The translations under genes and the position numbers were made by a program. Shown piece by piece: positions 1 through 37,719 of a DNA stretch of 37,719 nt. Each line of letters starts with the position of its first letter. Position 1 is the stretch's first letter. Origin of the DNA: Planctomycetota bacterium (GTDB lineage Bacteria; Planctomycetota; UBA8742; JACQVU01; JANLHZ01); contig JANLHZ010000142.1 of assembly GCA_024653775.1 (NCBI GenBank), positions 1 to 37,719 of the forward strand, given 5' to 3'. The notes below the pieces were generated by a model. The model was not told the origin of the DNA, did not search any database, and was given only the letters and a program-made list of their open reading frames with translations.

Positions 1-80
1 ATCATGGGGCGACCGAGAGCGGAACGAAGATGGCGTGAAGATGTGATGTGAAAACGTCAACTTATTTTGACGCGCGTCCT
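1..80 (+). mobile_element. Partial family A MITE-like element (distal end)
   Basis: Bases 1-80 align with the distal 80 or so bases of the complete element at 30344-30538 and, reversed, with 7218-7397. Shared words include GACCGAG, CGAAGATGGCGTGAAG and AACTTATT. The outer terminal repeat is degraded: it ends in GACGCGCGTCC instead of the CAGCCTCC seen elsewhere. A small CGTCAA/TTGACG hairpin (55-60 with 67-72) replaces the outer arm. The proximal part lies outside the window. This looks like an old, decayed copy; no transposase is present. Confidence 0.65.
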
Positions 81-383
81 AAAGCTGAGAACGAAAGGAC
101 CGGATGACAAAGATAACTGTCCGCGCGAGCGCGTCATAAACGCTGGCGGAGATGTGTAGTATGATGAGACGAGGACGTCTGCACTCCCAATCGCGAACGA
201 TGGCGGAAGTACCATGTGTTTGACCGAACTTATACCATAAATCCGAAATCTGAAATCTGCAATCTACAATCCGCCCCCAATGTTTTTTCCCTTAAGATTG
301 AGATCGCGCTAGCCGGTTTATACACTTTCCCCCCTGTGAATTTGTGAATATGGAATCGTTTTTTGCGTGGGGAGTTGTGACGT
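81..383. other. Intergenic region with degenerate repeats, no gene seen
   Basis: I see no convincing coding frame here. Bases 166-188 hold a diverged copy of the GACGAGGACGTC palindrome also present at 4177-4194 and 7970-7987. The words CGATGGCGGAAG near 198-209 recur at the very end of the window (37708-37719). Bases 240-275 are a degenerate tandem of aaatctgaaatctgcaatct type, a low-complexity pattern that recurs with other words in several intergenic gaps. The last 25 bases contain a GGGGAG Shine-Dalgarno for the macro-domain gene. Confidence 0.6.
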
Positions 384-896
384 ATGCGTGAACGCATTTA
401 CCTCCGTATGGGAGACCTTTCGTCGATCACGGCGGACGTCCTGATCAATCCGATAAACACCGAGCTTACCCTCAGCAAGGAAGGCTTCGAGGGACAAATC
501 CTGAAGCTTGGGGGCGAAAACGTCCAGAAGGAACTCAACGAGATCGGCAAAGTCGCGCTAGGCGACGCGGTCGTCACCGCACCCGGCAACATAGGCGTTG
601 GATTCGTCGTACACAGCGTTTGTCAGAGCCGGGTGGAGGTCATCACCGAGGAGATGATGACTAACGCGATGCGCAGCGCTTTCGCGATCGCCAAGGAACG
701 CGGCGTGAAGACTGTTCTGATTCCCGCCACCGCGATAGTCTCGAAAGGCGAGTTTCCGGTGAAGCGCAGCGCGGAACTGATGGTGTCGGAGGCGATCAAG
801 CATCTCGAAAGCGACACGACCGTTGAAGAAATCTTCTTTATCATCGGAAACAATCGCACGTTCGATCTGTACGAAGAGTGCTTGCGGCAAACTTAG
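384..896 (+). CDS. Macro-domain (ADP-ribose-binding-like) protein
   Basis: This 170-residue protein is about the size of a single macro domain, a fold that binds ADP-ribose or related nucleotides and sometimes hydrolyses ADP-ribosyl or O-acetyl-ADP-ribose esters. It opens with the family pattern GDLSSITADVLINPINTEL (residues 10-28), followed by the core strands GFVVHSVC and KTVLIPATAI. The usual glycine-rich loop after the N-A-A-N-like segment (GGGGVDGAI type) is altered to TLSKEGFEGQILKLGG, so hydrolase activity is uncertain and simple ligand binding is as likely. The ATG at 384 is preceded by GGGGAG at 8-nt spacing. It is the first of several + strand genes and is 92 bp from the MBL gene. 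Confidence 0.8.
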   Translation: MRERIYLRMGDLSSITADVLINPINTELTLSKEGFEGQILKLGGENVQKELNEIGKVALGDAVVTAPGNIGVGFVVHSVCQSRVEVITEEMMTNAMRSAFAIAKERGVKTVLIPATAIVSKGEFPVKRSAELMVSEAIKHLESDTTVEEIFFIIGNNRTFDLYEECLRQT

Positions 897-988
897 TCAG
901 GGAATAGGGAGTAGGGAGCAGGGAGTATGTGTTAGAGGTTATGAGTGTAATTGAAAACATTCTGTTCACCGTTCCCTGTCTTAGGCTT

Positions 989-2257
989 ATGAAACCAAAA
1001 TTCGAAATACTGCAAATTCTTCGCGCGCTCGAATATGACCGCCTCGTTCCGGACAAAGAAGGGCCGGATGCGGAGTACGAGGTTACGAGGATTCGCGGAA
1101 GGCTGGACGAAATTCTCTCCGCGGGTGGATTCGAAGATGCGGAGCGCAGGATCGATCTTCTCGATAAACTGCCCGGATCGAACGAGGCGCGGGAAGAATA
1201 CATCCGCGAATTCGGCGTCCACGGAGTCCAGCGCTTCGAAACCGGCGGCGGAAAAATAGCGTACCGGATGCCCGCGGAAACGTTCCCGGTACACGTCAAC
1301 AACCTGTATCTGATCGTCGATGAAGATCTGCGGGTCCTGATCGACGCGGGGTCTGGAATCCACTTTTCGAACGAGCACATCGCGCGCGGCTTCGAGATAG
1401 TCACAAAGATTTTCGGGGAGAGCCGCGCGAGGATGAAGGACCTCGACCACGTAATCATTACACACGCGCACCTCGATCACTTCGGCGGGACGAAGCACAT
1501 TCTGGACAACGCGAGGCCAAGGCTCTGGATTCACGATCTCGACGCGAAAGTGCTCACAGCGTTCGAGGAACGGACCTTCGTCGCGAGCCGAGGGCTTGAA
1601 CGATACATCCGCGAAAACGGCATGCCTGAAAAGATGCGCGCAAGCGTGATGGAAATGTACCTCGCGACCAAGGCGACCTTTTCCTCGATAAGGGTCGACG
1701 AACTCGTCCACGACGAACAACTGATCGTGAACGATTACGTCGCGCATCATGTGCCGGGGCACTGCCCGGGGCAGATTTGCGTCCGGGTAGACGACGTCAT
1801 TTTCACCGGCGATCACATTCTTGCGGGAATCACTCCCCACCAGATGCCTGAGAGCATCACGAGCTACACCGGCCTCGGAACGTACCTGGACAGCCTTCTG
1901 AAGATTTCCAGGGTCGATGGAATCCGGCTTGCACTTCCCGCCCACGAGGAGGAGATATACAACTTCTACGAGCGGATCGACGAAATCGCCAGGCATCACA
2001 TAAAGCGACTCGACAAGGTGATGGAAATATGCCAGGAGCCACTGACGCTGTTCGAAATCTGCCAGAAAATGTTCGGCGACCAGAAAGGCTACGGCAAGCT
2101 CCTCGCGATCGAGGAAGCGGGCGCGCACGTCGAATACCTCGTGGAGCGATCGTATATGATGATCGCCAATCTCCGCGAACTTCAGGATGAATCGGAAGAC
2201 GTTCTGAAGTACGCTGTGCGTAACCAGGGGTTCAAACCGACGACGATTTTTGGGTAG
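989..2257 (+). CDS. Metallo-beta-lactamase fold hydrolase, LACTB2-like
   Basis: The product is a metal-dependent hydrolase of about 422 residues. An N-terminal helical extension of roughly 90 residues precedes the MBL core, which has the zinc motif THAHLDH (about residues 158-164), VPGHCPGQ, FTGDHIL and the late LPAHEE histidine. The C-terminal helical part (HHIKRLDKVMEI, LTLFEICQKMFG, AGAHVEYLVERSYM) matches the winged-helix-like tail of LACTB2-type hydrolases, which act on thioesters or RNA; the substrate here is unknown. The frame is open from GTG 929 (also ATG 941), but that stretch contains a gggagtagggagcagggagta word repeat typical of the intergenic DNA, so ATG 989 is preferred. The stop codon directly abuts a family B hairpin repeat. 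Confidence 0.82.
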   Translation: MKPKFEILQILRALEYDRLVPDKEGPDAEYEVTRIRGRLDEILSAGGFEDAERRIDLLDKLPGSNEAREEYIREFGVHGVQRFETGGGKIAYRMPAETFPVHVNNLYLIVDEDLRVLIDAGSGIHFSNEHIARGFEIVTKIFGESRARMKDLDHVIITHAHLDHFGGTKHILDNARPRLWIHDLDAKVLTAFEERTFVASRGLERYIRENGMPEKMRASVMEMYLATKATFSSIRVDELVHDEQLIVNDYVAHHVPGHCPGQICVRVDDVIFTGDHILAGITPHQMPESITSYTGLGTYLDSLLKISRVDGIRLALPAHEEEIYNFYERIDEIARHHIKRLDKVMEICQEPLTLFEICQKMFGDQKGYGKLLAIEEAGAHVEYLVERSYMMIANLRELQDESEDVLKYAVRNQGFKPTTIFG

Positions 2258-2353
2258 TACATTATATTCGTACCGTCTACGAATTTAACGTACGATTATT
2301 GACGCGCAGTAATAATATTACGATAAATTCGTAGACGGTACGAATATAATGTA
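2258..2353 (+). repeat. Family B hairpin repeat, copy 1
   Basis: This 96-bp element begins on the base after the TAG stop of the MBL gene. Its first 30 bases (starting TACATTATATTCGTACCGTC) are the exact reverse complement of its last 30, so the transcript would fold into a very long hairpin. Inside the shared outer arm the two sides differ: the left inner arm contains AACGTACGATT and the right inner arm, read outward-in, contains ATCGTAATATTATT. This asymmetry gives the element an orientation. Related copies lie at 24121-24214 and 31457-31550, with a half copy at 22412-22452. TA flanks both ends, compatible with Tc1/IS630-type insertion at TA. Confidence 0.9.
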
Positions 2354-2431
2354 ATAATGACCGCGGGGTGGAAATTCTTGACTATGTCGCCTCAACCGTT
2401 TACCTTCTTCTGCTCCTTTTAAGGCGGCTTA

Positions 2432-2635
2432 ATGGCGCAAGCGATCGAAAAAATCCGGAAACTCTTTTCACTTGATATTCTCAGGTGTCCCGCGGACGAC
2501 CGTGGCGAACTCGAACTTCGAACCGAGGACGTCAGGTGCCGGTCGTGCGGGAGGATATACCCGATCGTAGGCGGCTTCCCGGTTTTGATCGTCAGCGAGT
2601 CGCGTTTCGAACCCGAACCCGGCAATAATCTATAA
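2432..2635 (+). CDS. Trm112-like zinc-ribbon protein (YcaR/UPF0434 type)
   Basis: The 67-residue protein matches the small bacterial Trm112-like family: SLDILRCPADDRGELEL, then CRSCGRIYPIVGGFPVLI (residues 36-53). In eukaryotes Trm112 activates methyltransferases; the bacterial role is poorly defined. The second zinc knuckle (CRSC) is intact, but the first is CPAD rather than CPxC, so a four-cysteine zinc site is not complete, as also happens in some bacterial members. It is followed after 12 bp by the metallophosphoesterase gene, suggesting co-translation. Methyltransferase genes in this window are far away, so no partner can be inferred. Confidence 0.8.
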   Translation: MAQAIEKIRKLFSLDILRCPADDRGELELRTEDVRCRSCGRIYPIVGGFPVLIVSESRFEPEPGNNL

Positions 2636-2647
2636 GGACACTTCCGC

Positions 2648-3421
2648 ATGGCTCTTCCAGCAAAGATCGCCGTTTTGTCGGACATTCATTCCAACATCGA
2701 AGCATTCGAGGCTTGTATCGGAGACGTCGCGTCCAACGGCGTCGAGGATTACTTCTGCCTGGGTGACATCATAGGCTACGGTCCGAATCCGCGGGAATGT
2801 CTCGACATCGCTAGAGATTTCTTCCGCGTGTGTCTGATCGGAAACCACGAGGAGGCTGTTCTCGACATACCGGAGGATTTCAACGAGCACGCGAAGAAAG
2901 CCGTCCACTGGACGCGCGACACTATCAACAGTCCAGACAAGTCTCCGGAGGAGATCGGCGAGTTCTGGAACTACATCGACACCATGAGAAAGACCTACGA
3001 GGACGGCGATTATCTCTTCGTCCACGGAAGCCCGCGGGATCCAACCCGCGAGTACATCATGCCCCGCGACGGTCAAGACAAGCCGAAGATGGCGGACATT
3101 TTCGCAATGCTGAAACGATACTGTTTCGTCGGTCACACCCACGTTCCCGGAGTGTTCCGTCAGGACGGCACGTTCATCCATCCCGCGGAGATGGACGGTA
3201 GCAAGTGGAAGCTCAACGGCGAGAAAGCGCTTTTCAATATCGGAAGCGTCGGACAGCCGAGGGATCAGGATAACCGTTCGTGCTATCTGATCATCCACGT
3301 CGACGATGGTTACGTCGAGTGGCGCAGGGTCAAGTACGATTACGTCAGCACCATGCGCAAGATCAGGAAGCAGAGCGGACTTTCAGACTTCCTCGCGGAT
3401 CGCCTCGCGTATGGAAAATAG
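2648..3421 (+). CDS. YfcE-like calcineurin-type metallophosphoesterase
   Basis: This 257-residue protein shows the full dimetal phosphoesterase signature: SDIHSN (D12, H14), GDIIGYG (D40), GNHE (N66, H67), the later FVHGSP histidine and GHTHVPGVF. The arrangement matches the YfcE/MJ0936-type cytosolic phosphodiesterases, about 165-250 residues long, acting on cyclic or bis-phosphodiester substrates; the natural substrate cannot be told. The start ATG 2648 has AAGGA 8 nt upstream. It sits 12 bp after the Trm112-like gene and 33 bp before a second MBL gene, in a likely operon. The C-terminal tail (residues 225-257) is basic and beyond the core fold. Confidence 0.85.
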   Translation: MALPAKIAVLSDIHSNIEAFEACIGDVASNGVEDYFCLGDIIGYGPNPRECLDIARDFFRVCLIGNHEEAVLDIPEDFNEHAKKAVHWTRDTINSPDKSPEEIGEFWNYIDTMRKTYEDGDYLFVHGSPRDPTREYIMPRDGQDKPKMADIFAMLKRYCFVGHTHVPGVFRQDGTFIHPAEMDGSKWKLNGEKALFNIGSVGQPRDQDNRSCYLIIHVDDGYVEWRRVKYDYVSTMRKIRKQSGLSDFLADRLAYGK

Positions 3422-3454
3422 GGGCTAGGATTGAGGGGTGAGGGGCGAGTCGGA

Positions 3455-4117
3455 ATGATTCACGAAAAGCCGCTAGTCGTCGAAACAGTTGTCGTTCACT
3501 TCTTCCAGGTGAACTGCAGCGTCGCGTACGACAGAAACACCCGCGACTGCTACATCTTCGACCCTGGTGGCCACCACGGCAGGGTGATTTCGAAGATTCA
3601 GGATCTGAAGCTGAAACCCAAGGCGATCATCCAGACCCACGGGCATCTCGACCACGTCCAGGAGGCCGGGCTGCTACAGAAAGCCCTCGGCGTTCCGGCG
3701 TACGCGCACGTAAATGACGAGTTCCTTTATGCGAACGTCCGCGTGCAGGCGCAGATGTTCGGGATGGACCTTGACGGTCCGCCGCTTGCGATCGAGCGGT
3801 ACGTCGAGGATGGAGACGAGTTCGAACTTACAAGTGACGTGAAGTTCCGCGCGATTTGCACGCCGGGCCACACTCCGGGCGGGGTGAGCTACTTTAGCGA
3901 AGACTCGGACCCGCCCACGGTGATTGTGGGCGACACGCTGTTCCTGCGCTCCGTGGGAAGGACCGACCTCCCCGGCGGCGACTTCGGCACTCTAGAGCAC
4001 AGCGTCCGCGACAGGCTGTACAAACTCCCGAAGGAGACCGTCGTCTACACCGGCCACGGCGTCACGACCACCATCGGCTTCGAGCGCGAGAATAACATGT
4101 TCATCCGCGCGGTGTAG
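3455..4117 (+). CDS. MBL-fold hydrolase, glyoxalase II-like (YcbL type)
   Basis: The 220-residue product has the glyoxalase-II-type metallo-beta-lactamase motifs THGHLDH (residues 61-67), TPGHTPGG, VGDTLF and a terminal YTGHGVTTTIGFERENN. The pattern TDLPGGDFGTLEHSVRDRLYKLP is typical of short YcbL-like proteins that lack the substrate-binding domain of true glyoxalase II. Thioester hydrolysis is the family activity, but the exact substrate is not predictable. The frame is open upstream to a TTG at 3431 across a ggggtgaggggcgag word repeat; ATG 3455 with GAGG upstream is the better start. It is the last gene of the 2432-4117 run and is followed by two hairpins. Confidence 0.85.
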   Translation: MIHEKPLVVETVVVHFFQVNCSVAYDRNTRDCYIFDPGGHHGRVISKIQDLKLKPKAIIQTHGHLDHVQEAGLLQKALGVPAYAHVNDEFLYANVRVQAQMFGMDLDGPPLAIERYVEDGDEFELTSDVKFRAICTPGHTPGGVSYFSEDSDPPTVIVGDTLFLRSVGRTDLPGGDFGTLEHSVRDRLYKLPKETVVYTGHGVTTTIGFERENNMFIRAV

Positions 4118-4132
4118 GCGGGGAATCTGAAT

Positions 4133-4197
4133 TCCTCTCCGCGGCTCCGCGGAGAGCGCGGAGAATTCCTGGGAGTGCGGACGTCCTCGTCCGCGCA
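4133..4197. repeat. Two short hairpin repeats downstream of MBL gene
   Basis: Bases 4135-4143 (CTCTCCGCG) pair perfectly with 4148-4156 around a GCTC loop, and the flanks carry GAATTC on both sides. Bases 4177-4194 form GCGGACG-TCCT-CGTCCGC. The second palindrome, with its neighbouring GGGAG, recurs at 166-188 and 7970-7993. Neither hairpin has a U-tract, so they look like dispersed repeats that may end or stabilise transcripts rather than canonical terminators. Confidence 0.6.
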
Positions 4198-4259
4198 AAA
4201 TCATACGAAAAATTAAAGCCTGTCCCCAGTGATTAACATAATCAGATGCCAGAGCTTGA

Positions 4260-4784
4260 TCATGATCCGGGCACCTCCTTGTAGCCGATTTCGATGTCGA
4301 ACTCGGCCGCGCCTTTATCTATCCTGACACCCTGATCGACCTCACCTGTATCGCTAAATCCTCCTTGGTAGCTAATGCACATCCCAATGGGATCCGGGCC
4401 GAGTAGTCCGCCTCCGTCCCAGATGATTCTAAGCTCGTGACGATCCCCGCTCACTGACATCGCCTTGATCTTCGTGACCAGCAAACGCATGCCTGATGAC
4501 GGAGATAGAATTGGTGCTGGGTTGGTTGCCAATGAGTTGTGAACCCTATCGCGCTCCAGCATGGCCTTTTCCATGAAGTGCGTTAGGCTTGGATCTAGAT
4601 CGGCTGGCGCAAAATGATTGTTTATTATGACGTTCCCGCCGGACATTGATCCGACAGAAGCACCGCCAACGCCCGAGGAGACATTAGTCGTTGATTCAGC
4701 ACCTCCCTTTTTTTTGAGGTGGAGTAACAATTTCCGAACGCTCCCAAGAAGCCACTCCCAGATTATCGCTATCGCTATCGTCAT
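4260..4784 (-). CDS. Unrecognised membrane-anchored protein
   Basis: The 174-residue product is not recognised. Residues 1-23 (MTIAIAIIWEWLLGSVRKLL start) are hydrophobic then basic, suggesting an N-terminal anchor; the IAIAI segment is encoded by a short hexanucleotide repeat. A Gly/Ser/Thr-rich linker with SGGNVIINNHF follows, then a soluble domain ending in EFDIEIGYKEVPGS that looks beta-rich. ATG 4784 is the first possible start because an in-frame TGA lies six codons upstream. The Shine-Dalgarno is weak. GC is lower than in neighbours. It stands alone between opposing transcription units, so the call is less secure than for its neighbours. Confidence 0.5.
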   Translation of the reverse strand: MTIAIAIIWEWLLGSVRKLLLHLKKKGGAESTTNVSSGVGGASVGSMSGGNVIINNHFAPADLDPSLTHFMEKAMLERDRVHNSLATNPAPILSPSSGMRLLVTKIKAMSVSGDRHELRIIWDGGGLLGPDPIGMCISYQGGFSDTGEVDQGVRIDKGAAEFDIEIGYKEVPGS

Positions 4785-4934
4785 CGCACTCGTATCGTTT
4801 CAGTAATAAAAGATAACTACTACCAATCATGTAATCTGAGTTGCGGATTGTTGCAAACGCAAATTCGCCGACGCGGAAACAAATCGCAACAGTTATTCGC
4901 GATTATTCGGGACATGTACTACTAAAATATAATG

Positions 4935-4977
4935 TTCTCCGCGAGTCTCCGCGTCCTCTGCGCCTCCGCGCTGAAGG
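4935..4977. repeat. Degenerate ctccgcg word repeat
   Basis: The stretch repeats ctccgcg/cctctgcg-like words (tctccgcgag, tctccgcgtc, ctctgcgcct, ccgcgctgaag). Similar ctccgcgg words occur at 4135-4165. It lies just downstream of the crotonase stop codon. It is one of several gaps filled by variable short-word tandems and has no coding sense that I can support. Confidence 0.5.
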
Positions 4978-4992
4978 GTTGCGCAAATCAAT

Positions 4993-5766
4993 CTACTTTC
5001 CACGCCAGACGGGGTCGCGCTTTTCAAGGAACGCGCTCAAACCTTCCGCGCTGTCTTCAAGCGAGAAAACTTCTACGAGCTTGCCTTCCAGATAGCCGAG
5101 TCCCGCGTCGAAACCCTTGTCGAGCATCTGGTAGTACGCTTCGAGCCCTTTGCCAAGCACCGCGGGGCTTTTCGACGCGAGAAGTTTCGCGACGCGATCG
5201 ACTTCCGCGTCTAGTTTATCGTCCGGAACGCAGCGCGTGATCCAGCCGATGCGCTCGGCTTCGCTTGCGCCAATGCGCTCGCCCGTGAGGACGAGTTCGA
5301 GCGCGCGCTTTCGGCTCACGTTCCTGAAAAGTCCCGCCATCACCATCATCGGGAAGACGCCGACGTTGACTTCCGGCACGCCGAACCCGGCGGACTCCCC
5401 GGCGATTGCGACGTGGGATCCCATGACAAGCGAAGTCGCACCCGCGAGGGCGTGGCCGTGGATTTTCGCCACTATAGGCGTTTTCATCGACCACATCGTC
5501 ACGTTCAGGTCCTTGAACGACGCGGGCGGGAATTTTCGCTCTTCGCCCGCGGCGTGCATCTGGCTGAGGTCCGCGCCCGCGCACCAGACCTTCCCGTTCG
5601 CGGCGAGTACGATGACCCTCGTTTCCGGAGACGCGTCGAGCATTTTCAGCGCCGCCGTCAGCTCAGAGAGCATCTGGCTCGAGAGGGAATTCCGCTTTTC
5701 CGGACGGTTCAGGCGAAGTGTGCTTATGAAGTCCGCGGTTTCGAGCTGGAGGGTTTCGAAGGTCAT
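4993..5766 (-). CDS. Enoyl-CoA hydratase/isomerase (crotonase family)
   Basis: The 257-residue length is typical of the crotonase superfamily, which acts on acyl-CoA thioesters. The oxyanion-hole segments are WCAGADLSQM (residues 61-70) and HGHALAGATSLVMGSHVAIAG (103-123). The catalytic glutamate is E132 in FGVPEVNVGVFP; the position equivalent to the first hydratase glutamate is not obvious around residue 110 (AGATS), which favours an isomerase- or methylglutaconyl-CoA-hydratase-like relative over the classic two-Glu enoyl-CoA hydratase. ATG 5766 has AAAGGA upstream at good spacing. It stands alone on the minus strand, so its pathway (fatty acid or branched-chain degradation) is not set by context. 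Confidence 0.85.
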   Translation of the reverse strand: MTFETLQLETADFISTLRLNRPEKRNSLSSQMLSELTAALKMLDASPETRVIVLAANGKVWCAGADLSQMHAAGEERKFPPASFKDLNVTMWSMKTPIVAKIHGHALAGATSLVMGSHVAIAGESAGFGVPEVNVGVFPMMVMAGLFRNVSRKRALELVLTGERIGASEAERIGWITRCVPDDKLDAEVDRVAKLLASKSPAVLGKGLEAYYQMLDKGFDAGLGYLEGKLVEVFSLEDSAEGLSAFLEKRDPVWRGK

Positions 5767-5812
5767 TTGTCCATCCTTTTGATTGTAAGGTCGTTAAATT
5801 GATATGATTTCT

Positions 5813-5905
5813 CCCTCTCCCACCGGGAGAGGGCCGGGGTGAGGGAAAAAGAAATGCCCTTCATCCGCCTTCGTACCCTTCTCCCAAATGGGAGAAGGGT
5901 ACGAA
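5813..5905. repeat. Two palindromic repeats between divergent genes
   Basis: Bases 5813-5821 (CCCTCTCCC) pair with 5825-5833 around ACC and are followed by GCCGGGGTGAGGG, a widely distributed bacterial intergenic repeat pattern. Bases 5870-5885 (TTCGTACCCTTCTCCC) pair perfectly over 16 bp with 5890-5905 around AAAT. Both sit between the divergent crotonase and Ig-domain genes, so they occupy the promoter region; they could be REP-like elements or regulator sites. Confidence 0.7.
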
Positions 5906-5948
5906 TTCAGTTTCAGTTCACAATACACGAATTCAAAGGACGATCAAG

Positions 5949-7148
5949 ATGTACCACATTCGCATCCCGCTGCTCTTCGCATGGGCCATGTTGACGTTCT
6001 TCGGTCCTTCGGCATCTGCGGAAGCTCCGCGCTACGAAGTCGTCGTCACTCCCGACTACGTTACGTGCGCGCCGGGCGCGGAGATCGAGCTTTCCGTGAA
6101 GCTGTACTACCGCGGACGGGAGGTTCATCCGGAAGGCTGGGGCGACTTCGCGTTCACCGCGGAGGCGGGAGTGTTCCGCGACAACATCTTCTTCGCGCCG
6201 CTTTCGGGGGGAACGTACCAGGTGCGCGTCCATTACAAACTCGGTCATCCGGATAACGACGGCATCATCTACGTCCGGGTCGACGAAAGCCTTGGCGCTG
6301 CCCGGCGCGCGAACGAGATCGACTCCGGGACTGATACGGACTCCGGGACCGGGGAGACTCCCCGCGATCTTCCCGCGGACAAGCTGCTCATCGTTCCCGC
6401 GGAGGTGTACGTGTCGCCGGGAGACAGCGTGCAGTTTCGAGTCCGGACCATCAGCGGCTATCTGTATCCAGCCCGCGCGGTTCGCTGGAGCATCGAGGGT
6501 TCCGGGCACATCGACGAGACGGGAAGGTTCGTCGCAAGCGAGACAGGCGAGGTGAAAGTTTCGATCGCGCACGAAGACGGAAGGTCCGCGAGCGCGACGG
6601 CGCACGTTCAGAGTTCGAGGCTTGCGAGAATCGAAATCGACGCGCCGGACGTGGCGCTTGGCGTCGGAAGCAGGGTGCAGCTTCGCGCGTTCGCGTACGA
6701 CTCGAACGGAGGGCTCGTCGACCAGGCCTTCAACTGGCAGGCGTCGGGCGGCACCGTCAGCGACGACGGAATCTTCACCGCGACGCGCGCCGGACGGGCG
6801 GCGGTGGTCGTCTACACCACGGATTCGAACGTCAGCGCAAGCGCGGTGTTCACAGTCGTGCGCAAGGTTCCACGCAGGATCGAGGTGCATCCTTCGATAA
6901 GTCATCTCGCGCCGGGCGAAACGATCGGCCTTCAGACCTTCGGCGTCGACGGGGACGGCAATCTTTTCGTCGTACAGGCAGAGTACCTCCCGACCGCGGG
7001 GACCGTCGACGAGCACGGCAACTTCCACGCGCCGGAGAACTTCAGCGGGCGGATTCACATCGTCGCGTATCACCCGGAATCGAGGAGGCGCGCGGTGGCG
7101 ACGGTCGAGATCATCGGGGACGCGCTCGAAGAAGTCGAGGACAATTGA
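5949..7148 (+). CDS. Secreted protein with bacterial Ig-like (BIG2-type) repeats
   Basis: The 399-residue protein starts with a signal peptide (residues 1-24, cleavage likely after SASA). The rest is a series of beta-sandwich repeats of about 80-85 residues, each with a xxDETGRF or SDDGIFTA turn followed by a G..xVxV strand: one at about 148-225, a second at 228-305 and a third at 310-388, preceded by a divergent first domain at 30-110. This is the pattern of bacterial Ig-like group 2 domains, which build adhesins and envelope proteins. A Ser/Asp/Thr-rich linker (about 118-138) separates the first domain. SD AAGGA precedes ATG 5949. No anchor or sorting signal is visible, so the partner surface is unknown. 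Confidence 0.8.
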   Translation: MYHIRIPLLFAWAMLTFFGPSASAEAPRYEVVVTPDYVTCAPGAEIELSVKLYYRGREVHPEGWGDFAFTAEAGVFRDNIFFAPLSGGTYQVRVHYKLGHPDNDGIIYVRVDESLGAARRANEIDSGTDTDSGTGETPRDLPADKLLIVPAEVYVSPGDSVQFRVRTISGYLYPARAVRWSIEGSGHIDETGRFVASETGEVKVSIAHEDGRSASATAHVQSSRLARIEIDAPDVALGVGSRVQLRAFAYDSNGGLVDQAFNWQASGGTVSDDGIFTATRAGRAAVVVYTTDSNVSASAVFTVVRKVPRRIEVHPSISHLAPGETIGLQTFGVDGDGNLFVVQAEYLPTAGTVDEHGNFHAPENFSGRIHIVAYHPESRRRAVATVEIIGDALEEVEDN

Positions 7149-7217
7149 GAGTTAAGAGTTAAGAGTTAAGAATTACGAATTGAGAATTAAGAAATCACTT
7201 TTGTTCGGGCATAATTA
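7149..7217. other. Degenerate gagttaagagttaagaatt word repeat
   Basis: Directly after the Ig-protein stop, the sequence runs through gagttaagagttaagagtta, then aattacgaattgagaattaag. Comparable word tandems with other units are at 240-275, 901-927, 17988-18035, 22905-22950 and 26826-26900. No gene or hairpin is visible, and the run ends where the family A element begins. Confidence 0.55.
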
Positions 7218-7397
7218 GGAGGCTGAAATTAATAAGTTGTACATCTCGCATCTCATCTTCACGCCATCTTCGTTTCGCAGTCGGTCGCGAAATCCTCAAC
7301 GGAACTATAGCTACGCCTCCGGTTTCGCTCTCTCCCGCAAAACGAACCTGGAGCAAATCTGAGCGCGATTTTGTAAAACTTATTAATTTCAGACTCC
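7218..7397 (-). mobile_element. Family A MITE-like element, complete copy
   Basis: The 180-bp element is bounded by near-perfect 26-bp terminal inverted repeats, left end GGAGGCTGAAATTAATAAGT and right end its complement with two changes. Its reverse complement aligns along its length with 30344-30538, and its distal part with 1-80. It has no transposase. On the minus strand, a stretch of about 25 codons reads KSRSDLLQVRFAG and onward to VAIVPL, matching the same frame of the other full copy. It lies just upstream of the gene at 7436 and may have supplied or displaced that gene's promoter. Confidence 0.85.
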
Positions 7398-7435
7398 CTA
7401 TCGCGATAACGACCACATCCCTGGAGGCATTCACA

Positions 7436-7894
7436 TTGCGAACGAAAGCTAATGCAGTACCGCCCCCCGCGCCGGCGCCGAGACCGACGACGAGGACGCT
7501 TTCGAAACTTCGAAGGCTAACGAGGAACGAGTTCGACGTCATCGAGAAAATCGTGGACACCTATCTTCCGGAAAACGTCGCGGCGGGCTATCCCTCCGGA
7601 AAAGAGGCCGGCGTCGTCGAGTTCTTCCAGACGTTCCTCACTGGAATCGGGAGGGGCCAGGCGATCGGACTACGCGCGCTGATTTTCGTGTTCGACCTGC
7701 TGCCGCTGCTGCTGATGCGTTCGCTTCGAAGGTTTTCGAAAATGGGCGCGAAGGACCGAAGAAAGTTCATCCGAAAACTCGAGTCGAGTTCGAACTATTA
7801 CTTCCGCCAGATGTTCATCATGTTCAAAACCATAGTGGGCATGGGATATTTCAGGTCCGCCGAGGTGCGCGGGAAGGTCGGCTTCTGGGCGTGA
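7436..7894 (+). CDS. Small GMC-oxidoreductase-associated subunit (gluconate dehydrogenase subunit 3-like)
   Basis: The 152-residue protein is helical: LTRNEFDVIEKIVDTYLP (about 28-45), a hydrophobic LRALIFVFDLLPLLLMRS, then RRFSKMGAKDRRKFIRKLESS and FRQMFIMFKTIVGMGYFRSAEVRGKVGF. This order resembles the N-terminal region or small subunit that accompanies GMC-type alcohol or sugar oxidoreductases. It ends at the GYF...VGF segment where the FAD domain would begin in fused proteins. No FAD-domain gene is adjacent: the next gene is convergent. It could therefore be an orphan subunit or a remnant. TTG 7436 is the start because TGGAGG lies 9 nt upstream; a Pro/Ala-rich segment follows it. The gene ends 46 bp before a strong terminator. 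Confidence 0.6.
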   Translation: MRTKANAVPPPAPAPRPTTRTLSKLRRLTRNEFDVIEKIVDTYLPENVAAGYPSGKEAGVVEFFQTFLTGIGRGQAIGLRALIFVFDLLPLLLMRSLRRFSKMGAKDRRKFIRKLESSSNYYFRQMFIMFKTIVGMGYFRSAEVRGKVGFWA

Positions 7895-7939
7895 GACGTC
7901 CTTAGAAACTATCGTAGGCGAGCGACATCGATAATTCGG

Positions 7940-7969
7940 AGCCGTCAAACGAGACGTTTGACGGCTTTT
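7940..7969 (+). terminator. Rho-independent terminator
   Basis: GCCGTCAAACG (7941-7951) pairs over 11 bp with CGTTTGACGGC (7955-7965) around an AGA loop and is followed by TTTT (7966-7969). It lies 46 bp after the stop of the + strand gene at 7436-7894. Read on the minus strand it lacks a U-tract, so it mainly ends the + strand transcript. An imperfect inverted repeat (TTAGAAACTATCG near 7901 and GATAGTTTCTTA near 8003) encloses it. Confidence 0.85.
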
Positions 7970-7993
7970 GCGGACGAGGACGTCCGCGGTCCC
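7970..7993. repeat. GCGGACGAGGACGTCCGC palindromic repeat
   Basis: This is the third copy of the palindrome also seen at 166-188 and 4171-4194, again followed by a TCCC motif. It directly abuts the terminator U-tract and lies between convergent genes. Confidence 0.6.
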
Positions 7994-8012
7994 ATGTGAT
8001 CGAGATAGTTTC

Positions 8013-10577
8013 TTAGCCGCCAGGATTCGCAGGCTCCTCCGCTGGCGGAGCTTCCCCTCGATCGCCTGGAGTCTCTTCCGTCGAAGACGACGGCACCGCG
8101 GAATCCGGAGCCGCGGCATCCTCCGCCGGAATGGTTTTCTCCTCGTTCGATCCGTACATGAAGCCTGTAATTTCCTTCGCGCCGCCGCGAATCCACTCGA
8201 GGAGCTGTTCCCGGTACTCGTACCCGAAGTAGCCGCCGGTGCCGAGAATTCCGAGGATCAGGATGAACTTCGTGAAACCCCACATGAAACCTTTGACCTT
8301 CTTCGATTTCAGGAATTTCCGCTGCCTTTCCATCACGTCGATGCGAAGTCTGGTTCCGGGTTTATAGCCTGGAAGGATTTCGAGCGTCTCGTCGGTGAGC
8401 GCCATCGCAGTTTCCGGATTCTTCGTCTTCTTGTCCGCGAGGATCCTCCGCGCCTCGGCGATTTTTTCGTCCGCGAGTTCCGTGCGGAACGCCAGGACGA
8501 ATTCCTCCGTCTTCGGATTCCTGCCGTCCTCCTCTTCGAGTTTCGCGAGCTGTTTCAGCGTCTTTTTGAGGTTGCCTTCGTTCTTCAGCTCATTTAGTTT
8601 CTCGTACTTGCCATCGAGCTTTTTTTCGTACGCTTTGACCTCGAACTCGAGGAGCTTCTTCTGCAAGTTCGCGTCCGATGGATACAGACTCGTAAGGCTC
8701 TTGAGCGCCTTCACCGCGCCGGAGAAGTCCCCGGACTTCTCCGCTTTATCGAGAGTCTTCGCGGCTTTCGATTCCTCGCCTCGCCTCGTCTTGGCCTTCG
8801 CGTGGAGCTTTATGAGCGCGTCGAATGCCGGGTCATAGGAAATCGCCTCGTTCGTGAAGTTGTACGCGTCCGCGAACTGACCCTTCGAAATGAGGTTCTT
8901 CACTTTGCCGATCTTGTCCGAGATGTACTTCCTTCCTGGAATGTTGATTCCGCATATCTGGCAGAAGGTGATCCCGATGCGGGTGCTTCCGTTACATGCA
9001 ACGCAGTGCTCGAAGAGTTCCGCGCCGCAGACTTCGCAGTAAGCGCTGGTCTTCTGATTCTGGTGCTGGCAGAACGGGCACTTTCCTTCCTTGAAAACTT
9101 CGCCCGATTTGGCTTCGAACGCTTTTCGAAGTCCATCGAGCAGACTAAGCTCGACGACGACCGCGGCGGTTTTCGAGCTGGGCGCCTTGCCTTTCGAAGC
9201 CGCGGGAAGCTCCGGCTCGGTGTCAGACGACTTCACGGGCTTTTTGAATTCGCCCGTGGAATTGATCGACAGAGGCGCGTCTACGAACACCGCCGACTTT
9301 CCTTCCGCGAGGTTCTCTATGTCCTCCAGCGCGGCGTAGGGAGCCTTGTACCTTTGCCTGCGATCCTTCTCCATGCATTTTTCGACGAACCTGCAAAGTC
9401 CATCGCCTAAGTCAGGGACGATCTGACGAAGCGGAGTGTACCTCCCTTCCTTAACAGCCTCGAAGATTTCCGCGGGGTGCTCGCCCGCGTACGGAAGTTT
9501 CCCAGTGAGGAGCCTGTAGCACATTACGCCCGCGGAATAGACGTCGGCTCTCGTGTCTAAACGTTCGCCCTGCCACTGCTCGAAGCTCATATACTGCGCG
9601 AGGAGATAGTCCGGATCGTCCTCGAAAGTTTTTATCCCGCCGCCTGCGTCGCTGGTTTCGCCTTCGACGTCGGTCGCGTCCGCGCTGACCTTCCTCTCCG
9701 GACGGGGCTTCGATTTCAGGTCGCTTCCCGCGGAGTCGGTCGCGAATCCGAAGTCGCTGACCCTGCCGTCGCCGCCTTCCGCGAGGAAGACGTTCGAAGG
9801 CCTCAGGTTCCTGTGAAGCACGTCGACGTCGTGGGCGGCCTGAAGCGCTTCGAAGACGCACTTCATAACGTGGAGAATCTTGTCCCTTTCGAGTTTGTCT
9901 CCTCGGTTCAGAACTTCCTGCAGAGTGCCCCCGCGCGGTCTTTCGAGCGCGACGAACTGCACTCCCTTGTCCATCCCAGCGTTCTGCACGCTCGCGATGA
10001 ACGGGTGACTCATTCCCTTGATCGCTCCGGCGCTTTTAAGAATTCGCTCGAACTGATCTTTCGGGACTTCGAGCATCTTGAAGTGCCAGATTCGCTCGTC
10101 GCGGTCGGTCGCTTCGTAGACTTTTCCGAGCGGACCCGCGCCGATGAATTTCCCGATAAGGAGTCCGCCGATGAGGTCGCCTTCCTCCGGCTCGCGGCCG
10201 AGAACCGCGGTGACTTTCTTTTTCTTTGCGGGCGGCCCGAGCTTCCTCGCCTCGTGCTTCATCTCTTCCTTTTTCGGCGGCGCCGGTTTCTTTTCAGGTG
10301 GAGCGAGCTTCTTTTTCGGCGGAGCGAGCTTTTTCTTCGCGGGCGCGCCTTCCTCAGGATCGACGACCGCGAGTTCCTTCGACGAATCCGCGACCTGCAA
10401 ATGTCCGGACGACGATTTCATCGCGCTGAACTCGCTCGATTCCTTCACGAGCGTCGGCGCGGACAAAACTCCGCCGCATTTCTTGCAGGAATACGCTTTG
10501 TCGGTGTCGAAACTCTTGCTTTTGAATTTCGACCCGCATTTCAGGCAGACGACGACTACGAGTTCCTTGGCTGTCAC
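8013..10577 (-). CDS. Zinc-ribbon, protein-kinase-like, TPR-like membrane protein (HRN at catalytic site)
   Basis: The 854-residue product has an N-terminal zinc ribbon (C11, C14, C31, C34), a Lys/Pro/Ala linker, a Hanks-type kinase domain (about 137-425), a tandem zinc ribbon (C500, C503, C514, C517 and C525, C528, C539, C542), helical TPR-like repeats (about 553-750), one membrane span (about 768-786) and an acidic Pro-rich tail. The glycine loop (GAGPLGKV), K167 and DFG (275-277) are present, but the HRD motif is HRN (255-257): the codon is AAC, so the catalytic Asp is absent. Weak or no phosphotransfer is likely, making it a pseudokinase scaffold or receptor. GTG 10577 is the start, with GAGG 5 nt upstream. 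It is downstream of pyrD on the same strand but 174 bp away. Confidence 0.85.
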   Translation of the reverse strand: MTAKELVVVVCLKCGSKFKSKSFDTDKAYSCKKCGGVLSAPTLVKESSEFSAMKSSSGHLQVADSSKELAVVDPEEGAPAKKKLAPPKKKLAPPEKKPAPPKKEEMKHEARKLGPPAKKKKVTAVLGREPEEGDLIGGLLIGKFIGAGPLGKVYEATDRDERIWHFKMLEVPKDQFERILKSAGAIKGMSHPFIASVQNAGMDKGVQFVALERPRGGTLQEVLNRGDKLERDKILHVMKCVFEALQAAHDVDVLHRNLRPSNVFLAEGGDGRVSDFGFATDSAGSDLKSKPRPERKVSADATDVEGETSDAGGGIKTFEDDPDYLLAQYMSFEQWQGERLDTRADVYSAGVMCYRLLTGKLPYAGEHPAEIFEAVKEGRYTPLRQIVPDLGDGLCRFVEKCMEKDRRQRYKAPYAALEDIENLAEGKSAVFVDAPLSINSTGEFKKPVKSSDTEPELPAASKGKAPSSKTAAVVVELSLLDGLRKAFEAKSGEVFKEGKCPFCQHQNQKTSAYCEVCGAELFEHCVACNGSTRIGITFCQICGINIPGRKYISDKIGKVKNLISKGQFADAYNFTNEAISYDPAFDALIKLHAKAKTRRGEESKAAKTLDKAEKSGDFSGAVKALKSLTSLYPSDANLQKKLLEFEVKAYEKKLDGKYEKLNELKNEGNLKKTLKQLAKLEEEDGRNPKTEEFVLAFRTELADEKIAEARRILADKKTKNPETAMALTDETLEILPGYKPGTRLRIDVMERQRKFLKSKKVKGFMWGFTKFILILGILGTGGYFGYEYREQLLEWIRGGAKEITGFMYGSNEEKTIPAEDAAAPDSAVPSSSTEETPGDRGEAPPAEEPANPGG

Positions 10578-10751
10578 GATTCCTCAGCCTTTACTTCCCG
10601 TACCTCGAAGGCGCGGCGGGAATGAGGTGGTTGGTGGTGTAAATTCTTTCACGAAGGTATCAGGAATCGCTGGACTTTCAAGGCTCCGGTGCGAGGAAAC
10701 CCGCAAGATGTCCTTTCGGTTCTCCGTCCCAACGTCAAGGAGCAGTAAACT

Positions 10752-11666
10752 CTAACCTCCGCCGACGCCGGCGCGGATGTACTCGCGAACGTCGCTGACT
10801 TTCTGCTGCGTGAGTATTCGTTCGAGATCGTCCAGAATCGTCTTCACCACGCCAGGACGGAGGAAGTTCGCGGTTCCGACCTGAACCGCGCTTGCGCCCG
10901 CGCAGAGGAATTCGAGCACGTCCGCCGCGGTCATTATCCCGCCTATGCCGATGATCGGGGCGCTGAGCGCGCTTGCGATCTGATGCACGCACCGCAGCGC
11001 GATCGGCTTCACCGCGGGCCCGGAGAGTCCGCCGTACACGTTCGAGAGTATCGGCTTCCTGGTGCGGTAGTCTACCGCCATCCCGAGGGGAGTGTTGATC
11101 GCGCTGAGAGCGTCCGTCCCCGCGTCCACCGCTGCGCGCGCGATGCTTACGATGTCCGTCACGTTCGGCGTGAGTTTCGAGATAAGCGGACGCTTCGTCA
11201 GTTTGCGCACAGCCGCGACGGCTTCGTACGTGAGGACACACTCCGTCGCGATGTTTCTTCCGTCCTTTTCGACGTTCGGGCAACTGAGGTTCAGCTCGTA
11301 AGCCGCGATGCCGTCTTCGTCCTCGAGCCGCTCGACGACCCGAACGAAGTCTGAAGTGCATTTTCCCGCGACGTTGACGATGTTCACGTCCGAAAGTTCC
11401 CGCAGCTTCGGAAGATAGCTCAGACAGTATTCCTCGACCCCTGGATTCTGGAGGCCGATAGCGTTCAGCATTCCGGATGGCGTCTCCGCCACCCGAGGCG
11501 TCTCGTTCCCAAGCCGCGGCTCGGGCGTGATCGATTTCCCGATGATTCCCGCGTAAAGCTCCGCGGCGTTCACGAAGCCGAACTCGGTGCCGTAGCCGAA
11601 AGTTCCGGACGCTGTGAGCAGCGGGTTCTTCAGATCAAGAGGTCCGACTTTGACGCTTAGGTTCAT
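10752..11666 (-). CDS. pyrD: Dihydroorotate dehydrogenase, class 1
   Basis: PyrD oxidises dihydroorotate to orotate in pyrimidine synthesis. The 304-residue length and motifs fit class 1: ASGTFGYG (19-26), GKSITPEPR, NAIGLQNPG (68-76), the active-site cysteine C129 in NLSCPNV, a KLTPNVTD segment, NTPLGMAVD (191-199) and the FMN phosphate-binding IGIGGI (239-244) and VGTANF. Cysteine rather than serine as base marks class 1; the sequence most resembles the 1B (NAD-linked) type, but no pyrK electron-transfer subunit is beside it. A short gap separates it from the kinase-like gene. Confidence 0.93.
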   Translation of the reverse strand: MNLSVKVGPLDLKNPLLTASGTFGYGTEFGFVNAAELYAGIIGKSITPEPRLGNETPRVAETPSGMLNAIGLQNPGVEEYCLSYLPKLRELSDVNIVNVAGKCTSDFVRVVERLEDEDGIAAYELNLSCPNVEKDGRNIATECVLTYEAVAAVRKLTKRPLISKLTPNVTDIVSIARAAVDAGTDALSAINTPLGMAVDYRTRKPILSNVYGGLSGPAVKPIALRCVHQIASALSAPIIGIGGIMTAADVLEFLCAGASAVQVGTANFLRPGVVKTILDDLERILTQQKVSDVREYIRAGVGGG

Positions 11667-11940
11667 CGCTGCATTTTATCCGTGGATTCCGTAGAATGAA
11701 AGCGATCAGCCACCTGGAGTTAAAAGTTAGCGCATAGTTTCACTGGTTTCCATCTCCCTCCGAGGTTGTCGATTTATCCCCACACTCTCTCTCAGGAAGA
11801 AGATGCCCAAATGGAGGTTTAGTGAGATCAAAAAAAGTAATCCGAAATTTCCAGGTTTTGGAAATTTGCCGTTGAATAACCTTGCAATTGGTGATAGGTG
11901 TTTAATCTGGATTCTACACAATAATCTATCAGGAGATCAA
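11667..11940. other. Divergent intergenic region with an AT-rich hairpin
   Basis: The gap separates pyrD (-) from the unknown secreted-protein gene (+). AAATTTCC (11845-11852) pairs with GGAAATTT (11860-11867), an 8-bp operator-like inverted repeat. The + frame is open back to an ATG at 11803 with GGAAG upstream, but the signal peptide lies well inside, so that start is less likely. GC begins to fall here compared with pyrD. Confidence 0.5.
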
Positions 11941-11968
11941 ATGAGTGTATCAGGAGATCAAATGAGTG
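11927..11968 (+). repeat. Perfect 2 x 21-bp tandem duplication carrying RBS and start codon
   Basis: Bases 11927-11947 and 11948-11968 are identical. Each unit contains the Shine-Dalgarno CAGGAG, a 5-nt spacer and ATG, so the gene has two identical ribosome-binding sites with in-frame starts at 11941 and 11962. The duplication adds exactly seven codons. Confidence 0.95.
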
Positions 11969-13929
11969 ACGTGAACGTTCTGTTCAAACGAGGTCAGTCA
12001 GTCAGCCTAAATTTTTGGCTGAACCCGAGATTATCATGTCTGCTGACGCTTGCGCTCCTTGTCAGCCTCCCTATTGACGCTTTTTCGCAAAGTACGGAAC
12101 CCGACCTCACCGGTCTGTGGGTTCTCTCGCTCGACCTTCAGGGCGGAACCTGGGAACTAGACGAAGCGAATATGGTCGCGATAGCTCCGGATGGCGAGGC
12201 TCCTCCCCTTGCTGTCGAACAGAACGGCAACATACTTAACTTCCTGAATCCTCCTGAAACGATAGAGCTTTCAGGAACGGTTTCAGGCGATTCCGTGACG
12301 ATAAACCAGCATCAGGTCTTGTTTGGCGAAGAAACGACGTCAGTTTACGACGCGACGGTTTCGCTCTCTGGAATAACGATGAAAGGCAGAACCGATTCTG
12401 GTTCCGCCATCATCGAGGGAACATACACCGGCTTCGGCTTCCTCACCCGTCAGTACGGCGTCGATGAATCCGGCGAACCGATTTTTCTTACCGACAACTG
12501 CACCTGGTTTGGAAACGTAACCGGGTATATAATTCTTTCGGAAACGATTCCCGAGGAGGGATCGCTGTCCTACGACCTCAGCGTGAAACGGATCGAGATG
12601 TCCATTATCGAGAAAGAGTCTACCGAAGCGATGGAAACGGAATTCAACGATCTCGTTGTCGTTCTTGAAGACGTTAACAACCCATCCATTCGCAAGGAAG
12701 AAGGAAGAGCAAGTCAGGAAAACATTCTCGAAATCCGCAAAGACGCAAGACACGGCGTTGAAGAAATCCTTGAGGAAGGACGGAATCGCTGGCGAGATCG
12801 CGCGCTTAGGGGTAGACCGGACCAGATCGACCGAGTTGCCTGGACAGGGTTCGTTCAAGCGGGCGTCTCAAACTTGCAACAGATACATAACGCTTGGCTT
12901 GAAATAAACAAAGGAATCGAGAACGTTGTCAAAAATCCACCCCCGCCTGATGATGAACCAGATCCCGGGGAAACCGAAGAAATAACGATCATCGAATTTG
13001 GAACATATACTAAGAATCCACCGTCGAATCACACTGTAGATTCCGAAGATCAGAACGATTCCGTTTCACTTGAAAATGCAGCGCAGATAACTACAAGTTT
13101 AACAATTACATCACAAGCATTTGAGACACGGGAAGATTGTTTGCCGCTTGAAGTTTTTATGACAGGTACGGTGGTTTATTTTGACAACGCAGGCAATAGC
13201 ATTGGACCGGGAGATGGGAGAAGTGTGTATGTAAATCAATACGCCCTCAAAAATGCAGCATTTGGATGGCACAATGCAAGGGCAATAAAAAACATAGACG
13301 AGTTGCCATTAACGATTGATCCTCTTGAGTTTTATATTGACTTCGAAGCACTTGCAATACCCAATAATGCGATAACAATAGACCTCCTACTTATCATAGC
13401 AATCGAAGATAGCTGTGATAACAAGTACCAATTTACTCGCTCGTATCATTTGGGAGGAGAGAATCAGACCATTTCTGATGCAGATTCAGAGGCAACATTT
13501 GAAGAAACCCCTGTGGAAGATCCTCTGCTTGTTGTAATGGACGAAGACGGCAACTTTACTGTTAGTGTCGTGCCCGAAATCAACCAAGAGCAAAGAGGTT
13601 GCGGCAAAACTCACTATGACATTAAGATAACCATTTTTGCGAGTTTTAAAGATAAGGGATCGGAGAATGTTGTCACCAAAGTCATACAAGAAATTGAATT
13701 TGACGGAATCGGTGGGATTTATACAGGAACGACCATTTCAAAAACCGACGTAGAAAACTGGTATGATGACCTTTTAGAAGACGATCCAAATGACCACAAT
13801 GATCCTTATGACGATAGTATAGAAAGTATTGATGGTGAGAATAATATCTTAAACATAACAATCGAGGCGGTTGTACATGTTTATAATGTATGTAGTTCAG
13901 AAACGTATTTGTATAGGTACACTCCATGA
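11941..13929 (+). CDS. Unrecognised large exported protein
   Basis: Counting from ATG 11941 the product is 662 residues. A basic segment and a hydrophobic core (LSCLLTLALLVSLPIDAFSQ, around residues 31-50) form a signal peptide. The next 130 residues are beta-rich (TEPDLTGLWVLSLD, then repeated LSG.V.GD.VTI strands), reminiscent of lipocalin-like or TTHB-like barrels but not assignable. A charged helical stretch (about 215-310) follows, then a Pro/Asp/Glu linker (PPPPDDEPDPGE), then a low-GC C-terminal region with beta-sandwich character and acidic patches (LEDDPNDHNDPYDD). No function can be named. It overlaps the next gene by 4 bp (ATGA), so the two are translationally coupled. Codon use changes sharply at about 13000. 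Confidence 0.75.
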   Translation: MSVSGDQMSDVNVLFKRGQSVSLNFWLNPRLSCLLTLALLVSLPIDAFSQSTEPDLTGLWVLSLDLQGGTWELDEANMVAIAPDGEAPPLAVEQNGNILNFLNPPETIELSGTVSGDSVTINQHQVLFGEETTSVYDATVSLSGITMKGRTDSGSAIIEGTYTGFGFLTRQYGVDESGEPIFLTDNCTWFGNVTGYIILSETIPEEGSLSYDLSVKRIEMSIIEKESTEAMETEFNDLVVVLEDVNNPSIRKEEGRASQENILEIRKDARHGVEEILEEGRNRWRDRALRGRPDQIDRVAWTGFVQAGVSNLQQIHNAWLEINKGIENVVKNPPPPDDEPDPGETEEITIIEFGTYTKNPPSNHTVDSEDQNDSVSLENAAQITTSLTITSQAFETREDCLPLEVFMTGTVVYFDNAGNSIGPGDGRSVYVNQYALKNAAFGWHNARAIKNIDELPLTIDPLEFYIDFEALAIPNNAITIDLLLIIAIEDSCDNKYQFTRSYHLGGENQTISDADSEATFEETPVEDPLLVVMDEDGNFTVSVVPEINQEQRGCGKTHYDIKITIFASFKDKGSENVVTKVIQEIEFDGIGGIYTGTTISKTDVENWYDDLLEDDPNDHNDPYDDSIESIDGENNILNITIEAVVHVYNVCSSETYLYRYTP

Positions 13930-15299
13930 ATGAATATATTAAAAAAACTAGTGTGAGATTGAAATTAGCGCCTGCATTTGCACTCCTTGCGCTGTCATCA
14001 CTTTATTTTGTATATATAATCTCTATTGGCTCGGAAACTCGTGAATTTGAGACGCTGATTCGCGTGAATTCTTCTGATATGCCAATAGAAAATTACGATA
14101 GGAGCAAAAACCAGCGTGAACCTCTGCCGAATGAAAACGAAATTCGAGAAGTTGAATATGCCGCAGCTCCCGCTTCCGATGAATCGGTATCAACTATAGG
14201 AATTGAATATCCAGAGCTATCACAAGCAAATGTAGTTCATCATCCTAAGATTTGGCAATTAGAGGATTGGGAAGAAGTTGGGGATCGTTTAATAATAACT
14301 CGTCACTATTATGGTCCGAGATGGATGACATTAACATATTATGCGCCAAACGATGTGGTCGCCCAGAAATCTTATTGGTCCAATATCCTAATGGCAGCAC
14401 TGATTAAAGCAAAAGACGACTATTTTGATCCGCTCGATACCGATGCATTGATTGCTGTCGAAAAATACTCTGAAATTGCAAAAAAAACAGACGTCGAGTT
14501 TCTGTTATCGAATTTTGTCAACGATGGTTTTCGAAAGATAGGCTTGACGTTTTCCATTGCGAAAGCAATTGAAATACTCTCGCGAGAATTTGCCCATTTC
14601 TCATTCGACCAACTTGACCAATATGCTGAAACCGATCCGCTTCCACCGGTTCAGTATTCAATCATGGAAGCCTTGAAGTACGTTCCCAGCTTTTCATATG
14701 ATGAAAAAATACGCTGGCGTTCTTGGGTCGATAGAGTCGATAACAGCAGATGGATTAACGATCGGAAGATTCTGGAAAAATATATTTATTTATTAATAGA
14801 CTCCGCGATCGTATCCTGTGGGCAGTCTCTCGTCCCGGATTTGTGTTCTCTATTCAGGGAAAGTATTTTAAGCAAAGGATCCCCAGGCAATCAGGAGCAA
14901 AGTAGGCGTCACTCCGTCTTGTATAGTCATTTGATAGTAGATGGGGTATTGATAGAAAATTTCTGGAATAGTGAACAATTTCAAAATGAACTCGTCGCCA
15001 TTTTAAGCGATCCCAAGTACAAATATGCACATTTAACCATCATTGCCGAATTGTCGGATCCTACGTATGAAATCAGCGGCAACGATATTGAACGACTCGG
15101 AATAAATGGAATTGCATACCAACTTGCAATTAATAAAGATGAAATCGCCGACTATCCTTCTCTACTCAGGCTGATGAGGTATTTCACTAGATTCGGAAGG
15201 TTGAGTGAAATATGGATACTGGAAGAATATAAAGATCGTTTTCCTGATTATATCGAATTGATAGAAGAAACTATTGGCGCAATTAAGAATCGATCATAG
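13926..15299 (+). CDS. Unrecognised membrane-anchored protein
   Basis: The 457-residue product has a single N-terminal membrane anchor or uncleaved signal (residues 12-34, KLAPAFALLALSSLYFVYII) followed by a soluble, largely helical exported part rich in aromatic residues (WQLEDWEEVGDRLIITRHYYGPRW near 108-130). I see no known motif. Its ATG overlaps the stop of the preceding gene (ATGA), so both probably act together at the envelope. The gene is notably AT-rich with A/T-ending codons, in contrast to the GC-rich FHA gene 62 bp downstream; this suggests recent acquisition or a different mutational history. Confidence 0.75.
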   Translation: MNEYIKKTSVRLKLAPAFALLALSSLYFVYIISIGSETREFETLIRVNSSDMPIENYDRSKNQREPLPNENEIREVEYAAAPASDESVSTIGIEYPELSQANVVHHPKIWQLEDWEEVGDRLIITRHYYGPRWMTLTYYAPNDVVAQKSYWSNILMAALIKAKDDYFDPLDTDALIAVEKYSEIAKKTDVEFLLSNFVNDGFRKIGLTFSIAKAIEILSREFAHFSFDQLDQYAETDPLPPVQYSIMEALKYVPSFSYDEKIRWRSWVDRVDNSRWINDRKILEKYIYLLIDSAIVSCGQSLVPDLCSLFRESILSKGSPGNQEQSRRHSVLYSHLIVDGVLIENFWNSEQFQNELVAILSDPKYKYAHLTIIAELSDPTYEISGNDIERLGINGIAYQLAINKDEIADYPSLLRLMRYFTRFGRLSEIWILEEYKDRFPDYIELIEETIGAIKNRS

Positions 15300-15361
15300 C
15301 TTCACTTACGCTCCATGTTACTAAAAAGTAGTGCGTGCCCCCAATACACAAGGACCACGAA

Positions 15362-17965
15362 ATGGCACACCTGGAAATCACCGACCTGAAGGGTTCGCGA
15401 AAGGTCGAACTTGACAAGGACTCGATCGTCATCGGCAGGGAGCCGTCGAACGATGTCCAGATTTTCGAGAAGCGCGCGTCGAGGAAGCACTGCGAGTTCA
15501 AAAAGACTGCCGCGGGGTGGACCGCCCGGGACCTCGGAAGCTCGAACGGCACCGTCATCGCAGGTAGCAAGATCAAGGAGATGAGCCTCGCGAACGGAAC
15601 GGAAGTCTTCATTGGGGATTCGAAAATCGTGTTCGTCGACGGGCAGGCCGCTGAGAAGGCCCCCGCTGAAAAACCGGCTGCAAAAGCGCCGGCGACTCCC
15701 GCGCCCGCGAAGAAGGCCGCGAAAGCAGCGCCCGAGAAGCCAGCGTCGAAGCCTAAGGCTCCGGAGAAGCCCGAGCCGATGGTCGCGGACGACGACGATG
15801 AGGACGAAGACCTCGCCCCTCCGAGCTTCGATGACGAAATGCCCGTGGAGGAACCCGCTTCGGCAGGCGCTCCAAAGCAGCCCGAGTTCTACGGAACCTT
15901 CGTGCAGGACGAGAACCGCGCGCGGCTAGAATGCGTCGCGGGCGCGCACAAGGGAGAGATCATCGATCTCGCCTCCATCGAACGACTTTCATTCGGACGC
16001 AAGCCAAGCTGCGATTTCCTTCTGAAGGACAAGAGCGCGTCGGGAAAGCACTTCGAGCTGGCGCACGATTCCGAAAGTCATCGTTTTTTCGTCAGCGACA
16101 TTGGTAGCACCAACGGGACCTACCTGAACGGTTCTAAACTCACCAGCGAGATCGAAATTTCGAACGACGACGAGATCACCATCGGCGCGACGGTGTTTCG
16201 TTTCGTGAATCCGAGAGAAGCCGCGCTGTTCGACGCTCACCTGGACGAGATGAAGAAGGAAAAGAAGGAGCTTGCAAAACTGCGCGCCGAGGAGGAGAAG
16301 GAGGAGCAGAGCAAAAAGGTCGCGCTAGGCGTGCTCGTCGGCGGCGCGGCGGTGATCGTCACGTTGATAGTCGCGGCTGTCTGGACGCTGATTTCGATAA
16401 TGGGCGCGGAGGGCGTGGTGCTGACCGCGGAGGGGAATCTTATTCCGGACGACGTCTGGAGCTTCGAATCCGGCCTCCCGACCACGTTCGAAACCGTCGA
16501 GGTCTATGGGCAGGACGCCGGGGTAGCGCCGAAGGTCGTCGACAAACCAGCCGCGACGGAAGGCGACGGCAAGGCGCTTCGGTTCGAGGTGAAGAACGCG
16601 GGGCCGGACTTCCACCTCGCATTCGCGAGCAAAGATGGCTTCGCGATACCCGCAGGGACGCGGGCGTTCAAGGCGAAGGTCAACATTCTGATGGAATACG
16701 CGGGAGGAATCGCGGGAGTAAGGCTTACTTTCGTCGACGGAAACGACTTCAAGATCGCGGAACGCTTCTCCGACATGCTCGGCTCTTCCGCGGAATGGCA
16801 GGAAAGCATCTTCATCGCGAGAGTCCCTGCAAAGTGCGAAAAGGTCATCTTCTCGATCGTGCTTGCTGGCAAGATCGCGAGCGTCACCGTAGACAATATG
16901 TACCTGGGCGTCGAATCCGATGAAGCCGCCGCGTCGCAGGACGTCACGACGTTCTTCCGCGATCCGAACGACGAAGAAAGCTGGAACCTTGTCGGAGGAC
17001 GCGAAGGTGAAATACGCATCCTCCGCGGAAACGACGCTATAATCGAAGAGAGCCGCTGGTGGCTCGAAAGCGCGAGCGTCGCGCCGCTGCCTGCGTTCCA
17101 GTTCACGTCACGCGCGGACTATCAGGTCGACGGACGCGCGGGCAGGATGAACATCACCGGACGCGCGTTCGATCTGTTCGCCGGGGATTTCTGGAACTTC
17201 TCGAACCGCGTGAACACGCAGGCGAACAACGTCAAGGTCGCTATCGAGAACCTGAGCGCGCCGTCGTCGATCCCGAGCGGCAGCGACCTTTTCATCAGAA
17301 TGGCGCTGAACTCCGATTTCTTCGACGGCCCGATCGAATGGTACGTCGAAGGAAACACCGCGAACGTCTTCCAGGCGAGGGAGGGAATCACGGGCGGCAA
17401 GGTACAGAAGGTCGCGCAGTTGACGCTCTTTTCGAACAGCAGGAACCAGATCGTGTCGGGATCGCCGTTCGTATACTCCGTCAGCTTCAAACCCTCGGTA
17501 GCGATCATCGTCCAGGACGAAACTGCGGGCGGAAAAACCGTCCGGACCTTACGAGTCTACTTCCCCGCGAACCTGACGAACAGTGAAATGACGTTCGCGA
17601 TCCTCGGGGAAGTCATCCGCGCGGAATACGATCGCGCACGCACCCAGGCTCTCGGATTCGCGCTTGCGACTCCAGGAAGGACGATAAACCTGCTCGAGCG
17701 CATAAGGCCTGACTACGCAGGCTATCCGGTACTCGACAAAGAGCTTGAAGAGGACCTCGGCGATCTCCGTTCGAAGGCCGACGGCAAGCTCAGTTCGCTC
17801 AACGAGGCGTGGGATTCGTTCCGCGCGAACACCGCCGACACTGGGTCCTACAATCGCGTACGGACGCTCATCAGCGAGATCGAGGAAAAGTACCCGGAAA
17901 CGGAATACGCGACCCGCGCAGGCGAAATCCTCCGTCTGCTGAACAACACCCGACGCGACGGATGA
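15362..17965 (+). CDS. Membrane-anchored double-FHA-domain protein
   Basis: The 867-residue product binds phosphothreonine through two FHA domains: FHA1 (about 2-93) with GR 25-26, SRKH 40-43 and NG 62-63; FHA2 (about 188-282) with GR 212-213, GKH and NG 251-252. An Ala/Lys/Pro linker and an acidic run (VADDDDEDED) separate them. A charged helix (294-318) leads to one membrane span (about 320-343). The remaining 520 residues would be periplasmic and beta-rich (VWSFESGLPTTFETVEVYG onward), with a helical C-terminus. FHA domains inside and a sensor or scaffold outside suggest a partner of Ser/Thr kinases such as the one at 29069. ATG 15362 is chosen over GTG 15335 because AAGGA lies 8 nt upstream. 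Confidence 0.88.
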   Translation: MAHLEITDLKGSRKVELDKDSIVIGREPSNDVQIFEKRASRKHCEFKKTAAGWTARDLGSSNGTVIAGSKIKEMSLANGTEVFIGDSKIVFVDGQAAEKAPAEKPAAKAPATPAPAKKAAKAAPEKPASKPKAPEKPEPMVADDDDEDEDLAPPSFDDEMPVEEPASAGAPKQPEFYGTFVQDENRARLECVAGAHKGEIIDLASIERLSFGRKPSCDFLLKDKSASGKHFELAHDSESHRFFVSDIGSTNGTYLNGSKLTSEIEISNDDEITIGATVFRFVNPREAALFDAHLDEMKKEKKELAKLRAEEEKEEQSKKVALGVLVGGAAVIVTLIVAAVWTLISIMGAEGVVLTAEGNLIPDDVWSFESGLPTTFETVEVYGQDAGVAPKVVDKPAATEGDGKALRFEVKNAGPDFHLAFASKDGFAIPAGTRAFKAKVNILMEYAGGIAGVRLTFVDGNDFKIAERFSDMLGSSAEWQESIFIARVPAKCEKVIFSIVLAGKIASVTVDNMYLGVESDEAAASQDVTTFFRDPNDEESWNLVGGREGEIRILRGNDAIIEESRWWLESASVAPLPAFQFTSRADYQVDGRAGRMNITGRAFDLFAGDFWNFSNRVNTQANNVKVAIENLSAPSSIPSGSDLFIRMALNSDFFDGPIEWYVEGNTANVFQAREGITGGKVQKVAQLTLFSNSRNQIVSGSPFVYSVSFKPSVAIIVQDETAGGKTVRTLRVYFPANLTNSEMTFAILGEVIRAEYDRARTQALGFALATPGRTINLLERIRPDYAGYPVLDKELEEDLGDLRSKADGKLSSLNEAWDSFRANTADTGSYNRVRTLISEIEEKYPETEYATRAGEILRLLNNTRRDG

Positions 17966-18268
17966 ACGATAGTGGTTAGGGGCGAGAAAATGCAGAAGTC
18001 AGAATGCAGAAGTTCACTCTCAATTCCAACTTCTGCATTACCTAGCGAATTGAATCTGCTCGATATGCCTTGGTAATCGGGAGGAGCGGAGTCTTCGCAG
18101 AGCCTGGATTCGCAAAGAGCCGACTCGCTTCGAAACGCCTGAAAGCTTCGTTTCCGCATCGCTTCGCTTATTTGCTCAAGATTTTTTGCAGTAATTGAGT
18201 GCGAACATTGCAACGCTCTCTGGCGAGATTTAGGATTGAAGCAGTAACGACCTGAAATGAGGTAAATT
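17966..18268. other. Intergenic region, repeats only
   Basis: Bases 17988-18035 repeat cagaagtcagaatgcagaag-like words and their complement (acttctgcatt), another short-word tandem. Bases 18080-18130 carry two ttcgca(a)gagcc-like near-repeats. No ORF with a convincing start or composition is visible. The promoter for the CBS-kor cluster should lie here, but I cannot point to firm boxes. Confidence 0.5.
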
Positions 18269-18754
18269 ATGGGTTCCGCTACCCTGCTGCACGAAGAGCC
18301 GCTTTCGAGAGTCGAAATTACGCCGATGCTCTCGATCGGGAAGGAGACGGCTGTTCTCGAAGTCATCCACAAGATGCAGGAGCATCGGGTCGGCTCCGTC
18401 GCGATCGTCGAAAACGGCACGCTGGCGGGAATCTTCACCGAGAGGGACGTGCTGAAAAAAGTCCTGAGCAAGCCCGCGTCCGAGCGGGAGCTGGTCTACA
18501 AAAAGCAGATCAGCGAGCTTATGACTCCGAAGCCGTACACTCTCCCTATCGAGAGCAGCACCCTTGGGGACGCAACGAAAGTCTTCGACGAACACCGCGT
18601 GCGTCATCTACCGCTCGTCGGTCCGGACGGAAAGGTCGTATCGATAATTACCGTCCGGCATGTGCTGAACTTCCTCATAAGTCTTTATCCGGCCGAGGTG
18701 TACAACCACCCGCCGGAACTGGGTCAGAATCACGATGCTCCAGATGGAGCATGA
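18269..18754 (+). CDS. CBS-pair domain protein
   Basis: The 161-residue protein is essentially one Bateman module: CBS1 (about 15-70: AVLEVIHKMQEHRVGSVAIV, GTLAGIFTERDVLKKVL) and CBS2 (about 85-140: ISELMTPKPYTLP, GDATKVFDEHRVRHLPLVG, VVSIITVRHVLNFL). The TERD motif is typical of nucleotide-binding CBS pairs that sense AMP/ATP or related ligands. There is no attached catalytic domain, so it probably regulates another protein. It lies 33 bp upstream of korA in the same direction, with a terminator-like hairpin over its stop codon, and a second CBS protein follows korB. GAGG upstream of ATG 18269 supports the start. Confidence 0.88.
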   Translation: MGSATLLHEEPLSRVEITPMLSIGKETAVLEVIHKMQEHRVGSVAIVENGTLAGIFTERDVLKKVLSKPASERELVYKKQISELMTPKPYTLPIESSTLGDATKVFDEHRVRHLPLVGPDGKVVSIITVRHVLNFLISLYPAEVYNHPPELGQNHDAPDGA

Positions 18755-18761
18755 TGTTTTT
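18735..18761 (+). terminator. Terminator- or attenuator-like hairpin between CBS gene and korA
   Basis: ATGCTCC (18735-18741) pairs with GGAGCAT (18746-18752) around AGAT, then GATG and TTTTT (18757-18761). The hairpin overlaps the CBS stop codon (18752-18754) and lies 27 bp before the korA start. The stem is only 7 bp and the U-tract is 4 nt away, so partial termination or processing is more likely than full termination. Confidence 0.5.
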
Positions 18762-18787
18762 ACATTATCTTTTAAGAGCAAACTATA

Positions 18788-20713
18788 ATGACAGAACATG
18801 TGAAGCACGCGCCGGGAGTGGAGGAGGTCGAATCCGTTGTGATTCGCTTCGCCGGCGACTCCGGCGACGGTATGCAGCTTGCCGGTACGCAGTTTACAAC
18901 GTCGAACGCGGCGTTCGGGAGCGACTTCGCGACGTTCCCCGATTACCCCGCTGAGATCCGCGCCCCCGCGGGTTCGCTTCCAGGCGTGTCCGGATTCCAG
19001 ATTCACTTCTCGAGCCGCGACATCCACACCCCAGGCGACGCGCCGCAGGTGCTGATCGCGATGAATCCCGCCGCGCTGAAGGTCAACCTCAGCGACCTCG
19101 AACACGGGGGAATGATCATTGCGAACAAGGACGCGTTCACCAAGGACAACCTCACGAAGGCGGGATTCAGTTCCAATCCCCTGGAGGACGGATCGCTGAG
19201 CGGGTACACCCTGCACTCGATCCCGATTTCGACGCTGAACCTCGAAAGTCTTAAGGAAAGCCCGCTCAACAAGAAGGAAGCCGACCGCTCGAAGAACCTT
19301 TTCGCGCTAGGTCTCGTTTGCTGGCTATACGACAGACCGCTCGAACCCATCGTCGATTGGATCCAGAGCAAATTCAAGAAGAACCCCGACACCGCGAACG
19401 CGAACACCACCGCGCTGAAGGCGGGATGGTCCCTCGGATACAATACCGAAATATTCCCCAGCACGTACAGGGTGAAGAAGGCCTCGCTCCCACCCGGAGT
19501 GTACCGCAGAGTCACGGGCAACGAAGCGATCGCAATCGGACTCGTGGCCGCGGCGAAGCTCGCAAACAAGGAACTTCTCTACGGCACGTATCCGATCACG
19601 CCCGCGTCCGACATCCTGCACGAGCTTTCGAAGTTCAAGAAGTACGGCGTAAAGACGTTCCAGTGCGAGGACGAAATCGCGGGAATCTGCGCAGCCATCG
19701 GAGCGAGCTTCGCGGGCGATCTCGGAGTCACGGGAACCTCCGGACCCGGTGTCGCGCTGAAAGGCGAAGCCATCGGGCTTGCGGTGATGACTGAACTTCC
19801 GCTCCTCATCATCAACGTCCAGCGCGGAGGACCGAGCACCGGACTTCCGACCAAGACCGAGCAGGCGGACCTGCTACAGGCGGTCTACGGAAGAAACGGC
19901 GAATGCCCCGTCGCGGTTATCGGGGCGTCGTCTCCCGCAGACTGTTTCGAGGTCACCGTCGAGGCGGTTCGCATCGCGCTGCAGCACATGACCCCCGTGA
20001 TCCTGCTCTCGGACGGATACATCGCGAACGGCGCGGAACCCTGGCGGCTTCCGACGGTCGATAGCCTTAAACCGATTCACGTCGACTACGTCAAGGCATT
20101 CGATCCGGAGTTCCAGCCCTACGCAAGGAATTCCGATTCCCTCGCGAGAGTATGGGCGATTCCGGGAACGCCGGGACTCGAGCACCGCATCGGCGGACTC
20201 GAAAAGAAGCACATCACCGGCGGCGTCAACTACGACGGAGACAACCATCAGTTCATGGTCAATCTCCGCCAGGAAAAGGTCGATCGCATTGCGAACTTCA
20301 TTCCGGAGCAGGACTATTTCGGCGAACTCGGAGACGATCTCGCGATCGTCGGCTGGGGCGGCACCCGCGGCGCGATCACGACCGCGGTCGAAAAGCTCCG
20401 CAAGGAGGGAAGGAAAGTCACGCAGGTGCATGTGCGCTACCTGAATCCGTTCCCGCGGAACCTTAAGAGCGTCTTGCAGAGCTTCAAAAAGGTTCTCGTG
20501 CCGGAACTGAATCTTGGGCAGCTCTCGATGCTGATCCAGACGAAGTGCGACATAAAACCGATAAAACTGAGCAAGGTCAAGGGTCAGCCTTTCATGGTTC
20601 GCGAGATCACGAAGAAAGCACTCGCCATCCTGAGCGGCGAAGATAACGGAGAACCCGTGCCGTTCAACCTGAACGGAAACGACTCCGGAAATTCGAACGG
20701 TACCGAAGCTTAA
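18788..20713 (+). CDS. korA: 2-oxoglutarate:acceptor oxidoreductase subunit alpha (gamma-alpha fusion)
   Basis: KorA with KorB converts 2-oxoglutarate and CoA to succinyl-CoA with reduction of ferredoxin. The 641-residue chain has an N-terminal gamma domain (about 14-190: [46 protein letters not shown]) fused to the alpha domain (from about 235: [78 protein letters not shown]). The C-terminal part carries the domain II/transketolase-C-like fold ([11 protein letters not shown]). This is the two-subunit KorAB type with no separate delta or gamma gene. A 2-oxoacid other than 2-oxoglutarate is possible, but the arrangement and KorB favour KorAB. It is 66 bp from korB. Confidence 0.92.
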
Positions 20714-20779
20714 AGAATAACGCCTGAAGCGGCGGTGTTGTAAAGGTATAAAGATCGTCTTTTTTATAGAGGCCTATAA

Positions 20780-21844
20780 ATGTCTGAAGTCATTACGGAA
20801 ACCCCGAAACTCACGAAGAAAGATTTCGTCTCTGGCTCGGAAGTGCGTTGGTGCCCGGGCTGCGGCGATTATTCCATCCTCGCGACGGTTCAGAAGACCC
20901 TCGCCGAGCTGGACGTCCCGAAAGAGAAGTATTGCTTCATTTCCGGCATCGGCTGCTCGAGCCGGTTCCCGTATTATATGAACACCTACGGATTTCACAC
21001 GATCCACGGGCGCGCGCCCGCGGTGGCGTCCGGAATCAAGGTCGCGAATCCGGAACTCGACGTGTGGGTCATCTCCGGAGACGGCGACGGCCTTTCCATC
21101 GGCGGGAACCACCTGATCCACATGATCCGCAGAAACGTGAACGTCGTGTTCCTGCTGTTCAATAACCGCATTTACGGGCTGACCAAAGGTCAGTATTCCC
21201 CGACCAGCGAAGTCGGCAAGAAGACCAAGTCCTCGCCCTACGGCGCTCTCGACTACCCGATCAACCCGCTTGGTTTCGCCATAGGCTGCGAGGCGACCTT
21301 CGTCGCGCGCACCCTCGACGTAGACCCGAAACACATGACCGAGGTGCTGAAGCGCGCCCACGCCCACAAGGGTTGCAGCTTCGTCGAAATCTGGCAGAAC
21401 TGCCACGTGTTCAATAACGCCACGTTCTCGGGAGTCACCGACCGCCAGGTCAGAAGCGATCAGGCTATCTACCTCGAGCACGGCAGACCGCTCGTGTTCG
21501 GAAAAGATCGCGACAAGGGAATCCGGCTCGACAATCTCTCGCCGCATATCGTGAACCTGAAGGATAACGGCGTGAAAGAGGACGACCTCATGTTCCACGA
21601 CGAGCACGCGATACGACAGACTCACTCCGCGTTCCTTGCGCATATGGAGTTCCCGGAATTCCCGACTCCGTTCGGCGTGTTCCGCGACGTCGAGCGCGCG
21701 ACCTACGACGAAGCGCTGAACCTCCAGCTCTCCGACGTCCGCGCGAAGGAGGGCGAAGGCAGTCTCGAAGAACTTCTATACGACGGAGACCTCTGGACGA
21801 TCCAGGGAGCGACCGAAACCGTGGAAGTCGACAAATCCAATTAA
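20780..21844 (+). CDS. korB: 2-oxoglutarate:acceptor oxidoreductase subunit beta
   Basis: KorB binds thiamine diphosphate and a [4Fe-4S] cluster. The 354-residue protein shows RWCPGCGDYSIL (residues 23-34), GIGCSSRFPYYMNTYGFHTIHGRA with the conserved C, and the TPP motif GDGDGLSIGGNHLIH...NVVFLLFNN (about 96-124), then YGLTKGQYSPTS. Cysteines at 25, 28 and in GIGCSS, plus a later one, are the usual cluster ligands. The length is slightly longer than many KorB (about 300) because of a C-terminal extension after residue 300 (RDVERATYDEALNLQLSDV). AGAGG lies upstream of ATG 20780. It lies directly between korA and a zinc-ribbon CBS gene. Confidence 0.93.
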   Translation: MSEVITETPKLTKKDFVSGSEVRWCPGCGDYSILATVQKTLAELDVPKEKYCFISGIGCSSRFPYYMNTYGFHTIHGRAPAVASGIKVANPELDVWVISGDGDGLSIGGNHLIHMIRRNVNVVFLLFNNRIYGLTKGQYSPTSEVGKKTKSSPYGALDYPINPLGFAIGCEATFVARTLDVDPKHMTEVLKRAHAHKGCSFVEIWQNCHVFNNATFSGVTDRQVRSDQAIYLEHGRPLVFGKDRDKGIRLDNLSPHIVNLKDNGVKEDDLMFHDEHAIRQTHSAFLAHMEFPEFPTPFGVFRDVERATYDEALNLQLSDVRAKEGEGSLEELLYDGDLWTIQGATETVEVDKSN

Positions 21845-21880
21845 GCGACAAACTGAGTGGGTATCGGAAAGGCGGTCAAA

Positions 21881-22411
21881 ATGGCTGAAACGATCGACGG
21901 TCTCGAATGTACAGGCTGCGGCCACGTTAACCTTCCCGGCGCGGACTACTGCGAGGAATGCAACGGAGATCTCCATCGCGACAGCGACTTCCACCCGCTG
22001 ACCGACGCGTTCGCGGTGAAGTTCATGAACGAGGAGGTGTCGCATCTCTGCAAATACTCCGCGGTTTCCGTCGATAAATCCGCCAAACTGAAGTCCGTCA
22101 TCGATAAAATGGTCAGCGAAGCAATCGGCGCCGTGCTCGTGCTCGAAGGCAGGCAGGTCGTCGGCATTCTCAGCGAACGGGACCTACTGATGAAAGTCGC
22201 GGGCAAGGACGTAGACGTCGACTCCGCCACGGCTGAATCGATAATGACGCGCAATCCGGAGACTCTGACGACGGAATCGAAAGTCGTCCACGCGATCCAC
22301 AAGATGGCTGTCGGAAACTACAGACACGTTCCGCTGACGACCGCTAAAGGCGAGCCGGTGGGAATCCTGAGCGTGCGAGACATAATCCACTACTTCCAGG
22401 AAAGTCATTGA
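21881..22411 (+). CDS. Zinc-ribbon plus CBS-pair regulatory protein
   Basis: The 176-residue protein begins with a zinc ribbon (CTGCGHVNLPGADYCEEC, residues 10-27) followed by a CBS pair: CBS1 (about 58-110: AKLKSVIDKMVSEAIGAVLVLE, VGILSERDLLMKV) and CBS2 (about 118-172: AESIMTRNPETLT, VVHAIHKMAVGNYRHVPL, VGILSVRDIIHYF). SERD is again the nucleotide-site motif. It probably senses adenine nucleotides and contacts another protein through the ribbon. It lies 36 bp after korB. The open frame extends to a GTG at 21857, but ATG 21881 with AAGGCGG upstream is better. Its stop codon is followed at once by a family B half copy. Confidence 0.85.
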   Translation: MAETIDGLECTGCGHVNLPGADYCEECNGDLHRDSDFHPLTDAFAVKFMNEEVSHLCKYSAVSVDKSAKLKSVIDKMVSEAIGAVLVLEGRQVVGILSERDLLMKVAGKDVDVDSATAESIMTRNPETLTTESKVVHAIHKMAVGNYRHVPLTTAKGEPVGILSVRDIIHYFQESH

Positions 22412-22452
22412 TACACATTATTCGTGCCGTCTACGAATTATTCGTAATATCG
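22412..22452 (+). repeat. Family B hairpin repeat, half copy
   Basis: Starting on the base after the TGA stop, ATTATTCGTGCCGTCTACGA and the following ATTATTCGTAATAT match one arm (the AATATT type) of the full family B elements. The matching opposite arm has decayed, leaving CGCGTCCCGAATTTACTG and a distant TAATG. The region to 22575 holds no gene. Confidence 0.75.
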
Positions 22453-22575
22453 CGTCCCGAATTTACTGATTCGCCTCCTGTAATGAATCGCGCGGACTTC
22501 GGCAGGAGCGTTCCAAAGGAACGGTTCGCTTCGCTCACGGTCGCAAGTCAGGCGCGCATCTGAGAAGCCGTGTGC

Positions 22576-22899
22576 CTAAATCATCGAGCGCAGTTCGCCG
22601 GCGAGTTTTTCCTCGCCCTGGAATCCCGCGAGGCGTTTCGCAACGTCGCCGTTTTTGAAGAACAGAATCGTCGGCGCGCTGGAAACCGCGTACTTGATCG
22701 CGAGATTCGGATGATCGATCATGTCGAGCTTCCCGAGTTTGGCTTTGCCGCTGAAATCGACAGCCATCTTTTCGAGGATGGGGAGCATCTTCTTGCAGGG
22801 CATGCAGTAAGGCGTGGTGAACTCGACGAGCACCGCCGTATCCGAGCCTAGCACTTCGGAATCGAAAGTATCTTCGCTGAACGTGTGTAATTCAGACAT
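22576..22899 (-). CDS. Thioredoxin-like protein with CMPC active site
   Basis: This 107-residue protein is a single thioredoxin fold: VLVEFTTPYCMPCKKMLPIL (residues 23-42) and the cis-proline P76 in SSAPTILFF, ending in an amphipathic helix. The redox motif is C32-M-P-C35 instead of CGPC, the buried acid at position 26 is Glu rather than Asp, and both tryptophans flanking the usual motif are absent. Disulfide exchange remains chemically possible, but the redox potential and partners would differ from standard thioredoxin. GAGG is about 10 nt upstream of ATG 22899. It lies just downstream of tRNA-Val on the minus strand; no thioredoxin reductase is nearby. Confidence 0.85.
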   Translation of the reverse strand: MSELHTFSEDTFDSEVLGSDTAVLVEFTTPYCMPCKKMLPILEKMAVDFSGKAKLGKLDMIDHPNLAIKYAVSSAPTILFFKNGDVAKRLAGFQGEEKLAGELRSMI

Positions 22900-22952
22900 T
22901 CCCTAAATCCTCGATCCTGAAACCTGATTCCTGATCTGCCCAATTCCTGATA

Positions 22953-23026
22953 TGGGTGTAACAAGACTCGAACTTGTGACCTCCACGATGTCAACGTGGC
23001 GCTCTAGCCAACTGAGCTATACACCC
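22953..23026 (-). tRNA. tRNA-Val (anticodon GAC)
   Basis: Read on the minus strand, 74 nt fold as a standard cloverleaf: acceptor GGGTGTA with TACACCC, D arm GCTC/GAGC, anticodon stem CCACG/CGTGG with loop TTGACAT (anticodon GAC, codon GUC), five-base variable loop AGGTC, and T arm ACAAG/CTTGT with TTCGAGT. The discriminator base is A and CCA is not encoded. It lies between the thioredoxin-like gene and the DNA methyltransferase. No integrase or duplicated 3' end suggests an insertion here. Confidence 0.97.
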
Positions 23027-23108
23027 GGTATGCGAGTATTCTTGTCGCTGGTTGTACCGCGAGTCAACATCTTTGTTCAAAATAGGCGCAGTATACCTGT
23101 CGATCGTT

Positions 23109-24104
23109 TCATCGCGCTAGCCGACTCTTCGCGATTTCGATTGCGTCCTCCGATATATCGCAGCCGAGGAATTTCCTGCCGAGATTTTTCGCTGAGACGA
23201 GCGTCGTGCCGCTGCCGCAGAAAAGGTCGCAGACGACTTCTCCGGGGTTCGAAAACAGTTTGACAATCCGATCCAGCAGCGCAAGAGGTTTCTGCGTCGG
23301 ATAGCCGGAACGTTCCGGATCGTGCTGCTGCAAGTGCCCGACGTCGAGCCACACGTCCGCCGGCGGGATCGCCTCGTCGTCGTAATAGCGATACACCCTG
23401 CCCGCGCTTTTGATCGTGCGATACACCCTGCCGTCAGCGTCCTCGTGCTTTTTCAGGTGGTTCCATTTATCGCGCCCCGTTCCGCAGGAAGGACATCTCG
23501 CGCGGCTTTGTTCGAGCGCCTCGAAGTTGAAAGTCCACGACTTCGATTTCGTGTACCAGAGAAGCGTCTGATGCTTGCGCGGCATCTGCTTGCGTCCGCG
23601 TCCGCCGGACTCGGAATGCCAGACGATCTCGTTCCGAAACCCTGGAACGACCGCGTTTCCGCGCACTCCGGGACCGAAGATGATGTCGAGCTGCGTCCTG
23701 ACGTAACTCGCGGCGCGCCAGTCGAGATGCACGACCAGCGATCCGGCTGGAGCGAGAACGCGCCAGGTTTCCAGAAACCGCGCGTTCAGCCAGCCGAGGT
23801 AGGCAGCGAGCGATTCCCAGGAATCCTCGAATTTCAGTTCCGCATCGTTCGAACGGCTTTTCGACGTGCGCGGTCGCTGCGTGAAAAACGGCGGATCGAC
23901 GTAAACGAGCTGGACGCTCTCAGAGTCCGTTTGCGCTAGCAGGCTCAGGTTGTCGGCGAGGTAGAGCGCTCCTTCCGCGGAGACGAGCGCTGGTTTCGGC
24001 GGTTTCGCCTTCGCTTTCGTGTCCCGAGCGCTTTCGACCTCGACAAGTGGCATCGGCGAAGGCCAGAGTTTGGGCATAAATTTGGCGGGAATCGTTTTGT
24101 CCAT
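23109..24104 (-). CDS. DNA methyltransferase (N4-cytosine/N6-adenine, beta-class order), solitary
   Basis: The 331-residue protein modifies DNA bases with S-adenosylmethionine. Motif IV is DPPF (residues 70-73) and precedes the cofactor-binding motifs YPTQKP (268-273, motif X) and DLFCGSGTT (293-301, motif I), the order of the beta class. GCDISEDAIEIAKSR (motif II) ends the chain. Residues 1-40 are a Pro/Lys-rich extension. The DNA-recognition part lies between motif IV and X and includes CPSCGTGRDKW. No restriction endonuclease or specificity gene lies beside it, so it seems a solitary (orphan) enzyme. The gene start is 16 bp from a family B repeat. Confidence 0.88.
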   Translation of the reverse strand: MDKTIPAKFMPKLWPSPMPLVEVESARDTKAKAKPPKPALVSAEGALYLADNLSLLAQTDSESVQLVYVDPPFFTQRPRTSKSRSNDAELKFEDSWESLAAYLGWLNARFLETWRVLAPAGSLVVHLDWRAASYVRTQLDIIFGPGVRGNAVVPGFRNEIVWHSESGGRGRKQMPRKHQTLLWYTKSKSWTFNFEALEQSRARCPSCGTGRDKWNHLKKHEDADGRVYRTIKSAGRVYRYYDDEAIPPADVWLDVGHLQQHDPERSGYPTQKPLALLDRIVKLFSNPGEVVCDLFCGSGTTLVSAKNLGRKFLGCDISEDAIEIAKSRLAR

Positions 24105-24120
24105 CGAAGTCGTGGATATG

Positions 24121-24214
24121 ACATTAAATTCGTACCGTCTACGAATTATTCGTAATATTATGCCCGCCGGGGAAAATCGTACGTTAAATTCGTAGACGGC
24201 ACGAATTTAATGTA
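24121..24214 (-). repeat. Family B hairpin repeat, copy 2
   Basis: The arms ATTAAATTCGTACCGTCTAC (24123-24142) and their complement near 24193-24212 match with one mismatch, so the element forms a long hairpin. By the inner-arm asymmetry (AACGTACGATT versus ATTCGTAATATTATG) it is inverted relative to copies 1 and 3. It lies 12 bp downstream of the stop of the minus-strand gene at 24227-24541, so relative to the upstream gene it has the same orientation as the other full copies. Confidence 0.88.
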
Positions 24215-24226
24215 AAACGACCTGCG

Positions 24227-24541
24227 CTATCCCATCGCCAGCGTGCTGAACGATGCCGCAATAAGGATCGCCGAACCTATGATGAATCCCGCGGCGAGAA
24301 TCGCCCCGGCGATTTTGGTGCCGCTGTCGGGACTTTCGAGGAACGGGCGTTCGATCGCGCGGATGATCAGATACGCGATGAGTAGCAGCACGAGGTGTAT
24401 CAGCAGTCTGAGCGAGCCTTTCGTGATTCCGTCCGCGAATAACGAGTCTACGCCACCGGAAGCGCCTTCTTCCGCAAGCGCGGCTCCCGGAAGCATCAGG
24501 GCGAAAACGAATGCGGTAGCGAGTGTTGTGACGATTCTCAT
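24227..24541 (-). CDS. Small exported membrane protein
   Basis: The 104-residue product starts with a signal peptide (residues 1-23, cleavage after ALA) and has two hydrophobic segments (about 43-62, LRLLIHLVLLLIAYLIIRAI, and 76-100, IAGAILAAGFIIGSAILIAA). The AAGFIIGSAI motif is reminiscent of DUF350-type small membrane proteins, but the match is too short to assign. Its ATG overlaps the stop of dapA by 4 bp (ATGA), so it is translationally coupled to dapA. Function unknown. Confidence 0.75.
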   Translation of the reverse strand: MRIVTTLATAFVFALMLPGAALAEEGASGGVDSLFADGITKGSLRLLIHLVLLLIAYLIIRAIERPFLESPDSGTKIAGAILAAGFIIGSAILIAASFSTLAMG

Positions 24542-25491
24542 GACGCCTCCTCGGGCGTGGGGTTGACGAAGCCGTATTCACGAAGGACGGAAAGAAGTTT
24601 TGCGCAATTCTCTTCGGACATCGGGCAGAGCGGAAGTTTGAATTCGAGTTTGATGCGCCCAGCCATGTACATCGCGGTTTTGACGGGTATCGGGTTCGAG
24701 TCCATGAACATCGCGTCCATCACGGGAAGCATCTGGTAGTGGAGCTTCCTCGCCTCTTCGGTCTTTCCCTGGTGGACGAAATCGACGAGGTTCTGCATAT
24801 CCCTCGGGAGAATGTTCCCGACTACGGAGATCACTCCCTGCGCGCCGAGCGCGAGCATCGGAAGCGTCAGCGCGTCATCTCCGGAGAGGACGGGGATGTC
24901 GCAGCGTCTGCGAATGCTCGTCAGAACGTTCAGATCGCCGGAGGCTTCCTTGATCGCAACGATGTCCGGAAGTTCGTACAGTCTGAGCACGGTCTCCGGA
25001 GTCATCTTGCAGCCGGTCCGTCCGGGCACGTTGTAGAGTATTATCGGCAGGTCGACGGCCGCGAGGATCTGTTTATAGTGCTGGAACAGCCCTTCCTGCG
25101 ACGGCTTGTTGTAATACGGAGTCACGACGAGGAGGCCGTCCGCGCCGGCTTCCTTGGCGATCTTCGAGTATGCGATCGTTCCGTCGGTCGAGTTCGTCCC
25201 GGAGCCGCAGAACACGGGCACACGGCCCGCGGTCACCTTGATGACGGTGTTCGCGACGTCGCGGTACTGTTTCTGATCGAGCGCCCACGCTTCGCCGGTC
25301 GTTCCGAGTGGGACGATCCCCTTCGTTCCCTGCGCGATCTGGGTTTCGACCAGCGCTTCGAGCGCGTCGTGGTCGACTTTTCCGCCCGAGAAAGGCGTGA
25401 CTATCGCGACGTAACTCCCGCAGAAGTCGAATCTACTCCCCGAAACCTTGGGGCTTTTTGCGCTTAACGAGGTGGTCTTGCGTTTGGCCAA
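24538..25491 (-). CDS. dapA: 4-hydroxy-tetrahydrodipicolinate synthase
   Basis: DapA condenses pyruvate with aspartate semialdehyde, the first step towards diaminopimelate and lysine. All catalytic positions are found with a constant +20 offset from E. coli: T64 and T65 in GTTGEA, Y127 in TPYYNKPSQ, Y153 and R158 in YNVPGRT, and Schiff-base K181 in AIKEASGD. The 317-residue length includes a basic N-terminal extension of about 20 residues. The only workable start is TTG 25491, one base after the pdxJ stop, with AACGGAA as Shine-Dalgarno; this start is inferred. The gene order is pdxJ-dapA-small membrane protein. Confidence 0.95.
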   Translation of the reverse strand: MAKRKTTSLSAKSPKVSGSRFDFCGSYVAIVTPFSGGKVDHDALEALVETQIAQGTKGIVPLGTTGEAWALDQKQYRDVANTVIKVTAGRVPVFCGSGTNSTDGTIAYSKIAKEAGADGLLVVTPYYNKPSQEGLFQHYKQILAAVDLPIILYNVPGRTGCKMTPETVLRLYELPDIVAIKEASGDLNVLTSIRRRCDIPVLSGDDALTLPMLALGAQGVISVVGNILPRDMQNLVDFVHQGKTEEARKLHYQMLPVMDAMFMDSNPIPVKTAMYMAGRIKLEFKLPLCPMSEENCAKLLSVLREYGFVNPTPEEAS

Positions 25492-25492
25492 A

Positions 25493-26266
25493 CTAATTTC
25501 CGTTGTCGATTGTTGGTTGAATTGCGAGAGGATGTCTCGCTGCGATGAGATTCTTCATTTCCCGGACGGCCCTGTCGAGCCCGACGAAAACCGCACGGCT
25601 TACGATGCTGAACCCGATATTGTATTCGAATACCTCGATCGAGTCGTGCAGCAAACCGATGTTATGATAGTCGAGTCCGTGGCCCATTAGAAGTTTCAGA
25701 TCGTACTTTTTTACGCGCGATCCGGCGAGAGCGAGCGTTCGTAGCGCACCGGCAGTTTCCTTGCTTTCCGCTCCGAACTCCGCGAACGCATCGGCATAGG
25801 CTCCGGTGTGGATTTCGACCGAATCCGCTCCGAGGTCCGCGGAAGCCGCGATCTGCCGCTCGTCCGGATCGATGAACAGACTCGTGACGATTCCGAGTTC
25901 GCGAAATTTTTCGAGGACGCTCCGCAGCTTTCGCTTCTCCCGCGCGACGTCGAGTCCGCCTTCGGTGGTGAGCTCTTCGCGTTTTTCGGGGACGAGCGTC
26001 ACCTGGTCCGGACGGACTTCGAGCGCGAGCGCGATTATGTCCTTCGCCATCCCAAGTTCGAGGTTGAGCTTCGTCTGTACGGTTTCCTTCAGAACGCGCA
26101 GGTCGCGATCCTGAATGTGCCTTCGGTCCTCGCGAAGATGGATCGTGATGCTGTCCGCGCCCGCGATCGTCGCAATAGCCGCGGCGAGGGCGGGGTCCGG
26201 GTACTTCCCGCGGCGCTGCTGGCGAAGCGTCGCGACGTGATCGATATTCACTCCGAGTAAGGCCAT
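25493..26266 (-). CDS. pdxJ: Pyridoxine 5'-phosphate synthase
   Basis: PdxJ condenses 1-deoxy-D-xylulose 5-phosphate with 3-amino-2-oxopropyl phosphate in the DXP-dependent vitamin B6 route. The 257-residue TIM barrel shows the signature starts GVNIDHVATLRQQR (residues 5-18), ADSITIHLREDRRHIQDRD (about 37-55), QVTLVPEKREELTTEGGLD and a late GHGLDYHN. The family normally starts within a few residues of the NIDHVA motif, so ATG 26266 is chosen; the frame is open much further upstream only by chance. The SD is weak. It ends 1 bp before dapA. Confidence 0.95.
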   Translation of the reverse strand: MALLGVNIDHVATLRQQRRGKYPDPALAAAIATIAGADSITIHLREDRRHIQDRDLRVLKETVQTKLNLELGMAKDIIALALEVRPDQVTLVPEKREELTTEGGLDVAREKRKLRSVLEKFRELGIVTSLFIDPDERQIAASADLGADSVEIHTGAYADAFAEFGAESKETAGALRTLALAGSRVKKYDLKLLMGHGLDYHNIGLLHDSIEVFEYNIGFSIVSRAVFVGLDRAVREMKNLIAARHPLAIQPTIDNGN

Positions 26267-26306
26267 CCGTAGGAAATTACGAATTACATATTGCGAATTA
26301 CGAATT

Positions 26307-26337
26307 AAAAACAGAAAACTCGCGAGTTCGAACTCGC
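26307..26337 (-). terminator. Probable rho-independent terminator of the cyclophilin gene
   Basis: The palindrome GCGAGTTCGAACTCGC (26322-26337) can form a 6-bp stem with a TCGA loop. On the minus strand it is followed by GAGTTTTCTGTTTTT. It lies about 20 bp after the cyclophilin stop and upstream of pdxJ, so it may separate the two transcripts. The adjacent aattacgaattacatattgc words are a repeat-rich gap. Confidence 0.6.
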
Positions 26338-26355
26338 TCTCTCTCTTCCCGATCC

Positions 26356-26811
26356 TCACTCGTCGACTGTGACGCTGAAACGATCTCCCTGACGGATTTT
26401 GAGGACCACTTTCATATCCGCATCGCTCTTGACCCTGCCGAAGACGGTGTGAACGCCGTCGAGGTGAGGAGTCGCGGCGTGGGTGACGAAGAACTGGCTT
26501 CCTCCCGTGTCTTTGCCCGCGTGGGCCATCGAAAGCGTTCCCGGCGTGTGCTTTTCCGGATTCGACGGTCCTGTTTCGCATTTGATTTTATAGCCCGGAC
26601 CTCCGGTCCCCGGCATGCCGGTGGCGCCTTCGCGGGTATTCGGGCAGCCGCCCTGGATCACGAAGCCGTCGATGACGCGGTGGAACGCAAGTCCTTCGTA
26701 GAAGCCTTCGTTTGCCAGCTTGACGAAGTTCTCGACGGTCTTCGGCGCGGTCTCGTCGAACAGATTCACATTGATGTCGCCTTTGTCGGTACGGATCGTT
26801 ACAGATTTCAT
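26356..26811 (-). CDS. Cyclophilin-type peptidyl-prolyl cis-trans isomerase
   Basis: The 151-residue protein is a single cyclophilin domain without signal peptide, so it acts in the cytosol. Catalytic R45 lies in [13 protein letters not shown] (43-55), followed by [20 protein letters not shown] (about 89-99), [25 protein letters not shown] (about 103-127). The insert and length fit the short bacterial PpiB type. GGAG lies 6 nt upstream of ATG 26811. A probable terminator separates it from pdxJ. Confidence 0.93.
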
Positions 26812-26825
26812 TTGTGCTCCAAGTA

Positions 26826-27097
26826 GTAGTCAGTAGTCAGGGGTCAGGGTCAGGGGTCAGGGGAATGCAGAATGCGGAGTTCAGAATGCAGAATTAAGAA
26901 AGTAGATTCGAGTTCATTCGTAATTCGTAATTACTTTCCTTGGACCTTGACCTTTCTGAATCCACAATACAACCTAACCTTGTCATCAGTTTCAAGTTTC
27001 GAGGTTCAAGTTATCGGTTTACTTCGACTGATCGCTTCCTCCAGAACTTTCCGCTGACAACTATCCACAGGCAAAAGTAGATGAGGTCAAAGGCGTC
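26826..27097. other. Intergenic region with word repeats, no gene seen
   Basis: Bases 26826-26870 run through gtcagtagtcaggggtcagg-type words, then 26862-26900 through aatgcagaatgcggagttca. Both are short-word tandems of the same style as in other gaps. The remainder (26900-27080) is AT-richer with no supported ORF. AAAGG at about 27088 is the Shine-Dalgarno of the next gene. Confidence 0.55.
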
Positions 27098-28354
27098 ATG
27101 ATTTCTCGCATTTCCACGTTAGCTCTTCTGGTTCTGATTGTTTTCGCAGGTTCGAACGCTTTCGCGGAGGAGCCGGCTGGTAATCAGCCCGCCGCTGGGA
27201 CAGGCATCTTCGAACCGGCGATGCTCGATTTCGGCGACGTGCGCGCGTCGAGAAGGGTTTCCGAGTTCGTGCGCATCAAATGGCCGGAAGACCCGAACTT
27301 CAAGCTGGAACTTCTTCTGATCTCCGACCCGAACCACGTAAAGCTCGATTTCCTCGGGACCGCGGGCACGGGAAAGGACCAGATGATGCGGGTTTCACTC
27401 ATCACTATCGGACTCACGGGAGCGTACGACAGCCAGATCACGTTCAAGTCATCCCAGAACGCGGACACGACGATCAATTTCACTGTGAAGGCGAACGTGA
27501 CCCCGAATTTCGGCGATGAAGGACTCGTGATTTATCACACCAGCGAGGCCGAGAAGGCTGCGATCGAGAAGGTCGTGAGCGCAAACCCTGGATCGACCGT
27601 ACTTCAGAGCGCGACGTTCAAGGACGCGGACCCGAGAAAGCCCGGAAGCGCCGAAGCGCTGCTCGAAATGCAGGAAATAAAGACTTCCATCGGGATCGCC
27701 GCGCCGGACGTGACGATTCTCGCGGCGTATCGCGGCTCGTACCAGATCGGGCTGGAGCGGGTCACGCAGATGGCGGAAGCGATCGCGGCTGGGACGTTCG
27801 TTCCGAGGAACGATCAGATCGAGTTGCGGATCTGGCTGAACGTAGCGCGGACCGACATTCTACAGGCTGTGCAGAGAATCCTCTACACCTACATCGAGCA
27901 GGCCGGCGGGAAAATCTATCCCCTCATCTACGATCTGAACGACGCGAGGAATCAGAAGACCGTGGTCGATCTCGCCAACGGCGATCGCCGCGTGCTGATG
28001 ATGGAAGTGACTCTTGCGTGGCGCGCGCCGGGCGAAGTCGATCCGAAGTACGATTCCGGCAAGGTAGTGAACGTTTTCAAGGGCGTTGGCGAGAGCGAAG
28101 GACTCATCGCAAAGTTCAACAAGGCCCTCGGCACGAACGTTTCGATCGACTGGACCAAGATGGGTCTTGAGCAGATCGGAACGAATTACGCGGAGAGGTC
28201 GCTTCCCGAAGGCTCAGAGAACGCGGAACAGGCAGCGGCCAGCGCCGATGAAGGCGGACGCGGCAGTTTCGGTTCGGGCGGAATCTACATCATCGTTCTC
28301 GTCGTCGTTGCGGGCGCGGTCATCGCGCTTTTACTCTTCAGGCAAAACGCATAA
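27098..28354 (+). CDS. Exported, C-terminally membrane-anchored protein with DUF1573-like N-terminus
   Basis: The 418-residue protein has a signal peptide (1-23, AFA/EEP), then FEPAMLDFGDVRASRRVSEFVRI (about 38-60), the start typical of DUF1573/ASH-like beta-sandwich modules, with a second strand block to about 145 (NFTVKANVTP). A helical-mixed region follows (155-370: EKAAIEKVVSANPGS, LNVARTDILQAVQRILYTYIEQ). A Gly/Ala/Ser-rich stretch and a final membrane span (about 394-415) end the chain, so most of it faces the periplasm. AAAGG precedes ATG 27098. RlmE starts 4 bp after its stop and a Ser/Thr kinase follows, but no functional link is proven. Confidence 0.78.
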   Translation: MISRISTLALLVLIVFAGSNAFAEEPAGNQPAAGTGIFEPAMLDFGDVRASRRVSEFVRIKWPEDPNFKLELLLISDPNHVKLDFLGTAGTGKDQMMRVSLITIGLTGAYDSQITFKSSQNADTTINFTVKANVTPNFGDEGLVIYHTSEAEKAAIEKVVSANPGSTVLQSATFKDADPRKPGSAEALLEMQEIKTSIGIAAPDVTILAAYRGSYQIGLERVTQMAEAIAAGTFVPRNDQIELRIWLNVARTDILQAVQRILYTYIEQAGGKIYPLIYDLNDARNQKTVVDLANGDRRVLMMEVTLAWRAPGEVDPKYDSGKVVNVFKGVGESEGLIAKFNKALGTNVSIDWTKMGLEQIGTNYAERSLPEGSENAEQAAASADEGGRGSFGSGGIYIIVLVVVAGAVIALLLFRQNA

Positions 28355-28358
28355 AGTC

Positions 28359-29015
28359 GTGAAAAAAAAATCCGGCGGGAATCAGCATCAGGACTACTAC
28401 GCTCGCCTTGCGAAGAAGGAAAAGTATCCCGCGCGGTCGATCTACAAGCTCGAAGCGATCGACAAGCAGTTCCGGATTCTGCCTAAAGGCGTGCGCGTCG
28501 TCGACTTCGGTTGCAACCCGGGATCGTGGACGCTTTACTCAGCGCAGCGCGTAGGCGAAAGCGGCTTCGTGCTCGGGATCGATATCAACGACGCCGGCAC
28601 AGCGTTTCCGGGAAACGCGAAATTCATTCGACGCGATATTTTCGAAATCGGGCCGGAGGAACTTCTCTCCCACGGCGGAAAGTTCGACGTCGTGCTTTCC
28701 GATATGGCGCCTAGCACGACTGGCGATCGCACGGGAGATCATTTCAGGTCCATGAAACTTTGTCACAGGGTGCTCGATCTCGCGGAAAGCGTCTTGACTA
28801 ATGGAGGCTATATGGTAATTAAGGCGTTTCAGGGACCCGACTATCCGGATTTGCTACAAGCTGTCAGAAGCGTTTTCGGGAAGGTAAAATGCCAGAAACC
28901 TCCGGCTTCGAAATCGAACAGCGTCGAAATGTTCATCGTCGGAATCGACTACAGACCCCATGATGAAAATCGGGAACCAGGAAATGAATCGATCAGATCG
29001 ACCCCGCTGAACTGA
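28359..29015 (+). CDS. rlmE: 23S rRNA (uridine-2'-O-)-methyltransferase (FtsJ/RrmJ)
   Basis: RlmE methylates the 2'-O of U2552 in the A-loop of 23S rRNA. Counting from GTG 28359 the protein has 218 residues. The K-D-K-E tetrad is intact: K30 (ARSIYKL), D115 (VVLSDMAPS), K155 (MVIKAFQG) and E190 (KSNSVEMFIVG). The SAM-binding start is VVDFGCNPGSWTLY (47-60). The upstream open frame to 28086 overlaps the previous gene out of phase and is not used. GTG lies 4 bp after the previous stop, so translation is likely coupled. The C-terminal 20 residues are a non-conserved tail. Confidence 0.93.
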   Translation: MKKKSGGNQHQDYYARLAKKEKYPARSIYKLEAIDKQFRILPKGVRVVDFGCNPGSWTLYSAQRVGESGFVLGIDINDAGTAFPGNAKFIRRDIFEIGPEELLSHGGKFDVVLSDMAPSTTGDRTGDHFRSMKLCHRVLDLAESVLTNGGYMVIKAFQGPDYPDLLQAVRSVFGKVKCQKPPASKSNSVEMFIVGIDYRPHDENREPGNESIRSTPLN

Positions 29016-29068
29016 CGACTACTCCCTGCGAACAATCATTAGCATAAAACCAGCAACAAGAACTAACG

Positions 29069-30343
29069 ATGGATAAAAACGAAAGCCTTGAAGCGATGAC
29101 TTTTCCGTCGTCGTCTACTTATACGATCATCGAGGAACTCGGCCGTGGAGGGATGGGAGTCGTCTATCTCGCGGAGAAGAACTGCGAGGGCGTGCTCGAC
29201 TACGTCGTTCTGAAAAGCATTCTCACAGTCAACGAGACCAACGTCAAAAGACTCCGTCAGGAGGCGAACGTCGCAACGATGCTCCGCCACGAAAACATCG
29301 TCAAGACATACGGTCTCGAGTCGATCCCGCTGTCGATGCTGCCTCGCTCGCTCGCGCAGTCGATGGACGAGAAACACAGCGGAGCGACGGTTCAGCGCAC
29401 GAAGGATTTCAAACGAAGGAAACTCGAAGCACCCGGCGGGAAACACTCCGCGCGTCGAAGCGATTCCGGGCTTGGTGCGATCAACGACTCCGGCAAGAAA
29501 ATGTACATGATGGCCATGGACTTCATCGACGGGGCGGACCTCGACAACATCCTCCGCGCGCATTTCGATCGCGGACTGCTGATGCCGCCGCAGCTCGCCG
29601 CGTTCGCGATCAGCCGAATCTGCCGCGCGCTCGCGTACGCCCACGAATGGATCGTCCATCGCGACATTTCGCCCGAGAACATCCTGATAAACAACCAGGG
29701 AGTCGCGAAGCTGACCGATTTCGGCATCGCGGTCGCGGCGGACGACGCGGACCAGGGATTCGCGGGGAAGCTGCATTTCATGGCTCCGGAGCAGCTCGGT
29801 CGCGAGCAGGTCGACGGCCGCGCGGACATGTTCGCGCTCGGGCTTGTCGCGTATCAGGCCGTCACTGGAATACCGGTCTACGTGCTTAAGGGCGGACTCG
29901 ATTTCAAGGGAATGGTCGAGTACGTGAAACAGCAGATGAGCAATGACATCGTCCCGCCTCACATGGTGCGGGAGGACGTTCCGAAGGAGCTTTCTAAAAT
30001 CATCATGCGAATGCTCGCGATGGACAAGAAGCAGCGCTTCTCGGACATGCACGAGTGCAGCGCAGAGATCGAGGGAGGCTATCTCTACGCAAAGGGCTTC
30101 GGGCCGACGAACAACTCTCTGATGGCGTACATAGATATTTTCGAGCATCAGTTCCAGAAATACACGAACGATCAACTCCGGAATCTCACGTTCCTTAAAA
30201 ACGCGGAAGGCAAGATTCAGCTAAAGAGAAAGCTGAAATGGGACGATTATTCAAAACTCGGCAAGAAAATGATCCTCGGCCAGAAGGGCACGAATTCGAA
30301 CATTTATCGCGCGATCGCGAAACTCAACGCCGCGGCGGGATAA
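29069..30343 (+). CDS. Hanks-type Ser/Thr protein kinase
   Basis: The 424-residue kinase is soluble, with no membrane span. Motifs are complete: GRGGMG (25-30), VVLK49, E65 in the C helix, HRD (197-199, HRDISPEN), N204, DFG (217-219), APE (239-241) and GLVAYQAVTG. An insert of about 60 residues (85-143), basic and Ser/Lys-rich, interrupts the N-lobe between strands. The C-terminal 80 residues (345-424) form a helical or basic tail (KIQLKRKLKWDDYSKLGKK). It could phosphorylate targets read by the FHA protein at 15362-17965, an inference. Start ATG 29069 has a weak SD. Its stop codon abuts a family A element. Confidence 0.9.
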   Translation: MDKNESLEAMTFPSSSTYTIIEELGRGGMGVVYLAEKNCEGVLDYVVLKSILTVNETNVKRLRQEANVATMLRHENIVKTYGLESIPLSMLPRSLAQSMDEKHSGATVQRTKDFKRRKLEAPGGKHSARRSDSGLGAINDSGKKMYMMAMDFIDGADLDNILRAHFDRGLLMPPQLAAFAISRICRALAYAHEWIVHRDISPENILINNQGVAKLTDFGIAVAADDADQGFAGKLHFMAPEQLGREQVDGRADMFALGLVAYQAVTGIPVYVLKGGLDFKGMVEYVKQQMSNDIVPPHMVREDVPKELSKIIMRMLAMDKKQRFSDMHECSAEIEGGYLYAKGFGPTNNSLMAYIDIFEHQFQKYTNDQLRNLTFLKNAEGKIQLKRKLKWDDYSKLGKKMILGQKGTNSNIYRAIAKLNAAAG

Positions 30344-30538
30344 GGAGGCTGAAATTAATAAGTTGTACAAAATCGCGCTCAGATTTATGTCAGGTTCGAT
30401 TCGCGGGAGGAAGCAAAACCGGAAGCGTAGCCATAGTTCCGCTGAGCCATTACCTCGATGTTATGGTGTGACCGAGCGCGGAGCGAAGATGACGTGAAGG
30501 TGAGATGCGAGATGTACAACTTATTATTTTCAGCCTCC
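30344..30538 (+). mobile_element. Family A MITE-like element, complete copy
   Basis: The 195-bp element starts on the base after the kinase TAA stop. Its 26-bp terminal inverted repeats (GGAGGCTGAAATTAATAAGT at the left) are nearly perfect. It aligns in direct orientation with 1-80 and inverted with 7218-7397, and has no transposase. TAA flanks both ends, a possible 3-bp target duplication. In one frame it encodes SRSDLCQVRFAG and onward to VAIVPL, matching the other complete copy. It separates the kinase gene from the methyltransferase gene. Confidence 0.85.
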
Positions 30539-30574
30539 TAAACGGGAAATCGAACTCATCATCGAAGTTTTCGG

Positions 30575-31438
30575 ATGGAACAAGAGAAACCAGAGGTCAT
30601 CGCTAACGGGCCGTCGATAGACGAGGTCAGAGACTTCTGGCAGAACAACCCGCTGTTCTCGGGCGAAGCCTCGTCTGAAGTGGGAAGCAAAGAGTATTTC
30701 GAGGAGCACCGCAAGGTCTACATCGAGGACTGCCTCGCGGGTGTCTTCGACGAGAGGTTCATCCCGCCAACCGAGAATCGTGGCCTCGTCCTCGACCTCG
30801 GCTGCGGCCCCGGAATGTGGAGCGTCGAACTTCAAATCCGCGGCGGCGCGAACAAACTCGTTTCCGCCGACCTGACGGAGAAAGCGGTCGAACTCTGCGC
30901 GAAGCGCCTTCAGATTTACGGTCTCGAACCTTTCACGGAAATCCAGAACGCGGAGAGTCTGACGTTCGAGACGGGGAAGTTCGATCACGTCAATTGCCAG
31001 GGAGTGATACACCACACGCCGAATACGGAGAACTGCGTGTCTGAAATCGCACGTGTGCTGAAACCCGGCGGAACCGCGTGCATCTCGGTGTACTACCGGA
31101 ACGTAATCCTTCGGAACTGGTGGCTTCTGCGAATTCCGTCCTACGTCCTTTTCAAACTCGGCGCCAGGCTTAAGGGAAGAGGCCGCGAAACTATCTTCGC
31201 GCAGCGCGACATAGATGATATCGTTCGCTACTACGACGGAAGCGAAAACCCCATCGGCAAAATGTACACGAAGAAGCAGTTCCGCGAGATGATAGAAAAA
31301 CACTTCGTCGTCGAGGAGATTTACTACCATTTCTTCCCGAGGCGCGCGCTTCCGTTCTGGATGCCGAAGTTCCTGCACAGGTTCCTCGACCGGAGACTTC
31401 CATTCATGATCTACGCTACGCTGAGAAAACCATTTTGA
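30575..31438 (+). CDS. Class I SAM-dependent methyltransferase (Methyltransf_11-like)
   Basis: The 287-residue product has the SAM-binding glycine motif LVLDLGCGPGMWSVEL (about 71-86), VSADLTEKAVELCAKR (motif II), a QGVIHHTPN motif and a LKPGGTACISVYYRN strand. This resembles the UbiE/COQ5-like class I fold that methylates small molecules; the substrate is unknown. The C-terminal 100 residues (FKLGARLKGRGRETIFAQRDIDD on) are extra and contain basic and aromatic segments (FFPRRALPFWMPKFLHRF) that may contact lipid. A weak SD precedes ATG 30575. Its stop is followed after 18 bp by a family B hairpin. Confidence 0.82.
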   Translation: MEQEKPEVIANGPSIDEVRDFWQNNPLFSGEASSEVGSKEYFEEHRKVYIEDCLAGVFDERFIPPTENRGLVLDLGCGPGMWSVELQIRGGANKLVSADLTEKAVELCAKRLQIYGLEPFTEIQNAESLTFETGKFDHVNCQGVIHHTPNTENCVSEIARVLKPGGTACISVYYRNVILRNWWLLRIPSYVLFKLGARLKGRGRETIFAQRDIDDIVRYYDGSENPIGKMYTKKQFREMIEKHFVVEEIYYHFFPRRALPFWMPKFLHRFLDRRLPFMIYATLRKPF

Positions 31439-31456
31439 CCGCGGCTGAAAAATCAT

Positions 31457-31550
31457 TACATTATATTCGTACCGTCTACGAATTTATCGTACAATTTTAT
31501 CCGACGCGAAAATATGACGAATAATTCGTAGACGGTACGAATATAATGTA
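31457..31550 (+). repeat. Family B hairpin repeat, copy 3, abutting comB start codon
   Basis: The 94-bp element has arms of about 27 bp (TACATTATATTCGTACCGTC at the left) in perfect inverted relation. It lies 18 bp after the methyltransferase stop. Its last base, 31550, is directly followed by the ATG of comB, so the comB leader consists of the element's right arm and lacks a Shine-Dalgarno. It has the same orientation as copy 1. Confidence 0.9.
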
Positions 31551-32246
31551 ATGAAAATCGAACTCAAATACGGTATCGACGATGCTCCCCATTGCGAGGG
31601 ATACGTGGTCGTCATCGACGTGATCCGCGCGTTCACCACCGCCGCGTTCGCGTTCTATCGCGGCGCAGAAAAGATATTCCTGGTTTCGACTGCGGAAGAG
31701 GCGTTCCGGCTGAAGGCGAAGAACCCGCGCTTCGTCCTCGTAGGCGAAAACGGCGGCCGGCAGATCGAAGGATTCGACTTCGGGAATTCGCCGGAAGCGA
31801 TTTCGCGCGAGGATTTCACGGGAAGGTCGATCGTGCTGCGCTCGAGCAGCGGGACGCAGGGAGTCGTGAGCGCGAAGCGGGCCGAGCAGATATATCTCGG
31901 AAGCCTCGTCGTCGCGTCTGCGACAGCGCGCGCGCTTCGCCTCGCAAACCCCCGGACGACGACGATTCTAGCGATGGGGTCCGTGGCAGGCCCCGACGGC
32001 GCCGAGGACATCGCGTGCCGGACGTACATCGACCACGTCCTTCGCGAAGAGGCTATCGACAAACAGAGGATCATCGACGAGGTCCGGAACAGCCCGTCAG
32101 GACTACAGGCGCTCGATCCGCTGATCGACTACAAAACCCCAGGCGATCTCGACTGCGCGACCTGCATAGATAGATTCGATTTCACGATGCCGGTGACGCG
32201 CGAAGGCTCATACCTGATCGCGCGGCGGAAAGGAGCGAAGGAGTGA
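31551..32246 (+). CDS. comB: 2-phosphosulfolactate phosphatase
   Basis: ComB hydrolyses 2-phosphosulfolactate to sulfolactate, known from coenzyme M synthesis and present in many bacteria that do not make coenzyme M. The 231-residue length and motifs VVVIDVIRAFTTAAFAFYRGAEKI (residues 20-43), LVGENGGRQIEGFDFGNSP (63-81), IVLRSSSGTQGV (96-107) and GSVAGPDGAEDIACRTYID fit the family. Its ATG directly abuts the family B repeat, and no Shine-Dalgarno is visible. The next gene starts by GTGA overlap. No other sulfolactate-pathway gene is seen. Confidence 0.88.
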   Translation: MKIELKYGIDDAPHCEGYVVVIDVIRAFTTAAFAFYRGAEKIFLVSTAEEAFRLKAKNPRFVLVGENGGRQIEGFDFGNSPEAISREDFTGRSIVLRSSSGTQGVVSAKRAEQIYLGSLVVASATARALRLANPRTTTILAMGSVAGPDGAEDIACRTYIDHVLREEAIDKQRIIDEVRNSPSGLQALDPLIDYKTPGDLDCATCIDRFDFTMPVTREGSYLIARRKGAKE

Positions 32247-32947
32247 CGATTTCCAGGTTCTTTGACGAATATCCGCGTTTTCAGGAAACGAGTGCCACGA
32301 CGCCGCAGCTCAATCGGCTGAACACGAGGCACCAGGGGATCGTCGAGAATCAGCGGAGTTGGTTCGAAGGCGCCCGCGTGCTCGACCTCGGGAGCCACGA
32401 CGGCAGGTGGACATTCGCCGCACTAAAGGCGGGAGCGAGCTTCGTCACCGGAATCGAGGGCCGGGAGTATCTCGCCTCGAACGCCTGCAAGACGTTCGAG
32501 GAGTACGGGATCTCGCGCGAGAAGTTCAGGTTCATCATCGGGGACGTCGATAGCGAGCTGGAAAAGCTTTCAGCGCGCGACTTCGATCTCGTGCTCGTCC
32601 TCGGAATCCTTTACCACCTTCGAAGTCCGTTCAGCACGCTTGCGAGAATCGCGGCGCTCAGCCCGGAGAGGATCATTATCGATACCGCGATTTCGATGAG
32701 CAGCGCGCCCGTCATCGAGCTGCGCCACGACGATCCCGTGAAGGAAAGCGATTCCATCGACCTCCGCGGCGACAACCGGAAAATTCTGGTCGGCTACCCG
32801 AGCGAGTCCGCGCTTTTTTTGATGATGGAAGACCTTGGGTACGCGTCCGAGAAAATCGGATACCGCGAACTTGGCGTAACCGACTACAGCTTCATACCGG
32901 ATTACGAGTCAGGCGGCAGAATCACGATTCGCTGCGTTCGCAAGTAA
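32243..32947 (+). CDS. SAM-dependent methyltransferase, DUF1698-like
   Basis: The 234-residue protein has the class I SAM site VLDLGSHDGRWTFAALKAGA (about 46-65), VTGIEGREYLASNACK, and DFDLVLVLGILYHLRSPF (about 113-130), similar to the CmoB/DUF1698-type tRNA-wobble and small-molecule methyltransferases. Substrate unknown. It starts at GTG 32243, overlapping the comB stop by GTGA, so the two are translationally coupled, which hints that it acts on a ComB-pathway product or is simply co-expressed. It ends 14 bp before the convergent aldo/keto reductase gene. Confidence 0.82.
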   Translation: MTISRFFDEYPRFQETSATTPQLNRLNTRHQGIVENQRSWFEGARVLDLGSHDGRWTFAALKAGASFVTGIEGREYLASNACKTFEEYGISREKFRFIIGDVDSELEKLSARDFDLVLVLGILYHLRSPFSTLARIAALSPERIIIDTAISMSSAPVIELRHDDPVKESDSIDLRGDNRKILVGYPSESALFLMMEDLGYASEKIGYRELGVTDYSFIPDYESGGRITIRCVRK

Positions 32948-32961
32948 GCGAGATTCGTTCG

Positions 32962-33924
32962 CTATTGTTTGAACGGATCGTTATCGAGGATGCTTTCGAT
33001 CTTCGCGATAACGTCATTTCCGAGCTTCACGCCTGCCGCGGTGACGTTCATCTTTAGCTGCTCGGGCTTGGTCGCGCCGACGATTGCGCTCGATATGATC
33101 GGTAGCCGCAGCGTCCACGCGAGCGCGAGCTGGACCATCGAAAGCCCAAGCTCCTTCGCTACTCCCGATAGGCCCGCGATCTTCTTCTCGTTTTCCGCGT
33201 TGATGTAGCCGAGGACGAAATTCTGCGCGCCGGGGTCGGTTGCGCGGGAATCCGCGGGACGGGCGCCGCCCTGGTATTTGCCCGTGAGGACGCCCTGCGC
33301 GAGGGGACTCCAGATGACCTGGCCGATTTCGTGCTCGACGCACTTCGGGAACGCGTCCCGCTCCCAGTGCCTTGCGAGCATGCTGTACTGCGGCTGGTTC
33401 GACGACGGCGGCTGAACGCAGATCTCGCGCGCGATATTTATCGCCTCTTCGATCTGATCGCCGGTCCATTCGCTGGTGCCCCAGTACAGAATTTTCCCGA
33501 TCCGGCAGAGGTCGCCCATTGCGCGGACGGTCTCCTCCATCGGCGTGTTCTCGTCGAAGCGGTGGCACTGGTAAATGTCGATGTAGTCGGTCTTCATCCG
33601 CTGGAGCGACTTGTCGACGGACTCGAAAATGTGCTTCCGCGAAAGCCCCTTGTCGTTTACATCGTCGCTCATTGGCCAGAAGAGCTTCGTAGCGAGAATG
33701 TAAGACGAGCGTCTGTAACTCGGCAGCAGTTCGCCCAGCATAGCCTCAGCCTCGCCTCTGCGGTAGATGTCCGCGGTGTCGATGAAATTGATGTTCGAGT
33801 CGAAGCTCAGTTTCAGCAGTTCGCGACCGCGATTCAAATCGACGCGGCTGCCCCAGGTCGCCCAGGTTCCGAATCCGATTTCGCTGACGAGCACGCCGGC
33901 TTTGCCAAGTCTTCTGTATTCCAT
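32962..33924 (-). CDS. Aldo/keto reductase
   Basis: The 320-residue TIM-barrel NADPH-dependent reductase has the catalytic tetrad: D in INFIDTADIY (about 46-55), Y55, K in YILATKLFW and H in DIYQCHRFD. The NADPH-binding segment IVGATKPEQL is near 290. Motifs YWGTSEWTGDQI and QPQYSMLAR place it nearest AKR6/Kvbeta-like and YghZ-like reductases. Substrate unknown, probably aldehydes or ketones. The ATG 33924 is preceded by GAGAG. It is the end of a minus-strand series with the permease, glycoside hydrolase and lipoprotein genes. Confidence 0.92.
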   Translation of the reverse strand: MEYRRLGKAGVLVSEIGFGTWATWGSRVDLNRGRELLKLSFDSNINFIDTADIYRRGEAEAMLGELLPSYRRSSYILATKLFWPMSDDVNDKGLSRKHIFESVDKSLQRMKTDYIDIYQCHRFDENTPMEETVRAMGDLCRIGKILYWGTSEWTGDQIEEAINIAREICVQPPSSNQPQYSMLARHWERDAFPKCVEHEIGQVIWSPLAQGVLTGKYQGGARPADSRATDPGAQNFVLGYINAENEKKIAGLSGVAKELGLSMVQLALAWTLRLPIISSAIVGATKPEQLKMNVTAAGVKLGNDVIAKIESILDNDPFKQ

Positions 33925-34043
33925 GAAACTCTCCGTGGGTTAAGTGCCAGTACGATGAGGATTCTGGAACCTTATCACAACTCGAAAGGCGGCGCCATAA
34001 AAACAAACGTCCCCAAGTCGTGGTGGAGGCTAATTGCGAATTG

Positions 34044-34089
34044 GGTGGCGCGGGCATCTTGCCCGTGTATCATCGGCGAGACGCCGATG
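34044..34089. repeat. Double-hairpin repeat with GGGCATCTTGCCCG
   Basis: CGGGCA (34051-34056) pairs with TGCCCG (34060-34065) around TCT, and CATCGGCG (34071-34078) pairs with CGCCGATG (34082-34089) around AGA. The first hairpin recurs at 37679-37697. Such GGGCATCTTGCCCGTG units are familiar as dispersed repeats in many environmental bacterial genomes. It lies between the lipoprotein and aldo/keto reductase genes. Confidence 0.75.
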
Positions 34090-34121
34090 CCACTCGCAGG
34101 CGAGGACATTCGAACTGTCTT

Positions 34122-34781
34122 TCAGCGTCCGCCGCCGGTGGCACCGGAGTTCTGGCGGTTCGACGTTGCTTCGAGCAGACGGTCGCGTTCGCGAGCGAGT
34201 TCGCGCTCGCGCTGTTCGATCGCGGTGCGTTCCGGCCCGAGCTGATCGAGCTGGAGCTGCACCCACTGGAGTCTGAGCGCGTCGAGGTCGGTGTTCAGCA
34301 TGACGCGGTTGATCCTCGCGAACTCCTCGTCCGAAGACGCCTTGAACTGCGTGAGCTGCGCGTTCGTCTGCGCGTGACCGGCTTCGAGGGCGTCGAGTCT
34401 CGCGCCTATGGCTTCGAGGTTTTCGTCGAGCCTCGTCTGCATGTTCGATACGCTCGTGGTGAGCGGTCCGATGACTTCCTCGCGGAATTTATTGAGCGTT
34501 TCCGCGGTCGTCTTCGCCGCGTTTTCCGCCGCGAGGTTCGCGCGCTCGTTCACCGCGATGAACTGTTTCTGGAGGTCGGCGAAATTGTCGGAAATCGACC
34601 CTCTCCATGCGATCGTTTCCTGATACGAAAGCTGAAGCGAGTTCACCTGGTTTCGGACGTTGTTTACGTCCTCCTGGACCTGAATCACGCCGCGGTCGAC
34701 AATGTCGAGCTCCGCCGGTGTTACGCAGGACGATAAAACGGCCGCAAACACTGCGGCGGCGAATAGATGATACTTAGCCAT
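34122..34781 (-). CDS. Coiled-coil lipoprotein
   Basis: The 219-residue protein begins with a type II signal peptide: FAAAVFAAVLSSC, with the lipobox LSSC and lipidated C19. The remainder is almost all alpha-helical coiled coil with Gln/Asp/Asn/Glu heptads (QVQEDVNNVRNQVNSLQLSY, FEEEVIGPL-like stretches, EQRERELARERDRLLEA), ending in a Gly/Arg tail (GATGGGR). It would be anchored in the outer or inner membrane leaflet facing the periplasm, possibly a Lpp- or tail-fibre-like spacer. GGAGAG lies 7 nt upstream of ATG 34781. It sits downstream of the glycoside hydrolase gene on the same strand, 208 bp apart. Confidence 0.85.
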   Translation of the reverse strand: MAKYHLFAAAVFAAVLSSCVTPAELDIVDRGVIQVQEDVNNVRNQVNSLQLSYQETIAWRGSISDNFADLQKQFIAVNERANLAAENAAKTTAETLNKFREEVIGPLTTSVSNMQTRLDENLEAIGARLDALEAGHAQTNAQLTQFKASSDEEFARINRVMLNTDLDALRLQWVQLQLDQLGPERTAIEQRERELARERDRLLEATSNRQNSGATGGGR

Positions 34782-34989
34782 GCGATATCTCTCCGTTGAA
34801 CCGAAAAAACAGTCTGTATACGTTTCCTGATTGGGGTACTAGCATTATAGATCGAAATGACAGTAAAAAAAGAACTATTTCGATCGCGTAACCGTCGTCA
34901 CAGAGAAATACAAACATGGGAATCGTGAGCCTGAGTCTATTAGCAGATCGCGCGGATTTCTGAATTACCCGATGAAGAACACGGGAGGT

Positions 34990-36324
34990 TCAGAAATCTT
35001 CGCCTTGATCGCCGCCGCGTCCGTGTAGTTCGCCCAGTGTTGGGTGAAGGACTGTCATCATTTCCGTGTATTCCCTGTATGGTTCGTCACGGACGTTTAC
35101 GATCCCCCAGTTGGAATTTTCCCCGTCGAATCTCCCAAGCGCGGGCTGATCGCAGTATTCGAATACGTGGAATCCGGCGATGTACGATCTCGACGCCCAG
35201 GATGAAACGGTTTCGCGGTACGCATCAGCGCGTTCGCGCTGAGTATCGTAAATGCGCATTAAAGGAGGTAACGTGTTTGGAAGTCCGGAATCCCGCGCGC
35301 GGAATCCAAACTCGCTGATTAAAAGCGGCTTTTCCGCAAGCTCGTAGAACTCGGCGAAATCGTCCTCGGTGCTTACTGAATCTCCCGCGAAGCCGCGGAC
35401 TATCATCTCGCCAACCGGACTTAGAATGTAATGCTGAAGCGATATGACGTCGCAGTATCGCGCGCACGCCTCTAGAGGCTCCCTGCGAGTCAGCCAGGAG
35501 ACGAATCTCGCGCCAAGAATCAGATGGTTTGGATCCACTGAGCGAATTGCGTCGGTCGTCTTTTTGAAATACGCGTCCGCGACGAGCGCGAGGAACGCAT
35601 TCCCATCAGCTTTGAAGCGAGCAGCATCCTTAGGTTTCAGTTCCATATCCGCGCCAAGCTCTTCGAATGATCTGGCGTCGGTTTCATAGGCGTTCCTAAA
35701 TGAGTTGAAGTCCCCATATCTCTCTTCAAAAAACCGGCATACCTCATTCTTTCCCGCCGAACTCGCTGGGAGTTTCACGTAGCGTTCCAGCATTGTCAGG
35801 CGGGTTCTCCAGTCGGGAGTCCATGAAAGCTCGTTATCGAGGAAGTAGCCGAGGAAGTCTCTATTATCCTTATATTCACCGCAGACTGTCCGTGCGCGCT
35901 CAAGGACTTTCCGCTCGAACTCGTCGCTGAAAACGTCGGGAAACGATCCGGTAAGCCAGTCCGCGCCGGAGATGCCGACATTCGTAGTCAGCGCTATATT
36001 CTTGTCCGCGAAAAGGTCTACTTGGCTGAAGCTTCCGATGGTGTTGAATCCCCAATCTGTAAGTCTCCTGTGCGCCTCGTCCGTCCACGTGGCATCGTTT
36101 TCGTAGTTCTCCGTAACAAACCTGCGGTATTCGCTGTAGCCGAGGTCCGGGCAGTGATCGCCTTGCGGATGAACGCTATTTACGCCTATTGAAAGCACCC
36201 TTTCGCCGTCAGGTTTGGCGAACCACCACACGCCGCCAGTTTCCTCTACCTTGTAGAACCCTCCCGCGTTCGCGGGCTGAGTCATCCACGAAAATAACAA
36301 TGGCAGTAACAAAAATGCTTTCAT
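34990..36324 (-). CDS. Exported glycoside hydrolase, clan A-like
   Basis: Starting at ATG 36324 the protein has 444 residues with a signal peptide (1-20, ANA/GG). GFYKVEETGGVWWFAKPDGERVLSIGVNSV (22-51) resembles the opening seen in agarase- or GH2/GH42-like exported enzymes. The pair N164-E165 in YFLDNELSW fits the acid/base Glu of clan A, and E338 in LLISEFGFRA the nucleophile. Between them are typical TIM-barrel segments (HLILGARFVSW). The polysaccharide target is unknown. The upstream reading frame overlapping the permease gene in another phase is a shadow. It is 50 bp downstream of the permease gene. Confidence 0.8.
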   Translation of the reverse strand: MKAFLLLPLLFSWMTQPANAGGFYKVEETGGVWWFAKPDGERVLSIGVNSVHPQGDHCPDLGYSEYRRFVTENYENDATWTDEAHRRLTDWGFNTIGSFSQVDLFADKNIALTTNVGISGADWLTGSFPDVFSDEFERKVLERARTVCGEYKDNRDFLGYFLDNELSWTPDWRTRLTMLERYVKLPASSAGKNEVCRFFEERYGDFNSFRNAYETDARSFEELGADMELKPKDAARFKADGNAFLALVADAYFKKTTDAIRSVDPNHLILGARFVSWLTRREPLEACARYCDVISLQHYILSPVGEMIVRGFAGDSVSTEDDFAEFYELAEKPLLISEFGFRARDSGLPNTLPPLMRIYDTQRERADAYRETVSSWASRSYIAGFHVFEYCDQPALGRFDGENSNWGIVNVRDEPYREYTEMMTVLHPTLGELHGRGGDQGEDF

Positions 36325-36374
36325 CACATCACGGGATCCGGAATTTATAAGGTTCAATGCACCCGGGAATCCGC

Positions 36375-37568
36375 CTACTTGCTGGCGACGACTTCCCCCA
36401 CTTCCTTCTTCGCGAGTTCCTTCAGTGTCGGCACAATGAATTCCCGCGCGAGCGTCTTCGCGGCGCATACGATCGGCACCGCGAATATCACTCCGAGAAG
36501 TCCCATCAGAGCGCCGCCGCAGAACATGCTCACGAAGAGCGTCAGCGGATGGATTTCGATGCTCTTGCCGAGGACGTAGGGCGCGATCACGAACGCCTCG
36601 AGGAATACGATTGCGAAGAACAGAGCCGTGACCGCGATTATCTGCCAGGTCTCGCCTCCCGTGACGAGCAGTATTACGATGCTCGGGATCAGCCCGCAGA
36701 TGATGCTGAAAAACGGAATCATGATTCCGAGGCCGGTGATGACGCCTATGAACAGCGCGAACCGCACTCCGAGCGCGGCGAGTCCGACGGTGGCGATGAT
36801 CGCGACGATGACAGCGATGACCAGTCTTCCGCGGAAGAACGCGCGGGTCATGTCGTTGATTTCGCCCACGATTTTGACGGTCGTTTCGCGGCCTCTCGCG
36901 GGAACGTACTCCATCATCACCTTCGATATTTCCGGCATCCCCATCAGGAAGAAGAACGTGTACAGAAGCACGAGCAAACTGGTTCCGAGAAGTCCGAACA
37001 TCTTTCCGAGACCCATCGCGATGGCTTCGATGATGGTCCACGCGCCTTCCGCGCCTGTGCCGAGCAGCGTCTTCGCCTGGGACTGAATTTCCGACGCGGC
37101 TTGCTCCGCGATCTGATCGAGGTTTACGCCCCACTCGTCTAGCTGTTTCGTGACGTTGGCGCTCAGTTCCGGGAACTTCTTCTCGAAATCTGGAAAGCCC
37201 TCCTGCGCCTCGAGAATCAGCGCGTCGACCTCCTCTACCAGACGGATTGAGCCTTCGACGATGACCCACGTTGTAGCTCCGATCAAGACCGCGAAAATGA
37301 CGAGTATCGCGACCGGCCGCGGGAGTTTCGCTTTCAACGTGAGCCAGTCCACCAGCGGCGCGAGCACGTACGCAACGAGTAGTCCGAGGAACAGCGGGCC
37401 GAAGATGTCCGACAGCGTGAATATGAACCAGAAAACGATTATCGCCGCGATTACGAGCAGAAAGTACTTGAAGCTCGATGACATTCCCTCACGTATCCAC
37501 CGGAGTATCGCTGCGATCGCTTCGGCGCTGGCATTGGACTTATTTTCGCTTTTCTTTTCGTCGGACAT
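36375..37568 (-). CDS. AI-2E family transporter (PerM-like permease)
   Basis: The 397-residue inner-membrane protein has the family layout: two or three N-terminal spans (about 34-106: YFLLVIAAIIVFWFIF, LFLGLLVAYVLAPLV, PVAILVIFAVLIGATTWV), a long amphipathic segment (107-185), a span near 190-212, then RAFFRGRLVIAVIVAIIATVGL and the C-terminal helices (LGIMIPFFSIICGLIPSIVILLV, IVFLEAFVIAPYVLGKSIEIHPL). The EAFVIAPYVLGKSIEIHP motif is characteristic. Members export autoinducer-2 or other solutes, or Na+/H+; which one is not shown. AGGA is 8 nt upstream of ATG 37568. Confidence 0.93.
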   Translation of the reverse strand: MSDEKKSENKSNASAEAIAAILRWIREGMSSSFKYFLLVIAAIIVFWFIFTLSDIFGPLFLGLLVAYVLAPLVDWLTLKAKLPRPVAILVIFAVLIGATTWVIVEGSIRLVEEVDALILEAQEGFPDFEKKFPELSANVTKQLDEWGVNLDQIAEQAASEIQSQAKTLLGTGAEGAWTIIEAIAMGLGKMFGLLGTSLLVLLYTFFFLMGMPEISKVMMEYVPARGRETTVKIVGEINDMTRAFFRGRLVIAVIVAIIATVGLAALGVRFALFIGVITGLGIMIPFFSIICGLIPSIVILLVTGGETWQIIAVTALFFAIVFLEAFVIAPYVLGKSIEIHPLTLFVSMFCGGALMGLLGVIFAVPIVCAAKTLAREFIVPTLKELAKKEVGEVVASK

Positions 37569-37678
37569 TCGGGGATCCTGTTGGCGAGTCTTTATGAGGC
37601 GGGTGCTTTCGCACCAATACCGTGAACGTTCGGTGAACCACGCCTTATTGAAGCGTCTACCTGGATTTCTGGGTGTGG

Positions 37679-37719
37679 CACGGGCATCTTGCCCGTGGAA
37701 ACACGGACGATGGCGGAAG
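37679..37719. repeat. GGGCATCTTGCCCG hairpin repeat, truncated by window end
   Basis: CACGGGCA (37679-37686) pairs with TGCCCGTG (37690-37697) around TCT. The tail CGGACGATGGCGGAAG matches words near 198-209. It lies in the permease upstream region (37569-37719), which has no gene. Confidence 0.7.

Follow-up and report, generated by a model that had tools for sequence, protein, structure and literature searches.

Palindromic element at the comB start

The window analysed here is a whole 37,719-nt stretch (contig JANLHZ010000142.1, forward strand) of the 5.42-Mb genome of a Planctomycetota bacterium (GCA_024653775.1). In this window, a comB-like gene of the 2-phosphosulfolactate phosphatase family is located between two methyltransferase genes (Table 1), and comB likely forms a transcription unit with the second of these, which it overlaps. 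An inverted-repeat element occupies the short gap upstream of comB. Its first base lies 18 nt past the stop codon of the first methyltransferase gene and its last base adjoins the comB ATG; the distance from stop to start, element included, is 112 nt. A tRNA was the sole match in an Rfam search of the window, and comB was found in none of the 19 close relatives from the class.

Table 1. Features at the comB locus and further family-B copies in the window
Feature	Position	Strand	Remarks
Paired family-B copy	2258..2353		directly after TAG stop
Lone family-B arm	22412..22453	+	directly after stop
Paired family-B copy in short operon gap	24120..24214		12 nt past one stop, 15 nt before next start
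Class I SAM methyltransferase gene	30575..31438	+	Methyltransf_25/11, E 1e-19
Weak promoter-like site	31435..31462	+	TTGACC, 16 nt, TACATT; 9/12 matches, consensus match only
Full palindrome	31453..31554		comB ATG (31551-31553) inside stem
Inverted pair (dimer) of family-B arms	31457..31550		profile matches 66.7 + 64.1 of 71.9 bits; repeat + fold
Left arm, C-type, GTACAATT	31457..31498	+	TACATT end faces methyltransferase stop
Right arm, AT-type	31509..31550	-	TACATT end (AATGTA on +) touches comB ATG
comB-like gene	31551..32246	+	PF04029, E 7e-39; start by alignment
Second methyltransferase gene	32243..32947	+	4-nt overlap with comB

The initial annotation had described a 94-bp inverted repeat directly abutting comB. 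The contact was upheld, as the family consensus ends at 31550 and the ATG follows at 31551. The length of 94 bp holds for the conserved part of the element, but the palindrome itself is longer and includes the ATG, because complementarity continues for 4 bp past the conserved element on each side (TCAT...ATGA) and thereby places the start codon in the stem. The palindromic arms (31453-31498 and 31509-31554) are 89% complementary, with 10 nt between them and unbroken pairing over the outer 32 bp. Folding of the RNA from 31440 to 31600 gave a minimum free energy of -61.5 kcal/mol, compared with -31.5 +/- 3.6 for 200 shuffled sequences (z -8.25; no shuffle as good), which confirms the inverted repeat as a genuine feature, well above chance.

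The comB product (MKIELKYGI) aligns from residue 1 with the N-termini of its relatives (MKIVVREGL and MQIRKLQLL), and the next in-frame start falls inside the conserved VVIDVIRA block; therefore, 31551 is the correct start, contrary to an earlier suggestion that the true one is downstream. No Shine-Dalgarno (SD)-like tetramer was present at -16 to -4, as had been noted before. However, this lack is less of an anomaly than first supposed: an SD was present in 159 of 415 confident ATG genes (background 7%, peak at -10) and absent from 256 (62%), two of these being the kinase gene and the methyltransferase gene that precede comB. Additionally, the flanks joined without the element (CCGCGGCTGAAAAATCA followed directly by ATG, 17 nt past the methyltransferase stop) have no SD, indicating that none was visibly lost by insertion and weakening the proposal that the element had replaced the original leader. 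Since the SD is absent from most genes and from the joined flanks, its absence before comB is not rare, and insertion is not its evident cause. Coupling to the methyltransferase gene, another earlier proposal, is unlikely in its classical form over 112 nt; coupling would fit the 17-nt gap left when the element is taken away. In the genome sample, the motif TANNNT was enriched at -12 of ATG starts (20 vs about 8 per position), which points to leaderless genes in this organism.

A repeat family restricted to one genome and its probable transposase

The element at comB belongs to a repeat family, here termed family B, whose arm consensus (TACATTWTATTCGTRCCGTCTACGAATTNNNNGTANNATT; 127 arms) covers about 42 nt, with information dropping to nothing on both sides. 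The arm is partly self-complementary and could fold into a small hairpin (ATTCGTA-CCGTC-TACGAAT). Both lone arms, which are common, and inverted pairs occur; in 32 of the 38 pairs the core length is 78-80 bp (about 79 bp), with an unconserved centre. Outer positions -2, -1 and 6 agree between paired arms above chance (P about 0.01), and positions 27-28 disagree above chance (P 0.0002 and 0.001). At the latter, most of the 38 pairs are made up of one A-type and one C-type arm, and A + A never occurs, which suggests distinct left and right ends. Because only three outer columns covary and columns 27-28 differ, not all copies are simple perfect hairpins.

A 19-base core (ATTCGTNCCGTCTACGAAT) had 249 matches (half-arms, at most one mismatch) in its own 5.4-Mb genome, whereas the reversed-pattern control had none. 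Among the 294 genomes of the phylum, the family was restricted to this one, bar a single-copy, chance-like core match in the 293 others, where the control pattern had two. The one match in a collection of 84,980 genomes, in a member of the Prevotellaceae, is about what chance provides for a 19-mer in 257 Gb. A lone arm at L124:9353-9394 seemingly supplies the start codon of the next gene, with the ATG within its last five bases. A TA target-site duplication was not found at family-B ends (T at -8 in only 61% of arms, ends not concordant), unlike what would be expected of a Correia-type or IS630-type MITE.

The genome contains five Y1_Tnp genes, and each of them lies between inverted repeats that differ in sequence from those of the others (loci L056, L057, L059, L060 and L140; contigs C300, C117, C288, C19 and C164). 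The repeats are not family B in four cases. The fifth gene (L140 on C164; 1963-2631, minus strand) encodes a 222-aa Y1 transposase and lies between inward-facing family-B arms (1917-1958 and 2659-2700), at distances of 4 and 27 nt, respectively; farther out lies a third arm. Its product scored above the cut-off for PF01797 and aligned with E. coli TnpAREP (4er8, E 5e-6) in the HUH and tyrosine region (NHVHFI over EHMHCI, YVERNPVRAG over YIYINPVKHG). Its score against NCBIfam REP_Tyr_transpos was below the cut-off (65.3 bits vs 80; E 5e-18), and it was therefore filed as RAYT/TIRYT-like and not as a canonical RAYT. Because the same arms flank this gene, the element was read, on sequence grounds, as a relative of REPINs and TIR dimers, and was filed as a dimer of a TIR/REP-like family that is putatively moved by this enzyme.

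Family B shares the fixed spacing of inverted copies, the hairpin and, judging from per-position information, the less conserved spacer of REPINs. Like REPINs and BIMEs with RAYTs (PLoS Genet 2011, PMC3116915), it forms inverted doublets with a poorly conserved centre and a large hairpin, has one matching transposase and also occurs as single arms. Unlike these, it pairs arms of two types at positions 27-28 and carries no terminal GTAG-type tetranucleotide at its consensus ends (TACATT and GTANNATT), GTAG occurring solely within the stem. The TIR families of TIRtrons (TIRYT; Di Nocera et al. 2013, PMC3733652) likewise combine a Y1 gene between inverted repeats that lack the GTAG REP layout with single and dimeric intergenic repeats, some of them self-complementary. 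However, the family-B arm sequence is new, and its hundreds of copies contrast with the moderate numbers of most published TIR families. The Correia repeat enclosed elements of Neisseria (PMC2649163) resemble the comB element as short palindromes upstream of genes, one of which ends in the A of an ATG; they are RNase III substrates and can supply a -10 in their first six bases. Their 'Snyder' promoter has the same layout as TTGACC in the host and TACATT in the element at comB. Family B differs from them in sequence and ends, in showing no TA target duplication and in its link to a Y1 transposase.

Several other repeats were observed. The repeat flanking the Y1 gene on C288 (GGACCGCGGACGTCCTCGTCCGC) resembles window repeats at 168-189, 4170-4194 and 7970-7994. 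A second family of about 200 bp (AGGAGGCTGAAATTAATAAGTTGTACA...), which ends in an inverted repeat, has inverted copies at 7214-7405 and 30336-30541 of the window, one of them just before the methyltransferase gene. Moreover, lone family-B arms are often followed by the repeat GTGAACGTTCGGTGAACCACGTGGCACGGACGTC (loci L062, L094, L096, L132 and L080), and at L080 (17262-17487) two family-B arms enclose an inverted pair of it.

Placement of family-B elements relative to genes

Placement was assessed in 1.69 Mb of the 5.42-Mb genome using gene calls from our own simple caller; the selection of contigs was in part guided by the presence of the element, a choice that bears on its density but leaves its position with respect to genes unaffected. 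Of 94 outer ends, 47 lay at most 10 nt from a stop codon, against 2.5 under the null (500 placements, maximum 8). Convergent gaps held 35 family-B units (null 11.4), whereas divergent gaps held 3 (null 23.3). Family B is therefore intergenic, close to 3' ends and scarce in divergent gaps, and its placement matches the published REP distribution. GTAG/CGTC REPs (PMC3733652) also lie between convergent and co-directional genes, less than 20 nt from 3' ends (close to both in convergent ORFs), at variable distances from downstream starts. In contrast to these, family B has AT-rich arms, a 7-bp inner stem and a CCGTC loop, with CGTC in the loop and not in an unpaired end tag.

The distances from the element to the downstream start were mostly above 70 nt, and the short ones were -5, -5, 0 (comB), 14, 15 and 22 nt. 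Among the few elements that fill a short operon gap, such as that at 24120-24214, the comB copy is the extreme case.

Predicted effect on comB and competing explanations

When the RNA contains the left arm, the predicted unpaired probability of the comB ATG is 0.001, which ranks last or second to last among 533 genes (rank 0.2% for -3 to +3 and 0.4% for -15 to +15), although this fold is that of naked RNA and could be altered by ribosomes, helicases or folding during transcription. With the flanks joined, openness from -15 to +15 was near the median. A scan of 5' ends predicted that the ATG opens to about 0.6 once the RNA begins at 31456 or later. As a prediction, these values support the proposal in the initial annotation that the hairpin controls initiation by sequestering the start. 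Sequestration would be the unusual part of this locus, with about the least accessible start of the 533 genes, provided that the mRNA begins upstream of 31453, and an effect of the element on comB translation is plausible from the modelled fold.

The best explanation as a whole, to which we assign a probability of roughly two in three, is that a Y1-linked non-autonomous mobile repeat entered the gap between the methyltransferase gene and comB and locks the comB start on read-through mRNA. The repeat consists of two head-to-head arms of about 42 nt and would belong to the REP-associated Y1 transposase of the HUH type whose gene is located on contig C164. As is usual for REPs, family B settles directly after stop codons. 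We infer that it was inserted at this site, its outer end probably touching the ATG by happenstance. On mRNA begun upstream of 31453, the 32-bp stem would hold the start and comB would be poorly translated. Functional comB mRNA would then consist mainly of RNAs whose 5' end falls within the left arm or beyond it. They might arise in two ways: by initiation at the weak promoter-like site on the element edge, which combines TTGACC from the host with the first six bases of the element, or by cleavage of the stem by RNase III, for which a gene is present. Meanwhile, the stem may shield the 3' end of the methyltransferase mRNA. It begins 15 nt past the methyltransferase stop, and E. coli REPs stall ribosomes when within 15 nt of a stop, as discussed in PMC12306157; the stem is thus at the limit of this range.

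Alternatively, the element could simply be a REP-like repeat at the 3' end of the methyltransferase gene that meets the ATG by chance and regulates nothing, comB having its own 5' ends or the stem being melted in the cell. All the stop-codon statistics fit this account, to which we give somewhat less than an even chance. Copies at 14, 15 and 22 nt before starts place one at 0 not far out among over 100 elements, and the 5'-end scan leaves the start free on shorter RNAs. However, on read-through mRNA the ATG would be covered by a 32-bp stem of about -60 kcal/mol, which would be hard to ignore, and no good promoter is visible inside the element.

It is improbable that the hairpin is a selected device, maintained as a comB switch through RNase III-dependent release or through coupling in which it bridges the gap for the terminating ribosome. 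Pairing is perfect in the outer arms of this copy and its inner part has diverged, but perfect outer pairing is family-wide, indicating nothing special about comB. The genome encodes RNase III, and the Correia elements that this enzyme cuts alter neighbouring genes; coupling over 112 nt is without sequence support. A transcription terminator or attenuator between the methyltransferase gene and comB would be consistent with the position of a stable hairpin directly after a stop codon and with the preference for convergent gaps, as for bidirectional terminators. We consider this unlikely, because the GC-rich stem followed by a T-run of an intrinsic terminator was not found at the comB element, which gave no terminator-like match, and because comB and the overlapping second methyltransferase gene need transcription through or from this site. 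A leaderless comB driven by TATAAT in the right arm (31542-31547) would agree with the TANNNT excess at -12 but is very improbable, as this hexamer lies at -9 to -4, 3 nt too close for an RNA start at the A, and lacks a -35 partner.

The kind of element is already known, whereas its placement over the comB start is unusual. Family B is an additional lineage-specific repeat family, present in high copy number and with an identifiable transposase, and it extends to another lineage of bacteria the observation that such repeats settle directly after stop codons. It is doubtful, though conceivable, that a transposon hairpin acts here as a translational gate, the comB start being hidden in the stem of a mobile element and freed only by cutting or by an RNA start inside the element. 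Since the start codon lies in the stem and the predicted effect depends on the RNA 5' end, the comB copy offers a clean natural case for the effect of a REP-like hairpin on the gene behind it.
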